A DNA stretch of 64,000 nt, taken from NCBI RefSeq assembly GCF_017696275.1, contig NZ_JAAORF010000001.1, positions 186,001 through 250,000 on the forward strand. Reading direction: 5' to 3'. The first letter of the stretch is position 1. The number at the start of each line of letters is the position of its first letter. Source of the DNA: Prochlorococcus marinus XMU1405. Lineage in GTDB: Bacteria > Cyanobacteriota > Cyanobacteriia > PCC-6307 > Cyanobiaceae. The notes under the pieces were generated by a model. The model was not told where the DNA came from. It worked only from the letters and a program-made list of their open reading frames with translations, and made no database searches. The translations under genes were made by a program, and so were the position numbers. This document shows positions 1 to 64,000 of the stretch, in pieces.

Positions 1-2238
1 TTGATTATAACTTTCAAGACCTACACAAAGATTTATAATAGCTGGTTTACCATAAGCAGTTTTAACATTGGCATCACTAACGTTTATACCTTTATCAGAT
101 AACCGCATAAGAATATCTTTAAGAACTCCAACTCGATCAATTACTTCTATTCGTAGCTGAATTGGAAACTTATTATCGCCAGTTTTATTATCTTGATTCC
201 AACCGACAGGTAATCTTCTCTCTATTGGAATTGGTATTACATTTTCACAATCTTCCCTATGTATAGTTATCCCATGGTTGCCGAGCGACACAGTTCCGAT
301 AATATCCTCGCCTGGGAGTGGGGAACAGCATTTACCTATTCTGTAATCAAGACCTTCTATCCCGGAAATTGGTGATTTAGCTGCTGTATTAGATTGATTA
401 GTGGATAAATTATTATTACTTTTAAGAGATTTTGCTATTTCAGAGTCAGAATCATTTTTTACATCTTCTGTCTGTAATTTTATTTCTTCTCTTAGTCTGT
501 TTAATACTTGATGCAAAGTTAAACCACCAAAACCAAGAGATGCAAGAAGGTCTTCAGTAGTTTTTAAATTGCATCGATTTGCAACTTTTTTCATGGCTTC
601 ACTAGAAAGTAATGCTTCAAAACCGTTTCTACCTACTTCTTTTTCAAGTAAATCTCTACCTCTTTTAATCGTTTCATCACGATGGCTTTTCTTATACCAT
701 TGGCGAATTCTATTTTTAGCAGTTGGCGTAACTACAAAGTTCAGCCAATCTAAGCTTGGAGTAGCATTATTACTTGTCAAAATTTCTATGAAGTCACCAT
801 TTTGAAGTGCTGTAGATAATGGAGAAAGCTTTTCATTAATTCTTATTCCATTACAGTGATTTCCAACTTCAGAATGGATTCTGTAGGCGAAATCTATCGC
901 GGTAGATCCTTTCCTTAAACCAACAACATCTCCTTTTGGAGTGATTACAAATACTTCTTCATCAAATAAATCTTCTTTAATTGAAGCTAAATAATCATTA
1001 TGATCCCTTTCATTACCTTCTTGTTGCCATTCTACTAATTGTCTTAGCCAATTAAATCTCTCGGCATTACTTTTAGCAGGAGAACCACCCTCTTTATATT
1101 GCCAATGAGCAGCAATACCATATTCAGCAATTTGATGCATCGAAGTAGTTCTAATTTGAACTTCAATAGGTCGATGTCTTCCAATCACAGAAGTGTGTAA
1201 GGACTGATATCCATTGGGTTTTGGTAATCCTATATAGTCTTTAAATCTACCTGGAATTGGTTTGAAAGTATCATGAACAACTGCTAAAGCTCTATAACAA
1301 CTATCTGAATTGTCCACGATAATTCTTAGGGCAGCAACATCATAAATCTCGTGAAATTGCTTTTGTTGTCTTTCCATTTTGCTCCAGATGCCATAAAGAT
1401 GTTTTGGCCTTCCTGTTATTTCAAAATTTTTCAAACCCGCTGAAATCAAGTTTTCCTTCATAAGATTCAAAGTTACTTTTAATCTTTTTTCTCTATCACT
1501 TCTTTTAACGGCGATTTGATCTTTAAGATCTAGATATTCTTTAGGCTCTAGGAATTTAAAAGCTAAATCTTCTAATTCCCATTTAAATCTGTTTATTCCT
1601 AGTCGATTAGCTAATGGTGCATAAATCTCTCTTGTTTCTCTCGCTATTCTTAGTTTTTTCTCATCATTTAGCCATTCAATTGTTCTCATGTTATGAAGTC
1701 GATCTGCAAGTTTAACTAAGACAACTCTGATATCGCTGGCCATAGCCAAAAACATTTTCCTAAGATTTTCAGCTTGTGCTTCAGTCCTGTTGTTAAAGTG
1801 TATGCCGCCTAATTTTGTTACACCCTCTACAAGTATTTTTACTTCTAATCCAAAATTTGTTTCTATTTCGGATAAATCAATGCCAGTATCTTCAACTACA
1901 TCATGTAAAAGGCCTGCAGCAATAACAGATGAACTAGCACCTATTTCTTTAAGGAGATTTGCAACAGCAACGGGGTGGATAATGTATGGCTCGCCGCTCG
2001 CACGGAATTGTCCATCATGAGCTTTATAAGCAAGTTTAAAAGCCTTTACTATAAGGTTTTGATTCTCATCATTTTCTTTATTTGATTTTTCAAAATTATG
2101 TATATCTTTAAGAAGCCAATCTGGAATGTTTATTTGATAATTCAAAGATTCACTTTCATATTTTTTATTTTCAGGCAAAATAGTTTTGGAAACTTCAATT
2201 TCGTTTTTTTCTTTTGAATTTGCAGCTGCCTCGGACAT
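1..2238 (-). CDS. spoT: RelA/SpoT-family (p)ppGpp synthetase/hydrolase, 3' end cut by window
   Basis: Reading leftward from an ATG at 2238, the frame stays open for 746 codons to the window edge, so only the extreme C-terminus is missing. The HD hydrolase domain comes first (HDGQFRASGEPYIIHP, then LLHDVVEDTG), followed by the synthetase domain (DIYDVAALRI, KPNGYQSLHT, EVQIRT, IAAHWQYKEG). TGS and ACT regions should follow, and the last visible residues fit an ACT-like tail. Intact HD and synthetase motifs suggest a bifunctional enzyme that makes and degrades the alarmone (p)ppGpp in starvation signalling. It is divergent from the ABC ATPase gene, with only 54 bp between the two starts. The spoT versus rel naming is by family convention. 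Confidence 0.95.
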   Translation of the reverse strand, partial: MSEAAANSKEKNEIEVSKTILPENKKYESESLNYQINIPDWLLKDIHNFEKSNKENDENQNLIVKAFKLAYKAHDGQFRASGEPYIIHPVAVANLLKEIGASSSVIAAGLLHDVVEDTGIDLSEIETNFGLEVKILVEGVTKLGGIHFNNRTEAQAENLRKMFLAMASDIRVVLVKLADRLHNMRTIEWLNDEKKLRIARETREIYAPLANRLGINRFKWELEDLAFKFLEPKEYLDLKDQIAVKRSDREKRLKVTLNLMKENLISAGLKNFEITGRPKHLYGIWSKMERQQKQFHEIYDVAALRIIVDNSDSCYRALAVVHDTFKPIPGRFKDYIGLPKPNGYQSLHTSVIGRHRPIEVQIRTTSMHQIAEYGIAAHWQYKEGGSPAKSNAERFNWLRQLVEWQQEGNERDHNDYLASIKEDLFDEEVFVITPKGDVVGLRKGSTAIDFAYRIHSEVGNHCNGIRINEKLSPLSTALQNGDFIEILTSNNATPSLDWLNFVVTPTAKNRIRQWYKKSHRDETIKRGRDLLEKEVGRNGFEALLSSEAMKKVANRCNLKTTEDLLASLGFGGLTLHQVLNRLREEIKLQTEDVKNDSDSEIAKSLKSNNNLSTNQSNTAAKSPISGIEGLDYRIGKCCSPLPGEDIIGTVSLGNHGITIHREDCENVIPIPIERRLPVGWNQDNKTGDNKFPIQLRIEVIDRVGVLKDILMRLSDKGINVSDANVKTAYGKPAIINLCVGLESYNQ

Positions 2239-2292
2239 TTTATATTGCTTTAGATGTATTTTATTTATGTCTAGAAAAATTTGCTATAAATC

Positions 2293-3891
2293 ATGGAAAA
2301 AAATAAAGAAAAAATTATTGTAGTTAAAAATCTTACTGTTAAATATGGTCTAAAACAGCAACCTATTATCAAAAATTTTAATTTGGAAATAGATAGTGGA
2401 GATCATTTGGCCATAATAGGACCTTCTGGATGTGGAAAGACCACTTTTGCAAAAACATTAGTAAATATATTGCCTGCAAAGGCCACTTCTAAAGGGTATC
2501 TATCGATTTCTAATGTAGATCCTAGGAAAATAAACAACAAAGATGCACAATTATTTAGAAGAAAGAATTTTGGATTTATTTATCAAGACTCTATAAAAAA
2601 ACTTAATCCGCTAATGAGAGTTGGGGATCATTTATATGAATTATTTAAAACACATGATCAAACTAAATCATCTTTAGCTATTAAAAAATTAGTAAGAGAA
2701 GTTTTTCAAAAAGTCGGAATTGAAGAAAGTAGACTTGATTCTTTCCCACATCAATTTAGCGGCGGAATGAGACAGAGAGTTTCTATAGCAATGGCACTTG
2801 CTTTGAAACCTAAATTATTAATAGCTGATGAACCTACAACAAGCTTAGATACCAAAACAAGTTTTGAAATTATGCAAGAAATAATTCATCTATGTAATGA
2901 ATTTGATACAACTTTAATTTTAATTAGTCATGATATTAATCTTGCAGCAAAGTGGTGTAAAAAAGTTGCAATAATTGAAAAGGGATCGATTGTTGAAAAA
3001 GGGAATATATTAGATATCTTTCAATCACCAAAATCAGATATCGGGAAAAAATTAGTAAATGCTTCAAAAATAGTATTAGAACCAAATATTAAAAATAATG
3101 CGCGAGATCAGGTCGTTCTAGAGGTAAATAACCTAAGACATTGGTATAAATTAAATTCTTCAATTTTCATTAATAAATGGAATAAGGCTTTAAATGAAGT
3201 TAGTTTCAAGTTATATGAGAATGAGACTCTTGGAATAGTTGGTTCTTCAGGGAGTGGTAAAAGTACATTATGTAGGGCTTTAATTGGACTTCTTAAAGTA
3301 AGAGGTGGTGAAATCAAAATTTATGATAAAAATCATGCATCGAAAAAAAATAAATCTTTTAAAAAGAACAATAAAGTGCAAATTATTTTTCAAGATCCTT
3401 TTTCAAGTTTGAACCCGAAAATGACAATTAAAAGTATTTTGGAAGATATATTTTTTATTCAAAAAATTTCAGATAAAAGAAAAATCGAAAAAGAAATAAA
3501 ATTAATGTTTAGAAATTTGAATCTTCCCTTAAATAATGATTTTTTTAATTCTTATCCTAGCCAATTATCTGGTGGTCAATTGCAAAGAATTTCATTAGCC
3601 AGAGCGCTATTGTTGAAACCAAAAATTTTGATTTGTGATGAGAGCGTTAATATGTTGGATGCTTCAGTAAAAATAGAGATTCTTGAATTACTTAGAGTCT
3701 TGCAAGAAAAAATGAATTTAACGATTATCTTTATTACTCATGATTTGGGCATTGCTAAAAGATTTTGTGATAGGTTGCTAGTTATGAATCACGGAAAGAT
3801 AGTTGATGAAGGAGAAAGTTCTACAATATTCACTAAAACTCAAAACACGTATACAAAATCGCTTCTAAATTCATCTTTGAATCTTATTTAA
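2293..3891 (+). CDS. Fused double ATPase of a peptide/nickel-type ABC transporter (OppD-OppF-like)
   Basis: This 532-residue protein holds two complete ABC ATPase domains in one chain. Domain 1 has Walker A GPSGCGKTT (about residue 43), signature FSGGMRQR (about 155) and Walker B LLIADEP. Domain 2 has GSSGSGKST (about 317), LSGGQLQR (about 425) and LICDES. Such fusions energise uptake of oligopeptides or related solutes at the inner membrane, pairing with DppB/C-type permeases and a binding protein. None of those partners is in the window, so the substrate is unknown. The DES in the second Walker B, where DEP is usual, keeps the catalytic Glu. The 3' end overlaps convergent rluD by 8 bp. Confidence 0.9.
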   Translation: MEKNKEKIIVVKNLTVKYGLKQQPIIKNFNLEIDSGDHLAIIGPSGCGKTTFAKTLVNILPAKATSKGYLSISNVDPRKINNKDAQLFRRKNFGFIYQDSIKKLNPLMRVGDHLYELFKTHDQTKSSLAIKKLVREVFQKVGIEESRLDSFPHQFSGGMRQRVSIAMALALKPKLLIADEPTTSLDTKTSFEIMQEIIHLCNEFDTTLILISHDINLAAKWCKKVAIIEKGSIVEKGNILDIFQSPKSDIGKKLVNASKIVLEPNIKNNARDQVVLEVNNLRHWYKLNSSIFINKWNKALNEVSFKLYENETLGIVGSSGSGKSTLCRALIGLLKVRGGEIKIYDKNHASKKNKSFKKNNKVQIIFQDPFSSLNPKMTIKSILEDIFFIQKISDKRKIEKEIKLMFRNLNLPLNNDFFNSYPSQLSGGQLQRISLARALLLKPKILICDESVNMLDASVKIEILELLRVLQEKMNLTIIFITHDLGIAKRFCDRLLVMNHGKIVDEGESSTIFTKTQNTYTKSLLNSSLNLI

Positions 3892-4843
3892 CTTTAAGAA
3901 CACTTAGTAATTTTTGAAAATCTAATGGTAATTCTGATTCAAATATCATTTCTTTACCATTTATTGGATGTATAAGTCCAAGCTTAATGGCGTGTAAAGC
4001 TTGGCCATCTAATTTACATGGTAGTTTTTTACATCTTCCATATAACGGATCACCCACAATTGGATGATTAATGTGAGCGCAATGTACTCTTATTTGATGC
4101 GTTCGCCCCGTATCTAGTTTGAAACTCATTAATGAGTAATTGCCAAATCTTTCTTCTAATTTCCAATAGGTACAGGCATACCTTCCTGAAGTTTCTTCAA
4201 CTACTTTATATTTCAATCTATTTAATTTATCTCTGCCAATGTTTCCCACTATTTGGCCTTCTTCAGAATTCGGTGCTCCATGAATTACTGCAATATATTC
4301 GCGTGATGCTATTTTTTCTTTAATTTGTTTCTGGAGATTTACTAATGCCTCTTGGCTTTTTGCAACAACCATACATCCCGAGGTATCTTTATCTAATCTG
4401 TGAACAATCCCAGGTCTTAGTTTACCATTAATTCCAGGTAGATCTTTACAGTGAAAAAGTAATCCATTCACTAAAGTTCCAGATTTGTGTCCAGGGGCTG
4501 GATGAACAATTAGTCCTGATTGTTTATTAATTACTATGATGTGCTCGTCTTCAAAAAGGATATTTAAATCCATTTTTTCAGGTTTCAAATAAATAAGAGG
4601 TTCTGGAGGAGGCATCCATATTTGAATATTGTCGCCATTTTTTAATGGGGTCTTTGCTTTCGCAGTCTTATAGTTTACAAGTACTAAACCTGAATTTATA
4701 AAATGTTGAATTCTTGCTCTACTTTGTTCTGGCCTTTTACTTACCAACCATCTGTCTAGTCTCATAGGAAGAGGTAGCTCATAAATAATTTCTATAAGCT
4801 CACCTTCTCCAATGCCGAAAGAATTTTGATTATTTAATTCCAT
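3884..4843 (-). CDS. rluD: RluD-family 23S rRNA pseudouridine synthase
   Basis: The 319-residue protein has an N-terminal S4 RNA-binding region (about 28-85) followed by the RluA-type catalytic domain. The hallmark HRLDKDTSG lies at residues 148-156, with Asp151 the expected catalytic residue; RTHQIRVH further on is also typical of the family. RluD isomerises uridines in helix 69 of 23S rRNA, but paralogues RluA and RluC share these motifs, so the exact target is inferred. It follows ylqF with a 10 bp overlap, so the two ribosome-maturation genes are probably cotranscribed. Confidence 0.9.
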   Translation of the reverse strand: MELNNQNSFGIGEGELIEIIYELPLPMRLDRWLVSKRPEQSRARIQHFINSGLVLVNYKTAKAKTPLKNGDNIQIWMPPPEPLIYLKPEKMDLNILFEDEHIIVINKQSGLIVHPAPGHKSGTLVNGLLFHCKDLPGINGKLRPGIVHRLDKDTSGCMVVAKSQEALVNLQKQIKEKIASREYIAVIHGAPNSEEGQIVGNIGRDKLNRLKYKVVEETSGRYACTYWKLEERFGNYSLMSFKLDTGRTHQIRVHCAHINHPIVGDPLYGRCKKLPCKLDGQALHAIKLGLIHPINGKEMIFESELPLDFQKLLSVLKVK

Positions 4844-5706
4844 AGTGGGACTTCTAAAGCAATTTTACCCAGCATTTGATTTCTATAATCTTCCAATAAC
4901 TTATGAGACATTCTCCTTTTATCGCCTGAGGTATGTTTTGAAGCTGCTTCGTCGATCCAAGCAGAAGGACTCTTAAAGCCTTTAGTAATATCAACTCCAT
5001 ATCTATTAGATATTTGTTTAACTGAGATATTCGCATTCTTATCTTTGTTGAGAGTGGATATAATTTTGATAAATCCAATTGCGACACTCTCTATTTCATA
5101 AGCAGCTTCTCCAATATCGTCACACAGTGCAAGATTAAGTGCTGATTTTTGATCTTCTAAATTTGGAGGTATAACACCAGGAGCATCTAGCAGATCTATA
5201 CCACTTTCTAATTTTATCCATCTTAAATTACGAGTCACGCCTGCTTTCCTAGCACTATCTACAACTCTTTTTTTTGCGATTCTATTAATTAATGCCGACT
5301 TTCCTACGTTTGGAAAACCAAGTGTAAGGGCTCTAATTGGCCTAATTCGCATTCCTCTAGAGATTCTTCTATCGTCGATTGACGACCTAGAATCTTTGGC
5401 TGACTTACAAATTTCTTTAATCCCTATTCCTCTTTTAGCATCACACCAAAGAGGATATTGATCTTTAGCATTAAACCATTTATTCCAACTATTGATTGTA
5501 TTCGGGGAGATCATATCTGATCTGTTAATGACAAGAATATGTTTTTTATTATTTATCCATTTATTTAAGTGTGGATGTCCTGTTGACAAAGGAATTCGTG
5601 CATCTCTAACTTCTATAACTAAATCTACTTTATTGATAACTTCAGATAATTTCTTTTCTGCTTTTGCGATATGGCCTGGGTACCATTGGATTTTGGGTAT
5701 GTCCAC
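4834..5706 (-). CDS. ylqF: Ribosome biogenesis GTPase YlqF/RbgA
   Basis: This 290-residue GTPase has the circularly permuted motif order of the YlqF/YawG family. G4 (NRSD, 61-64) comes first, then G1 (GFPNVGKS, 130-137), then G3 (DAPG, 174-177). The family acts late in 50S subunit assembly. The start is an ATG at 5706. It overlaps rluD downstream by 10 bp. The roughly 210 bp gap to divergent pgk carries promoter-like sequence, including an NtcA-type motif that is palindromic and could in principle face either gene. Confidence 0.93.
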   Translation of the reverse strand: MDIPKIQWYPGHIAKAEKKLSEVINKVDLVIEVRDARIPLSTGHPHLNKWINNKKHILVINRSDMISPNTINSWNKWFNAKDQYPLWCDAKRGIGIKEICKSAKDSRSSIDDRRISRGMRIRPIRALTLGFPNVGKSALINRIAKKRVVDSARKAGVTRNLRWIKLESGIDLLDAPGVIPPNLEDQKSALNLALCDDIGEAAYEIESVAIGFIKIISTLNKDKNANISVKQISNRYGVDITKGFKSPSAWIDEAASKHTSGDKRRMSHKLLEDYRNQMLGKIALEVPLWN

Positions 5707-5843
5707 TTCAATAAATCAAATAAAAATTTTGTATTTCTTTTAGTTTTTATAACTTTCAAAAGTATTTACTTCTAAATTTTAGTATAAATTTAATAACTAA
5801 AAATTTTTATAATCGTTAATTCTTAAAATTTATTAAGGCATAG

Positions 5844-5886
5844 GTAACAGTAACTACTTTTTAACCCAATAAGCCCAAATTAACGT
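5844..5886 (+). promoter_or_regulatory. Candidate NtcA-type promoter upstream of pgk
   Basis: GTA at 5844-5846 and TAC at 5855-5857 form an exact GTA-N8-TAC core. It is followed 23 nt later by TAACGT (5881-5886), which fits the TAN3T -10 box of NtcA-activated class II promoters. The flanking T and A of the extended consensus are absent (GGTA...TACT). The match is seen directly; its function is inferred. Confidence 0.4.
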
Positions 5887-5919
5887 TAGGGTCTTGAGAT
5901 TATAAATATAGCTTGTTTA

Positions 5920-7128
5920 ATGTCAAAATTATCTCTTTCCAGTCTTGATAAGACACATTTAGAAGGAAAAAAAGTTCTTGTAAGAGTAGATTTTAATGTT
6001 CCATTAAATGAAGACGGTCAAATAACCGACGATACGCGTATTCGTGCAGCGATCCCAACTATTGAATATCTTATTAATCATTCTGCAAAAGTCATTTTAG
6101 CTGCTCATTTTGGTAGACCTAAGGGTCAGGTAAATGAAAAAATGAGATTAACTCCAGTAGCAGCAAGATTAAGTGAATTGTTGGAGCAACATGTTGCTCT
6201 TACTAACAGTTGTATTGGTGATGAAGCAGTTGCACAATCAAATAGCTTATCTAATGGAGATGTTCTTTTACTTGAGAATGTTCGTTTTTTTGGTGAAGAG
6301 GAAAAGAACGACCTGGAGTTTGCTGAAAAATTAGCATCACATGCAGATATGTATGTAAATGATGCTTTCGGTGCTGCTCATAGAGCGCATGCTTCAACTC
6401 AGGGTGTTACAAATTATTTAAGTCCCTCAGTAGCTGGATTCCTTTTAGAAAAAGAATTGAAATACCTACAAGGAGCAGTAGATTCCCCAAATCGCCCATT
6501 GGCAGCAATAGTTGGAGGGTCAAAGGTTAGTAGCAAAATAGGAGTACTTGATTCTTTACTAGATAAGTGTGACAAAATCATGATTGGCGGAGGTATGATT
6601 TTCACTTTTTATAAAGCTAGAGGTTTAGATGTCGGAAAGAGCCTTGTAGAAGAAGATAAACTTGAGCTTGCTAAAGATTTAGAAGCAAAAGCAAAAGCAA
6701 AAGGAGTAGAATTATTATTACCCACTGATGTTGTTTTGGCTGATGAATTTTCTCCTGACGCCAATAGTAAAATATCTCAAATTGACGCAATTAGTGGAAA
6801 TTGGATGGGTCTAGATATTGGTCCAGATTCCATTAAAGTTTTTCAGAATGCTCTTGCAGAATGTAAGACAATTATTTGGAATGGTCCAATGGGAGTTTTT
6901 GAATTTGATAAATTTGCAGACGGTACAAATGCAATAGCTACGACTCTTGCGGACTTAAGTGCTTTTTCTGAAGTTTGTACAATAATTGGTGGTGGAGATT
7001 CAGTTGCAGCAGTTGAAAAAGCAGGATTAGCTGAGAAAATGTCTCATATATCTACCGGAGGTGGGGCTAGTTTGGAACTCCTAGAAGGTAAAACTTTACC
7101 AGGTGTGGCTGCGTTAAACGACGCTTAG
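5920..7128 (+). CDS. pgk: Phosphoglycerate kinase
   Basis: The 402-residue length is normal for Pgk. Conserved landmarks are RVDFNVPL near the N-terminus, the AAHFGRPKG substrate loop, [13 protein letters not shown] in the hinge region and the nucleotide-site [13 protein letters not shown] near the C-terminus. It interconverts 1,3-bisphosphoglycerate and 3-phosphoglycerate, in the Calvin cycle by day and in glycolysis at night. It is monocistronic between divergent ylqF and a convergent hypothetical gene that ends 2 bp away. A GTA-N8-TAC motif sits in its promoter region. Confidence 0.97.
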
Positions 7129-7129
7129 G

Positions 7130-7855
7130 CTATATCTCATCAACAATATCAATGCTCTTTGTGAAAGTAATCATTCCTTCAGGATGAGCTATGATTCCTG
7201 ACCAAATTTGTATCCCTGGTTTTGAAGGGGCTCTTGTTATTTTAAAAATCCCTCCAGATGCCAATGGCTCCAATAATATTTCTTGTTCAAACAATGAATT
7301 AACTTGATAAGGTTTTATAGCTCCAGCAATAATCTCTTCTTCAAGAGGCTTATTTAGAATTATATCGATATCGTATTTTGAACCAGTAAGAACTCTATCA
7401 GGAATTTTAAAACTAATATCTATTTTTTTATTATCGTTTCTTATTGTGGTGAATAAATTTTTGATAATTCCTTCTTCTATTTTTCCATTTAGGATTGAAA
7501 ATAAATAATCAAATTTGGATTCGAGTATATATATTTCTCCTTTAACTATTTTTTCCCCAGAAACTTTTATTCGCAAAATATCTTGATCTGGAATATTAGT
7601 CTTTAATCTTTTGATCTTCCATTTGCTGTTAGGGAAATCATTAATAATCTTTGAAAATTGTTTTGGTATATTTTGGCTTTCTTCATTTCTAAAATTTTTT
7701 CTAATGAATTCTAAATCTCTTGTATTTAAGGAGTTTTCTAGATTTCTTATAAAATCAACTTTCAAAGTTTGCGTTATTGCTGAATAGGGAATAATAAGAT
7801 AAACAAATAAGTAGAGAAGAAAGCCTATATTCTTGAATAAGTTTAAATTAAGCAT
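7130..7855 (-). CDS. Conserved hypothetical protein with N-terminal signal/anchor
   Basis: I do not recognise this 241-residue protein's family. Residues about 8-28 (LFKNIGFLLYLFVYLIIPYS) form a hydrophobic signal peptide or anchor, so it is probably exported to the periplasm or thylakoid lumen. The remainder is soluble and beta-rich in appearance, without cysteines or an obvious catalytic motif. It lies between convergent pgk (2 bp) and divergent murG (40 bp), so it is its own transcription unit. Confidence 0.75.
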   Translation of the reverse strand: MLNLNLFKNIGFLLYLFVYLIIPYSAITQTLKVDFIRNLENSLNTRDLEFIRKNFRNEESQNIPKQFSKIINDFPNSKWKIKRLKTNIPDQDILRIKVSGEKIVKGEIYILESKFDYLFSILNGKIEEGIIKNLFTTIRNDNKKIDISFKIPDRVLTGSKYDIDIILNKPLEEEIIAGAIKPYQVNSLFEQEILLEPLASGGIFKITRAPSKPGIQIWSGIIAHPEGMITFTKSIDIVDEI

Positions 7856-7895
7856 ATTAATTATTAGTTATTTTATTCTACTATTTTAGGTTTTT

Positions 7896-8987
7896 ATGTC
7901 TAAAAAAAATAATTTATTAGTTGCAGCCAGTGGGACAGGGGGGCACATTTTCCCAGCCTTAGCAGTTTCTAAAGAAGTGGAAGATGAATGGAATATTCAT
8001 TGGTTGGGTGTTAGTCACAGACTTGATGCAGATTTTATTCCCAAAAAATATAATTTAAGGACTTTGAATATAAAGACACCAAGAAAAAATATTTTTTTGT
8101 TTTATCAATATATAGAAATTTTGATGTCAACTTTTCAAATAATTAGGATCTTAAAAGAAAAAAAAATTAACTTAGTTTTTACGACTGGCGGTTATATATC
8201 AGCACCTACTATTGTTGCTTCAAAACTTCTCAGGATACCTGTCATTATTCATGAATCAAATTTAATTCCAGGAATGGTCACGAAATATTTTGGTTTTTTG
8301 TGTAACTATGTTTTTCTAGGATTTAAGAAAACAAATTCTTATTTAAGAAACTGTAAAACTATTTTCACTGGGACTCCTTTAAGGGATCAATTCTATAAAT
8401 CCCATCTCGTGCCAGAATGGGTCCCAAAAGGAAAGGGACCTCTTTTGATTGTTATGGGAGGTAGCCAAGGAGCAAAAGCTATAAATCACATTCTTAACGA
8501 ATCTCTTGAATTTTTAATGAAAAAACAGTTTCGGATAGTTCATATTATTGGCGAATGTAATCAACAATCCTTTAATGTAAAAAATTCCAATAATTATGTT
8601 CAAAAGAAATTTACTAATGAAATCGCAGCTTTGATTCAAAACTGTGATCTTGTAATATCGAGATCTGGTGCAGTAACAATAAATGAACTTATAGAAACTG
8701 AAAAACCTTCAATTTTAATTCCATTTCCTTATTCTAAAAATAATCACCAGGAGAAAAATGCAATGATTCTTGCCGAAAGTGGAGGTTCAGTTTTAATGAA
8801 TCAAAGTAAAATTTCTAAAGAAGTTTTTGAAGAAACTATAGAAAGAATTTTTAAGAGAAAATCAAAAAACGGAAAATATTACTATGAAATTTTAGATATT
8901 ATGAAGAAGAACATGGAAAATAATAATAAAATCAAATCTAAAATTGAGATTAGAAAATTTTTTAATTATTTTTTAAAGGAATTCTGA
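7896..8987 (+). CDS. murG: MurG, UDP-GlcNAc:lipid I N-acetylglucosaminyltransferase
   Basis: This 363-residue GT-B glycosyltransferase has the MurG landmarks: GTGGHIFPALAV at the N-terminus, VFTTGGYISAP, HESNLIPG, GGSQGAKAIN opening the C-terminal domain, and SRSGAVTINELIE followed by PFPYSKNNHQEKNA. It adds GlcNAc to lipid I on the cytoplasmic face of the membrane to make lipid II for peptidoglycan. It starts at the ATG at 7896. Its last 22 bp overlap the convergent aminotransferase gene. Confidence 0.95.
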   Translation: MSKKNNLLVAASGTGGHIFPALAVSKEVEDEWNIHWLGVSHRLDADFIPKKYNLRTLNIKTPRKNIFLFYQYIEILMSTFQIIRILKEKKINLVFTTGGYISAPTIVASKLLRIPVIIHESNLIPGMVTKYFGFLCNYVFLGFKKTNSYLRNCKTIFTGTPLRDQFYKSHLVPEWVPKGKGPLLIVMGGSQGAKAINHILNESLEFLMKKQFRIVHIIGECNQQSFNVKNSNNYVQKKFTNEIAALIQNCDLVISRSGAVTINELIETEKPSILIPFPYSKNNHQEKNAMILAESGGSVLMNQSKISKEVFEETIERIFKRKSKNGKYYYEILDIMKKNMENNNKIKSKIEIRKFFNYFLKEF

Positions 8988-10090
8988 ATTTCTTTACATA
9001 AAAGAGTGTTATTTTTCCTATTCTGCAAACTTATTCTTGCCCACTTTTCATCCAGAAATCTAAATGAAGTACATTCTCTAAGCAATATTCCCTTATTTTC
9101 TAAGTATTTTATATTAGGCAACAAGGATTTTTTACTTTCTATTAAAAAAAAGTTGGTTGAAGAGTTATGAACTTTAAGGTTCTCTATTTTGGATAATTTT
9201 TCAAATACTCTTTTTTTTTCAATATTTATCCAGCTGTGAATCTGTTTTGTCCACTGTTCATAGAATTTCTTATTACTTAGTAGATCAATTCCGGCTTTAA
9301 TAGAAAATGAATTTAAAGGCCAAGGATCTCTATTGATTTCCCATTGTTTTAGTATTTTCGATGAGCCAATAACGTAACCTAATCTAAGACCAGGAATATT
9401 GAAGATTTTGGTCAAGCTTCTCAAGACTAATAAATTGTCAAATCTTTGGGTTAATGGGATTAAAGATTCTTTCTCTCCATTAGGTGTTATAGATAAGAAA
9501 GCTTCATCACAGATAACTAATTTATATTTTTTTACAACTTCCTCCAATGAATTCTTTTCCCATAATTGGCCGGTAGGGTTATGTGGATTTGTTATCCAAA
9601 TAACATCACCTTTTGGATGCAGCGGAAATGATTGAGGAAATATATCATTCCAGTTTTTTGGTAATTCGCAATGTATAAATTTGCTATTCCAACAATTTAA
9701 AGATCTTTCGTAATCAACAAATGATGGAGAAGGAATACAACTTATTCCAAATTTGGATGCTTCATAACCTGCCCAGGTTATTAGTTCAGAAGCTCCATTT
9801 CCAGGCAATATATTGTCTGGATTTATCCCATGAAATTTACCGATTATTTCTTTCAGATCATTCAAGTTTCTCTCTGGGTAATATCTAAATCCAAGATTTT
9901 TAATTCCAGCATTTAATGAATCTATTAGTATTTGAGGTGGATCAAAGGGTACTAAAGAGGCACTTGCGTCAATGATGTCAGAGGGTAATAAATTTAATTT
10001 TTTTGCATTTGCATATACATTTCCTCCATGCTTTAAGTTTGATATTTGCATGGCTAATGTTGAGTAATCATAAGTTTTCGGGTTGTTCAT
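8966..10090 (-). CDS. PLP aminotransferase, CobD/HisC-like (possible threonine-phosphate decarboxylase)
   Basis: This 374-residue fold-type I PLP enzyme has the class I/II aminotransferase motifs ITNPHNPTGQ, LVICDEAF and LRSLTKIFNIPGLRLGY; the Lys in SLTK is the expected Schiff-base residue. SLTK-PGLRLGY resembles CobD, the L-threonine-phosphate decarboxylase that supplies aminopropanol phosphate for cobalamin, more than HisC. Picocyanobacteria make pseudocobalamin, so that role is plausible but unproven. It follows pyrD by 17 bp on the same strand and overlaps convergent murG by 22 bp. Confidence 0.75.
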   Translation of the reverse strand: MNNPKTYDYSTLAMQISNLKHGGNVYANAKKLNLLPSDIIDASASLVPFDPPQILIDSLNAGIKNLGFRYYPERNLNDLKEIIGKFHGINPDNILPGNGASELITWAGYEASKFGISCIPSPSFVDYERSLNCWNSKFIHCELPKNWNDIFPQSFPLHPKGDVIWITNPHNPTGQLWEKNSLEEVVKKYKLVICDEAFLSITPNGEKESLIPLTQRFDNLLVLRSLTKIFNIPGLRLGYVIGSSKILKQWEINRDPWPLNSFSIKAGIDLLSNKKFYEQWTKQIHSWINIEKKRVFEKLSKIENLKVHNSSTNFFLIESKKSLLPNIKYLENKGILLRECTSFRFLDEKWARISLQNRKNNTLLCKEIQNSFKK

Positions 10091-10107
10091 TATTTATTTT
10101 CTAATTT

Positions 10108-11277
10108 TTATTTAACCCATTTTAAATCTGATCCAATGGCCTCTTTTATATTAGATAATTGATGTTTATTGAGTTGATTTAAAATCCCGTCAAGTATATT
10201 GGGGACTAATTGTGGCCCCTTATATATCCATCCCGTATAAAGTTGAATTAATGATGCTCCAGAACAAATTCTTTCCCAAGCCGACTCTGGACTATCGATT
10301 CCTCCAACGCCAATTAAAATAATCTTTTTATCAATATTATGAATATGTTTTATTATTTGATTTGCTTTTTTTTGTAGAGGTTTTCCACTTAATCCTCCAT
10401 TTTCCTCAGAAAGTAATAATCCTGTTTGACTGATCTTCCTATTTTCAAGACCTAATCTATCTATGCTGGTGTTAGTAGCAATTATCCCATCGATATTTTC
10501 CTCAATTATTAACTGGCAAATATCTTCAATATCTTTAAGGCTTAAATCTGGCGCAATTTTTACAAATAATGGTGGACAATTAGGTAAGTTTTTAATTTCT
10601 CTAAGAAGTTCTTTTAGAAGAATCGGATCCTGCAACTTTCTTAGTCCTTCAGTATTTGGAGAACTTACGTTTATTGCTGCATAATCACAATATGGAATTA
10701 ATAATTTTAGAGAAGTTAAATAATCATCTTTTGCTTGAGATAAATCTGTAATTTTAGACTTGCCAAAATTTATCCCTAAACAAATATTCTTTCTATTTTT
10801 TTTAAACTCAATTCCTTGTTCTACAAAGTTTTTAACTAGATTTTCAGCACCATTGTTATTAAAACCCATTCTATTTAATGCTGCTTCTTCCTCCGCTAAT
10901 CTAAACAATCTTGGTTTGGGATTTCCATTCTGAGCAAATTTGGTTACTGTACCAAGTTCGGCAAATCCAAAACCAAAATCTTTCCATACATTTGCAGCAT
11001 TTCCATTTTTGTCAAAACCCGCAGCTAAACCAATTGGATTACAAAAATTTATACCACATATGCTCTGATTTAATCTTTTATCGACTATAGAAAATTCTTC
11101 ATTTAGATTTTTTAAGATAGATGAAACTACAGGCCAATTATATTTTCTTGAACTGAATGATAAAAGGCTGAGAGATAAGTTAGTTAAGTATTCTGCATCA
11201 ATTCCAGAGTCTCTTTTTAATACGGGGGTAATCAAGTTTTTATAAAGATTTTTAAATATCCCTTTCTGTTCATTCAT
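10108..11277 (-). CDS. pyrD: Dihydroorotate dehydrogenase (class 2, quinone-linked)
   Basis: The 389-residue length and N-terminal extension fit class 2 PyrD, which is membrane-associated and passes electrons to quinone. Motifs include NPIGLAAGFDKNG, the GFGFAELGTVT segment, NVSSPNTEGLR (with the catalytic Ser of class 2 enzymes) and the FMN phosphate-binding IGVGGIDSPESA. It oxidises dihydroorotate to orotate in pyrimidine synthesis. It lies between rnhA (6 bp upstream) and the aminotransferase and is probably cotranscribed with both. Confidence 0.95.
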   Translation of the reverse strand: MNEQKGIFKNLYKNLITPVLKRDSGIDAEYLTNLSLSLLSFSSRKYNWPVVSSILKNLNEEFSIVDKRLNQSICGINFCNPIGLAAGFDKNGNAANVWKDFGFGFAELGTVTKFAQNGNPKPRLFRLAEEEAALNRMGFNNNGAENLVKNFVEQGIEFKKNRKNICLGINFGKSKITDLSQAKDDYLTSLKLLIPYCDYAAINVSSPNTEGLRKLQDPILLKELLREIKNLPNCPPLFVKIAPDLSLKDIEDICQLIIEENIDGIIATNTSIDRLGLENRKISQTGLLLSEENGGLSGKPLQKKANQIIKHIHNIDKKIILIGVGGIDSPESAWERICSGASLIQLYTGWIYKGPQLVPNILDGILNQLNKHQLSNIKEAIGSDLKWVK

Positions 11278-11283
11278 AAAAAA

Positions 11284-12003
11284 TTAGGCTTCTTTTTTTT
11301 CTATTATCCAATATTTTTTATCTTTAGGAATCAATCTCCAATTACGCCATTCAAAAAGTGAATATAGTTTGATTTTTAAGTGGTTTTCTTTACCTAATAA
11401 TGTGCATAGTTCTGGTGAACTTAACAAATACTTTTTGTCAGCAAATTTTTGAATTAATTCATTCCTTGAAAATAGTTCCTGAATTTCTGAAGGGGCATTT
11501 TTTTCAAAAAAGTCAGCTGAAGATTCTGACTCCTTTAATTTACTTTCTAAAGATATACCTTTGCTATAGTTGGTTGCTATTTTATCAACTCTATCATTTT
11601 GTTTGTCACCACTATGACCCTTAACATATTCCATTACAAGGCCATTAATTCTTAATTGATCAATTTTTTGCCATAAATCAAGATTTTGAACTGATTTTCC
11701 TGAACTTGTTTTCCACCCATTTCTCTTCCAATTAGTAATCCATTTTGTATAACCTTCTATTACATATTTACTATCAGTTCTTAATTTAAAGTTCTCCTTT
11801 AATTTATAGGTTTTTAATTTCTCTAGTGTTTTTATAGCCGCAGTGAGTTCCATTCTATTATTGGTAGTATTTTGCTCGGAACCACCTATTTCTAGTTCAC
11901 TTTTGTCGTCAAAAATTATTAGTCCACCCCAACCACCTGGACCTGGATTACCACTGCAGGCTCCATCTGTTGCAGCTTCAATTGCAATACTATCAATATT
12001 CAT
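11284..12003 (-). CDS. rnhA: Ribonuclease HI with C-terminal extension
   Basis: Residues 1 to about 146 form a canonical RNase HI domain. The carboxylates are in ATDGACSGNPGPGGWGG, NNRMELTAA, LRTDSKYV and the DRVDKIA region. The enzyme cuts RNA in RNA-DNA hybrids. The protein is 239 residues against about 155 for the bacterial norm; the extra roughly 90 residues are hydrophilic, then Trp-rich near the end (EWRNWRLIPKDKKYW), and of unknown role. It lies 47 bp after rplL, with a hairpin between them. Confidence 0.93.
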   Translation of the reverse strand: MNIDSIAIEAATDGACSGNPGPGGWGGLIIFDDKSELEIGGSEQNTTNNRMELTAAIKTLEKLKTYKLKENFKLRTDSKYVIEGYTKWITNWKRNGWKTSSGKSVQNLDLWQKIDQLRINGLVMEYVKGHSGDKQNDRVDKIATNYSKGISLESKLKESESSADFFEKNAPSEIQELFSRNELIQKFADKKYLLSSPELCTLLGKENHLKIKLYSLFEWRNWRLIPKDKKYWIIEKKEA

Positions 12004-12011
12004 AATTTTTG

Positions 12012-12036
12012 AAGCCGATATAAAGTCTATCGGCTT
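12012..12036 (-). terminator. Stem-loop between rplL and rnhA
   Basis: An 8 bp perfect stem, AAGCCGAT (12012-12019) with ATCGGCTT (12029-12036), lies just after the rplL stop. On the transcribed strand the U-rich stretch precedes rather than follows the stem. It may therefore be an mRNA-stabilising or processing hairpin, or a weak terminator. Confidence 0.5.
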
Positions 12037-12050
12037 GAAAAAATATTCTC

Positions 12051-12446
12051 TTACTTAAGTGTAACTTTACCGCCAGCTTCTTCAATCTCTTTCTTTAAAG
12101 ATTCGGCATCTGCTTTAGCAATTCCTTCTTTTACTGTTTTTGGTGCAGATTCAACAAGTACTTTTGCGTCGCCAAGACCTAGACCAGTTGCATTTCTTAC
12201 AACCTTAAGTACTTTGATTTTTGCAGCTGCATCAAAGCTTTCGAGAACTACATCAAATTCAGTTTTTTCTTCAGCAGCGCCACCATCTGCGTCACCGCCA
12301 GCTGCTCCTGGAGCTGCCATAACTACACCTGCAGAAGCTGCAGCAGATACACCAAAAGCCTCTTCAATTTGCTTTACAAGCTCAGATGCTTCTAAAAGTG
12401 ATAGAGATTTTAATGATTCAAGAATTTCTTCAGTTTTTGCGGACAT
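12051..12446 (-). CDS. rplL: 50S ribosomal protein L7/L12
   Basis: This 131-residue stalk protein has the N-terminal dimerisation region ([17 protein letters not shown]), an Ala/Gly-rich hinge, and the C-terminal domain [20 protein letters not shown] followed by [21 protein letters not shown]. It recruits translation factors to the ribosome. It lies 28 bp after rplJ, the usual L10-L7/L12 pair, and is followed by a hairpin. rpoBC, which follow in many bacteria, are not here; rnhA is next instead. Confidence 0.98.
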
Positions 12447-12474
12447 TTTCTTAAAAGTTAATTAGTTTTTGAAT

Positions 12475-13002
12475 TTAGGATTCTGATTTTTCAGAATGTT
12501 GTTTAAGTGATCTAGCAAGTCCAGAAGGTACTTCATTAATAGAGATCGCAATTTTTGTTGCAACGCCATTAAGAGCGCCAGCAATTTTTGCCATCAATAC
12601 TTCTTTAGATGGAAGACTTGCAATTTCTTTTATTTCAGAATCGCTAAGAAGTCTACCTTCAAATAAAGCTCCTTTGGTCTCGGATTTTTTGGTGTCTTTT
12701 TGAAAAGATTGGATTGCTTTGACAGCACCACCAACATCTTCTTTAATTAAGACAAAAGCATTTGTTCCGGTCAGTAAAGATTCAAGATCGTTCCAATTAC
12801 TATCTCCATCAATAGCTTTGCGCATTAATGAGTTTTTAGTAACTTTGCAAATGCCGTTAGTTGTTTGCAATCTAGATCGCAAATCTGACATCTCTTTGAT
12901 AGTTAAACCTTTATAGTCAAGAACTACAGCCATTTCCGAGTCGTCTAAAAGAGATTTAATCTCAGTAACGATTTTTTGCTTATTCTCTAGTGTTCGGCCC
13001 AT
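12475..13002 (-). CDS. rplJ: 50S ribosomal protein L10
   Basis: This 175-residue L10 begins [19 protein letters not shown] and contains the [17 protein letters not shown] segment typical of bacterial and cyanobacterial L10. It anchors L7/L12 dimers at the base of the ribosomal stalk. The start at 13002 lies just downstream of a strongly structured leader, which suggests autogenous control of the L10-L12 pair. Confidence 0.98.
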
Positions 13003-13008
13003 TGATGT

Positions 13009-13148
13009 TTTTTGGATCGTAATTTAGGGAGAGCAGGAAATGCGGCAAAGTTCTTTTAAAGAGGCCGCTTTTATTAGATCCAAAAAGAAATAATTTAAGA
13101 CGAGTCCTCGGTAGGAATTAAAAATTTAGAATAACTAAATCAACCTAC
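13009..13148 (-). promoter_or_regulatory. Structured rplJ leader (candidate L10 autoregulatory element)
   Basis: Several nested inverted repeats fill the 189 bp between rplA and rplJ. A perfect 10 bp pair, TTTTTGGATC (13009-13018) with GATCCAAAAA (13077-13086), encloses an inner GCGGC/GCCGC pair (13042-13046 and 13064-13068). Upstream in the transcript, GTAGG/CCTAC (13111-13115 and 13144-13148) encloses ATTTAG/CTAAAT. A small CGAG-TC-CTCG hairpin lies between, at 13101-13110. L10 leaders bound by L10(L12)4 are known in bacteria; assignment here is inferred from position and structure. Confidence 0.55.
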
Positions 13149-13191
13149 TTTCTTTGGCCGTATTATTGCAATTAAATTATACTACAAAGCG

Positions 13192-13899
13192 TTAACCTTC
13201 AGGTTGGTAATCTTGTACAGCATTTATGTCAATTTGAACTGAAGGCCCCATTGTGGAAGTTACATAAAAAGTTTTCCAATACTTTCCTTTAGCTCCACTT
13301 GGTTTATTTTTATCAATTGATTCTTGTAAGGTTTTTAAGTTGTCAAATAGAGCCTCTTTTGTGAAACTTGCTTTTCCAAAGCGGACATGAACGATTCCAG
13401 CCTTATCTGCTCTAAATTCGAGCTTACCAGCTTTGAATTCTTTTATTGCATTAGCAATGTCATTAGTTACTGTCCCAGCTTTAGGATTAGGCATTAAACC
13501 TCTAGGTCCTAAAACTCTTCCTAATTTTGCAACCTTTGGCATCATATCTGGAGTTGCAATAAGTAGATCAAAATCCATATTTCCTTTGTTGATGCTTTCT
13601 ACAAGATCTTCTTCGCCAAATAAATCTGCACCAGCAGCCTTAGCTTTCGATACATTCTCACCGCTTGTAATTACTGCAATTTTGATGCTCTGGCCAGTAC
13701 CATGTGGTAATGCAACAGTGGTCCTTAATTGTTGATCAGTATATTTTGGATCAATACCTAGACGTATATGTGCTTCAATAGTTTCATCAAATTTTGCATT
13801 AGCATTTTCCTTGATAATACTAAGAGCTTCAAGTGGTGCGTAAATGCGATCTTCTATCTTTGTTGATAGAACCGCCATTCTTTTAGATAGTTTTTTCAT
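13192..13899 (-). CDS. rplA: 50S ribosomal protein L1
   Basis: This 235-residue L1 contains the diagnostic stretch [20 protein letters not shown] followed by [12 protein letters not shown]1 forms the mobile L1 stalk that handles E-site tRNA release. It follows rplK by 66 bp in the standard L11-L1 order. It is separated from rplJ by the 189 bp structured leader, so L11-L1 and L10-L12 may be regulated separately. Confidence 0.98.
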
Positions 13900-13965
13900 A
13901 ATAATATTGGGTGCAAACGGTTATTAACTAACCTCCCCTAGATAGTGAGAAATTGTGTATTGAAC

Positions 13966-14391
13966 TCAATCAGTGACAGAGACGCCCATATTACGAGCAG
14001 TACCTTCAATTACTTTCATGGCTGATTCAACACTAGAACAGTTTAGATCAGGAAGCTTAGTTTTGGCTATTTCTTCTAATTGAGCTTTACTTATATTCCC
14101 AACAGAGCCTTTTGCGGATTCACCTGAACCTTTCTCTATACCAGCTGCTTTTGTTATTAAGACGGAAGCAGGAGGTGTTTTTGTGATAAAAGTAAAGCTT
14201 CTATCTTCAAAAACAGAAATCTCGACTGGAATTACAAAACCAGCTTTATCTTGTGTCCTTGCATTGTATTCTTTGCAAAATGCCATGATATTGACACCAT
14301 GTTGTCCTAAAGCTGGCCCTACAGGAGGAGCAGGATTTGCTTTGCCTGCTTGTAGAGCAAGCTTGATAACTGCCACAATTTTTTTTGCCAT
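13966..14391 (-). CDS. rplK: 50S ribosomal protein L11
   Basis: The 141-residue length is standard. Motifs are [20 protein letters not shown] at the N-terminus (residues 10-29) with [16 protein letters not shown] following, and [10 protein letters not shown] at the C-terminus. L11 binds the GTPase-associated region of 23S rRNA and is needed for RelA-type stringent sensing. It lies between nusG (67 bp upstream) and rplA. Confidence 0.98.
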
Positions 14392-14458
14392 TAGATTAGA
14401 TAATTTAAGCTGGAGTAGAAAATCATAATTTTACTAGATAAACAAGAACAATTAGAAA

Positions 14459-15070
14459 TTAATTTTGTTTATTGATTTGGGAGAATTCTAATTCTACAGG
14501 AGTCTCGCGCCCAAATATTGAAAGTAATGCTTTTAATTTATTTCTTTCTCCGGAAACTTCTATAACTTCTCCCTGGAAATCCTTGAATGGACCGCTAGTT
14601 ACAATGATTCTATCTTTTTCTTCAATATCTAACTTAATTACAGCCTTTTTCTCTGATGCGCGCTTAAAGATTCTATTAACTTCTTGTCTTGATAATGGTC
14701 GAGGTTTGATATGACCTCGAGATCTTCCGCTGCTTCTACCGTCTTCAGCACCGACAAAGTTAATTACATTTGGAGTACTTTTAACAGCCATCATTGTATC
14801 TTCATCCAAAATCATTCTTACGAGGACATAACCTGGGAAAACTTTTTCTTCAGTAGTTTGCCTGCTTCCATCTTTTTTTAATTTAATTCCTGGAGTTTGG
14901 GGAATTTCAATTTCAATGATTCTATTATTGACACCTAAAGTTACTGATCTCTGCTCAAGAGTCGCTTTTACTTTTTTTTCACAGCTTGATGCTACTTGAA
15001 CTGCATACCATCTTGCTATGCTTGTATTTGCTTTTGAAGAAGCAAGGTTTGTAGTTAATTCATTACTCAT
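14459..15070 (-). CDS. nusG: Transcription elongation/antitermination factor NusG
   Basis: The 203-residue protein has the NGN domain (ARWYAVQVASSCEKKVKATL ... FPGYVLVRM, then TPNVINFVG) and a C-terminal KOW motif (GPFKDFQGEVIEVSGERNK). It binds RNA polymerase and couples transcription to translation and Rho-type events. It follows secE by 50 bp, the classical secE-nusG-rplKA order. Confidence 0.97.
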   Translation of the reverse strand: MSNELTTNLASSKANTSIARWYAVQVASSCEKKVKATLEQRSVTLGVNNRIIEIEIPQTPGIKLKKDGSRQTTEEKVFPGYVLVRMILDEDTMMAVKSTPNVINFVGAEDGRSSGRSRGHIKPRPLSRQEVNRIFKRASEKKAVIKLDIEEKDRIIVTSGPFKDFQGEVIEVSGERNKLKALLSIFGRETPVELEFSQINKQN

Positions 15071-15120
15071 TTTTCTGGAAGCTTAATTAAGATCTTTATT
15101 AATGGATATTAGGGAGATAA

Positions 15121-15363
15121 TCAACCAAAAATTTGCGAGGCTGCCCATCCATAGAATCTGCTAACAGAAGCAATGGCTGCAGCAGAAAAAGATACCATAA
15201 TTATAACTGCTACTGATTCGCTAAAAAGTTGTTGTTTGTTAGGCCACACGACAAGTTTAAGCTCATCGTAGGTAGATCTAAAAAAATTATTCTTTTTTTT
15301 AGGCTCATCAACTTCAGTAGAATCCTTTTTAAGAGGTTCTTTATTGGTAGTAGGACTTGTCAC
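15121..15363 (-). CDS. secE: Preprotein translocase subunit SecE
   Basis: This small 80-residue protein has a charged N-terminus, the SecE signature around YDELKLVVWPNKQQLFSES and one C-terminal membrane helix (VAVIIMVSFSAAAIASVSRF). SecE stabilises the SecYEG channel; cyanobacteria use this short single-helix form. It starts the secE-nusG-ribosomal run, 61 bp after the clpB-like gene. Confidence 0.95.
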   Translation of the reverse strand: MTSPTTNKEPLKKDSTEVDEPKKKNNFFRSTYDELKLVVWPNKQQLFSESVAVIIMVSFSAAAIASVSRFYGWAASQIFG

Positions 15364-15424
15364 AAAATTTTTTTGAAATTAAGCTTTATGCTTTAGTTTT
15401 TATTTTAGCTTATTGATTTACTCC

Positions 15425-18181
15425 TCAGCTAGGTTTGAAAACGATCTCATCTTTTTTAGCAGGGTTAAGTTTAATTGTTATATTTTTTTTATTTTTGAAG
15501 TTATCCTCTAAAAGTTTTGCAGCCAAGGGATTTTCTATTTGTCTTCTAAGTTCCCTGCTAAGTGGCCTAGCACCATATTCAGGCTCGTAAGAATCATTTG
15601 CAATTTTGTTGATAACTTTTTTGTCTATAGCGATATTTATTTTCTGTTCAAGTAGCAGGTTCTTTAAATCTTCTGTTTGTAGAATAATTATTTTTTGAAG
15701 TTCATCAATAGATAATGGATCAAACTTTACCACTTCGTCAATTCTATTTAAAAATTCAGGTCTAAAAATTGAAGACAATGCATTACTAATTAAATCATCT
15801 AGAGTTTGTTGATCTTTTTCTAACTTTCCCTCACTTTTAGAAATCTTTTGAGAATACTCCAGTATAGATTTACCAGCTAGGTTACTTGTCATAATGATTA
15901 CCGTATTTTTGAAATCTACTGTCCTTCCTTGAGAGTCCGTTAATCTTCCTTCATCTAAGACTTGCAAAAGGATATTAAATACTTCTGCATGTGCTTTTTC
16001 TATCTCATCGAGAAGTATTACTGAATAGGGTTTACGTCTTACAGCTTCAGTTAATTGACCTCCCTCTTCATAACCAACATAACCTGGGGGAGCTCCTAAA
16101 AGTCTTGCTACGGCATTTTTCTCCATATATTCACTCATGTCTAATCTTAAAAGTGCGTCTTCTTCATCAAATAAAGCTGTTGCAAGAGATTTTGCTAATT
16201 CTGTTTTACCAACACCAGTAGGACCCATAAATAAAAAAGATCCAATAGGTCTTTTAGGACTTTTCATACCAACTCGAGCTCTTCTAATTGCAGCAGAAAC
16301 AGCTTCTATGGCTTTTTCTTGTCCAATAACTTTTTCACTTAGTTCTGTTTCTAGATTGACTAATTTCTTACGTTCATTTGAAACTACTTTAGAAATTGGA
16401 ATACCTGTGATTTTTGATATAACATCTGCAATATCATCAGGTTCAACTTGATATTTAAAAGGGAAATTTCTATTTTTCTTTATTTTATTAAAATTCTCTT
16501 CAACTTTTTGTATGTCATTCTCTATTTCACTTAACTCTTCTTCAAGCTTTTCTAAATAATCTAGATCATTTTCAATTTCGCGATTTGATTTATCTTTTAT
16601 TTGTTTGGTTAGCTTATCTTCTTCTCTCATTAAAATAGATAATTCTTCCATTTCTTCACGTAAATTGTTCCAATTATCCAAAAGAACGTTCAATTTTGCC
16701 TCTGATTGTTTTCTATTATTCAATAGTTTTTCTTGAGCTTCGATATTTTCTCCTTGCAAATTGTTCAATTTTTCATCAATATTATTAAGTTTGTTTTCTT
16801 GTTCGAGAATGATTTGAGGCATATTATTAGACTCGATTTTCAACTGTGCAGCTGCTTCATCAATTAAATCTATTGCACTATCAGGGAGACATTTATCGCT
16901 GATGTATCTATCGGCCAATTTCGCAGAATAGTTTACAGCCTCTTCAGAAATTTTTATGCCATGATGTAATTCATATTTCTTTTTGATCCCTTGTAATATT
17001 TTTGCGCTTAATTCTAATGAAGGTTCATTAACAGCTATCTTTTGAAAACAATTATTTAATGCCTGATCTTTTTCAATAGTTGCACGAAATTTCTCAGGTG
17101 TTGTTGTACCGATACATCTAAGTTCTCCTTCAGCTAGTAAAGGTTTTAAGATATTACTGATGTCGGTAGAAGATCTGTCAGAACTTAATATTGAGTGAAT
17201 TTCATCAATAAATAGAATCATTCCTTGGTTTGGATTATTAAGTTCCTGCATAATTAAGCTTAGTCTTTCCTCTAGTTGACCTCTAAATTTGGTCCCAGAA
17301 ACTAATGCACCTAAGTCAAGTGAAATAATTTTTAAGTCCTTTAAAGTATCAGGAACTTTTTTGTCTACAATTAATTGAGCAAGTAATTTTGCAATTGAGG
17401 TTTTACCAACTCCAGGATTGCCAATAAGTATAGGGTTATTTTTGTTTCTTCTGCAGAGTACCCTCATTAAATTATTGATCTCATTTTCTCTTCCTAAAAC
17501 GGGATCCAGTAAGCCTTTTTTAGCTGATTCTGTTAAATCTTTTCCATAAATTGAAAGAGCATTTTCATCTTTTCTAACTTGTTTTTTGGTTTCAATTTGA
17601 AGTTTACTTTTCGGTAATGGAACAATAGCTTTTTTCAATTTTTCTTCTTTAACTACAGTTTCTTTGTCAGATTCAAAATTAGATTGATTATTTATTTCAA
17701 TTACATTCCCATAATTAAAAGAATCTTTTGATTGATTAATATTTGGGTAAAACTTTAATTCTTCTTCTAATTTTTCCATTGAAAGGTTTCCTTCTTCAAA
17801 AACATAATTTCCAATTCTTAAATCCCTTCCAAGAGCAATTAGTAAATGAGGGATTTCTATTAATCTCGATCCCCATTGAGTTTTAATCTGATTTGCGTTA
17901 TCTAATAAAATTTCTAAATCTTCTCCGATAGTAAAAATATCTGACTCATTTGTTGGTGTCTCTTCTAAAAAATCTTCTGTTATGTCTAAAACTGTATCTT
18001 GGTCTATTGATAATTTTTCAATGAAAGCAAAGAATTCACTTGATGAGAACAATGTATGAACTATGTGTTCAATATTAAATTCGCTATGATCCCATTTTTT
18101 TGCGGTTTCTTCCCCTAATAAAAGAAGATTCCAACTGATATCGCTAAATAGTTCAGGACTGGATGTAAGGGTTTCTCTCAT
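15425..18181 (-). CDS. clpB: ClpB/Hsp100-family AAA+ unfoldase with divergent N-domain
   Basis: This 918-residue protein has two AAA+ modules, Walker A GNPGVGKTS (about residue 255) and GPTGVGKTE (about 650). A charged coiled-coil middle segment rich in Glu, Lys, Asn and Leu (about 450-570) lies between them. The C-terminal GARPLSRELRRQIENPLA is Clp-typical. The N-terminal ~200 residues are poorly like canonical ClpB, and I see no clear ClpP-docking IGF/IGL loop. It is thus a disaggregase-type paralogue (ClpB2-like) rather than ClpC. It lies upstream of secE on the same strand. Confidence 0.85.
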   Translation of the reverse strand: MRETLTSSPELFSDISWNLLLLGEETAKKWDHSEFNIEHIVHTLFSSSEFFAFIEKLSIDQDTVLDITEDFLEETPTNESDIFTIGEDLEILLDNANQIKTQWGSRLIEIPHLLIALGRDLRIGNYVFEEGNLSMEKLEEELKFYPNINQSKDSFNYGNVIEINNQSNFESDKETVVKEEKLKKAIVPLPKSKLQIETKKQVRKDENALSIYGKDLTESAKKGLLDPVLGRENEINNLMRVLCRRNKNNPILIGNPGVGKTSIAKLLAQLIVDKKVPDTLKDLKIISLDLGALVSGTKFRGQLEERLSLIMQELNNPNQGMILFIDEIHSILSSDRSSTDISNILKPLLAEGELRCIGTTTPEKFRATIEKDQALNNCFQKIAVNEPSLELSAKILQGIKKKYELHHGIKISEEAVNYSAKLADRYISDKCLPDSAIDLIDEAAAQLKIESNNMPQIILEQENKLNNIDEKLNNLQGENIEAQEKLLNNRKQSEAKLNVLLDNWNNLREEMEELSILMREEDKLTKQIKDKSNREIENDLDYLEKLEEELSEIENDIQKVEENFNKIKKNRNFPFKYQVEPDDIADVISKITGIPISKVVSNERKKLVNLETELSEKVIGQEKAIEAVSAAIRRARVGMKSPKRPIGSFLFMGPTGVGKTELAKSLATALFDEEDALLRLDMSEYMEKNAVARLLGAPPGYVGYEEGGQLTEAVRRKPYSVILLDEIEKAHAEVFNILLQVLDEGRLTDSQGRTVDFKNTVIIMTSNLAGKSILEYSQKISKSEGKLEKDQQTLDDLISNALSSIFRPEFLNRIDEVVKFDPLSIDELQKIIILQTEDLKNLLLEQKINIAIDKKVINKIANDSYEPEYGARPLSRELRRQIENPLAAKLLEDNFKNKKNITIKLNPAKKDEIVFKPS

Positions 18182-18440
18182 AAACTATAAAAACTACAGT
18201 TGATTATTAATTAATATTCTAAATAGGATCTGCATTAATAATCATCCAATAATTTTCAAATTGTAAGATGAATTTCAAAAATATTTTTATGAGATGGGTT
18301 GCAGGGACTTTGGAATTAATAAAAGTGTTAACTAATATCTAAACTGTTATGAAATAAAAAATTATAATTGTTTAACATATTTATTTCAGATATTAGCCAA
18401 ATAGTTCAGCTATTAATAGGATTTAAATAGTAATAATTAA

Positions 18441-19736
<1,296 letters not shown>

Positions 19737-19740
19737 TTTT

Positions 19741-21408
19741 TTAGCGCTTAAGTTTTTCTAAACGTGAGCCTTTTCTCATACTTAATTGACACTTTATCCA
19801 ATCAATACTTATTGGTAGTGCAAAAAAAAGTGGCAACAATGCAAAATTATTTTGTTTATTGCTTACTAGTAAAGCAGATGCAATTGATAAGCTTCCTATA
19901 AGAATTGAATGGCCTAAAGTTTTTTGAGCAGTAAACATTTTTTTGAATTGCCTATCAGACTCTCCCATTCTTATTTGCAATTGTAAATCGCCCTGCTCTA
20001 ATCTTTCTAAACTTTCATCTATTCTTTTGGGAATGCCAACAGCTTTAGATCCTAGTTCACCTACTTGCCTTCCAAATTGGTTAATTAAATCGTTGGGAGT
20101 TTGATTATTTGAAGTCATAAGTTCTATTAAATAAGGCTTGGTAACTGATACAAGGTTAAACCCTGGATCAAGCATTCTACCAACTCCTTCAAAAGTTGAT
20201 AAAGCTCTCATCACAAAGATTAAATCTACTGGTAGTTGAAATGGAGTTTCATAAACAAGTTCGTATAAATCTCCAGATAATTTTTCAATAATATTTGGAC
20301 TAAATGGCGGTGTTAAGGCTTCTTTAAGCATCAATCTGACTAATCTTCTGACTGGTCCTATATCAATATCTTTTGAAATTAGCCCAGCTTTTTGTAATTG
20401 ACTGACAAGTGATGAGGCGTCTCTTAAAGCAGCAGCCTTAACCATTCCCCCTAATCTTGTTTGAAGATTATTTGAGATATTGCCCATCATTCCAAAATCA
20501 TAAAATATTAATTTACCTTCATTTGAAACTGCTAGATTCCCTGGATGAGGGTCTGCATGAAAAAAACCATAATTTACTAATTGTTTTAAATAACTGATGG
20601 CTCCTATTTCTGCGATTTTTGGTAAATCAATTTCTTGTGATTGTAATTTTTCTAAATCGCTTATTTTTGTTCCTTCTAGATAACTTAAACAAAGGACTTT
20701 TTCACTGCTCATATCCCAAATTACTTCAGGAACTGCAACATTTTCATCTTCAAGAAATTGCTGTCTAAATCTTGCTGCATATTGTGCTTCACAATTAAAA
20801 TCAAGCTCCTTCATGAGAACTTTCCTACACTCTTTGGCAATCTCAACCCAGTTTCTACCTCGACTCCAATTCTTATTTTTTTGCAATAACCCGGCTATTT
20901 GCTGCATTATGCCCAAATCGATAATAAACAATTCTTTTAAATTAGGTCTTTGGACTTTAAATACTACTTTCTTACCATCTTTTAAAGTCGCCCTATGGAC
21001 CTGAGCTAGTGATGCTGATCCAACCGGATCACATATTATTTGATCTATTTCATTAAACTTAGATCCCAGTTCCTCTCTTATAGTTTCTTCAACTTGCGCA
21101 AATGAAAAATTAGGAACTTGATCTTGTAATTTAGACAATTCCTGTATCCAGGTATTAGGAATTAAATCAGGCCTTGCTGATAATAATTGTCCAATTTTAA
21201 TAAATGCTGATCCAAGCTTTATTAATTGATTAGTAAACCACCTAGCTCTTATAATTTGGACCCTACTTTTTTCATTATTCTTAGTTTGGAAAATTGTAAA
21301 TCTAATATTATCTATCCATAAATTCATTAAAAGCGAAATCAGAGTTATCCAAATAAGAAAGGCCCTATGAAATTTTTTTAAACGATAATTAAGAATGTGA
21401 TAACTCAT
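19741..21408 (-). CDS. ABC1/AarF/UbiB-family atypical kinase
   Basis: This 555-residue protein has the UbiB-family motifs KLGQ-like FIKIGQLLSARPDLIP, GSASLAQVHRA (the Ala-rich loop), VVFKVQRPN (Lys), HADPHPGNL and YDFGMMG. A C-terminal hydrophobic segment (GHSILIGSLSIASALLVS) suggests membrane association. The family supports quinone and isoprenoid metabolism in bacteria and plastids; the exact substrate here is unknown. It overlaps the upstream coiled-coil gene by 4 bp, so the two are likely translationally coupled. Confidence 0.9.
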   Translation of the reverse strand: MSYHILNYRLKKFHRAFLIWITLISLLMNLWIDNIRFTIFQTKNNEKSRVQIIRARWFTNQLIKLGSAFIKIGQLLSARPDLIPNTWIQELSKLQDQVPNFSFAQVEETIREELGSKFNEIDQIICDPVGSASLAQVHRATLKDGKKVVFKVQRPNLKELFIIDLGIMQQIAGLLQKNKNWSRGRNWVEIAKECRKVLMKELDFNCEAQYAARFRQQFLEDENVAVPEVIWDMSSEKVLCLSYLEGTKISDLEKLQSQEIDLPKIAEIGAISYLKQLVNYGFFHADPHPGNLAVSNEGKLIFYDFGMMGNISNNLQTRLGGMVKAAALRDASSLVSQLQKAGLISKDIDIGPVRRLVRLMLKEALTPPFSPNIIEKLSGDLYELVYETPFQLPVDLIFVMRALSTFEGVGRMLDPGFNLVSVTKPYLIELMTSNNQTPNDLINQFGRQVGELGSKAVGIPKRIDESLERLEQGDLQLQIRMGESDRQFKKMFTAQKTLGHSILIGSLSIASALLVSNKQNNFALLPLFFALPISIDWIKCQLSMRKGSRLEKLKR

Positions 21409-21722
21409 TTAATTTGATTATTTATTGTTTTATTAAAGAGATCAATTTGTTTTTTGATACCTTCAATTTCATTTAAAGCTTTTTTTATTTTGGAATCTTG
21501 ATAAGTATTTGTAGACTCATTTTCTTGAATATTTTCTGCTTTTTCCAGTCTTGATGCTTCTTCGATTATGGATTCTTTTAAACTATCAAATTCTTTTTTG
21601 AGAATTTCTGGAGCATCTTGAGCAATATTTGTTGCTTCTTCAATTTTTTCAACCAATATCTCGTTTAATTTTTCGGTTACTTTCTTAATGGCAGCTTTTA
21701 AAAGGTAATCAGAGTTGGTCAT
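21405..21722 (-). CDS. Small coiled-coil hypothetical protein
   Basis: This 105-residue, charged, Glu/Lys-rich protein has heptad-like runs (KKVTEKLNEILVEKIEEATN, then SKIKKALNEIEGIKKQIDLF), predicting coiled coil throughout. There is no signal peptide or membrane segment. The 4 bp stop-start overlap with the UbiB-family kinase gene points to a shared function or complex. I do not recognise the family. Confidence 0.75.
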   Translation of the reverse strand: MTNSDYLLKAAIKKVTEKLNEILVEKIEEATNIAQDAPEILKKEFDSLKESIIEEASRLEKAENIQENESTNTYQDSKIKKALNEIEGIKKQIDLFNKTINNQIK

Positions 21723-21960
21723 GAAAAATATAATGTTTCAACGGCAATTGATTTTCGATATGACCTAATAATAGATCAATACAGAACATTTCACGTAACT
21801 GATCATTTTGATAATCAATTTTTTATGTTTTTCCTATGTAAGTTTGTTTCTATATTAAGCTTTTTTCTCTTTTTTCTTTTAACTTATATCTATATAAAGG
21901 TTCAGGTATTTACTTTAAAAATATCTTCTAACCAAGAACTCATCTAATTAACTACTAAAA

Positions 21961-21966
21961 AAGGAG
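21961..21966 (+). promoter_or_regulatory. Shine-Dalgarno AAGGAG that supports a TTG start
   Basis: AAGGAG ends 10 nt before TTG 21977. Strong SD sequences are scarce in this window, so it is good support for the unusual TTG start of the thioredoxin-reductase-like gene. Confidence 0.7.
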
Positions 21967-21976
21967 TTTTTTAAAA

Positions 21977-22933
21977 TTGGAAATCATTGAGTCAGATGTA
22001 GTTATTATCGGAGGAGGTCCGGCCGGATGTACTTGCGCACTTTATACGTCTCGTTCAAATTTAAAGACAGTAATTTTAGATAAAAACCCTTCTGTCGGCG
22101 CCTTAGCAATTACTCATCAAATAGCTAACTATCCAGGCGTTCCAGTTGATATAAGTGGAGAGAAATTACTTACTTTAATGAGAGAACAGGCTGTGCAATA
22201 TGGAACGGACTACAGAAGAGCACAAGTGTTTGGAATAGACACTAGTGGAGAATGGAAAATGGTTTATACACCTGAAGGTACTTTTAAAGCTAGAGCACTT
22301 GTACTTGCAAGCGGAGCTATGGGTAGACCTGCATCATTTAAGGGCGAAGCAGATTTTCTTGGCAAAGGAGTAAGTTATTGTGCTACATGTGATGGGGCTT
22401 TTTATAAAAATAGAGAAGTTGCCGTTGTTGGAGTCAATAAAGAGGCAATTGAAGAGGCAACTGTTCTAACTAAATTCGCATCAACTGTTCATTGGATTAC
22501 ATCCAGTGATCCTAAATCAGATAATGAAGAAGCTATGGAACTAATGGATAATTCAAATATAAAACATTGGAGTAGAACAAGATTATTGGAAATATTAGGT
22601 GATGATATGGGTGTTAATGGGGTTGTTGTAAAAAATAAGCAAGAGGAAAATCCTATTAATTTAAATTTAGATGGAGTGTTTGTCTACATGAGTGGTTCAA
22701 AGCCGATTACTGATTTTTTAGGCGATCAAATTGCTTTAAAAGAAGACGGAGGAGTTATTGTCGATGACTTTATGTCTACAAATTCTGATGGAGTATGGGC
22801 TATTGGAGACATAAGAAATACACCATTTAAGCAGGCCGTAGTTGCAGCTTCTGATGGATGTATTGCCGCAATGTCAATTGATAGATATTTAAATAGTAGA
22901 AAAAATATAAGAGTAGATTGGATTCATTCTTAA
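21977..22933 (+). CDS. Thioredoxin-reductase-like flavoprotein lacking the canonical NADPH motif
   Basis: The 318-residue protein has the TrxR architecture. The FAD motif IIGGGPAGCTCALY is near residue 10, the redox pair CATC is at 135-138 (the same numbering as E. coli TrxB), and the C-terminal FAD motif is AIGDIRNTPFKQAVVAASDG. The second Rossmann segment reads VVGVNKEAIEEA where TrxB has GGGNTAVEEA-like sequence. The HRRxxxR motif that binds the NADPH 2'-phosphate is replaced by ITSSDPK (174-180). It therefore probably does not use NADPH in the usual way. DDOR/DTR-type cyanobacterial flavoproteins are a possible match. Confidence 0.85.
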   Translation: MEIIESDVVIIGGGPAGCTCALYTSRSNLKTVILDKNPSVGALAITHQIANYPGVPVDISGEKLLTLMREQAVQYGTDYRRAQVFGIDTSGEWKMVYTPEGTFKARALVLASGAMGRPASFKGEADFLGKGVSYCATCDGAFYKNREVAVVGVNKEAIEEATVLTKFASTVHWITSSDPKSDNEEAMELMDNSNIKHWSRTRLLEILGDDMGVNGVVVKNKQEENPINLNLDGVFVYMSGSKPITDFLGDQIALKEDGGVIVDDFMSTNSDGVWAIGDIRNTPFKQAVVAASDGCIAAMSIDRYLNSRKNIRVDWIHS

Positions 22934-22955
22934 AAATAAATATTTTTTCTTAAAT

Positions 22956-23237
22956 TTAGAGGGGTGTTGCTTCAGAAATATAAGCGACTCCTCCGTAATA
23001 GCTCAAATCGTCCCTGATGTTATCTCTCATTTTATCTATTAATTCTTGCTCACAAAAAACAATTACATGAGCATTTGCTCCTAATCCTGTAAATTCCATA
23101 TCTTCAGTCACAACTCTTTCAGGCCCTCTGCCTGTAGCGTGTTTCATAACTGTATATCCAGGAACATTTGCTTTTTCTAATGTTTTAATGATTGCATCTA
23201 GTTCTCTTTCACTAAATATTAAGTCTAATCTTTTCAT
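22956..23237 (-). CDS. sbtB: SbtB-like PII-family carbon-sensing protein
   Basis: This 93-residue PII-like protein (KRLDLIFSERELDAIIKTLE; HATGRGPERVVTEDME in the T-loop region) is encoded 2 bp after sbtA, the position of SbtB in other cyanobacteria. SbtB binds cyclic AMP and adenine nucleotides and controls SbtA. Synechocystis SbtB is about 110 residues and ends in a CGPxGC redox loop; this protein stops at ISEATPL, so that loop is absent. It contains a single Cys (FCEQ). It is the last gene of the bicA-sbtA-sbtB operon. Confidence 0.88.
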   Translation of the reverse strand: MKRLDLIFSERELDAIIKTLEKANVPGYTVMKHATGRGPERVVTEDMEFTGLGANAHVIVFCEQELIDKMRDNIRDDLSYYGGVAYISEATPL

Positions 23238-23239
23238 TT

Positions 23240-24238
23240 TTATAAAGGGGAAAGTGGGATAATAGTATTTACTAAACTCATATATATGGGAATGCCGAGA
23301 ACTATATTGAATGGGAAAGTTAGACCTAGTGTAGTTGAAATATAATAACTAGATTTAGCTTCTGGAACTGTCATCCTCATCGCTGCAGGAACTGCTAAAT
23401 AAGAGGCACTTGCACATAAAACCACAAATAAAAGTGCGTTTCCAGGTCCTAAAGATAAAAATCTTGCAACAATAACACCAATAAATGCATTAAATAAAGG
23501 CATGAAAATGGCAAATCCAATCAAGAACGAACCCGCATTTTTCAGTCTTGGCAATCTTTGAGCAGCGACTATTCCCATATCTAACAAGAAGAAGCATTCT
23601 GCTCCATAGAATAATTGTCCAGTAAAAGGCTCCATTTTTTCAATTCCTGAAGGATTACTGAAAGCAGTGAGAAATCCTACAATCAAGCTTGAGAGCAATA
23701 AATAAACTGATCCATTCAAAAGTGATTCGTGTAATATTGCGCTTAGATGCATTTTTCTTGATTTTGGTCTATTTTTGGGAGCTGCAAATTTTACAAGTAA
23801 TAATCCAACAATTATTGCAGGAGATTCCATTAAAGCTAAGGCGCCAACCATAAAGCCATCAAAAGCTATTTTTTGACTTTCCAAAAAACTTTCTGCGGAA
23901 ATAAATGTAACAGCGCTAATAGATCCGTATGCTGCTGCTATCGCGGCTGAATTAAAGACATCAAACTTAAATCTTAAAATTAAAAATCCAATCAGAGGGA
24001 TTACTAGTGACATCAGTATTGCAGCGCTTAAAGTAGGCACTACTTGATTAGTGAAACCACTTTTTTGAATCTCTATGCCTCCTTTAAACCCAATAGCTAA
24101 GAGTAAATATAAAGAGAAGAGTTTAGGTAATGGAGCTGGTATTTCTAAATCAGATTTAAAAAGTACTGATATTGCTCCAATCAAAAAGAAAAGAACTGGC
24201 GGGGCTAATACATTTTGCAGAATTGGATTTATTTCCAT
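23240..24238 (-). CDS. sbtA: SbtA-like sodium-dependent bicarbonate transporter
   Basis: This 332-residue integral membrane protein of the DUF897/SbtA family has about ten hydrophobic segments. Its N-terminal LAPPVLFFLIGAISVLFKSD and internal GFKGGIEI match the family. SbtA imports bicarbonate with Na+ at the plasma membrane for the CO2-concentrating mechanism. It is sandwiched between bicA and sbtB (6 bp and 2 bp gaps), so all three are probably one transcript. It is annotated by homology; affinity in this lineage is not inferable from sequence. Confidence 0.9.
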   Translation of the reverse strand: MEINPILQNVLAPPVLFFLIGAISVLFKSDLEIPAPLPKLFSLYLLLAIGFKGGIEIQKSGFTNQVVPTLSAAILMSLVIPLIGFLILRFKFDVFNSAAIAAAYGSISAVTFISAESFLESQKIAFDGFMVGALALMESPAIIVGLLLVKFAAPKNRPKSRKMHLSAILHESLLNGSVYLLLSSLIVGFLTAFSNPSGIEKMEPFTGQLFYGAECFFLLDMGIVAAQRLPRLKNAGSFLIGFAIFMPLFNAFIGVIVARFLSLGPGNALLFVVLCASASYLAVPAAMRMTVPEAKSSYYISTTLGLTFPFNIVLGIPIYMSLVNTIIPLSPL

Positions 24239-24244
24239 AAATTA

Positions 24245-25897
24245 CTAGGCTATTTCATTTAGAGCAGTTTCTAAAGCTTCTTTTCTCGTTTCAATAATGC
24301 CTTCAACTCCAAACTTAGCTAATCTATCCTTTACTTTTTCATTTGCACCAGCAACAAATGCTTTTCTGGAATTATTTTTTGCTTCTTGCATCATGTCCTC
24401 TATTGCGAGAGTAGCCGTGACTCCAAGTCTTGGTACATCCGTAATATCTAATATCAAAACCTTATAGTTTCTTACAAGCATCATTCTCTCAGATATACCT
24501 TTAGCTGCTCCAAAACTAAGTGGTCCTTTTAGCCTAAACAACATTACTTCTCCTGCACATCTATCTAGAAGTGCTTTTTCATCAGCAGGCAATGCATTTT
24601 TTGCTTGATCATCTTTTGATAAAGGATTATCCTCATCCATACCTTCTAGTTGAGTTTCGGTTATTGAATCAATAGTGAGCATATTTGCTATGAATACACC
24701 TACTAGAACTGCCCAAATTAAATCCCAAAAAACAGTCATTAAAAGTACTCCGTACATTACTACTGATGTTTTTAAAGATAATTTGTGCGCCCTCCTCAAG
24801 AATCCCCAATCAATAATATCTAGGCCTACTTTTATAAGAATTCCTGCTAGCAATGAGGTTGGTATTTGCTCAGCTAAAGGTCCCGCACCAACTAAAACTA
24901 TCAACAATACAACTGAGTGAACCATACCAGAAATGGGAGTTGATCCTCCAGATTTAACATTTATAACTGTTCTCATGGTTGCTCCTGCTCCAGGTAAACC
25001 TGAAAACAGACCTGCTACAGCATTTCCTATCCCTTGACCAATAAGTTCTCTATCGGAATTATGTTTTGTTTGAGAGATATTGTCTGCTACGAGAGATGTC
25101 AGTAAGGAATCAATGGCGCCAAGTACTGCTAGGACTAATCCTGCCTTGAAAATAATTGGGAAATATTGATTAAAACTTGGGAAATTTAAAGATGGAACTC
25201 CCCTTGGAATTTCTCCAATTCTATCAATAGCTCCGTCTCCAAAAATTAAAATTGATATTGGAGTTACTATCAATAAGGCCAATAGAGGAGAAGGAACCCA
25301 TTGACTTATTTTTCTAGGAGTTAGAAATACTATACCTAGAGTCATTATTGCCACTCCAATAGCAGCACCATTTGGCTGGAAATTTGAAAATACAGTAGAT
25401 AAAGATTCGACTACCCCACCACGAGTGCTAATACCTAGTAGTGGTCCAATCTGAAGTGCAATGATTATGACTCCAATACCAGACATAAATCCTGATACAA
25501 CAGAATATGGAACTAAAGTAATGTATTTTCCAAGTTTTAGAATCCCAAATAATATTTGCAGTAAGCCGCCAATGACTACCGCTGCCATCACTAAAGGTAA
25601 AATTTGCCCTGCAGAGAGATCTCTTGGAACCCCCACTGCTGCTAAGCCTGCTACTACGCCAGCAACAGTTACACTCATGGGACCTGTAGGTCCACTAACC
25701 TGAGCAGGTGTTCCACCGAACAATGCTGCTAAGAAACCAACTACTACTGCCCCATATAGTCCATAAATTGCTCCGCCAGGTCCTAACGCAGCATTACCAA
25801 AAGCAAGAGCGAGAGGTAAAGCCACCACTGCGGCTGTGATCCCTCCAAGAATATCTCCTCTTACATTCTTTAGATGAAATCCATTAATTATTTTCAA
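24245..25897 (-). CDS. bicA: BicA-like SulP-family bicarbonate/anion transporter with STAS domain
   Basis: This 550-residue SulP protein has a multi-helix transport domain (ALPLALAFG, GPTGPMSVTVAGV, GQGIGNAVAGLFSGLPGAGA) and a C-terminal cytosolic STAS domain (about 440-550; VMLFRLKGPLSFGAAKG, VLILDITDVPRLGVTA). SulP proteins carry sulfate or bicarbonate. The position immediately upstream of sbtA-sbtB favours Na+/HCO3- uptake of the BicA type. The start is TTG at 25897, supported by a strong SD 5 nt upstream. Confidence 0.88.
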   Translation of the reverse strand: MKIINGFHLKNVRGDILGGITAAVVALPLALAFGNAALGPGGAIYGLYGAVVVGFLAALFGGTPAQVSGPTGPMSVTVAGVVAGLAAVGVPRDLSAGQILPLVMAAVVIGGLLQILFGILKLGKYITLVPYSVVSGFMSGIGVIIIALQIGPLLGISTRGGVVESLSTVFSNFQPNGAAIGVAIMTLGIVFLTPRKISQWVPSPLLALLIVTPISILIFGDGAIDRIGEIPRGVPSLNFPSFNQYFPIIFKAGLVLAVLGAIDSLLTSLVADNISQTKHNSDRELIGQGIGNAVAGLFSGLPGAGATMRTVINVKSGGSTPISGMVHSVVLLIVLVGAGPLAEQIPTSLLAGILIKVGLDIIDWGFLRRAHKLSLKTSVVMYGVLLMTVFWDLIWAVLVGVFIANMLTIDSITETQLEGMDEDNPLSKDDQAKNALPADEKALLDRCAGEVMLFRLKGPLSFGAAKGISERMMLVRNYKVLILDITDVPRLGVTATLAIEDMMQEAKNNSRKAFVAGANEKVKDRLAKFGVEGIIETRKEALETALNEIA

Positions 25898-25902
25898 AGA
25901 TA

Positions 25903-25910
25903 CTCTCCTT
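25903..25910 (-). promoter_or_regulatory. Shine-Dalgarno AAGGAGAG before bicA
   Basis: On the minus strand AAGGAGAG lies 5 nt before TTG 25897. It is one of the strongest SD sequences in the window and decides the bicA start despite the TTG codon. Confidence 0.7.
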
Positions 25911-26117
25911 AAAATAAATACTTAACTAAAAGATATTATCTCTTTATGACGTAAATTTGTGAAAAATGAAGTTTGTGCAAAATATTTTTGTAACTTTTTT
26001 CTTTTTTTTAATAAATTTTAGTTACTTTTCCTGAACAAAACTAGTCTCTGATTGATTCATGTGCGAGACAAGCGATTAATGTATTAGATAAATATTTTTC
26101 AATTTAATAATATTCAA

Positions 26118-27119
26118 ATGAATTCGATTATTCGTCCAAGAAGATTAAGAAGAACTGAGGCAATTAGAGAAATGGTTAGAGAAAACCATTTGGCGGCATC
26201 GGACTTTATCTATCCATTATTTATTCATGAAAAAGATTTCAAAGAGGAAATTTCCGCAATGCCCGGAACTTACAGATGGGATATTAATGGCTTATTAAAG
26301 GAGGTTACTAGGGCATGGGAATTGGGAATTAGATGTGTGGTTCTTTTCCCAAAAATTAACGATAGCTTAAAGACTGAAGATGGAGCAGAATGTTTTAATG
26401 AGGACGGTTTAATACCTAAAGCTATTCGAATATTAAAAAAAGAGATTCCAGAAATGGCAATAATGACAGATGTTGCCTTGGACCCTTACTCGTGTGATGG
26501 ACATGATGGCTTAGTTGATGAAACTGGAAAAATATTGAATGATGAAACGATTGAAATTTTAAAAAAACAAGCTTTAACTCAAGCTAGAGCTGGAGCAGAT
26601 TTTATCGGCCCTAGTGACATGATGGATGGGAGAGTTGGAGCAATTAGGACTGCTCTTGATAATGAAGGATTTAGTGATGTAGGTATCATTAGTTATACAG
26701 CTAAATATTCTTCTGCTTATTATGGTCCGTTTAGAACTGCTTTAGATTCGGCTCCTAGAGAAAATAATAAGAAAGTAATTCCAAACAATAAATCTACATA
26801 TCAAATGGACCCTGCCAATTCAAAAGAGGCTTTAATTGAATCTGCATTGGATCAGTATGAAGGAGCTGATATTTTGATGGTAAAACCAGGAATTTCTTAT
26901 TTGGATATTGTTTATAGACTAAGCACATTTTCAAATAAGCCCATAGCTGCATACAACGTTAGTGGGGAGTATTCCATGGTAAAGTCTGCTGCCATGAAGA
27001 ACTGGATTAATGAAAAAGATATTGTTTTAGAGACATTGCTTAGTTTTAAAAGAGCAGGAGCAAAATTAATCCTCACTTATCATGCTTGTGATGCATCTCA
27101 ATGGTTGCAGGATACTTAA
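26118..27119 (+). CDS. hemB: Delta-aminolevulinic acid dehydratase (porphobilinogen synthase)
   Basis: The 333-residue enzyme condenses two aminolevulinates to porphobilinogen for heme and chlorophyll. It shows the Schiff-base lysines in SYTAKYSSAYYGPFR and LMVKPGISYLDI, with IGPSDMMDGRVGAIR between. The metal site reads DVALDPYSCDGHDG, with aspartates rather than the Cys triad of zinc enzymes, as in plant and cyanobacterial Mg-type HemB. The roughly 220 bp upstream region shared with divergent bicA has no recognised operator. Confidence 0.97.
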   Translation: MNSIIRPRRLRRTEAIREMVRENHLAASDFIYPLFIHEKDFKEEISAMPGTYRWDINGLLKEVTRAWELGIRCVVLFPKINDSLKTEDGAECFNEDGLIPKAIRILKKEIPEMAIMTDVALDPYSCDGHDGLVDETGKILNDETIEILKKQALTQARAGADFIGPSDMMDGRVGAIRTALDNEGFSDVGIISYTAKYSSAYYGPFRTALDSAPRENNKKVIPNNKSTYQMDPANSKEALIESALDQYEGADILMVKPGISYLDIVYRLSTFSNKPIAAYNVSGEYSMVKSAAMKNWINEKDIVLETLLSFKRAGAKLILTYHACDASQWLQDT

Positions 27120-27181
27120 AAACTCATTATTAACAAAAATTTGGTTTATTCTTAGATAAGAAATAAATTAATTGCTTTGTT

Positions 27182-27568
27182 TTGAAGTTTTCACAAGGTG
27201 TAAATAGGATTGGTCACATTGCGCTAAGAGTAGAGAATCTCGAAAGGGCGAAATCTTTTTATATTAAGCTGGGTATGAATTTGGTTTGGGATGATAAAGA
27301 TTGGTCTTATTTAGAGGCAGGTAAAGGGAAAGATGGACTTGCGTTGTTAGGCCCTAGCTACAAAGCTGCAGGACCTCACTTTGCTTTTCATTTTGAAAAT
27401 AAAAAAGAAGTGGAAAATATTCAAAATGATTTAAAAAATTCTGGTGTAAAAGTTGGTCCTTTACATGAGCATAGAGATGGAACAGCATCTTTTTATATGA
27501 AGGATACTGAAGGAAACTGGCTTGAGATGCTTTATGTTCCTCCAGAAGGGATTCAATCGAATGTTTGA
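27182..27568 (+). CDS. VOC (glyoxalase/bleomycin-resistance fold) family protein
   Basis: This 128-residue single-domain VOC protein starts with TTG at 27182. It has the paired beta-alpha-beta modules (RIGHIALRVENLERAKSFYI; FYMKDTEGNWLEMLYVPPEG), with a metal-type His near position 12 and a Glu in LEML. The reaction is unknown; lactoylglutathione lyase, dioxygenase and resistance proteins share the fold. The stop at 27566-27568 nearly abuts mutS2, so the two are likely cotranscribed. Confidence 0.8.
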   Translation: MKFSQGVNRIGHIALRVENLERAKSFYIKLGMNLVWDDKDWSYLEAGKGKDGLALLGPSYKAAGPHFAFHFENKKEVENIQNDLKNSGVKVGPLHEHRDGTASFYMKDTEGNWLEMLYVPPEGIQSNV

Positions 27569-27582
27569 TTCTTTTTTTTTGT

Positions 27583-29994
27583 ATGCAAGAGAAAAGTTAT
27601 TCTAAAAAATCATATTCAGATGACACCTTAGAAGAAGAATCTATAAACCTTTTAGAGTGGGATTCATTAAAAACGCATTTATCTTCATTTGCCTCAACGG
27701 AAATGGGTAAACGATCAATTTTAAGTTTTGTTATACCTTCAGAATACGAGGCATCTAAAAGACTTTTGAATGAAACTGTTGAAATTAATGAGCTAGAAAA
27801 AAATTTAGATAAATCAATTAGTTTTTCTGGTGTTTTTGATATTAGTAGAAATATTGAAATTTGTTCGAAGGGAGGTGTAATTTCATCTTCTGAATTGTTA
27901 GAAATAGCGAAAACAATTGCTGCAGCAAGAAATTTAAAAAAAATGTTATTAGATTTTGAACATAGGCCTTATATTTCATCATTCACAAAAAATTTAATTG
28001 ACCATCAGAATATTGAAACGATTTTTAAAAAAGGCATTGAATCGAATGGAAGGATTTCAGACAATGCTAGTAATGAACTATCTATTCTTAGAAAAGAATT
28101 TTTATCTAAGAAAGTTGAAAGAAAAATATTAGTTGAGAAATTTATTCAAAAGAATTTAGCTTATTTGCAAGATACTACTATTGGAGATCGATATGGAAGG
28201 CCTGTTTTAGCAGTGAAAGTTAATTATGTAGATAAATTTAAAGGAATAATTCATGACTCTTCATCTTCAGGAAATACAGTATATTTTGAGCCTGAAAGTG
28301 TAGTAACTAAAGGTAATAAGATTGCTTCTTTAGAGGCTAGGATCACAGCAGAAGAATTTAAATTGCTTAAGAAATGGTCTCAGGTTGTTAGTGATAATTC
28401 AAAAAATCTTATTGAAATGTCATCCATTTTATTAAGATTAGAAAATGCTCTAACTCGTTCAAGATATTCGAAATGGATTGGAGGGAAAACTCCAACATTT
28501 GAGAAAAATCCTATTATTTCTTTAATTGGTTTTTCTCATCCATTATTGATTTGGGAACATAAGAAAAAAGGAGCCCCTGCCCCAGTAGCTGTCGATTTTT
28601 ATGTAAATAGAAATATTAAGGTTGTAGCCATTACAGGTCCAAATACTGGAGGTAAAACAGCAGCTTTAAAAGGTTTGGGCTTGTCTTTACTTATGGCTAG
28701 AGCAGGATTATTGATACCTTCAACTAATAATCCTATTATCCCTTTTTGTCCAAATATATATGTGGATATAGGGGATAATCAATCATTAGAAGAAAATTTA
28801 TCTACCTTCAGTGGGCATATATCCCGCATAAAAGAGATATTAGATTCACTTCATTATAAGAAAGGATTATCAGTTGTTTTGTTAGATGAGATTGGATCTG
28901 GCACAGATCCTCTTGAAGGGAGTGCTCTTGCGATGGCTTTATTAAAAGAATTTGCAAATAAATCTGATATTACCTTGGCAACTACACATTATGGAGATAT
29001 TAAGGCTTTAAAATATAATGACTCAAGATTTGAAAACGTATCAGTTGCCTTTGATGAGGAATCTTTGAAGCCAAAATATATACTCAACTGGGGTATTCCT
29101 GGGAGAAGTAATGCTTTGTCAATTTCAAAGAGAATTGGTCTCGATGAAAGCATACTAAATGAAGCTGCAAATTATCTAAAGCCAAAAGAAGTTGACAACA
29201 TTAACAATATTATTAAAGGACTTGAGGAAGAGAGGATTAAACAACAAAATTCTGCAGAAGCTGCTGCAGAATTGATTGCAAGGACTGAAATATTACATGA
29301 TGAACTGAAGAGAAATTATGAATATCAAAAAATAAATGCTCAAAAAATCCAGGAAATTGAAAGGTCTAAATTATCAAAACATATTATATCTGCTAAAAAA
29401 GAGGTGATAGATTTGATTAAAAAATTAAGAGATAAAAATGTTAATGGAGAGGATACGAGAATTATTGGAAAAAGATTAAAGGAAATTGAGACGGAACATT
29501 TAACCCAAAAAAAATCTGAAAAGTCAATATCATGGAACCCTCAGGTAGGCGATTTTGTAAAGATTAAAAGTCTAAATAGTACGGGACAAATTGTAGATTT
29601 AGATAAAAAAGGTGGTTTTTATGAAATTAAATGTGGTTCATTTAGAAGCACATTATCTGTAAATGACTTTGAAGGTATTAATGGAGAAAAGCCTAATTTC
29701 AAAAGGTCAAAAATTGAGATCAACTCTACAAGAGAAGATTTTTCTTTTTCTAAAATTAGAACGAGTAAAAATACAATTGACGTAAGAGGGTTAAGAGTTC
29801 ATGAAGCCGAAATAATTATTGAAGAGAAAATTAGAAAATTTCATGGACCGTTATGGATTGTTCATGGAATTGGCACAGGGAAATTAAAGAAAGGACTAAG
29901 AAATTGGTTATCAGGTTTAAATTATGTTGATAAGATTGAAGATGCAGCCAACAATGAGGGTGGTCCTGGTTGCAGTATTGCGTGGATAAAATAA
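27583..29994 (+). CDS. mutS2: MutS2 endonuclease/ATPase
   Basis: The protein is about 803 residues from ATG 27583; a TTG at 27565 overlapping the VOC stop would add six residues, mostly hydrophobic (MILFFC). It has a MutS core, an ATPase with Walker A GPNTGGKTA and VVLLDEIGSGTDP, a long coiled region, and a C-terminal Smr nuclease domain (IDVRGLRVHEAE ... WIVHGIGTGKLKKG). MutS2 acts on branched DNA and suppresses recombination; in some bacteria it acts on collided ribosomes. It lacks the mismatch-binding N-domain of MutS. obgE follows 40 bp later. Confidence 0.94.
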   Translation: MQEKSYSKKSYSDDTLEEESINLLEWDSLKTHLSSFASTEMGKRSILSFVIPSEYEASKRLLNETVEINELEKNLDKSISFSGVFDISRNIEICSKGGVISSSELLEIAKTIAAARNLKKMLLDFEHRPYISSFTKNLIDHQNIETIFKKGIESNGRISDNASNELSILRKEFLSKKVERKILVEKFIQKNLAYLQDTTIGDRYGRPVLAVKVNYVDKFKGIIHDSSSSGNTVYFEPESVVTKGNKIASLEARITAEEFKLLKKWSQVVSDNSKNLIEMSSILLRLENALTRSRYSKWIGGKTPTFEKNPIISLIGFSHPLLIWEHKKKGAPAPVAVDFYVNRNIKVVAITGPNTGGKTAALKGLGLSLLMARAGLLIPSTNNPIIPFCPNIYVDIGDNQSLEENLSTFSGHISRIKEILDSLHYKKGLSVVLLDEIGSGTDPLEGSALAMALLKEFANKSDITLATTHYGDIKALKYNDSRFENVSVAFDEESLKPKYILNWGIPGRSNALSISKRIGLDESILNEAANYLKPKEVDNINNIIKGLEEERIKQQNSAEAAAELIARTEILHDELKRNYEYQKINAQKIQEIERSKLSKHIISAKKEVIDLIKKLRDKNVNGEDTRIIGKRLKEIETEHLTQKKSEKSISWNPQVGDFVKIKSLNSTGQIVDLDKKGGFYEIKCGSFRSTLSVNDFEGINGEKPNFKRSKIEINSTREDFSFSKIRTSKNTIDVRGLRVHEAEIIIEEKIRKFHGPLWIVHGIGTGKLKKGLRNWLSGLNYVDKIEDAANNEGGPGCSIAWIK

Positions 29995-30034
29995 AATTTA
30001 AAATACCTAGAAAACAATTTAATAAACGTATTAA

Positions 30035-31018
30035 GTGCAATTTATTGATCAAGCCAACATTATTCTTAAAGCTGGAAAAGGTGGAAATGGAATAGTTTCA
30101 TTTAGAAGAGAAAAATTCGTTCCTGCTGGAGGACCTTCAGGGGGAAATGGTGGCAGAGGGGGTTCAGTTATTTTGATGGCTGATAATAATCTTCAAACAT
30201 TATTAGATTTCAAATTCAAACGTGAAATAATTGCTGAAGATGGATGCAAAGGAGGTCCTAATAAGAGATCAGGTGCTTCAGGTGAAGATACAATCCTTAA
30301 AGTACCCTGCGGTACAGAAATAAGGGATATTAAAACAGGTATTATTTTAGGAGACTTAACTAAACATAAACAGAGTTTAACTATTGCCATTGGTGGAAGA
30401 GGTGGACATGGTAATGCTTACTATTTAAGTAATCAGAATAGAGCTCCAGAATCATTCACTGAAGGGCAAGATGGTGAGCTATGGGAGGTTCAATTAGAAC
30501 TAAAACTTCTTGCAGAGGTTGGGATTATAGGTCTTCCAAATGCTGGAAAAAGTACCTTGATTTCTGTTGTATCATCTGCCAGTCCAAAAATCGCAAATTA
30601 TCCTTTCACAACTCTAATACCTAACCTAGGTGTAGTAAGAAAAATTGATGGGAATGGTTGTCTTTTTGCGGATATTCCTGGATTAATATCAGGGGCAGCT
30701 GATGGAGTAGGTTTAGGCCATGATTTTTTAAGGCATATCCAAAGAACGAAGATACTTGTTCATTTAATTGATGCAATTGCAGAAAATCCTTTACATGATT
30801 TTGAGATAATTGAGCAGGAATTAAAAAAATATGGAAAAGGTCTTTTAGATAAGGAGAGGATAATAGTATTGAATAAAATGGAGCTGGTAGATGATGATTA
30901 TTTGGAAATAATTTCAAAAAAGTTAGAAGATTTATCTAAAAAGAAAGTTTTAGTTATTTCTTCATCTTTAAAAAAAGGTTTATCTTCACTGCTTTCTGAA
31001 GTATGGAAAAGGATCTAA
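30035..31018 (+). CDS. obgE: Obg/CgtA GTPase
   Basis: The 327-residue protein starts with GTG at 30035. It has a Gly-rich Obg fold ([20 protein letters not shown] then [10 protein letters not shown]) and a G domain with G1 GLPNAGKS (about 166-173), G3 DIPGLI and G4 NKME. The C-terminal OCT domain is missing, as in many cyanobacteria. The family acts in 50S assembly and stress control. Confidence 0.96.
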
Positions 31019-31103
31019 CTTAAATTTAAAATTTTTTTGTAAAAAAAACACTTGATTTAATAATGAAAATTAGTCATAAATAAGATACATCTTTAAACAC
31101 AAT

Positions 31104-31286
31104 ATGAATTTCTATACTTGCTTTGATCAACAAGGAAAAATAATAGCTAGATGTCAAACCATTCAAGATATTGAGGTTTTGAAGAAAATGGGAAGACCAA
31201 TAGTAGAAGTCAAGGAAATGAAAAATGAAGAGTCGGTTGTATGTTCACTAACAGGAAGTCCATCCGACTTTAATCGAGATTACTAA
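31104..31286 (+). CDS. Small conserved picocyanobacterial hypothetical protein
   Basis: This 60-residue soluble protein (MNFYTCFDQQGKIIARCQTI ... SLTGSPSDFNRDY) has three cysteines. It is followed 21 bp later by a clear bidirectional terminator, which supports it as a real gene at the end of the mutS2-obgE run or as its own unit. I do not recognise a function. Confidence 0.75.
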   Translation: MNFYTCFDQQGKIIARCQTIQDIEVLKKMGRPIVEVKEMKNEESVVCSLTGSPSDFNRDY

Positions 31287-31300
31287 TAGAATTAATAAAT

Positions 31301-31328
31301 AAAAAAAGGGCTCTAAAGCCCTTTTTTT
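31301..31328. terminator. Bidirectional rho-independent terminator
   Basis: GGGCT (31308-31312) pairs with AGCCC (31317-31321) around a CTAA loop. It is flanked by seven A's on the left and seven T's on the right, so it can end both the rightward 60-residue gene and the leftward CP12 gene. Confidence 0.9.
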
Positions 31329-31355
31329 ATTGTGCATTATTTATCGAAAGAAAAA

Positions 31356-31574
31356 TTAATCATCATAAACAAGACATTCTGGTTCATCCGGGTTGGCATC
31401 GCAGAATAGTTCCAAAGCATTAGGGTCATGTTTATCATCTGGATGATGATCTTTATACTCTTCGAGTTCTTTTAGCTCTTCAGTTAAATGTCTGACCTTT
31501 GGAAGATTGCCCTCTGCTTTTGCAGATTCGATTTCCGATTGATCTTTTTGGATGTGTTCGTCAATGGATTTCAT
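31356..31574 (-). CDS. CP12-family protein, C-terminal redox pair only
   Basis: This 72-residue acidic protein ends LELFCDANPDEPECLVYDD, which matches the C-terminal CP12 signature with its Cys pair (residues 58 and 67, by count). CP12 bridges GAPDH and phosphoribulokinase into an inactive complex when oxidised in the dark. The N-terminal half aligns in length but lacks the N-terminal Cys pair, and the AWD-VEEL core is reduced to LTEELKELEEY. PRK binding may therefore be altered or lost. It is monocistronic, ended by the shared terminator. Confidence 0.85.
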   Translation of the reverse strand: MKSIDEHIQKDQSEIESAKAEGNLPKVRHLTEELKELEEYKDHHPDDKHDPNALELFCDANPDEPECLVYDD

Positions 31575-31701
31575 TTTAAGCTTTTCGTACTTTAGTAGAC
31601 ATACATAACATAGTTAATTTCTAATGAAATTGCATTATCTATGAACTAAATAAGTGTTCATTACAACATCATTTTTTTTTGAAATTGATTTATTTATTTT
31701 T

Positions 31702-32646
31702 TTAGGTCTCTACTTTGATTATTTCCTTTAGCGGTGGTAAAACTGGGATTATTTGATTTGGGTTTAAAGGGAATAAAGCTTTGTAGTAATCTTTTTTCCA
31801 TTCATTGTCGAAGCATGTCCTATTTACGTTAGATAATTTAAAGAATTTTAATCTCCATTCAATAATCTTTTCAAAACTTGATAGTTCTTGTTCAGTACAT
31901 TTGAAAAGTTTGCTATATATCAATTCCCATCTTATAAGCGTTGGGAAAAGGTAAATATCTGCGTAGGTTAAATCTTCTCCAAATATCCAGTCCCCTTTAT
32001 TTTTCTTTAGTAAATTTTCAATTTCATTTATAGCTGCGAAAAGATTTTTACTTGCTTTTTCGTAAGCTGACTGGTTTCTGGCAAAACCACATTTATATAC
32101 GCCATCATTAATGCTGTTATTAATTAAATCTAAAAATTTTTGATTACCGTCTTTAATACTTAATGCCTGATATTTCGATTCACTTTTTATTGAATTGAGT
32201 AGTCTAATAATATGTGAACTTTCATTAGACAGAATATTTACTTCATCTTTTACAAAGCTAATTAAAAGAGGTAATGTCGCTCTAAAAATAATCTTTTTAT
32301 TAGCCTTTTTGTAAAGGTCTGAAAGTCTTATACATCCCTTAATCTTTGTATTGAAAATCCATTCGCCATGCTCAATATCTGCCTTTAAAAAAATTACTTT
32401 AACTTTTTTAAATAAATCTTTTATTTCGTGTACGAGTAAAGTTCTTTGACACCATGGACAAGAATGACCTACTAATAAATAAATTTGTCCATTTTCATTA
32501 TTAATATCGTATTCACTATTAATAGTTATACCTTTAGGCCTTTTATAATTACCATGTAAATCTGATGGCGCGAAGCCATTCATTAATTGGGTCCAAAACC
32601 AAAACCAGAATTTTCTGGAGGCCTTTATAAGGTATTTATTTTGCAT
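31702..32646 (-). CDS. Glutathione S-transferase, glutathionyl-hydroquinone reductase-like
   Basis: The 314-residue protein has a thioredoxin-fold N-domain with active-site SCPWCQRT (Cys63, Cys66) and a helical GST C-domain (GDWIFGEDLTYADIYLFPTL). The family (ECM4/YqjG/Xi class) reduces glutathionyl-hydroquinones; these enzymes typically use the first Cys. It is divergent from the aspartoacylase gene, with only 23 bp between starts. Confidence 0.85.
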   Translation of the reverse strand: MQNKYLIKASRKFWFWFWTQLMNGFAPSDLHGNYKRPKGITINSEYDINNENGQIYLLVGHSCPWCQRTLLVHEIKDLFKKVKVIFLKADIEHGEWIFNTKIKGCIRLSDLYKKANKKIIFRATLPLLISFVKDEVNILSNESSHIIRLLNSIKSESKYQALSIKDGNQKFLDLINNSINDGVYKCGFARNQSAYEKASKNLFAAINEIENLLKKNKGDWIFGEDLTYADIYLFPTLIRWELIYSKLFKCTEQELSSFEKIIEWRLKFFKLSNVNRTCFDNEWKKDYYKALFPLNPNQIIPVLPPLKEIIKVET

Positions 32647-32669
32647 AAAATTTTATTTTTAAAGAAAAA

Positions 32670-33575
32670 ATGACTGTTCAAAGAATACTTATCGTTTCAG
32701 GCACTCATGGGAATGAAATTAATCCTGTTTGGGCTGTTAAGCAATTTAATAGAAAGGAAAATAGTTTAAATAATGGTATTGAGTATGAGTACATCATAGG
32801 GAATCCTGCTGCCTATGAAAAAGGTTGCAGATATATAGATGTAGATTTAAATAGATCTTTTAAAGAAAGTGAGAATTTTGATCAACACAAGAATAGCTTT
32901 TATGAAACTAATAGAGCCAATTTTTTATTAGATGAATTTGGAATTGACGGATCTAAACCCTGTCAAATTGCAATCGATTTGCACACTACTACTGCAAATA
33001 TGGGAACAAGCATTGTTATGTATGGGAGGAGATCCAAAGATTTTTGTTTAGCTGCATTATTGCAGAACAAATTTGGATTGCCTATTTATTTACACGAAAA
33101 AGATAAAGCCCAAACAGGCTTTCTTGTAGAAGCTTGGCCATGTGGTTTAGTTATTGAAATAGGAGCTGTCGCACAAAATTTTTATGATCAAAACATTATA
33201 AATAGATTCTCTCTAATAATTAGCTCCCTAAGGGAAGAGATAGATAAATTAAAAAATAAACTTATAGAACTTCCAAAGGAATTAGTGGTTCACGTTCATC
33301 AAGGGAGTATAGATTATCCAAGAGATGAAAAGGGAGATATTGATGGCATAATTCATCCTGAGAGAATAAACCAAGATTGGAAAATGATTAAAAAAGGAGA
33401 TCCATTATTTCTGGATAGCCAAGGACTAATCCACAAATATGAAAGGGACCAATTGATTTGGCCTGTTTTTATTGGAGAAGTTGCTTATAAGGAAAAAAAA
33501 ATTGCCATGAGCTACACAAAAAAAGAAGTGATTTGTTCCAAAAAACAATGGGTTAAAGAGTTTGAAAGTTTTTAA
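32670..33575 (+). CDS. Aspartoacylase (AspA/AstE zinc carboxypeptidase family)
   Basis: The 301-residue protein begins TVQRILIVSGTHGNEINPVW, giving the zinc ligands His and Glu in GTHGNE. It continues with IIGNPAAYEKGCRYIDVDLN and IAIDLHTTTANMG (third zinc His). EAWPCGLVIEIGA carries the catalytic-region Glu. The family deacylates N-acetyl-aspartate and related acyl-amino acids. The physiological substrate in picocyanobacteria is not known. It precedes the psbA upstream region. Confidence 0.88.
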   Translation: MTVQRILIVSGTHGNEINPVWAVKQFNRKENSLNNGIEYEYIIGNPAAYEKGCRYIDVDLNRSFKESENFDQHKNSFYETNRANFLLDEFGIDGSKPCQIAIDLHTTTANMGTSIVMYGRRSKDFCLAALLQNKFGLPIYLHEKDKAQTGFLVEAWPCGLVIEIGAVAQNFYDQNIINRFSLIISSLREEIDKLKNKLIELPKELVVHVHQGSIDYPRDEKGDIDGIIHPERINQDWKMIKKGDPLFLDSQGLIHKYERDQLIWPVFIGEVAYKEKKIAMSYTKKEVICSKKQWVKEFESF

Positions 33576-33691
33576 ATTAAGAAACCGGAACAATAAATCA
33601 TTGAAATCTAATAAGTATTTTTTATTTTATAGATAAGTTTATTTAATATTTAAAACTTTTATTTTTTTTCTAATTTTTAAAACTTAAAAAT

Positions 33692-33820
33692 CTAAATTCT
33701 TTCGCTCCAATAAATAACAGCTCCAAAAGCCTCTAATTGCAGTCTTCTATGCTTTGCCTCTCTTAAGGAAACCACCTCTCTAGATCTTTTTCCGTTAAGA
33801 AGCCATTCGATTATTACCAA
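33692..33820 (-). CDS. Unlisted small ORF (42 residues) upstream of psbA
   Basis: On the minus strand TTG 33820 opens a 42-residue ORF. Its product begins VIIEWLLNGKRSREVV after the start and ends FGAVIYWSERI. A GAGG sequence lies 7 nt before the TTG, and an in-frame TGA lies four codons upstream, so this is the only plausible start. The composition (Trp, Arg, Glu-rich and non-repetitive) is protein-like, unlike the flanking low-complexity A/T. It resembles small hypothetical proteins of picocyanobacteria in style, but I cannot name the family. It is divergent from psbA. Confidence 0.55.
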   Translation of the reverse strand: MVIIEWLLNGKRSREVVSLREAKHRRLQLEAFGAVIYWSERI

Positions 33821-33909
33821 GTTGAATCCTCAATAACAAAGAAAATCTTAAGACATGGAAGTTCTTTTCTCCTGTTTTCCAAAAAATAAGTTTACTTAAA
33901 GAAAAAATA

Positions 33910-33993
33910 TTTACACATTTTTAGCGATTTTGGTCTAAAATCTTCGAAGCGGAATAATTTTCCGTTTTTATTTACTCGTCTCACTTTAGAGAC
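33910..33993 (+). promoter_or_regulatory. psbA promoter candidate and 5' UTR hairpin
   Basis: TTTACA (33910-33915) and TAAAAT (33936-33941) are possible -35 and -10 boxes; the 20 nt spacing is longer than ideal. GTCTC-ACTTTA-GAGAC (33978-33993) forms a short hairpin 15 nt before the psbA ATG. Of the rest of the 433 bp gap to the aspartoacylase gene, 33692-33820 is a small ORF and the remainder is low-complexity A/T in which I see nothing else. Confidence 0.45.
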
Positions 33994-34008
33994 ATACTTT
34001 ACGAACTC

Positions 34009-35091
34009 ATGACAACTATTCAGCAGCAGCGTTCTTCGCTGTTAAAAGGTTGGCCACAGTTTTGTGAGTGGGTAACATCAACTAACAACAGAATTTATGT
34101 TGGTTGGTTCGGCGTCTTAATGATTCCATGCCTTCTTACAGCAGCGGCTTGCTTCATCGTTGCATTCATCGCAGCACCACCAGTAGACATCGACGGAATT
34201 AGAGAGCCAGTTGCTGGTTCATTCCTATATGGAAACAACATCATCTCAGGTGCAGTTGTTCCTTCATCTAACGCTATTGGTCTACACTTCTACCCAATTT
34301 GGGAAGCAGCTACTGTAGATGAGTGGTTATACAACGGTGGTCCTTACCAACTTGTAATTTTCCACTTCCTAATCGGTATCTCAGCATACATGGGAAGACA
34401 GTGGGAGCTTTCATACCGTTTAGGTATGCGTCCTTGGATCTGTGTTGCATATTCTGCACCAGTTTCAGCAGCTTTCGCAGTATTCCTTGTATACCCATTC
34501 GGTCAAGGTTCATTCTCTGACGGAATGCCTCTAGGTATCTCTGGAACATTCAACTTCATGTTTGTTTTCCAGGCAGAGCACAACATTCTTATGCACCCAT
34601 TCCACATGGCTGGTGTTGCTGGTATGTTCGGAGGATCTTTATTCTCAGCTATGCACGGTTCACTTGTTACTTCATCTCTAATCAGAGAAACAACTGAGAC
34701 AGAATCTCAGAACTATGGTTACAAGTTCGGACAAGAAGAAGAAACATACAACATCGTTGCAGCTCATGGCTACTTCGGTCGTTTGATCTTCCAATATGCA
34801 AGTTTCAACAACAGCAGAAGTCTTCACTTCTTCCTAGCTGTATTCCCAGTTGTTTGTGTATGGTTAACTTCAATGGGTATCTGCACAATGGCATTCAACC
34901 TTAACGGTTTCAACTTCAACCAGTCAGTTGTTGATGCAAACGGTAAGATTGTTCCTACATGGGGTGACGTTCTTAACAGAGCAAACCTAGGTATGGAAGT
35001 AATGCACGAGCGTAACGCTCACAACTTCCCACTTGATCTAGCAGCAGCTGAGTCTACAACAGTAGCTCTTTCAGCTCCAGCTATCGGTTAA
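34009..35091 (+). CDS. psbA: Photosystem II D1 protein
   Basis: The 360-residue D1 has five helices and the expected ligands: the redox Tyr in CVAYSAPVS (162 here, 161 in standard numbering), Asp in [10 protein letters not shown], and His residues in [13 protein letters not shown] and [27 protein letters not shown] precedes the usual C-terminal processing site, leaving a 16-residue extension. Residue 131 (standard 130) is Gln, the low-light/standard D1 type rather than Glu. Codon use is strikingly C-rich at third positions (TTC, AAC) compared with neighbours, typical of very high expression. It ends in a strong terminator. Confidence 0.99.
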
Positions 35092-35113
35092 GCTTAAAGT
35101 TCTTAAACTTATA

Positions 35114-35138
35114 AGCCCCCTTTTGGGGGCTTTTTTTT
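35114..35138 (+). terminator. psbA rho-independent terminator
   Basis: AGCCCCC (35114-35120) pairs with GGGGGCT (35125-35131) around a TTTT loop, followed by a run of T's to 35138. It begins 22 bp after the psbA stop. Confidence 0.95.
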
Positions 35139-35198
35139 GTTTAATTTTCAATTGGTTTCATATAATGTTTATATATAGATAAAACATTTGATATTTCT

Positions 35199-36299
35199 AT
35201 GAGTAGTAGTTTTGGAAAAATTTTTCGTGTTAGTACTTTTGGAGAATCACATGGTGGTGCAGTAGGAGTTATCCTTGATGGATGTCCTCCTAAGTTAGAA
35301 ATAGATATAAGAATGATACAAAATGAATTAGATAGGCGCAGACCTGGCCAAAGTGACATTACAACACCCAGAAATGAAGAAGATAAAATTGAAATATTAA
35401 GTGGGATAAAGGAAGGGTTAACACTTGGAACTCCAATAGCAATGTTGGTAAGAAATAAGGATCAAAGACCAGGAGATTATAATAATTTGGAGCAGGTATT
35501 TAGACCTTCTCATGCAGATGGTACATATCATCTGAAATATGGAATTCAGGCAAGTTCTGGCGGTGGAAGAGCCTCTGCTAGAGAAACAATTGGGAGAGTA
35601 GCTGCTGGTGCTGTAGCAAAACAATTATTAAAAACCTTCTGTAACACTGAAATACTATCTTGGGTAAAGCGTATACATGATATTGATTCTGATATAAATA
35701 AAGAGAAAATTTCTCTCAAAAAAATTGATTCTAATATTGTTAGATGTCCTGATGTAAGGGTATCAACAGAAATGATCCAGAGAATTAAGGAATTAAAGCG
35801 CCAAGGAGACTCTTGCGGTGGTGTTATTGAATGTCTAGTAAGAAATGTTCCCTCTGGTCTTGGAATGCCTGTTTTTGATAAATTAGAAGCTGATTTAGCA
35901 AAGGCTTTGATGTCTTTGCCTGCTACGAAAGGCTTTGAAATAGGTTCAGGTTTCTCTGGAACTTATTTAAAAGGAAGCGAACATAATGATGCCTTCATCA
36001 AGTCTGATGATATAAGTAAGTTAAGAACAACATCAAACAATTCAGGAGGTATACAAGGCGGAATAAGTAATGGTGAAAATATCGAGATGAAGATAGCTTT
36101 TAAACCTACAGCAACCATCGGGAAAGAACAGAAAACAGTAAATGCTGAAGGTAAAGAAGTACTTATGAAAGCAAAAGGGAGACACGATCCATGCGTTCTA
36201 CCAAGAGCAGTTCCCATGGTTGATGCTATGGTAGCTTTAGTACTTGCTGATCATTTGCTTCTAAATCATGCTCAATGTGACTTAATAAATAAGAAGTAG
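35199..36299 (+). CDS. aroC: Chorismate synthase
   Basis: The 366-residue enzyme has the signatures [35 protein letters not shown]-type ([19 protein letters not shown]), [19 protein letters not shown] and [17 protein letters not shown]. It makes chorismate from EPSP with reduced FMN, the last shared shikimate step to aromatic amino acids and quinones. It is transcribed in the same direction as psbA but separated by its terminator. Confidence 0.98.
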
Positions 36300-36330
36300 T
36301 TTTGTTGAATAAATTATATTTATCCTTAAC

Positions 36331-36957
36331 TTAATTATTTTTAAGCCATTCATATATTTTTGGATCAAATTTTTTATTTTTGATAGCTTTATCTCCAATT
36401 ACAACTGCTTTATACCCTAAAGATTTATAAGTTTTTAAATCATTGATTGATAGTCCTCCAGCCGCAATGAAATCAATATTTTTATAGTTGAGTATATTTA
36501 TCGAACTATCTTTACTTTGTATTGGGTAAATTTTGATAATGTTGCAATTTAAATCTATCGCTTCCTTAAGATTTTTTAAATTATTAATTCCAGGAATTAA
36601 TAAATAATTTTTTGACTGCGCATAATTGAAAAGATCTTTATCCCAAAATTTCATCATCGAAAAATTTAATCCAATTTTTAAAGAATCTTCTAATGATTGC
36701 TTATTAACTATGGAGGCAGAGCCTAAATTAATTCTTGGATATTTAATTTTGATATCGGATACAAAATCGAACCAATTTTCGTTATTAGACCAACTTATTT
36801 CAATATTCTTTAATCCTAATTTTATTAAGTTTTCTAATTCTTCAAACAATGAATTTCTTATAGAGGTATTTGAGTAAATATTATCATCAGGTTTTATAAG
36901 TAAAAAAAAAGACTCAATTTTCAGGTACTCCGAAAAAGAATCTTCTTTATTATTCAT
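36331..36957 (-). CDS. KDPG/KHG aldolase family protein (Eda-like)
   Basis: This 208-residue TIM-barrel protein aligns with Eda: IEIS at the position of the catalytic Glu (LEVT in E. coli), LIPGINNL, the Schiff-base Lys in NIIKIYPI, and FIAAGGLSINDLKTYKSLG for the phosphate loop. The usual GAGT segment reads GSAS. If active it would cleave 2-keto-3-deoxy-6-phosphogluconate (Entner-Doudoroff) or related keto-acids. It lies 19 bp after ftsH on the same strand. Confidence 0.78.
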   Translation of the reverse strand: MNNKEDSFSEYLKIESFFLLIKPDDNIYSNTSIRNSLFEELENLIKLGLKNIEISWSNNENWFDFVSDIKIKYPRINLGSASIVNKQSLEDSLKIGLNFSMMKFWDKDLFNYAQSKNYLLIPGINNLKNLKEAIDLNCNIIKIYPIQSKDSSINILNYKNIDFIAAGGLSINDLKTYKSLGYKAVVIGDKAIKNKKFDPKIYEWLKNN

Positions 36958-36976
36958 TAAATATTTAAATTCCGCG

Positions 36977-38830
36977 TTAAATATAGTTTGCGACTTTTAC
37001 TTCTGAGCGGTTGAGCAAGTCTTGGATATCTTCAGTATCTATAGTTTCTCTTTCAATTAGCATTTGAGCCATTTCGTCAAGAACAGTTCTATTGTCTGTT
37101 AAAACTTTTGTAGCTCTCTTGTAGGCAACATCAACAAGTTCTGAAACCTCTACATCAATTGTTGCGGCTGTGTCTTCAGAGAAGTCTCTTGTAGAACTCA
37201 TATCTCTTCCGAGAAACATTCCACCTTGAGATTGACCTAGAGCGACTGGACCTATTTTGTCACTCATACCAAATTTAGTGATCATTTGTCTTGCTACATT
37301 GGCAACTTGTTGTAAATCATTTGAAGCTCCGGTTGTTACCTCTTCTTCGCCATAGACTATTTCTTCAGCAACTCTTCCACCAAGAGCTACAGCCATTTGA
37401 TTTTGAAGGTAAGAACGAGAGTAAAGACCAGATTCCATCCTTTCTTCACTTGGAGTGAAGAAGGTTAAACCTCCAGCTTGACCTCTTGGAATTATTGAAA
37501 CTTTTGCTACGGGATCATAATCAGGCATTAATGCTCCAACGAGTGCATGACCAGCTTCGTGATAAGCAACTAATTCTTTTTTCTTATCACTGATAACTCT
37601 ATCTTTCTTTTCAGGGCCTGCCATAACTCTTTCAATGGCATCACCGACTTCATCGTTACTTACTTTATCTAAATCTTTTCTAGCTGCTAGTATTGCTGCT
37701 TCATTTAAAAGATTAGCTAAATCTGCACCGGTAAAACCAGGTGTTCTCCTAGCAACTTTATCTAAATCAACGTCTTTTGAAAGGGTTTTATCTTTCGCAT
37801 GAACATTTAATATCTGCAATCTTCCAGCATAATCTGGTCTATCAACTGTTACCTGTCTATCGAATCTTCCTGGACGCATTAAAGCTGAATCTAAAACATC
37901 TGGTCTGTTGGTGGCAGCAACTATTATTATTCCTGAATTACCTTCAAAACCATCCATTTCGGTTAGGAGTTGATTTAATGTTTGTTCTCTTTCATCATTT
38001 CCTCCTCCCATACCAGCACCTCTTTGTCTTCCAACTGCATCTATTTCGTCGATGAACACAATGCAAGGAGCATTCTTTTTAGCTTGTTCAAAAAGATCTC
38101 TAACTCTGCTAGCTCCAACTCCTACAAACATCTCTACAAATTCTGAGCCAGATATTGAGAAAAAAGGTACACCTGCTTCTCCAGCTACTGCTTTTGCTAG
38201 CAATGTTTTTCCTGTACCAGGAGGGCCAACAAGAAGAACTCCTTTAGGAATTTTTGCTCCTACTGCAGTAAATCTATCTGGGCTCTTGAGAAAATCTACA
38301 ACTTCTGTGAGTTCTAATTTTGCACCTTCAACACCAGCAACATCTGAAAAGGTTACTTGTGTAGATGGTTCCATTTGCAGTCTAGCTTTGCTTTTGCCAA
38401 AACTCATGGCAGGATTACCACCTCCAGCATTACCACTTTGAGATCTTCTGAAAAGAAAAAATAGGCCTCCAATTAAAAGTACTGGGAAAATTAAGCTACT
38501 TAAAGCCTGTTGCCAAGGATTGGCTAATTTTGTAGGAGTTACAGCTATATCTACATTATTCTCAGTCAGTATTTTTAATAAATCTTTGTCAGGTGCTAAA
38601 TTGACCTCAGACCTGCTCCCATCATTTTCAACAACTTGGGCTGTGGCATTATCTGGAGATATAAGGACTCTGCTGATTTCTTTATCTTGTACTGCCTCTA
38701 TAAAATCACTATATCTTAGGGTCTTTGTAGAACTTTCAGTACTTGGTTTATCAAAAACTGAAGTACCAATGAAAATTACAGTAATAACAGCTAGGACATA
38801 AAGTCCTACGTTTCTCCAACGTTTGTTCAC
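36977..38830 (-). CDS. ftsH: FtsH membrane AAA+ zinc protease
   Basis: The 617-residue protein has two N-terminal membrane segments ([36 protein letters not shown]), an AAA module ([29 protein letters not shown], second region of homology [20 protein letters not shown]) and the zinc protease motif HEAGH (about 423-427). In cyanobacteria FtsH2/FtsH3 degrade damaged D1 during photosystem II repair. Proximity to psbA and psbO is suggestive but not proof of which paralogue this is. Confidence 0.97.
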
Positions 38831-38876
38831 GATAAAAAATCTTTAATAAATCTATAATACTAATAATAAAACAATA

Positions 38877-40052
38877 TTAAGAGCGTCTTAGAACATCTAC
38901 TACACTTTTGAATGCAAACCATTCAGGAATTGGTTCGCCATTCCTCAATTTCTTTCTAAATTCAGTACCACTAAGTTTCATAATTTCATAATTAAATTCT
39001 TTAGCTTCTTCAGCTGTTATATATCCTTTTTCCTTCGTATAAACTAAATTTTTTGAAGGAACAGTTTGCATCATCAATTCATCTGCACACTTATTCGCAA
39101 AATTCTGGGCGTCATATGGACCATAAAAATCTTCCCCAGTTGATGACGACTTACAACCAGCCATATCTCTACCAATAATAAAGTGGGTGCAACCATAATT
39201 TCTTCTGATTATCATATGTTGAAGAGCTTCTCTTGGCCCTGCCATATGCATTGAATAAGGTAAAAAAGCCCATTTTATTCTTTTATCAGATATTTCCTCT
39301 TCTAATTCTTTATAGGTCAAATATCTAACTTTTCCAGGAATATCATCTTGTTGAGTTGGCCCACAAGTTGGATGAACTAAAACAACTGATTTAGAGGAGA
39401 CATTATCTGAAAGTAAGGCATTAGTAAATAATTCATAATGTGCTCTATGAATTGGATTTCTGCATTGAAATGCAACTACATCATGATTTGATGGCAGTGT
39501 AGATCTAACCTCTTCTGGGGTTTTGCAGGGAAATTCTCTAATTGGCAGTTCGAAACCATACACTCTTCCTCCTATGTAAAATCTCCCTCTCTCATTAAAA
39601 ATCATCTTAACAGCAGGGTGATCTAAAGAATTAGTACCATAACAAAGTTTAGCTTCTAAGGATTTGTCAGGCTCCCATTTAGAGCTAACTTCTAAAACTG
39701 CTATTTTTTGTTTTTTATAAGTAAGCAATATTGTCTCTCCAGCTTTTACTTTTTCATTATTTGAATCAAATACAATAGGCAAGCCAAAAAGCAACCCGTT
39801 TGTATTTCTATTATTTTTAATTACAGAATTGTAGTTATTTTCATCCATAAAACCTTCCAATGGAGAAAAAGCTCCAACCATCAAAAGTTCAACATCGCAT
39901 GCATTTCTCTCGCTACATTCAAACTCATAAGTTGCTTTAGAGATAAGATCATTTTTAAGGTTTTTATCTTTGATAATTAAATTTTTTAGTTCTCCTCCAT
40001 AAGGCGGTATTAGTCCATTAGTATCTGTTTTAGTTTTTTGTTGTAATTCCAT
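38877..40052 (-). CDS. sat: ATP sulfurylase (sulfate adenylyltransferase)
   Basis: The 391-residue protein shows FQCRNPIHRAHYELF (with the HxxH motif), LVHPTCGPTQQDDIPG, FLPYSMHMAGPREALQHMII and HFIIGRDMAGCKSS. It activates sulfate to APS, the first step of assimilation. It sits between psbO and ftsH, all on the minus strand. No APS kinase domain is fused. Confidence 0.97.
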   Translation of the reverse strand: MELQQKTKTDTNGLIPPYGGELKNLIIKDKNLKNDLISKATYEFECSERNACDVELLMVGAFSPLEGFMDENNYNSVIKNNRNTNGLLFGLPIVFDSNNEKVKAGETILLTYKKQKIAVLEVSSKWEPDKSLEAKLCYGTNSLDHPAVKMIFNERGRFYIGGRVYGFELPIREFPCKTPEEVRSTLPSNHDVVAFQCRNPIHRAHYELFTNALLSDNVSSKSVVLVHPTCGPTQQDDIPGKVRYLTYKELEEEISDKRIKWAFLPYSMHMAGPREALQHMIIRRNYGCTHFIIGRDMAGCKSSSTGEDFYGPYDAQNFANKCADELMMQTVPSKNLVYTKEKGYITAEEAKEFNYEIMKLSGTEFRKKLRNGEPIPEWFAFKSVVDVLRRS

Positions 40053-40083
40053 TTTTTTAGTTAATATAGAAAAATTTTGAAAA

Positions 40084-40109
40084 AAAAAGAGGGGTTTAAC
40101 CCTCTTTTT
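40084..40109 (-). terminator. psbO rho-independent terminator
   Basis: AGAGGG (40088-40093) pairs with CCCTCT (40100-40105), flanked by A and T tracts. On the transcribed strand the stem is followed by at least eight U's. It lies 15 bp downstream of the psbO stop. Confidence 0.9.
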
Positions 40110-40123
40110 CTCTTAAGTAGGAT

Positions 40124-40963
40124 CTATGCCTTTCTTCCGTAAAGCTCCCCAATTATTTTTACATCAAGTGGATCCTTTGAACCCATATCTGTATCTGAAG
40201 GTTGGATAGCTTCAAAAGTACCAGCAAATTCGTCTGTGTCTGAATCTACATTGTTGATTGAAAGAGTAATAACGCCAGTACCGTTTACATCAACTTTAAT
40301 ATTTTCTTTTGCAAGTTCTTCGTCATCTCCTCCTAATGCAACTAAACCTTGAGCATATTCAACACCAGTATTTTTAGCTCTTGCCTTAGGATCTAGAAAG
40401 TCACCAGTTCTGTAGTTAGGTGTAAATGTTGAACCACTAACCTCAGTGCCTGGCTCAATAGATGAAGGTAAATCAGCTGTAAGATCTTTTGCTGAGAATG
40501 CAAATGGCACCTCTAAACCACCAGGAGTTAATACAGTAATAAGTTGAAAATCAATACCACCCTTTTCAGTGAAAGTTCCTGAATCTATATCTCCATAAAC
40601 TTCTGTCACTGTGGTGTTATTTCTAGGACTAATAATTTTTGTAGAAACAAATTCTGCAGCTTTTCGTTTTGTCCCTGGCACTTTCACATAAACTTCTGTT
40701 GGATGCATGCATATTCCTTTAAGGCTATCTCCATTTCCTAGAGATATTGATCCGACAAGAGATGAGTCTAATGATGGGCAATCATTAGCTTTTCCTGTGT
40801 TAACAACATCTGTGAATTGTGCATTTCCTCTTTCAGAAAAAGCAAAAGTATTAGCAGGTACGAAAGCAAAAGTTATACAAATTGAAATAACAAAAGCTAA
40901 GAAAGAACGAATTCTCATAATTAAAGTTGCAGTAAATTTCTGTGAGGATAGATTAAAGGTCAT
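40124..40963 (-). CDS. psbO: Photosystem II manganese-stabilising protein PsbO
   Basis: This extrinsic 33 kDa-type protein of the oxygen-evolving complex has a signal peptide (RIRSFLAFVISICITFAFVP, cleaved near ANTFA), so it goes to the thylakoid lumen. The PsbO features are the Cys pair (NDCPSL and KGICMHP), GDSLKGICM, and the beta-barrel segments up to KIIGELYGRKA. The longest frame is 279 residues; an internal ATG at 40918 gives 264 residues starting right at the signal peptide and may be the true start. It ends in a strong terminator. Confidence 0.96.
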   Translation of the reverse strand: MTFNLSSQKFTATLIMRIRSFLAFVISICITFAFVPANTFAFSERGNAQFTDVVNTGKANDCPSLDSSLVGSISLGNGDSLKGICMHPTEVYVKVPGTKRKAAEFVSTKIISPRNNTTVTEVYGDIDSGTFTEKGGIDFQLITVLTPGGLEVPFAFSAKDLTADLPSSIEPGTEVSGSTFTPNYRTGDFLDPKARAKNTGVEYAQGLVALGGDDEELAKENIKVDVNGTGVITLSINNVDSDTDEFAGTFEAIQPSDTDMGSKDPLDVKIIGELYGRKA

Positions 40964-41134
40964 CTAATAAGTTCAGTACGGATATTACAAGGGAAAGGAC
41001 CATAAAAGATAGAACTATTAAATCCTCGAAACAACCCGTAGCTTTTTAGATTTTAAAAAACTGGAATTATTTTAAGCTATCACATTATTTTTAATGATTA
41101 AGATTACAAAAAAATACAAATTAAAAATTTTTTT

Positions 41135-42391
41135 TTATTTTTTTAATGAAATAATTTGGGTTATTAATTTATTTGCTAAATCAATTTTCGATGTTTTGTT
41201 AATGTAGTGTTCTGTATTATTAGTATCAAATAGCCAACCTTCATTTTGTGCCAAAAAGCCAAATCCTTGGCCTTCAAGATCAATTGGATTTGCAAATAGG
41301 TAATCACAACCCTTTCGGATAATCTTTTCTTTAATTGTCATTCGTGCTTCTTCGATAGATCCTGTAAAAGCACAAAAGCCTACAAAAACTTGGTTATCCT
41401 TTTTTGATTTACTAATTGTTTTTAAAATATCTGGAACTAGCTCAAAGTTTTGATTCAAATGAGCATTAATTTGATTTTTCGGAATTTTAGCTGAAGTATC
41501 GCAGGTTATCTTGAAATCAGATACTGCTGCATTCATGAAAAAATAATCGCAATTTGATATTTCTTTATTAATTGCCCTTATTAAATCAACACTAGTTTCA
41601 ATTTCATATCTTTTTATTCCATCAGTAAGATTCTTATCGATTTTCAGAGGCCCATGAACATATTTTACTTTTGCTCCTCTGAACTTCGCTACTTGAGAAA
41701 GAAGTAGGCCCATAGCTCCAGAACTTTTGTTAGTAATGTGTCTTGCCGCATCAATTTTCTCTGAGGTACAACCTCCAGTTATTAAAATTTTTTTGTTAAG
41801 TAAATCTTTGCGATATTCATTTTGTTTGTGTGAAGCTATAAATTCAAGAGCTAATTGGATTAGATCATTTGGAGGTATCTTACCAATGCCAATAGCATCA
41901 CATGCTAAGAGTCCTTCACTTGGTTGCAAAGTCAAAACATTTTCGTAATTCTGTAAATTCTCATAATTTTTTTTGACAGCTTTATTTAGCCACATTTGTG
42001 TATTCATTGCTGGTGCAACAATAATTGGCTTTATATTCGCTATTAAGATGCTTGGGATCAATCCCTCAGCATTTCCAGTTACCCATTTTGCTAATGTTGT
42101 CGCTGTTAAAGGGGCGATGATTAATATATCAGCCCAATTACTTAGTTCTACGTGAAGAGGTGTTGATTGACTGTCAGACCATTGATCATTTTCTAAAATG
42201 CACGGGTTTCTACTTAAAATAGAAAGAGAAAGAGGTTTTATTAATTTTTCTGCATTTTTTGATAAGACGCATCTTATTTCATAATTTTCTTTAGCTAACT
42301 GGCTAACTAATAACGGAATTCTTACAGCTGCAATACTCCCAGTTATTAGTAAAAGAACCTTTAATTTGGTATCTTTACTTTTAGTTTTCAT
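41135..42391 (-). CDS. coaBC: CoaBC: phosphopantothenoylcysteine decarboxylase/synthetase
   Basis: This 418-residue bifunctional enzyme has an N-terminal flavoprotein decarboxylase half (TGSIAAVRIP, IIAPLTATTLAKWVTG, VAPAMNTQMW) and a C-terminal CoaB synthetase half from about residue 195 (LITGGCTSEKIDAARHITNK, then SSGAMG). It adds cysteine to phosphopantothenate and decarboxylates the product for coenzyme A. It overlaps the upstream DUF2555 gene by 11 bp, so the pair is probably cotranscribed. Confidence 0.95.
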   Translation of the reverse strand: MKTKSKDTKLKVLLLITGSIAAVRIPLLVSQLAKENYEIRCVLSKNAEKLIKPLSLSILSRNPCILENDQWSDSQSTPLHVELSNWADILIIAPLTATTLAKWVTGNAEGLIPSILIANIKPIIVAPAMNTQMWLNKAVKKNYENLQNYENVLTLQPSEGLLACDAIGIGKIPPNDLIQLALEFIASHKQNEYRKDLLNKKILITGGCTSEKIDAARHITNKSSGAMGLLLSQVAKFRGAKVKYVHGPLKIDKNLTDGIKRYEIETSVDLIRAINKEISNCDYFFMNAAVSDFKITCDTSAKIPKNQINAHLNQNFELVPDILKTISKSKKDNQVFVGFCAFTGSIEEARMTIKEKIIRKGCDYLFANPIDLEGQGFGFLAQNEGWLFDTNNTEHYINKTSKIDLANKLITQIISLKK

Positions 42392-42617
42392 CGAAAGGTT
42401 CCTGATCGAGTAGATGGGTATAATTAGTTGTTAATTCAGGTCTATTGATTGCAAGAGCCCTAAGTAAATGCCAGTCTTTTAAACCATCAAATGGAGTATT
42501 ATAATTATCTTCCTCTAATCTATTAGCAAGCTCAAGGGTCATTTCTTCATCAAAAGAAATTAGTAGTTCCTCACTTATTTTATTTTCAGAAATGAATTTC
42601 ATATTCATTAAAGTCAA
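42381..42617 (-). CDS. DUF2555 cyanobacterial protein
   Basis: The 78-residue protein's conserved block LANRLEEDNYNTPFDGLKDW followed by HLLRALA and ending LLDQEPFDEN matches the cyanobacterial DUF2555 pattern. Internal ATG codons at residues 4 and 6 could be the actual start. The function is unknown. It is upstream of coaBC with an 11 bp overlap. Confidence 0.8.
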   Translation of the reverse strand: MTLMNMKFISENKISEELLISFDEEMTLELANRLEEDNYNTPFDGLKDWHLLRALAINRPELTTNYTHLLDQEPFDEN

Positions 42618-42820
42618 TATATTCTAATAATAAAGCCTCAAGTAATTATTTAAAATTGATATAAGAATTAAGTACATATTTTCAAGAATATGATAATTTT
42701 TAATTTTCCTAATCTTTTCAAATTATTGTTAGGTCATTTATCTTCATTCTCAGTCATAAATATGCAAACTCTACTTTTCAAAAATATTCTTTCTTAAAAT
42801 ATCTATAAAAAATTTATATC

Positions 42821-43021
42821 ATGTCGCAAACCAAAAGAGAGCAAGTCATTAGTCACATTCGCTATTTAAGGCAAGAGCTCAGAGATATGCATTTAGGAAT
42901 AAAAGAAGATGACTTTTTCCCTGATCCAGGCGAATTAAGAGGATTACTGGCTCAGTTGGAAGCATTACTTGAATTAATAGAAAAAAATACTAAAGTTCAA
43001 TCAAATTCTGAAGCGGCTTAG
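42821..43021 (+). CDS. Small conserved cyanobacterial hypothetical protein
   Basis: This 66-residue, helical, charged protein (TKREQVISHIRYLRQELRDM; ELRGLLAQLEALLELIEKN) has no membrane segment or Cys. It precedes the Ycf20-like gene by 11 bp and is likely in the same operon. I do not recognise a function. Confidence 0.75.
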   Translation: MSQTKREQVISHIRYLRQELRDMHLGIKEDDFFPDPGELRGLLAQLEALLELIEKNTKVQSNSEAA

Positions 43022-43032
43022 TTTAATTAAAA

Positions 43033-43374
43033 ATGGTCGTTAAACCTCAAAAGACAAAATTTCAGCTAAAAATTGTTGAAAATATTCAGACATTAAGTAT
43101 TTGGGCTAATAATCCATGGCGAAGATATTCAATATCATTGATTACACTTTTAATTGGCTACTTTTTTGGAAGTTCTCTTGGTATGGTAAGTGCCGTTGTG
43201 GAACTCATGGATCCTGTAGCCGCTTTTTTATCAGTAGTTTTTATTGAGTTTTTAATAGTTCTAAGAAGAAATTTTAGATTTGAGAGGAAAAAGAAGTTTT
43301 TAGTACTTTTATTAGATTCTTTAAGATTGGGATTATTTTATGGTTTCTTTACTGAAAGTCTTAAGTTGCTATAA
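43033..43374 (+). CDS. ycf20: DUF565 / Ycf20-like membrane protein
   Basis: The 113-residue protein with NPWRRYSISLITLLIGYFFG, VVELMDPVAAFLSVVFIEF and LDSLRLGLFYGFFTESLKLL matches the Ycf20 family (DUF565), with two to three membrane helices. Plastid and cyanobacterial Ycf20 proteins have been linked to non-photochemical quenching. The assignment is from pattern; the role here is inferred. It converges on pyrB with a 2 bp gap. Confidence 0.85.
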   Translation: MVVKPQKTKFQLKIVENIQTLSIWANNPWRRYSISLITLLIGYFFGSSLGMVSAVVELMDPVAAFLSVVFIEFLIVLRRNFRFERKKKFLVLLLDSLRLGLFYGFFTESLKLL

Positions 43375-43376
43375 AT

Positions 43377-44393
43377 TTACTTGTTGTGTTTTTGTAATAG
43401 ATAAAGCAAAGCCATTCTTATAGGGATACCATTTGCAACTTGATTATTAATTAAGCAATTAGGATATTGATCTACCACTTTGCTACTTATTTCAATATCT
43501 CTGTTAATGGGACCAGGATGTAGAACAGGAATTTCTTTATTATTTAAAGATAATTTTTCTGGGGTTAGGCCATAATCAATACTATATGAATCAATGCTAC
43601 TTAGTAAGTTTTCCATCATTCTCTCTTTCTGGAGTCTTAAAACAATAATCGCATCTGCAATTTTTATTGATTCCTCTAATGATCTAGAAATTGTTATTGA
43701 ACCTCTTGATTTAATAGGATCTTCTGTTTGATTTGGCGCGGGGGTTTTTAAAAAATTGATAAATTCATAAGGTATTAATGTCTTAGGACCACATAAGATT
43801 ATATCGGCGCCGAATGCACTCAAAGCCCAAAGATTTGACCTGGCAACCCTTGAATGATTAACGTCTCCAATTATTAAAATTTTTTTGGAATTTAAAACCT
43901 CTGGATTCAGTGTTTTTTGGGAAAAGAATTTTATCAATGTATAGATGTCAAGCAATCCTTGGCTGGGGTGACTATGTAATCCATCACCCGCATTAAGAAC
44001 CGAAGTCTTAGAATTTATTGCATCAAGTTTTTTTGCGATCTCAAAGGTTATGTAACTTGATGAATGTCTGATAACTAATGTATCCGCCCCCATAGCAGAA
44101 TAAGTTATGGCTGTATCAATTATTGTTTCGCCTTTTGTTAAAGAGCTGGAAGATGGCGCAAACGTTTGGACATCAGCAGAAAGTCTTTTTGCTGCAAGCT
44201 CAAAACTATTTTTTGTTCTTGTACTAGCTTCAAAAAATAAAGAAGTTACCAAAGTCCCTTGTAAGGCAGGTATCTTTTTTGTTCCTGCATTCTTTAGTGC
44301 ATCAAATCTATTAGCTAATTCAAATACTGTCTCATAATCTTTAATTGAAAAATTAGCTAGTGTGTGGATATGTTTATGAGGCCAAATTTGCAT
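43377..44393 (-). CDS. pyrB: Aspartate carbamoyltransferase catalytic chain
   Basis: The 338-residue enzyme has [19 protein letters not shown] (carbamoyl-phosphate site), [23 protein letters not shown] and [14 protein letters not shown]. It forms carbamoyl-aspartate, the committed step of pyrimidine synthesis. It is followed on the same strand by nothing nearby (convergent with ycf20). The DNA glycosylase gene lies 21 bp upstream. Confidence 0.97.
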
Positions 44394-44414
44394 TACGCTT
44401 AAAAAGATAAATGA

Positions 44415-45023
44415 TTATTGAAATTTAGGTGTTCTATCACCTTTTAATCTTTTACTTACACTCCTACTATTTTTGAGATACCAACGCCATTTTATATTTT
44501 TTGCCTTTGATATGCCAATTCTCGTAGTTTGAATAAGATCTTTTTCTTCTAGAGTGAAGTCTCGTGGATAAATCCATAAAGATTTGTTATTAAGAACTTC
44601 AAGTGAGTTAAATGAAATGTCTACACTAAATGTTTTAGTTACTAGGCCAGGTCCAGAAGCTAATCTTTCATTCTTATTAGAGATAAAAACTGATCTTATC
44701 AAAACACCACTCGCAAAATTTTCTTTATCAGTAACTATGTTTAAACAATGATGAATGCCATAAGATTTGTAAATATAAAATGTGCCAGGTTTGCCAAATA
44801 ATGATTTGTTTGATTCAGTCATTTTGCGGTAGCCATGACATGCCTCTTCTTCCTGTGAATAAGCTTCAGTTTCAACAATAACTCCTTTAACTTGATCTAT
44901 CTCATTATTTTTTTTTATGAGGTGACATCCTATTAAATCAGGAGCTACAAGTTTAGAGTGCCGATAAAAAAAATTTTTTGGAAATAATTCTTCTTCTATT
45001 TTTAAATATCTATCTAATAACAT
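44415..45023 (-). CDS. 3-methyladenine DNA glycosylase (AAG/MPG type)
   Basis: The 202-residue protein with KLVAPDLIGCHLI, VIVETEAYSQEEEACHG, GTFYIYKSYGIHHCLNIVTD and ASGVLIRSVF matches the AAG family, with Glu in the VETEAY motif as the general base. It removes alkylated purines in base-excision repair. It lies upstream of pyrB by 21 bp and is divergent from gatC. Confidence 0.92.
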   Translation of the reverse strand: MLLDRYLKIEEELFPKNFFYRHSKLVAPDLIGCHLIKKNNEIDQVKGVIVETEAYSQEEEACHGYRKMTESNKSLFGKPGTFYIYKSYGIHHCLNIVTDKENFASGVLIRSVFISNKNERLASGPGLVTKTFSVDISFNSLEVLNNKSLWIYPRDFTLEEKDLIQTTRIGISKAKNIKWRWYLKNSRSVSKRLKGDRTPKFQ

Positions 45024-45170
45024 ATTTAGCTGATAAAAATAATTAAGGCTATTAATTGATATTGATTTTCAAAAAGATGTGATTATTTTTCAAATTATTT
45101 GAAATTCAAAGGATATGTAAATAAGTTGTTGCTAATAAACTATTATTTAAAGAAGAAAGATATTAAAGGT

Positions 45171-45464
45171 ATGACAAAAATAACTCAAAAGGAAGTTAAA
45201 AAAGTTGCTCATTTAGCGAGATTAGAACTTAACGAGAATGAAATTACTAATCATGCAGAACAATTAGAAAAGATATTGGATTATATAAGACAACTTGAAA
45301 AAATTGATACGGATGATGTCCCCTGTACAACGAGAGCTATAGAGGTTGTAAATGTATTTAGAAAAGATGAAAAGAAAAATTCTGATTGCAATCAAGAACT
45401 ATTAGATTTGGGTCCATCGAGAGAAGAAAAATATTTTAAAGTACCAAAAATTATTAATGAATGA
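45171..45464 (+). CDS. gatC: Asp/Glu-tRNA amidotransferase subunit C
   Basis: The GatC pattern VKKVAHLARLELNENEITNH with DTDDVPCTTR gives a normal 97-residue protein starting from ATG 45171. An upstream start at 45099 would add 24 residues unlike GatC, so I prefer 45171. The subunit stabilises GatAB, which amidates Glu-tRNA(Gln) and Asp-tRNA(Asn). It converges on crtR with a 5 bp gap. gatA and gatB are elsewhere. Confidence 0.92.
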   Translation: MTKITQKEVKKVAHLARLELNENEITNHAEQLEKILDYIRQLEKIDTDDVPCTTRAIEVVNVFRKDEKKNSDCNQELLDLGPSREEKYFKVPKIINE

Positions 45465-45469
45465 GTAAT

Positions 45470-46489
45470 TTAGTTGCTTCCAATAAATGTTTTGTTGACT
45501 ATCTTTAATAAAAACTTTTTTATTTTAAAGCCTGGATATAAATTAATGATTTTTCTTATTTTCCCCCTTTTTTTGCTGTGACTCCTTACACCTATTAATA
45601 AATCATAAATAAAGTTAAAAATGTCTTCTTTACTTTCGAATATTCCAACCCTTTGAGGGGAGCCTTTTGTATCCAATAAAGGTTTAGTTTTTTCATAAGC
45701 TATTTTGTATTCAAACCAAGGAATCGAAGGCCAAAGATGATGAATGAGATGGTAATTTTGTCCCATTATTAATAAATTCATAAATTTGCTTGGATAAACT
45801 CTAGAGTTTATCCATTTATTTCTTGATCGAAATGGTCTATGAGGTAAATAATCAAAAAATATTCCTAGAGTAACACCTACCATTAATGCTGGGCCAAACC
45901 ATAAATTATAAATTAAATTCATAAAGTCAAATTTCAAACCTGCCAAAATAATTGTTATGAATATGGATCTTTCGATTCCCCATTGTAGTAGTTCATATCT
46001 TCGCCAGAGTTTTCTTTGAAAGAAAAACACCTCATGATAAAAAAATCTTGGAGCAATTAGCCAAATTGGACCAAAAGTACTGACAATATGATCTGGATCG
46101 TTTTTGGGGTGATTTACGTGAATATGATGTTGTAAATGTACTCTCGTAAAAACTGGGAAGCTAAACCCTAATAGAATAGCTGAGCCATGGCCCATTGCTT
46201 GGTTTATCCAAGGAACTGGATGAGCAGCTTTATGACAGGCATCATGAATAACAGTACCTTCAATATGTAAAGCTAAAAAAGCAGTGGCTACAAGTAAAGG
46301 TAAAGGCCAAACACCTCTATACCATTGCCATATGCTAAGAAAAGCAAGAAAATAACCGCCAAAAAATAATCCTAATGTTGGATTCCAAAAACTTGGCGGA
46401 TCTACGTAATTTTTAATCTCTTTTTGCCAATTAAATGTTTTCGAAGAATTAGTATTTTTTGTTGTATTTTTACTGGTTAAGTTTGAAAT
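45470..46489 (-). CDS. crtR: Beta-carotene hydroxylase CrtR, no canonical start codon
   Basis: This diiron membrane hydroxylase has His boxes HDACH, HLQHH and HLIHH and several membrane segments. It makes zeaxanthin, a major photoprotective carotenoid of Prochlorococcus. In frame, nothing between the upstream TAA (46505-46507) and the internal Met at 46195 is ATG, GTG or TTG. Yet the missing 98 or so residues are essential: they hold the first membrane helices and the HDACH box. The best non-canonical candidates are ATT 46489 (339 residues, beginning ISNLTSKN), or ATA 46498 or 46501. A sequencing error or unusual initiation must be considered. Confidence 0.85.
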   Translation of the reverse strand: MSNLTSKNTTKNTNSSKTFNWQKEIKNYVDPPSFWNPTLGLFFGGYFLAFLSIWQWYRGVWPLPLLVATAFLALHIEGTVIHDACHKAAHPVPWINQAMGHGSAILLGFSFPVFTRVHLQHHIHVNHPKNDPDHIVSTFGPIWLIAPRFFYHEVFFFQRKLWRRYELLQWGIERSIFITIILAGLKFDFMNLIYNLWFGPALMVGVTLGIFFDYLPHRPFRSRNKWINSRVYPSKFMNLLIMGQNYHLIHHLWPSIPWFEYKIAYEKTKPLLDTKGSPQRVGIFESKEDIFNFIYDLLIGVRSHSKKRGKIRKIINLYPGFKIKKFLLKIVNKTFIGSN

Positions 46490-46657
46490 TGTTTCTATTA
46501 TTCTTTAAATAATATAACTAATATTTTAAGTTGATTGCATGGTCAAATATAAAAAGTTTCTTTTAGGAGATTTTAATTTAATTTTAATGTGTCAAATTAA
46601 TCATCTTAAGAAAAAAAATTTTTAAAATAAACCTCTTTCAATTATTATTTTATTTGA

Positions 46658-46739
46658 GCGGTCGTGGCGGAATTGGTAGACGCGCGAGTTTTAGGTACTC
46701 GTATCTTCGGGTGTGGGAGTTCAAGTCTCCCCGACCGCA
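46658..46739 (+). tRNA. tRNA-Leu (anticodon UAG)
   Basis: An 82 nt cloverleaf has a 7 bp acceptor stem, GCGGTCG (46658-46664) with CGACCGC (46732-46738). The anticodon stem CGAGT/ACTCG frames the loop with TAG. A long variable arm is typical of tRNA-Leu, and the T loop lies in GGGAGTTCAAGTCTCCC. CCA is not encoded. It reads leucine CUN codons (CUA). Confidence 0.97.
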
Positions 46740-46810
46740 CTTAAGGAAATTCTGATAGATAGTTTGTTAATTGATATCAACCCTTATACTTTAAATAAGA
46801 AGTTTATTTA

Positions 46811-47260
46811 ATGAATAGTTTGATATTATATTTGGGAACTTTTTATATTTTTGTTGGGACCATTTTTCTAACTGTACCGATAATTTATCTTGAGCTCGGC
46901 AAACCAAAAGACTTTATAAAAGCTTTTTTAAATTTATTAATAGGTTTGATATTAATAATTAAAAATAAAACACTAGATGAATCATTTTTTGTAATTTTTC
47001 TTTTTTTAACAGTACTAGTTATTTTTTATCTAGTTGAGCTTTTTTTATCTAGATGGTACCAATTGACAGATAACGAAAAGAAAAAATTAATTACCTTTTT
47101 GGAGTTTAAAAATAACTTGTTGAAAATATTAGAATCTTTAAATCTGGTATTTGCTGATTTCACGAAACCTTCAAATTTTTTTAATTTTGGTAGAAATAAT
47201 GAAAATACAACCCAAAAAAAATGGGTAAGAAATGATAAAAATGATAATATAAAAGTCTGA
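46811..47260 (+). CDS. Hypothetical membrane protein
   Basis: The 149-residue protein has three or four N-terminal hydrophobic segments (LILYLGTFYIFVGTIFLTVP; LIGLILIIKN; FFVIFLFLTVLVIFYLVELF), then a charged Asn/Lys-rich tail. A distant similarity in layout to Ycf66 is possible, but I do not consider it established. It lies between tRNA-Leu and ileS. Confidence 0.6.
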   Translation: MNSLILYLGTFYIFVGTIFLTVPIIYLELGKPKDFIKAFLNLLIGLILIIKNKTLDESFFVIFLFLTVLVIFYLVELFLSRWYQLTDNEKKKLITFLEFKNNLLKILESLNLVFADFTKPSNFFNFGRNNENTTQKKWVRNDKNDNIKV

Positions 47261-47381
47261 AATCAAATATATTGGTTATTTGAAACATTCCAAAAAAACT
47301 ACAGGTCAATTAAGAAACAATATAATGAATTAGATTTATTTAAATAATTCTTTTGATCACCAATATTTCTTATATCGTCTA

Positions 47382-50288
47382 ATGAAATCTCAAAATAGCA
47401 AAGAACAAAAATCAGACTTTTCTTATAAAGAAACTTTAAATTTATTAAAAACTGACTTCTCAATGCGTGCTAACTCAGTTGTAAGAGAACCTGAGATTCA
47501 GAATTTTTGGGCTAAAAATGATATTGATTTCCAATTAGGTTCAAGCAATTCAGGCGAAATATTTACATTACATGATGGCCCTCCTTATGCAAATGGAGCT
47601 CTTCATATGGGTCATGCCCTTAATAAAGTTTTAAAAGACATAATAAATAAATACAAAACCTTAAGAGGATTTAGGGTTCATTTCGTACCTGGCTGGGACT
47701 GTCATGGATTACCTATTGAATTAAAAGTTCTTCAGAATTTAAAATCTGATGAAAGAAAGAATCTTGACACCCTAAATTTAAGAAAAAAAGCAACAGATTA
47801 TGCTCATATTCAAATTAATAATCAGAAGGAGGGTTTCAAAAGGTGGGGCATATGGGGAGATTGGAATAATCCTTACTTAACTCTTAAGAAAAGTTATGAA
47901 TCTGCTCAGATTGGAGTATTTGGGAAAATGTTTTTAAATGGTTATATATATCGGGGTCTTAAACCTGTGCATTGGAGTCCAAGTTCAAGGACTGCCCTTG
48001 CAGAAGCAGAATTAGAATACCCTGATGAACATTATTCAAAAAGTATTTATGTTTCATTAAAAATCACTAAAATACCTGAGGAAATTCTATTGAATTTCAT
48101 CCAAGAAAACTTTAATATCAAAAAAGAATTTTTTCAAAATAATTCTTATATAACTATTTGGACAACTACTCCTTGGACTATACCTGCAAATGAAGCAGTT
48201 GCAGTAAATCCAAAAATAAAGTACGTTTTCGCCATCGATGAAGATAAGAAAATTTTCCTTTTTGCTGAGGATTTATCTTCTGAAATAAGTAAGAAATTTA
48301 ATAAAGATTTCAAGGTGCTTTTAGAGATTAAAGGCTCCAAATTGGAAAATATTGAATATCAACATCCTTCTAAGAATAAAAATTGCAGAATTGTAATTGG
48401 AGGAGATTATATTACTACAGAATCAGGGACTGGAATTGTTCATACTGCGCCTGGTCATGGGATAGATGATTTTAATGTGGGTCAAAAATATGATTTACCA
48501 ATAACATGTGTCGTTGATGAAAAAGGTAACCTAAATGAATATTCTGGTCAATTCAAAGGATCAAATGTCCTGAAAGATGCAAATGATTTAATTATTGATC
48601 ATTTAAAAGGAAATAATTTGCTTCTATTACAAGAAAATTATAAGCATAGATATCCGTATGATTGGAGAACCAAAAAACCAACTATTTTTAGGGCAACAGA
48701 ACAATGGTTTGCATCTGTAAATGGCTTTAGATCATTTGCATTAAAGGCAATCGAAGATGTTGAATGGATGCCAGAGACTGGAAAGAAAAGAATTTATTCT
48801 ATGGTTGTTGGTAGAGGAGATTGGTGTATTTCTAGACAAAGGTCATGGGGAGTCCCTATTCCAGTGTTTTATAAAAAAAATGGTAATGACATACTCCTTA
48901 ACGAAGAGATAATTAATCATATTCAAGAACTTTTTAGTGAACATGGAGCAGATATTTGGTGGGATTGGGATGTTAAGAATCTTTTGCCAGAAAATTACGC
49001 AAAAGAATCTGATCTATGGAAAAAAGGAACAGATACAATGGATGTTTGGTTCGATTCAGGATCTAGCTGGGCCGCAGTATGTGAACTAAGAAGTGAATTA
49101 AAGTATCCAGCAGATCTTTATTTAGAGGGCTCAGATCAACATCGAGGATGGTTTCAGTCTTCTTTGCTAACGTCTGTTGCAGTAAATAATAAACCTCCAT
49201 ATAAGAAAGTTTTAACTCATGGTTTTGCACTTGATGAAAACGGAAGAAAAATGAGCAAATCTTTAGGAAATGTTGTTGATCCAAATATAATTATTAATGG
49301 AGGTAATAATAAGAAAACTGATCCTGCATATGGTGCCGATGTTTTAAGGCTTTGGGTAAGCTCTGTAGATTATTCAGTAGATGTTCCAATTGGTTCAAAT
49401 ATACTCAAGCAACTTTCAGATGTATACAGAAAAGTTCGTAATACTGCAAGATATCTTCTAGGTAATATTCATGATTATGATCCTAAAATTGATAGTTTTG
49501 AAATCGATCAATTGCCTCTTTTAGATCAATGGATGTTGGGCAGATTAGTTGAGGTTACAGATCAAATATCAAATGCTTATGAAAATTATGAATTTTCAAA
49601 ATTTTTCCAAATTTTGCAAAGTTTTTGCGTTGTAGATCTATCAAATTTTTATTTGGATATTGCGAAGGATAGGTTATATGTAAGTTCTAAATCACAATTT
49701 AGGAGAAGATCTTGTCAGTTCGTCATGTCAAAAGTTGTTGAAAATTTAGCCGTACTTATTTCTCCAGTGCTTTGTCATATGGCTGAAGATATTTGGCAAA
49801 ATATTCCATATTCAACTGAAGAAAGATCAGTCTTTCAAAGAGGATGGCCTATATTTTCGCAGTCATGGAAAAATCAAATACTTAATGAGCACATTGCAAA
49901 TTTAAGAAATTTGAGAGTTGAAATTAACAAGGCTATAGAAGGATGTAGGAACAAACAAATAATTGGAGCAGCTTTGGAAACTGAAGTTAATTATTTACCT
50001 GAAGATAAAGCTTTAAAAGATTCACTTGCTTGGCTAAAAGAATTTGGTAATCAAGATGTAGATTTATTTAGAGATTGGCTTATAGTATCAAACTTCCAAG
50101 TGGTATCCGATTTGGCGGAGAATTCTCTGATTATTGATAACAATGCACTTGGTAAAATTCAGATAAATAAAGCTCAAGGTCAAAAATGTGATAGATGTTG
50201 GCATTATCAAAAAGAAACTTTTAATGGAATCCAAAATACAAAATTATGCAAAAGATGTTCAAGTATTATTAATTTTGAATTAATTTAA
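47382..50288 (+). CDS. ileS: Isoleucyl-tRNA synthetase
   Basis: The 968-residue class I synthetase has the HIGH-type motif [12 protein letters not shown], the editing domain, the KMSKS motif in [10 protein letters not shown] and a C-terminal zinc-binding pair (CDRCWHY, CKRC). It charges tRNA-Ile in the cytosol. Its length is typical of the bacterial form. The last 4 bp overlap the convergent downstream gene. Confidence 0.98.
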
Positions 50289-50620
50289 ATCCAGTTTTTT
50301 TGATTCAAAAAGAAAACTGAGTTTTGACTTTCTCTTATTAAATTTTCTTCGGTTTCTGTTAATGGGGCTTTATAAAGTTTAAAATTTGCAATTGTATAAG
50401 AAAGTGTTATTACTTTTTTTTCTAAATCTATTTCAATTGGATGAGTTGTTGAGCTACTGTAACCTCTGAAAATAATTATTTCTAATTTTTCTTTTTGATT
50501 TTCTTTTAGAATGAATCCCTCTAGTTTAAGTATCCTATCAGGTATCTCGGAACTTATTTTTTCAAGACTATTTATTAAATCAATTTTTGCCATTTTCTGA
50601 GAAGCAGGAGTTTCTTCCAT
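50285..50620 (-). CDS. Conserved cyanobacterial hypothetical protein (111 residues)
   Basis: The soluble protein shows [20 protein letters not shown] then [16 protein letters not shown] and ends in FLNQKNWI. It resembles a small beta-rich cyanobacterial family adjacent to DUF3177, but I cannot name it with confidence. An internal ATG at 50593 (MAKIDLIN) gives a shorter protein with less overlap with the upstream gene (14 rather than 41 bp) and may be the real start. Confidence 0.7.
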
Positions 50621-51224
50621 TTTTAGGTAATTTGATTATTGACCATTGAATAAGGCCTAAAATATAGATTAATAATGAGAATAACCCTAAGAATTTTGAT
50701 ATCGGCTGGGTAAAGTTAGCTCCAAAGAAAAAATTAAATAAATTTTTTATAATGGTATATAAACTTGAAGAAGGCTGAAGCCATATTGCACACGCATCAG
50801 AATTTATAAAAGAAAAGCAGTTGAAGTTTTGTAAACTCTGAATAAAGAAATTGAGAGATATAAAAGTTATCGTCCATCTCCATATTTTTGTTGTCGTGGT
50901 AAGGGAGTAAGAAAAATCATATTCTCTTAATTCATCATTAATATCGTTCCAAAACCAAACTGAAACTGTCATTAATAATGTTGAAATATTTGTTATCACA
51001 AGAGCATAATTATACTTTCCTATTAAAAGTAGAAGGCTTATAAAAAATAAAAGTGATACTTTCCAATAAATTGATAGAAGTTTAGTAACTGCTTTATTTC
51101 TTTTTTTAATTGACCAGAAAGATAGAGTAAGAGGAATACCAATAAGGAAAATTATTGAAAGTTGAAATGATAGCCAAATAGAAAGTTGATTAAAAACGTT
51201 CAAAATTTTTTCTTTTAAACACAT
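50580..51224 (-). CDS. DUF3177 membrane protein
   Basis: The 214-residue protein has about four membrane helices. The DUF3177 hallmarks are LLSIYWKVSLLFFISLLLLI, SVWFWNDINDELRE, KIWRWTITF and a C-terminal [18 protein letters not shown]. This family is confined to cyanobacteria and has no known function. It precedes the 111-residue gene with overlap and is divergent from trmB. Confidence 0.82.
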   Translation of the reverse strand: MCLKEKILNVFNQLSIWLSFQLSIIFLIGIPLTLSFWSIKKRNKAVTKLLSIYWKVSLLFFISLLLLIGKYNYALVITNISTLLMTVSVWFWNDINDELREYDFSYSLTTTTKIWRWTITFISLNFFIQSLQNFNCFSFINSDACAIWLQPSSSLYTIIKNLFNFFFGANFTQPISKFLGLFSLLIYILGLIQWSIIKLPKNGRNSCFSENGKN

Positions 51225-51324
51225 AATAATTAAACATCAAACTGTTACTTTTGAACTTACTATTGTCATAGTTATGAATATTATGAATTCTTATAATGTT
51301 GCCTAGGAATATATTAATAATTGT

Positions 51325-51954
51325 ATGAGACAGCATGTTAATCCCCTTAGTAGTAATTTCAATCAAATTGAGAGAATACCCTCTTTGAGCGAAATGTTTG
51401 ATGATTCTAAATCGAATCTTCATTTGGATATAGGTTGTGCTGCTGGTGAGTTTCTATTTGATTTAGCTTTAGTTAATACTAGTTGGAATTATTTAGGAAT
51501 TGAAATTCGTGAGAAATTAGTCAAAAATGCTAAATTAAAAGTTATTGAACGAGAAATCAAAAATCTATATTTTATATTTGGTAATGCTAATAATATTTTG
51601 AATGATGTCCAAAATAAATTTATTACTAAAAATCTAAAAAGTATTTCTTTTAATTTTCCTGATCCTTGGTTTAAAAAGAGGCATTATAAAAGGCGTGTAA
51701 TTCAGCCAGAATTTATTAATATGCTTTCAAATTTATTGCAAAAAGGCACTCTAATTTTTATAAAAACAGATGTAAAGGATTTATTCGATTATATGGATTG
51801 CACTATATCAAGTAATTCTCATTTTAAAACAATAAATAAAAAAGATTTTAATTGTTCCGAAAGTTTTAATCCAATTAAAATTAAAACTGATAGGGAAAAG
51901 TATGTGATTGTTAACCAACTTGATATTTATGAAAAAATTTATATAAAAATTTAA
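51325..51954 (+). CDS. trmB: tRNA (guanine-N7)-methyltransferase
   Basis: The 209-residue SAM-dependent enzyme has [15 protein letters not shown] (SAM site), [14 protein letters not shown], and [20 protein letters not shown] with the PDPWxKxxHxKRR signature. It makes m7G46 in the tRNA variable loop. It converges on glmM with a 7 bp gap. Confidence 0.95.
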
Positions 51955-51961
51955 TTCATCG

Positions 51962-53314
51962 TTATTTTGTTATTTTATCAATTTCTAAAAAGAGTTTGTT
52001 AGTTATTTCGCCTGATAAAGAATGAACTTCTTTATAATTTTTGGCTTCAACTAGAACTCTGATTACAGGTTCTGTACCGCTAGGCCTTATATAAACTCTA
52101 CAGTTATCCGAATATGCTGCCTGAAAATTTTTTATAGATTCATCAATTAAGATTTTATTTTTTGGATTTAATTTATTAATATTAAAATCTAATTTTATAT
52201 TAGTTAGTTTTTGAGTAAAAGGTTCGAAACTACTTTTAAGCCAATCATTTAAATTAATATTTTTCTTTTTACAATATTTGGAAATTTGAAGTGCAGTCAA
52301 TATCCCATCACCAGAAAAGTTATTAATTTTTGAAAGTATATGACCTGACTGCTCACCTCCTAAAATAGCTCTTTTTTTCTTAATTGCGTCATGAACATAT
52401 TTATCTCCTACATCAGTTCTATATAAAATTCCTCCAATTTTATTCCAGGACTTTTCAAAACCTAAGTTTGCCATTTGTGTTGATACTAGTAAATTATTGG
52501 TGAGAATTTTTTGTTCCATTAGTTCTCTACCCCAAAGAAAAAGAATATGATCTCCATCCAGCACATTACCTTCTGAATCGATTCCAATTACTCTATCGGC
52601 ATCTCCATCGAAGCTGAATCCCATATCTGCAGGACTCTCTCTTAATGCTTTTTTTAATGGTTCGAGGTTAGTAGAACCACAATTCAAATTAATTTTCAAA
52701 CCATTTTTAGAGTTATTGATAACTTTTACATCAGCACCAAGAGACTGAAAAATTTTTTTTGCGCAAGTTGTTGCTGATCCATGGCATGTGTCTAATATTA
52801 TTCTCAACCCGCTTAAACTTTCTCCACCCATTGTTTGGATTAGGCTTTTAATATAAGTATCCATAAGATCTTTATTTGTTTTTAGGGAAACCACTTTTGT
52901 AGGAATTGATATATTTTTTTTTGACTCTTCAATTATTTTTTGAATTTTATTCTCAAAATTTTTAGTAATTTTTTGACCATTATGATCAAAAATTTTTATT
53001 CCATTATATTCTGGCGGATTATGACTTGCAGATATCATGACACCACTGCTAAAGCTCTCTTGTCTTATTAAAAAAGGAATAGCTGGGGTTGGACAGATTC
53101 CAAGATTTATAAATTTTTTGCCACTTTCATTTATACCTTGTGTTATGGCCTGAAGGAGAATATCTCCACTAATTCTTGTATCTCTTCCAATTAATATTGG
53201 ATTTTTCTTTTTCAAAGACGAACCTAGAGCATAACCTACTTTATAGGCTAGAGAATAAGTTATCTCTTCATTAAATCTTCCTCTTATTCCATCAGTTCCA
53301 AAGATTGATTGCAT
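51962..53314 (-). CDS. glmM: Phosphoglucosamine mutase (GlmM-type)
   Basis: The 450-residue alpha-D-phosphohexomutase has [10 protein letters not shown] at the N-terminus, the phosphoserine loop [16 protein letters not shown], the metal loop [23 protein letters not shown] and the C-terminal phosphate site [16 protein letters not shown]. The closest fit is GlmM, which converts glucosamine-6-P to glucosamine-1-P for cell-wall UDP-GlcNAc. Other hexomutases share these motifs. Confidence 0.93.
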
Positions 53315-53407
53315 AATTAGATTTCGGGAATCAAAGAAGTTTTTGATAACTTTTCAATCCTTATTTTATCAGTTGGTTAAAAGCTTATATTTTTCAATTC
53401 TCTTTAT

Positions 53408-53998
53408 TTGTTTAACTTATTTAAGATACCTTTAGTTAGTAATACCTTAATAGTGCAATCTGAAAGTCGAGAGCCATTTTTAAAGACAAATTTTAAAATA
53501 ATGCTTGTTTTGATTATATCTATTGTTATTATTTCAATGCTTTTGTTTAAAAATCTATTTTTTAAATCAACTTATCTTTTAAAGAGTTTTGGAGAGTTAT
53601 CTGTTGACCCTGAAATAGCTTTCACAAATAATAAACCTACATTTCTTGAATTTTATGCAGAGTGGTGTGAAGTTTGCAAAGAAATGGCTCCACAAGTTTC
53701 TTCTCTTAAAGATGAATACGAAGAAGATATTAATTTTGTTTTTTTAAATGTTGATAATCAAAAATGGGGTAATTACATCGAGAAGTTCGCCGTCAATGGG
53801 ATTCCTCAAGTTAATCTTTTTGATAAAAAGGGGAATCTAATATCTACATTTATTGGTAAACAAGATGAAATAAAAATAAGAGAATCTATTAATAATTTGA
53901 AAAAAGAAGATAAACCCTATGAAGAAATTATTAATGCTGAATTTTCAACAATTCAAGAAAGTAAAAATAATGAGGTAGGTCCTCGCAGTCATTCATAA
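53408..53998 (+). CDS. Membrane-anchored thioredoxin-like protein (TxlA/HCF164-like)
   Basis: The 196-residue protein from TTG 53408 has one membrane anchor (IMLVLIISIVIISMLLF). A thioredoxin fold follows, with active site AEWCEVCKEMAP and FAVNGIPQVNLFDKKGN containing the cis-Pro. TxlA/HCF164 homologues move reducing equivalents across thylakoid or plasma membrane for cytochrome b6f assembly. The start is uncertain: GTG 53453 is an alternative. It converges on thyX with a 3 bp gap. Confidence 0.88.
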   Translation: MFNLFKIPLVSNTLIVQSESREPFLKTNFKIMLVLIISIVIISMLLFKNLFFKSTYLLKSFGELSVDPEIAFTNNKPTFLEFYAEWCEVCKEMAPQVSSLKDEYEEDINFVFLNVDNQKWGNYIEKFAVNGIPQVNLFDKKGNLISTFIGKQDEIKIRESINNLKKEDKPYEEIINAEFSTIQESKNNEVGPRSHS

Positions 53999-54001
53999 TT
54001 T

Positions 54002-54634
54002 TTACCATTCTAAAGATTTTGATACAATCGGAAAACTTTGTTTAAAAATAGACTTGCAATTTTGGGCAATAGACTTATGTTCTTCTTGGGTACCGTGACC
54101 TGACCTTAAATGAATATAATGGATCCACGATCTGCATGATCCAGACATATAGATTCTTGTGGGAGTTGCTAATGGTAAAACAAATCTCGCACATTCTTTG
54201 GCTACACCTTCAGCAAGTAAATCTTCATATAATTCTGAAGCAGCCTGAAAATGTAAACTAATTTTTTCATTGAATCTTTTTTTTAACTTATCAGGGAGGT
54301 CAGGGATTGAATTTTGCCTATTTTTAAAATCTTGACGCCTCAACTCTGGTAAGGGAATATTTCCCAATTGAGAACTATCTGCATATCTTTGTGAAAATTC
54401 CTGGAAAGTAAATGATCTATGTCTTAAAATTTGGGCAGCAATTCCCCTATTGGTTTCTATTTGTAAGGTCATAAATGACTGTTCAAATACACTCCAATGT
54501 TCATTTTTAATGCAATAACTCAATAATTTTGAATAGTCCTGATTTTCCTGATTTTTTGGGTTACTTACTCTTGCAATGTAAGCCATTGTTTTCTCTGCAT
54601 CAGGAGTGAGAGATATTAATTCAACTTTACTCAT
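54002..54634 (-). CDS. thyX: Flavin-dependent thymidylate synthase ThyX
   Basis: The 210-residue protein carries the ThyX signature in RHRSFTFQEFSQRY (RHRxxSxxExSxR type, with Thr in place of the usual Ser). The C-terminal RSWIHYIHLRSGHGTQEEHK is also typical. It makes dTMP from dUMP using FAD and folate, in place of ThyA. It lies 1 bp after dcd in the cobO-like/dcd/thyX operon. Confidence 0.95.
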   Translation of the reverse strand: MSKVELISLTPDAEKTMAYIARVSNPKNQENQDYSKLLSYCIKNEHWSVFEQSFMTLQIETNRGIAAQILRHRSFTFQEFSQRYADSSQLGNIPLPELRRQDFKNRQNSIPDLPDKLKKRFNEKISLHFQAASELYEDLLAEGVAKECARFVLPLATPTRIYMSGSCRSWIHYIHLRSGHGTQEEHKSIAQNCKSIFKQSFPIVSKSLEW

Positions 54635-54635
54635 T

Positions 54636-55229
54636 TTAGATCTTTGCTAGAGTCACTTTTTCTGGTTGGTTTTGATATTTACCTTTTCTGTCGTTATAAG
54701 TTGTAGAGCATGGATCACCTTCAAAAAAGAGTAGTTGACAGATACCCTCATTTGCGTAAATTCTGCAATCTGCGCCTGAACTATTACTGAATTCTAGAGT
54801 TAGGTGGCCTTCCCATCCAGCCTCTGCGGGTGTTGTATTAACAATAATTCCTAGACGTGCGTATGTACTTTTTCCTATGCAAATTACAGTTATGTTTTCT
54901 GGTACTTTCATTTTTTCAAATGCGACTCCTAAACCATAGGAGTGAGCAGGAAGAATAAAAAAATCACCATCATCATCATGGTGAAGAACAGTTTTTTCTA
55001 AATTATCCGGATTAAATTTTTTGGGATTCATCACAGTACCAGGGATATGTCTAAAAATGAGAAATTCTTTTGATGAAAGTCTTAAATCATAGCCATAAGA
55101 AGAACATCCGTAACTCAAAACTGGCTTTTGGTGATTATCAGGTTCAAGATGCCTAACCAAGTTTGATTGGAAAGGATTTATCATTCCTTCAGAAGCTTTT
55201 TTATTTATCCAAAGATCATTTTTTAGCAT
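54636..55229 (-). CDS. dcd: dCTP deaminase
   Basis: The 197-residue protein shows LRLSSKEFLIF, ENITVICIGKSTYARLGIIV and TTPAEAGWEGHLTLEFSNSS, matching dCTP deaminase, with the catalytic Glu in the AGWEGHLTLE region. It converts dCTP to dUTP and so feeds dUMP to ThyX. It lies between the CobO homologue (4 bp) and thyX (1 bp). Confidence 0.93.
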   Translation of the reverse strand: MLKNDLWINKKASEGMINPFQSNLVRHLEPDNHQKPVLSYGCSSYGYDLRLSSKEFLIFRHIPGTVMNPKKFNPDNLEKTVLHHDDDGDFFILPAHSYGLGVAFEKMKVPENITVICIGKSTYARLGIIVNTTPAEAGWEGHLTLEFSNSSGADCRIYANEGICQLLFFEGDPCSTTYNDRKGKYQNQPEKVTLAKI

Positions 55230-55233
55230 TTTT

Positions 55234-55815
55234 TTATGAGCGTAGTTCGGTAATTTGATTAGCCATTAATAATAAATCTTTAGGAATATCTGTACCTGTA
55301 AGGATTACATCTCCTGATAAAAATCGGTTTTCAAGTGTTGAAATCAAATCATCTTTATCAATAATTTCTTTTTTAATTGCAAGAAAAATTTCATCAAGTA
55401 TGATCTGATCATTTTCGCCAGAAAGTAATTCTTTTTTGCAAAAATTCCATAATTTATAAGTAGATTCATGAATAGATTTTTTTAAATTATTATTATTTTC
55501 AATTTCTTTTGAATCATATTGATCAAAGGAATGTGATGATCTTACCCATGTTAAATTCCCACAAAGCTTTACTGCATTTTCAATTCCTTGCTTAACTCCA
55601 CCTTTCATGAATTGTACTAGAAGCACTTTTCTACCAAGAGCAGCATTTCTTAAAGAGTCTCTAATGATAGATGAATAACTTCCTCTAAAAGAAGATTGAT
55701 AGATTTGAATTTGACCGTTTTGTTTAAATTGTTTTAAATTTGACTTATTTGAAGTGGTTGTTTTTACAACATCAAGATTACTTTTGGAATAAGAATTAAA
55801 TGAACTAATCACCAT
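55234..55815 (-). CDS. CobO/BtuR-family protein lacking the P-loop
   Basis: The 193-residue protein follows the cob(I)alamin adenosyltransferase BtuR/CobO in GRKVLLVQFMKGG, ILDEIFLAIKKEII, DVILTGTDIPKDLLLMANQI and the terminal TELR. The ATP-binding GxGKGKTTAALG loop of CobO is replaced by SSFRGSYSSIIRD (residues 41-53). It also ends at ELRS, without the usual tail. It may be catalytically dead, regulatory, or use a different ATP mode. It leads an operon with dcd and thyX, genes of deoxynucleotide supply. Confidence 0.8.
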   Translation of the reverse strand: MVISSFNSYSKSNLDVVKTTTSNKSNLKQFKQNGQIQIYQSSFRGSYSSIIRDSLRNAALGRKVLLVQFMKGGVKQGIENAVKLCGNLTWVRSSHSFDQYDSKEIENNNNLKKSIHESTYKLWNFCKKELLSGENDQIILDEIFLAIKKEIIDKDDLISTLENRFLSGDVILTGTDIPKDLLLMANQITELRS

Positions 55816-55954
55816 TATTTTAGATTTCTTTTCTATATGCAGTATAATTTGAAATTAATTACGCTGCATATAGTGTAATTTTACTTAAAAAATAGTTGGA
55901 AAAGTTGAAGCTAAGCGAGAGATCTCCTTAATGCAACCAATAAGAATTGAAAAT

Positions 55955-55997
55955 TGTTACTGTTGATACAAGATTTTTCAATGTGTCTTCTTAAATT
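55955..55997 (+). promoter_or_regulatory. NtcA-type autoregulatory promoter of ntcA
   Basis: TGT (55955-55957) N10 ACA (55968-55970) is an exact extended NtcA half-site pair. The GTA-N8-TAC core has a single mismatch (GTT-N8-TAC). TAAATT (55992-55997) follows 22 nt after TAC and fits the class II TAN3T -10 box. This predicts positive autoregulation, as known for ntcA in other cyanobacteria. Confidence 0.65.
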
Positions 55998-56017
55998 TTT
56001 TAATAGTCAAGATATTT

Positions 56018-56752
56018 ATGATACCTTCTTCTCGAGGATTCAATCGCTTTAGTTCGCAACAGTCTGGACAAAGTAAAACAAGCTCTTTTGGAGAACGTTT
56101 TCCAATAAATAGAACTTTAATGGAAGTAATTAAAGGTCTAGAGGGTGCAAGCACAGAAATGGTGGAGAGATCTAAAACAATCTTTTTCCCTGGTGATCCT
56201 GCTGAGAGGGTATATCTCATAAGAAGAGGAGCAGTTAGGTTATCAAGAGTTTATGAATCTGGCGAAGAGATAACTGTTGCTTTATTAAGAGAGAATAGCC
56301 TCTTTGGTGTTTTATCTCTTCTTACAGGTCATAGATCTGATCGTTTTTATCACGCCATAGCTTTCACAAGAGTTGAAATGATAACAGCCCCTGCAAACTC
56401 TGTTTTAAGAGCGATAGAGGATGATGCATCTGTAGGACTATTATTGCTGCAGGGACTTTCAAGTAGGATCTTGCAAACAGAAACTATGATAGAAACTCTG
56501 ACTCATAGAGATATGTCTTCTCGCTTAGTAAGCTTTTTGATGGTTTTGTGTAGAGACTTTGGAGTTGCAAGTGAAAAAGGTATTACAATAGATTTGAGGC
56601 TTTCACATCAAGCAATTGCTGAAGCTATTGGTTCTACAAGAGTAACCATAACGAGATTATTAGGAGATTTAAAGGATTCCGGGCTCCTCACCATTGAAAG
56701 AAAAAAAATTACAGTATTTGACCCAATAGCCCTTGCAAAAAGATTTAATTGA
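56018..56752 (+). CDS. ntcA: Global nitrogen regulator NtcA
   Basis: The 244-residue CRP/FNR-family activator has the N-terminal effector domain ([20 protein letters not shown] ... [11 protein letters not shown]), which senses 2-oxoglutarate, and the C-terminal helix-turn-helix [20 protein letters not shown] followed by [10 protein letters not shown]. NtcA activates nitrogen-assimilation genes. An NtcA-type motif with a correctly spaced -10 lies just upstream. Confidence 0.98.
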
Positions 56753-56791
56753 CTCATCATTAATTATGATGTAGCGAGTATACAAAATAAT

Positions 56792-57751
56792 GTGGCTTGG
56801 ATTTTAATTGTTTTTTTGATAATACTTGGCGGATTAATTGCACCATTTGGTGATCTTCTTGGAACGAAGATTGGAAAGGCAAGATTTAGTATCTTAAAAT
56901 TAAGACCAAAAAAAACAGCAACAATAATAACGATAATAACTGGTGGATTTATTAGTGCAATTTCTATAGGCTTATTGCTTCTATTTAGTGAAGAATTTAG
57001 GCAAAGACTTTTTGTTGATATTCCCTTTCTCCAAAAAACTTTGGATGAAAGTAAAAAGGCACTTGTTCCTTTACAGGAAGAAACAAAAATGCTTGAAGAT
57101 AAGATTATTAATAAAGAAAAGGAATTAAACAAACTAAAAAGTAATATTAAAGAATTTAGAAGTGGAAATGTAGTTATTAAACGAGGTCAAACATTATTTA
57201 TTGCAGAAGTCACTTCTAATCCAAATATAAAATTAGATCTAGGAAAAATTTATAATAGTGCTGATAAATATGTTCAAAAAATTGTAATCCCTAATAAAAA
57301 AGAAAAAGAAAATATTCTTTTGTGGAGGCCTAATGATCTTTCTGAAATAGAAGGAGTTACTTCAAAAACTGGGAATTGGATCCTATTGATTAAATCAGCA
57401 ACTAATGTTTTGAAAGGAGATAATTTTGTTTTTGTATATCCAGAGTTGTTACAAAATAAGATTATTGTAAAAGAGGGGGAAGTTATTAACAGCGAAATTT
57501 TTGGGAAAAATGATATAGATAATAAAAACATTAATTCAAAAATTAAAAACTTGTTGAGAAAAACAACAGATAAAATTAAATTAAAGGGATCAATAGTTAA
57601 CGAAATTAATACCAGAGGAAACTTTATTAAAAAAATTAGAGATTATTTGAAGATATCTCAAGATATAAAATATAAATTAGAGGTGATATCATTAAAAAAT
57701 AGTAAAACAGCAGAGCCAATAATAGTTGATTTAATTATTACCAAGTTGTAG
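56792..57751 (+). CDS. DUF3084 membrane-anchored protein
   Basis: The 319-residue protein starts with GTG 56792. It has two N-terminal helices (AWILIVFLIILGGLIAPFGD; TIITIITGGFISAISIGLLL), a coiled coil (about 85-130), and a C-terminal soluble domain. The pattern fits cyanobacterial DUF3084, of unknown function. It lies 40 bp after ntcA and 5 bp before the YqgF-like gene, so these form a likely operon. Confidence 0.82.
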   Translation: MAWILIVFLIILGGLIAPFGDLLGTKIGKARFSILKLRPKKTATIITIITGGFISAISIGLLLLFSEEFRQRLFVDIPFLQKTLDESKKALVPLQEETKMLEDKIINKEKELNKLKSNIKEFRSGNVVIKRGQTLFIAEVTSNPNIKLDLGKIYNSADKYVQKIVIPNKKEKENILLWRPNDLSEIEGVTSKTGNWILLIKSATNVLKGDNFVFVYPELLQNKIIVKEGEVINSEIFGKNDIDNKNINSKIKNLLRKTTDKIKLKGSIVNEINTRGNFIKKIRDYLKISQDIKYKLEVISLKNSKTAEPIIVDLIITKL

Positions 57752-57756
57752 TTTTT

Positions 57757-58194
57757 ATGTCGAAAATTATATCTATTGATCCTGGTAAATTTAAATGTGG
57801 GTTAGTTTTAGCTGAAATAAATAATAAAAAAGTTTATAAAGCCATCATTCTTAAAAGTGCATTTCTTGAGGATTATGTGAGAAATTTAAATACTGTTGAA
57901 AACATATCAAAAATTATTATTGGAAATGGTACAACTAGTAAAGAGATTAGGGAAAAACTAAATTTTTTAAAAAAAGAAATAATTTCTTTTGAAGAGAAAG
58001 ATACTACTTATAGAGCCAAGGAAAGATATTTTAAACTTTTCCCAATAAGAGGTATGAAGTTTTTAATTCCTAGGGAGTTTTTTATAATTAACAAAAATCT
58101 TGATGCTATATCTGCTTTAATAATATTAGAGGATTATTGTAAAATAGAGTTTACGTTTGATCGGAATGTAGAGTTTAAAACTTGGCTGAAATAG
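57757..58194 (+). CDS. YqgF/RuvC-like RNase H-fold protein
   Basis: The 145-residue protein begins SKIISIDPGKFKCGLVLAEI, matching the first strand and catalytic Asp of the YqgF/RuvC RNase H fold, and has ISKIIIGNGTTSKEIREKL as the second core strand. It may be a nuclease of the pre-rRNA or Holliday-junction type, or a non-catalytic relative. It lies 5 bp after DUF3084. The last 20 bp overlap the convergent DUF3146 gene. Confidence 0.72.
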   Translation: MSKIISIDPGKFKCGLVLAEINNKKVYKAIILKSAFLEDYVRNLNTVENISKIIIGNGTTSKEIREKLNFLKKEIISFEEKDTTYRAKERYFKLFPIRGMKFLIPREFFIINKNLDAISALIILEDYCKIEFTFDRNVEFKTWLK

Positions 58195-58432
58195 TCAATT
58201 TATATTCATTACCTGCTTCAAGTTCATAATCTTTTTTTAATAAAAATCTCAATAAGGCATCTTCAATTAATGCTCTTCCTAGTGGAGGATTCACTAATAA
58301 CAAACCTTTATTAAAGGACCATGTAAAAGTCCATTTAAATTGACTAGCTTCAACAACTCCCTTAATTTGCTTTTTTGAAAAACAATACTCATTGACACTT
58401 ATATTGGCTATTGTTTCTGGTTTTGAACGCAT
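58175..58432 (-). CDS. DUF3146 protein
   Basis: The 85-residue protein's pattern (QIKGVVEASQFKWTFTWSFN; LVNPPLGRALIEDALLRFLL; DYELEAGNEYKLTISAKF) matches cyanobacterial DUF3146. The function is unknown. It is 3 bp after pth on the minus strand and overlaps the convergent YqgF-like gene by 20 bp. Confidence 0.82.
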   Translation of the reverse strand: MRSKPETIANISVNEYCFSKKQIKGVVEASQFKWTFTWSFNKGLLLVNPPLGRALIEDALLRFLLKKDYELEAGNEYKLTISAKF

Positions 58433-58435
58433 TTT

Positions 58436-59038
58436 TTATGGTTGGTCTTTATCAAAAGAATTTAATTCATTAATAATATTTTCTTCTTTTTTAGTATTAA
58501 GTTGTTCGAGGGATTCTATTACTCTTCTATATACTTTATCTAATATTGAATTTTCTTCTAGAGAAATATTTCCTAAAACATGTGAAATGGTATTGAAATT
58601 ATTTTTTCCTTTTATAAGAGGAGGTGAACCAATACCAATTCTTATTCTCTTGAAGTTTTGTGTTTGTAATTGTTCAATGACGCTTTTAAGACCGTTATGT
58701 CCTCCTGAGCTCCCTTTTTTTCTAAATCTTATTTTTCCAAGGGGAAGATCTTTATCATCAACTATTATAAAAATCTGATCTAGATTTATTTTGTACCAAT
58801 CAACTATTGCTCGGACAGCATCACCACTGTTATTCATAAAAGTATTTGGTAAAAATAACCTGAAAGTACAATTATTGATTTGAAATTCTGAGCAGGAACT
58901 TTTAAGTTTATCTTTTATTAGAAAATTTGAGTTATGTTTTTTTGAGAGTTTCTCAAGCAGTAAGAATCCAATATTATGCCTAGTTTTTGAATATTTTTTT
59001 CCAGGATTACCCAATCCAATTAGATATATTTCATTCAT
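58436..59038 (-). CDS. pth: Peptidyl-tRNA hydrolase
   Basis: The 200-residue protein has LIGLGNPGKKYSKTRHNIGF (catalytic His), LFLPNTFMNNSGDAV and IIVDDKDLPLGKIRFRKKG then SSGGHNGLKS. It recycles peptidyl-tRNAs released from ribosomes. It lies 128 bp after psbH, with a terminator in between. Confidence 0.96.
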   Translation of the reverse strand: MNEIYLIGLGNPGKKYSKTRHNIGFLLLEKLSKKHNSNFLIKDKLKSSCSEFQINNCTFRLFLPNTFMNNSGDAVRAIVDWYKINLDQIFIIVDDKDLPLGKIRFRKKGSSGGHNGLKSVIEQLQTQNFKRIRIGIGSPPLIKGKNNFNTISHVLGNISLEENSILDKVYRRVIESLEQLNTKKEENIINELNSFDKDQP

Positions 59039-59102
59039 GATGTATTTCTAAATTCCTCTCATTGAGAATGATAAATATACAAACAAACTATAACCAAAAA
59101 AT

Positions 59103-59133
59103 AAAAATCCCTAATATTTTATTAGGGATTTTT
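59103..59133 (-). terminator. psbH rho-independent terminator
   Basis: A 14 bp perfect stem, AAAAATCCCTAATA (59103-59116) with its complement (59120-59133), encloses a TTT loop. It lies 33 bp downstream of the psbH stop. The A/T ends give U-runs on either strand. Confidence 0.9.
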
Positions 59134-59166
59134 AGATTAAAACAACTTTAAAGGTTTTTCAGAAAT

Positions 59167-59367
59167 CTAGTTTCCATTCCAATCTACTGAGAAACCTTGT
59201 AGTAATAGTGATTGGTTGTAAATTTGCAGAAGAATAACTAAGAAGACTAAAAGTAGTAATCCTATTACTGTCATCACAGGAACTGCCCCCCAGCCAGGTA
59301 CCACTTTACCTTGACCAGAATTGCCAATCGCTTTTAAAAGACTTCCTAATGCTGTTTTTTGACCCAT
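59167..59367 (-). CDS. psbH: Photosystem II protein PsbH
   Basis: The 66-residue protein has a single membrane helix ([20 protein letters not shown]), preceded by KVVPGWGA and followed by [10 protein letters not shown]. PsbH helps CP47 and PSII dimer assembly. It is divergent from psbN, as in cyanobacteria and plastids, with a perfect dyad between the two. A terminator follows. Confidence 0.97.
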
Positions 59368-59401
59368 GTTGAATTCACTAAATCGAATATTATTTCGCTA
59401 T

Positions 59402-59419
59402 TGTATAAGAACTTATACA
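59402..59419. promoter_or_regulatory. Perfect dyad between psbH and psbN
   Basis: TGTATAAG-AA-CTTATACA is an 8+8 perfect inverted repeat with a 2 bp spacer, centred in the 80 bp between divergent psbH and psbN. It could be an operator shared by both promoters, or provide a TATAAG-like -10 element in each direction. Function is not known. Confidence 0.5.
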
Positions 59420-59447
59420 TAAATTGTTTACAAACTTAGTAAAATTG

Positions 59448-59600
59448 ATGCAAACTTTATCATCCGCTCCAGATCCTGCAGTTTCTATAGCAGTAACAAT
59501 ACTGGCATTACTATTAGCTCTAACAGGATTTGGTCTATGGACCGCATTTGGACCTAAAGCTGCAAAACTTACAGATCCATGGGATGATCATGATGATTAA
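59448..59600 (+). CDS. psbN: Photosystem II assembly protein PsbN
   Basis: The 50-residue protein runs from ATG 59448 to TAA at 59600. Its single helix AVTILALLLALTGFGLWTAF is followed by GPKAAKLTDPWDDHDD, the PsbN C-terminal signature. PsbN is needed for PSII reaction-centre assembly. It is transcribed opposite to psbH. Confidence 0.97.
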   Translation: MQTLSSAPDPAVSIAVTILALLLALTGFGLWTAFGPKAAKLTDPWDDHDD

Positions 59601-59708
59601 CTCCCTTTAAAGTATTTCAAAATTTTCCAAAAATACAAAAAGTAAACCTTTTAACATGATTTAAATATAAATTTAATAGGATATAAATCTGTCAGCACTT
59701 GTAATTCC

Positions 59709-59837
59709 ATGCTTGCCCTTAAAATTTCTGTATACACAATTGTTTTTTTCTTCGTTGGAATCTTTCTTTTCGGCTTTTTAGCTAGTGACCCAACTAGAAC
59801 ACCTAATAGAAAAGATTTAGAAAGTCCTCAGGATTAA
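59709..59837 (+). CDS. psbI: Photosystem II protein PsbI
   Basis: The 42-residue protein begins [20 protein letters not shown], then [20 protein letters not shown], matching PsbI, a small helix bound to D1. It follows psbN by 108 bp on the same strand and is read towards leuD, which converges. Confidence 0.97.
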
Positions 59838-59926
59838 TTATCCTTGACTTGTTTCAAATTTTGTAAAAATATAATTTTTAAATATATTTTCTAATACCTT
59901 TATAAGGTTTTTTGCTATTAAACGAC

Positions 59927-60538
59927 CTAAATAAATTTTATATAAGGTAGTTCTTTAAATTTCCTTTCTACTAGAGAAGATTTTTCAAGTAATGTTGCTG
60001 TAGCATCCCATTCTCCGGATAAAAACATTTTTCTTGAGCTCTCTTTGATCTCAAGATTGAAATTTAAATCTTTTGATTTTGCTAATGAATTTTTAAGATC
60101 AATTTCTAAAAGTAAAGATTGATTATTGCAATAGTTTTGTATTTCTTCTATGGATTTTTTAGGTAGCGTAAAACATGGAATTCCTATCGCAATACAGTTA
60201 CTGTAAAAAATGTCGGCGAAACTCTCGCCTATGATTGCTTTTATACCCCATCTCATAAGCGCTTGGGGGGCATGTTCTCTGCTGGAACCACATCCAAAAT
60301 TGCTATTAACAACTAGTATTGAGGCATTTTTGTTTTCCTCTAGATCAAAAGGATGCTTTCCTTTTAAAGTTTTTCTATCGTCCTCAAAAACAGATTCACC
60401 CAATGAATCAAAGTTAACACACTTCAAAAAACGCGCTGGAATTATTCGATCTGTATCAATATCATTTCCAATCAATGAGATACATTGCCCGTTAATATTT
60501 GAAATTTTTCCAATTGGCGGGATAAAGTCTGATTTCAT
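59927..60538 (-). CDS. leuD: 3-isopropylmalate dehydratase small subunit
   Basis: The 203-residue protein has the LeuD pattern GNDIDTDRIIPARFLK, NFGCGSSREHAPQALM and FADIFYSNCIAIGIPC. It forms the swivelling domain of isopropylmalate isomerase in leucine synthesis. Its start overlaps the leuC stop by 1 bp (TGATG), indicating translational coupling. Confidence 0.95.
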   Translation of the reverse strand: MKSDFIPPIGKISNINGQCISLIGNDIDTDRIIPARFLKCVNFDSLGESVFEDDRKTLKGKHPFDLEENKNASILVVNSNFGCGSSREHAPQALMRWGIKAIIGESFADIFYSNCIAIGIPCFTLPKKSIEEIQNYCNNQSLLLEIDLKNSLAKSKDLNFNLEIKESSRKMFLSGEWDATATLLEKSSLVERKFKELPYIKFI

Positions 60539-61944
60539 CAGTTGATAAATTCCCTAACGTCACTGACTTTGCCATTAATTGCAGCAGCAGCAACCATTGC
60601 TGGACTCATGAGCAGTGTTCTTCCACTGGGAGATCCTTGCCGACCCTTGAAATTTCTATTACTAGAACTAGCACTAACTTGATTACCTATTAGCTTATCT
60701 GAATTCATTGCTAAACACATTGAGCAGCCAGGCTCTCTCCATTGAAATCCAGAATCCTTAAATATCTGATCAAGACCTTCTTGTTTTGCTTCAGTAGCTA
60801 CTTTTTCTGAACCTGGAACTGCAAATGCTTTGACATTCTTGGATACTTTTTTGCCTTTTAATACTTTAGCTGCAACTCTTAAGTCACTGATTCTTCCATT
60901 TGTGCAACTACCTATGAAACAAACGTCTACAGGAGTATCTTTTATTAATTGTCCAGGCTTGAAACTCATATATTCATAAGCCTCTTCTGCAACTAATTTA
61001 TCATTTGGGGATAATTCATCTAAAAGAGGGATTTGTTGATTAATGCTTATACTTTGGCCGGGAGTAATCCCCCAGGTTACAGTTGGTTCTACCTTAGAAG
61101 CATCTAATTTAATTACGTCATCATAAATTGAATTTTCATCGCTTTTTAATGATTCCCACCATCTAAGCGCTCTATCCCAATGCTCATTTTTTGGAGCATA
61201 TAATTTATTTTTAATGTAACTAAAGGTCTTTTCGTCAGGGTTGATGTAGCCGCATCTTGCTCCTCCTTCAATAGACATATTGCATATCGTCATCCTTTCT
61301 TCCATTGATAATTCATCTATAGCAGGTCCTGCGAATTCATATGCAAAACCTACTCCTGCCTTTACACCAAGTTTATTAATTATATGAAGGACTAAATCCT
61401 TAGCATAAACACCCTTAGATAATTTATTGTCACACCAAATCTGCCTCACTTTCAATTTGTTCATGGCTAAGGTTTGGGTAGCAAGAACATCTCTTACTTG
61501 ACTTGTACCTATACCAAAAGCAATTGACCCAAAAGCTCCATGAGTTGAAGTATGAGAATCTCCGCAAGCGATTGTCATTCCTGGCTGAGTTAAGCCTAAT
61601 TCCGGTGCTACTACATGAACTATTCCTTGATTACCACTACCAATATTAAAAAATCTTATTTTATGTTCTAAGCAATTCTTCTCAAGTGTTTCAATCATCT
61701 GTTCAGCGAGATTATCTTTGAAAGGCCTGCTCTGATTATCTGTTGGTACAATATGATCAACAGTAGCAACAGTTCTGTCAGGGAATTTTACTTTTAATTT
61801 TTTGTCCTTTAAAGCACCAAATGCTTGAGGACTAGTCACTTCATGGATAAGATGAAGACCAATAAATATTTGATCAGATCCTCCAGGAAGACTTGAAACC
61901 TTATGTAAATCCCAAACTTTATCAAATAGGGTATCTTGACTCAA
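60538..61944 (-). CDS. leuC: 3-isopropylmalate dehydratase large subunit
   Basis: The 468-residue aconitase-family protein has the 4Fe-4S ligands in [13 protein letters not shown] and PGCSMCLA, plus [20 protein letters not shown]. It catalyses the isomerisation of isopropylmalate with LeuD. It lies 13 bp after cinA. Confidence 0.96.
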
Positions 61945-61957
61945 TTTGTAAAAATAG

Positions 61958-63232
61958 TTACTTACTATTCGATAATAGGATTAATCGGAGGCTGTTCAAA
62001 CACACATTTACACTTAGTCTTTGAATTTCTATTCGATTTCGTGTTGAGTTAAATAGTTTTTTTATATTAGTTATATGATTATTCGGTCCTGAAATTGAAA
62101 TATAGACAAGTCCAACCGGTTTATCTTGACTCCCTCCTTTAGGACCAGCTATTCCACTAATTGCTATTGCCCAATCTGCTCCTAATTTCTCTTTTACATT
62201 AATTGCCATGGCCTCACAAACTTCTTCAGATACAGCTCCATATTTTGTAAGCTTTTCTTTAGAAATATTTAATAATGAATTTTTTAGTTCATTACTATAG
62301 GAAACAATACTACCTTGAAAAACTCGAGATGAGCCTGATATTGAGGTTAGTGATGATGATAGAAGGCCTCCGGTGCAGGATTCAGCAAAAACAATAGTTT
62401 CGTTCCTCTTGGTTAATTCTTTTATTAAAACGCTAGGAAGAGTATCGTTATCCTCTCCAAAAATAAATTTTGAAAAATCTTTTTTTAATTTTTCTTTAAT
62501 AGGTTTAATTATATTTTTTGCTTCTAGGTTGTTCTTAGCTCGCGCGGTGATTCTGAGTTTAACCTCTCCTAAGTCTGCATATGGAGCAACGGTAGGGTTT
62601 TTAAGATTTAATAGATCATTAATTTTTTCAGCAACGCTTGATTCTCCAATACCCGCAAATTTAAGAGTATTTGAAAAAAAGGAATAATTATCTGAGAATT
62701 TGGTTTTAATGAAATCATACGCCGTCTCTTCCCACATAGTTTTCATTTCACTTGGTACTCCTGGGAAAGTAAGGATAGTAAAATCTTTTACTGGTTCCCA
62801 AATCATTCCTGGGGCAGTGCCCCTAGGGTTATTAATAATTTGAGCATTTTCTGGGAAGAAACATTGTTTCCTTAAGCTGGAGGAATCGTCCTTGAGCTTT
62901 GAGTATGAAAGTTTTTGTTTAATTTCATCCCATAAGAGGGGTCTTTCAAAAAGAGATACATTAAAAGATTTGGCTATTGCTTCAGTAGTTAAGTCATCTG
63001 GGGTGGGTCCCAAGCCACCAGTTGTAATTAGAAGATTACTTCTTTTCGATATTTCTTGAATTACTTTTATAATTCGATCACAATTATCACCGACAGTTGA
63101 TTGCCTAAAGTGATTTAAGCCTAATTGAGATAACTGTTCAGAAATCCATTGAGCATTTGTATTGATAATATTTCCTAAGAGTAGCTCTGTTCCAATAGAA
63201 AGAATTTCAACTCCCTTGGAGTTAGGACTCAT
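61958..63232 (-). CDS. cinA: CinA-like competence/damage-inducible protein
   Basis: The 424-residue protein has the MoaB/MogA-like N-terminal domain ([33 protein letters not shown]) and the C-terminal nicotinamide-nucleotide amidase-like domain ([31 protein letters not shown]). It may recycle damaged NAD-type nucleotides. It overlaps glyA by 4 bp (ATGA), so the two are coupled. Confidence 0.95.
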
Positions 63233-64000
63233 TTAATTGATGCTTCAAGTTTGCCTTCATAAAGAGGAAAACGATTACATAAGGTTAATACTCTTTCTTT
63301 ACATTGATTTTCAATCAGTGAATCGTCTGGGTTAAGTAATCTATCAGCAATAATTTCGCCAACTTCAGCAAAAGCATCTTCATTAAAGCCTCTAGTAGTT
63401 AAAGCAGCAGTTCCCAACCTTAGCCCGCTGGTTACAAAAGGTGATTCAGGGTCAAATGGAACAGTATTTTTATTTGCAGTGATATTCACTTCACTTACAA
63501 GTAAGTCAGCAATCTTACCAGTCATATTGATGCTTCTTAAATCAAGTAAAACAATATGGTTATCAGTGCCTCCACTAACGATATTAATACCTCTATTTAT
63601 TAAAGTTGAAGCTAGAACTTTTGCATTTTTTATTACTTGTTGGGAATAATTAACGAAATCTGGCTGCAAGGCTTCTCCAAATGCAACTGCTTTAGCGGCA
63701 ATAATATGTTCTAAGGGACCACCCTGAGTTCCCGGGAAAACAGATTTATCAAATTTCTTTCCAAATTCTGCATCTTTACACAAGATAAGTCCCCCTCTAG
63801 GCCCTCTTAATGTTTTATGAGTAGTTGTGGTTACTACATCACAATATGGTATTGGATTTGGGTGAAGTTTACTTGCTACAAGACCGGCGATGTGTGCAAT
63901 ATCAGCCATTAAGAATGCACCAACTTCATCTGCAATATTTCTAAATGACTCAAAATCGATTGTTCTTGGATAAGCAGAATATCCACATATGATTAATTTT
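63229..64000 (-). CDS. glyA: Serine hydroxymethyltransferase, 5' part beyond window
   Basis: The frame continues past the internal Met at 63909 to the window edge, so the N-terminal part lies outside. Visible residues include [28 protein letters not shown] and the PLP lysine in [15 protein letters not shown], then GTQGGPLEH. It makes glycine and 5,10-methylene-tetrahydrofolate from serine. It overlaps cinA by 4 bp. Confidence 0.97.

Follow-up and report, generated by a model that had tools for sequence, protein, structure and literature searches.

A CobO-fold protein without a Walker A loop heads a dcd-thyX gene unit in Prochlorococcus and co-occurs with adenosylcobalamin-dependent ribonucleotide reductase

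RESULTS

Gene content and profile matches

The DNA analysed here (the window) is a stretch of 64 000 nucleotides from Prochlorococcus marinus XMU1405. At 55234..55815 (-) it carries a gene with an ATG start for a protein of 193 aa, which its ORF, profile matches, fold and place in a tree identify as a P-loop-less CobO-fold protein of the PRK07414-type clade; we use q as shorthand for both the gene and the protein. Downstream on the same strand follow dcd (dCTP deaminase, 54636..55229 (-); TIGR02274, 121 bits, cut-off 92.8) and thyX (FAD-dependent thymidylate synthase, 54002..54634 (-); TIGR02170, 168.2 bits, cut-off 87.9). The spacings are 4 bp from q to dcd and 1 bp from dcd to thyX, in agreement with a preliminary description of this DNA made from its sequence. 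On the other side, ntcA (56018..56752 (+); TIGR03697, 363.4 bits, cut-off 244.95) is the divergent upstream neighbour of q and forms context outside the unit. A search of positions 53000-58500 for a cobalamin riboswitch gave no Rfam match at E ≤1.

PF02572 matches q at 77.1 bits (cut-off 25.7), and no other Pfam domain was found in the protein. Against the cobA equivalog TIGR00708 it scores 63.6 bits, far under the cut-off of 167.75. Its top NCBIfam match, NF005648/PRK07414 ('P-loop NTPase family protein'), gives 130.3 bits, below the cut-off of 248. An AF2 model (pLDDT 86, pTM 0.79) has the CobA fold: Foldseek returned 4hut (E 2e-10), and superposition on 1g5r gave a VIA Z of 19.1 with an rmsd of 2.6 over 148 residues.

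The CobO fold without its ATP-binding loop

The preliminary description had claimed that the P-loop of a CobO homologue is replaced here by SSFRGSYSSIIRD at residues 41-53 (55657..55695 (-)) while the rest of the fold remains recognisable. Both halves of the claim are borne out, the first by the ORF and the CobA alignment, the second by PF02572 and the fold model. In a 36-sequence profile alignment to Salmonella CobA (1g5r; E 6e-23), SSFRGSYS (S41-S48) aligns with GNGKGKTT (G36-T43), such that R44 falls on K39, S46 on the Walker lysine K41 and Y47 on T42. Not one of the 36 aligned family proteins has GK[ST] at the Walker A site. Across the family the column of the Walker lysine is filled by F, S, L, N or M and the next (threonine) column by F, Y or L, while the R44 column, the position of the first lysine of Walker A, is R in 35/36. 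A shifted P-loop was also considered and can be ruled out for q: the sole GKT in the family (L056) sits just before the next strand.

Other parts of the active site are kept. The Walker B-type acidic pair D141-E142 (55390..55395 (-)) is present in 35/36 (D141) and 36/36 (E142) proteins and fits the hhhhDE pattern, so that of the two P-loop NTPase signatures q has lost Walker A and retained Walker B. Seventeen columns are invariant in the 36 proteins, among them G34, Q37, Q68, G73, G77, W90, R92, W123, E142, T173, G174 and R192; the W-x-R motif (W90-x-R92) is kept across the clade.

Two further losses accompany that of the loop. In all 14 canonical CobO ends the E-[LM]-[RK] strand is followed by a KH...GIE/GVD tail; no such tail is left in q, where 35/36 proteins end 0-5 residues past TELR, the exception (L079) having an unlike tail of 41 residues. 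The F-x-W motif, which we take to be F91/W93 of Salmonella CobA with a role in corrinoid binding, is absent from its place in 36/36 q proteins. This second loss is the weaker sign, because P-loop-bearing proteins can also be without F[TDS]W: the pattern occurs in 11/14 canonical CobO (3/14 lack it) and in 0/12 tandem CobO halves.

Measured against the ATP:corrinoid adenosyltransferases, with Salmonella CobA/BtuR/CobO (PF02572; 1g5r, 1g64, 4hut) as reference, q thus shares the PF02572 match, the CobA fold, the Walker B acids, Q-F-x-K-G, T-G and the E-L-R end, but is without Walker A, F-x-W, the C-terminal tail and a TIGR00708 score over the cut-off. Since both the P-loop and the tail are missing, we infer from the sequence that q no longer adenosylates corrinoids as CobO does.

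That q is an adenosyltransferase is assumed by automatic annotation and in the 2018 paper on Trichodesmium; it would then have to hold ATP by other means. We consider this very unlikely. The PF02572 match and the retained D141/E142 would fit such an enzyme, as would its listing as a btuR copy, if Tery_2088 (see below) belongs to the q family; set against these are a family in which 36/36 proteins lack GKT/GKS at the site, the lost tail, the TIGR00708 score and the presence of two other CobO-type genes in the same genome. A second, intact cobO, for which the preliminary description had proposed a search, lies at C1:471189-471710 and carries GNGKGKTT. There is also a tandem double CobO of 386 aa with two intact P-loops (PRK07413/NF005647; L002/L166, G000 C3:493115-494257). 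The tandem protein, which by description is of the Tery_4685 type, resembles q in being CobO-derived and in tracking class II ribonucleotide reductase (RNR; see below), but differs in having two P-loops, in forming a separate clade and, in the window's genome, in lying apart from the dcd unit.

Three btuR-domain genes have been described in cyanobacteria: a canonical one, Tery_2088 (178 aa, in an all-cyanobacterial clade) and the duplicated Tery_4685. In Trichodesmium the products of all three were detected, and different adenosylation substrates were proposed for them (PMC5816740, as far as the available part of that paper goes). Judging by length (the model has 178 positions) and distribution, the q clade is probably the Tery_2088 clade, and the q family, which is known by name, has probably been described before as a cyanobacterial btuR copy. 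The main text of that paper contains neither 'P-loop' nor 'dCTP', and its available part says nothing of dcd, of the loss of the P-loop or of any connection with RNR class. It is the only paper in the literature searched in which the family turned up, provided that Tery_2088 belongs to it. The literature searched, from which many journals are missing, likewise yielded nothing on the missing P-loop, on an RNR-class link of the extra CobO genes or on a dUMP context, no paper on PRK07414, and none combining adenosyltransferase, Prochlorococcus and dCTP deaminase. Against that literature, what is new here is the linkage of q and the tandem CobO to RNR class, the loss of the P-loop and the dUMP-pathway setting.

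A cyanobacterial clade under purifying selection

We built a tree of 49 CobO-type domains, including 22 q proteins, with the Walker columns left out and L079 entered without its N-terminal part. A single branch, with an SH-aLRT of 100, sets off the q proteins, all 22 of which lie on the same side of it. The clade includes L035, L061, L065, L070 and others that score over the NF005648 cut-off, and therefore forms one clade with PRK07414; that cut-off is passed by 67/386 genomes. The protein of the window belongs to the same clade while scoring below the cut-off, and the name of the model implies a P-loop.

The preliminary description had proposed comparing Prochlorococcus and Synechococcus homologues, and the loss proved wider than this: it is found in 19 families of the class and in a Gloeobacter morelensis plasmid protein (WP_230844315.1; L189:1405-1983 (+)). 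The latter, annotated as an adenosyltransferase, groups with the q clade, its place inside the clade being unsure (long branch). When plasmids were searched with q, this protein was the best match (39.6%), and the rest were Thermus cobO, among the best 15 of 151 records. Two names, 'P-loop NTPase' in NCBIfam and adenosyltransferase in the Gloeobacter plasmid record, thus sit on a protein without the loop.

From a scan of genome contigs we took the best 80 q loci (79 labelled Prochlorococcus, one Synechococcaceae). The R-G-x-[YF] loop is present in all 80 (79 by pattern, L160 by reading), as is the order ntcA (divergent), q, dcd; thyX comes next in 78, the other two loci ending inside or just past dcd. 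Because every locus shows the same loop and gene order, the loss of the P-loop is not an effect of sequencing or chance. Among 63 q sequences of equal length, the median dN/dS was 0.20 (1943 pairs with dS 0.1-1): q is under purifying selection. Taken on their sequences, these proteins are an old, selected paralogue of CobO, in which the lost P-loop marks a cyanobacterial clade and is no accident.

Co-occurrence with AdoCbl-dependent RNR

For the distribution of q we drew 186 genomes of the class and used 160 in two panels; the 26 left out all belong to the window's own family. Panel 1 held 80 genomes (45 with q, 35 without), hand-picked before the RNR results with at least one from each of 29 families. 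Panel 2 held 80 further genomes (66 with q, 14 without), in which q status came from profile searches and the class I beta subunit alone was tested for. TIGR02505 was used for class II triphosphate RNR and PF00268 for class I beta. Three genomes (G111, G123, G213) that pass E 1e-20 for NF005648 were counted as lacking q, their match being canonical CobO, and so was G385, in which the copy is broken. A search of the 35 panel 1 genomes counted as lacking q with the 36-row profile revealed no hidden copy: leaving G385 aside, the highest score was 94.8 bits, from a canonical CobO. The broken copy of G385 reached 104.8 bits, against 241-256 in four q-bearing controls.

All 45 genomes with q in panel 1 have an AdoCbl-dependent RNR (TIGR02505 in 44; NrdJ_Z, TIGR02504 over the cut-off, in G296). 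Among the control genomes, Synechococcus elongatus has TIGR02505, and for NF005648 and NF005647 one control each, presumably S. elongatus, scores over the cut-off. Class I beta was found in 0/45 of them, against 28/35 genomes without q. In panel 2 the corresponding counts were 2/66 (G125 and G167) and 14/14. Twenty-seven of the 28 class I genomes of panel 1 have that class alone; G203 has class II as well. Conversely, class II RNR occurs without an intact q in 7/35 genomes (G054, G121, G326, G368, G284 and G203, plus G385 with its broken copy), and six panel 1 genomes without q, G385 among them, have class II only. For G051 (one contig, 99% complete, with a tandem CobO), no match to class I beta, RTPR or PF02867 was found.

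Two of these genomes deserve a separate remark. In G385 (L184, C1:1599676-1600215) q is broken by several stops, and class II RNR and the tandem CobO are kept. The RNR of G296 (L192:759-3839 (-)) is an NrdJ_Z-type protein of 1027 aa with an insert that matches intein-bearing models; the other panel genomes with q have the RTPR type.

We also used an rpoC1 tree of 79 genomes (G131 missing), made from this one gene by a quick method. It gave six independent contrasts in RNR class; q follows in 6/6 of them in 63/200 random pairings and in 5/6 with one tie in 137/200, and never runs in the reverse direction. Contrasts started from q number 10, six with a change of RNR and four without. The six contrasts rest on weak branches, because only one RNR-class contrast remains when strongly supported branches are used (in that run the frame of G175 was wrong; it was rechosen for the six-contrast run), and the class I genomes are concentrated largely in one part of the tree. 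Since q is absent or broken in seven class II genomes and changes without RNR in 4/10 of its own contrasts, it is not required for class II RNR. The pattern shows q nested within AdoCbl-RNR lineages, yet gained or lost several times without a change of RNR, most simply by loss.

Of the two extra CobO-type genes, the tandem CobO is the closer follower of class II RNR. It scores over its cut-off in 44/45 panel 1 genomes with q (the exception is G087), in seven without q (G051 plus the six class II-only genomes) and in 0/27 class I-only genomes, one of which (G172) shows a fragmentary match of 77 residues; in G203 a partial match lies at a contig end. It follows RNR class in 6/6 contrasts (two-sided sign p 0.03 by arithmetic). 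This makes the tandem protein a candidate for the charger of the RNR cofactor, and q, which follows RNR class less closely, might have the more peripheral role.

Gene neighbourhood of q across cyanobacteria

Downstream of q, on its strand and no more than 2.5 kb away, dcd is found in 31/45 panel 1 genomes with q, from 12 families. This amounts to 31/37 of those with a dcd over the cut-off; in six dcd is elsewhere, and in eight (8/45) no dcd passes the cut-off, although G085 has a sub-cut-off match of 82.6 bits and inteins can hide others. Intein-like interruptions were seen by eye: the dcd frames of L042:1-1497 (-) and L047:1997-3532 (+) run into an intein-like stretch after ...CIGKSTYAR, and thyX of L077:2425-4296 (-) carries an in-frame, intein-like insertion, part of which is HNH-like. 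Elsewhere, two dcd-like genes stand in tandem downstream of q (L053:213-824 and 841-1455 (-)).

We read 66 q loci closely, from 64 genomes (G027 and G074 contributing two each). As 43 of these loci are just 3.5 kb long, absent neighbours make the counts lower bounds: dcd in 42/66, dut in 7 and thyX of either type in up to 19. Six loci (L074, L081, L083, L041, L058 and L063), none of them with dcd, have a dCMP deaminase, the families being named by Pfam; it lies within 0.4 kb of q in four and within 3 kb in all six. A class II RNR gene was beside q in 0/66 loci, and in the window's genome RNR is on another contig. The nearest neighbours of q are dcd and other genes of dUMP and dTMP formation, not the gene for RNR.

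On the other side of q, rph is found in 43/66 loci and adk in 30/66. Inherited gene order explains part of the q-dcd adjacency, rph and adk being conserved neighbours as well. In Prochlorococcus and its family, ntcA occupies the other side and q-dcd is still kept. That q is itself no more than a relic carried by conserved gene order seems to us extremely unlikely; the conservation of rph and adk and the broken copy in G385 would agree with it, whereas the dN/dS of 0.20, the 17 invariant columns and the persistence of q in differing settings (ntcA or rph/adk side) would not.

The neighbourhood also bears on a reading without cobalamin, in which q regulates the dUMP branch or belongs to it as a subunit, partnering dCTP or dCMP deaminase, and its link to RNR merely reflects lineages that reduce triphosphates and so make dCTP. 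It would account for dcd as the nearest conserved neighbour, with q first on the same strand in 31/37 genomes, for the survival of q-dcd when the upstream side switches from rph/adk to ntcA, and for dCMP deaminase near q where dcd is lacking. It accounts less well for genomes that keep q with dcd elsewhere (six) or with no dcd over the cut-off (8/45), for AdoCbl-RNR in 45/45, and for class I genomes that have dcd and no q (e.g. in families f14, f2 and f20). We regard it as possible, though on the doubtful side.

DISCUSSION

The reading we lean towards, and hold to be somewhat probable, is that q is a non-adenosylating, non-catalytic accessory of AdoCbl-RNR-based dNTP supply. The link that the preliminary description had drawn to B12-dependent RNR and deoxynucleotide supply is supported by the co-occurrence with RNR and by the dUMP/dTMP neighbours. 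Placed by the CobA alignment, the former ATP pocket is probably lined by R44, E142 and W90-x-R92. Rebuilt in this way, it may bind another ligand, for which AdoCbl and a dNTP are candidates, or a partner such as RNR, the tandem CobO or Dcd. The protein would then bring the AdoCbl-RNR side into step with the dUMP/dTMP branch encoded near it (Dcd, Dut or dCMP deaminase, ThyX). As seven genomes retain class II RNR without an intact q, the protein should tune or protect and not be essential. Pseudoenzymes offer a parallel: they have lost catalysis and kept the fold, and their role has shifted to binding. Like these dead-enzyme regulators, q keeps the fold and part of the active site; its partner or ligand is hypothetical.

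The preliminary description had gone from a recognisable fold to a cobalamin carrier or sensor, that is, a CobO pocket that holds AdoCbl or cob(II)alamin and passes it to RNR or reports its level. The fold and the co-occurrence with AdoCbl-RNR and the tandem CobO would suit this role, and cyanobacterial B12 is said, in the available part of one source, to serve two enzymes, NrdJ and MetH (PMC6370689). That step is weakened by the missing KH...GIE tail (35/36) and, as a lesser sign, the missing F-x-W (36/36); against the role also stand the absence of any other Pfam match in q and of an Rfam riboswitch near the unit. We consider the carrier or sensor unlikely.

A more specific scheme, which we offer tentatively as possible yet rather improbable, includes the tandem protein as well. 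AdoCbl-RNR cyanobacteria would possess a CobO-derived module of their own, which class I species lack and in which the tandem CobO charges or re-charges the RNR cofactor and q, a dead CobO, acts as its regulatory partner. Through its rebuilt ATP pocket q would read AdoCbl or a deoxynucleotide and couple RNR to dUMP/dTMP formation.

The findings touch on two questions: by what route the class II RNRs of oxygenic phototrophs acquire and retain B12 as their cofactor, and how dTTP supply is balanced where RNR acts on triphosphates. As q and the tandem CobO come and go with RNR class, they are named, deletable candidates for both. For metabolic models of Prochlorococcus, counting q as a B12-synthesis gene would be misleading, because the ATP loop is absent from every copy read.

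Phage records were also searched. Cyanophage P-SS2 (L191, GQ334450.1) carries a tandem CobO with 50% identity to the host gene and both P-loops kept; it is the only named phage to match among 50,697 records, in which one unannotated record half-matches at 30%. Its class II RNR, stated in the available part of its paper (PMC2784084), has 54.8% identity. If the module scheme were true, P-SS2, which brings a tandem CobO along with its class II RNR, would have acquired one half of the module. Class II RNR is matched by 681 phage records, many of them without a tandem CobO. Searching with q gave four matching records, none a q gene on a named phage: three of P-SS2, where the match is the tandem cobO (26%), and one of an unannotated gut phage (27%). 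The tandem CobO as query had no match in IMG/VR. In IMG/VR, two contigs (L272 and L273) hold q-dcd-thyX, 83-86% to the window; they probably represent Prochlorococcus host DNA.
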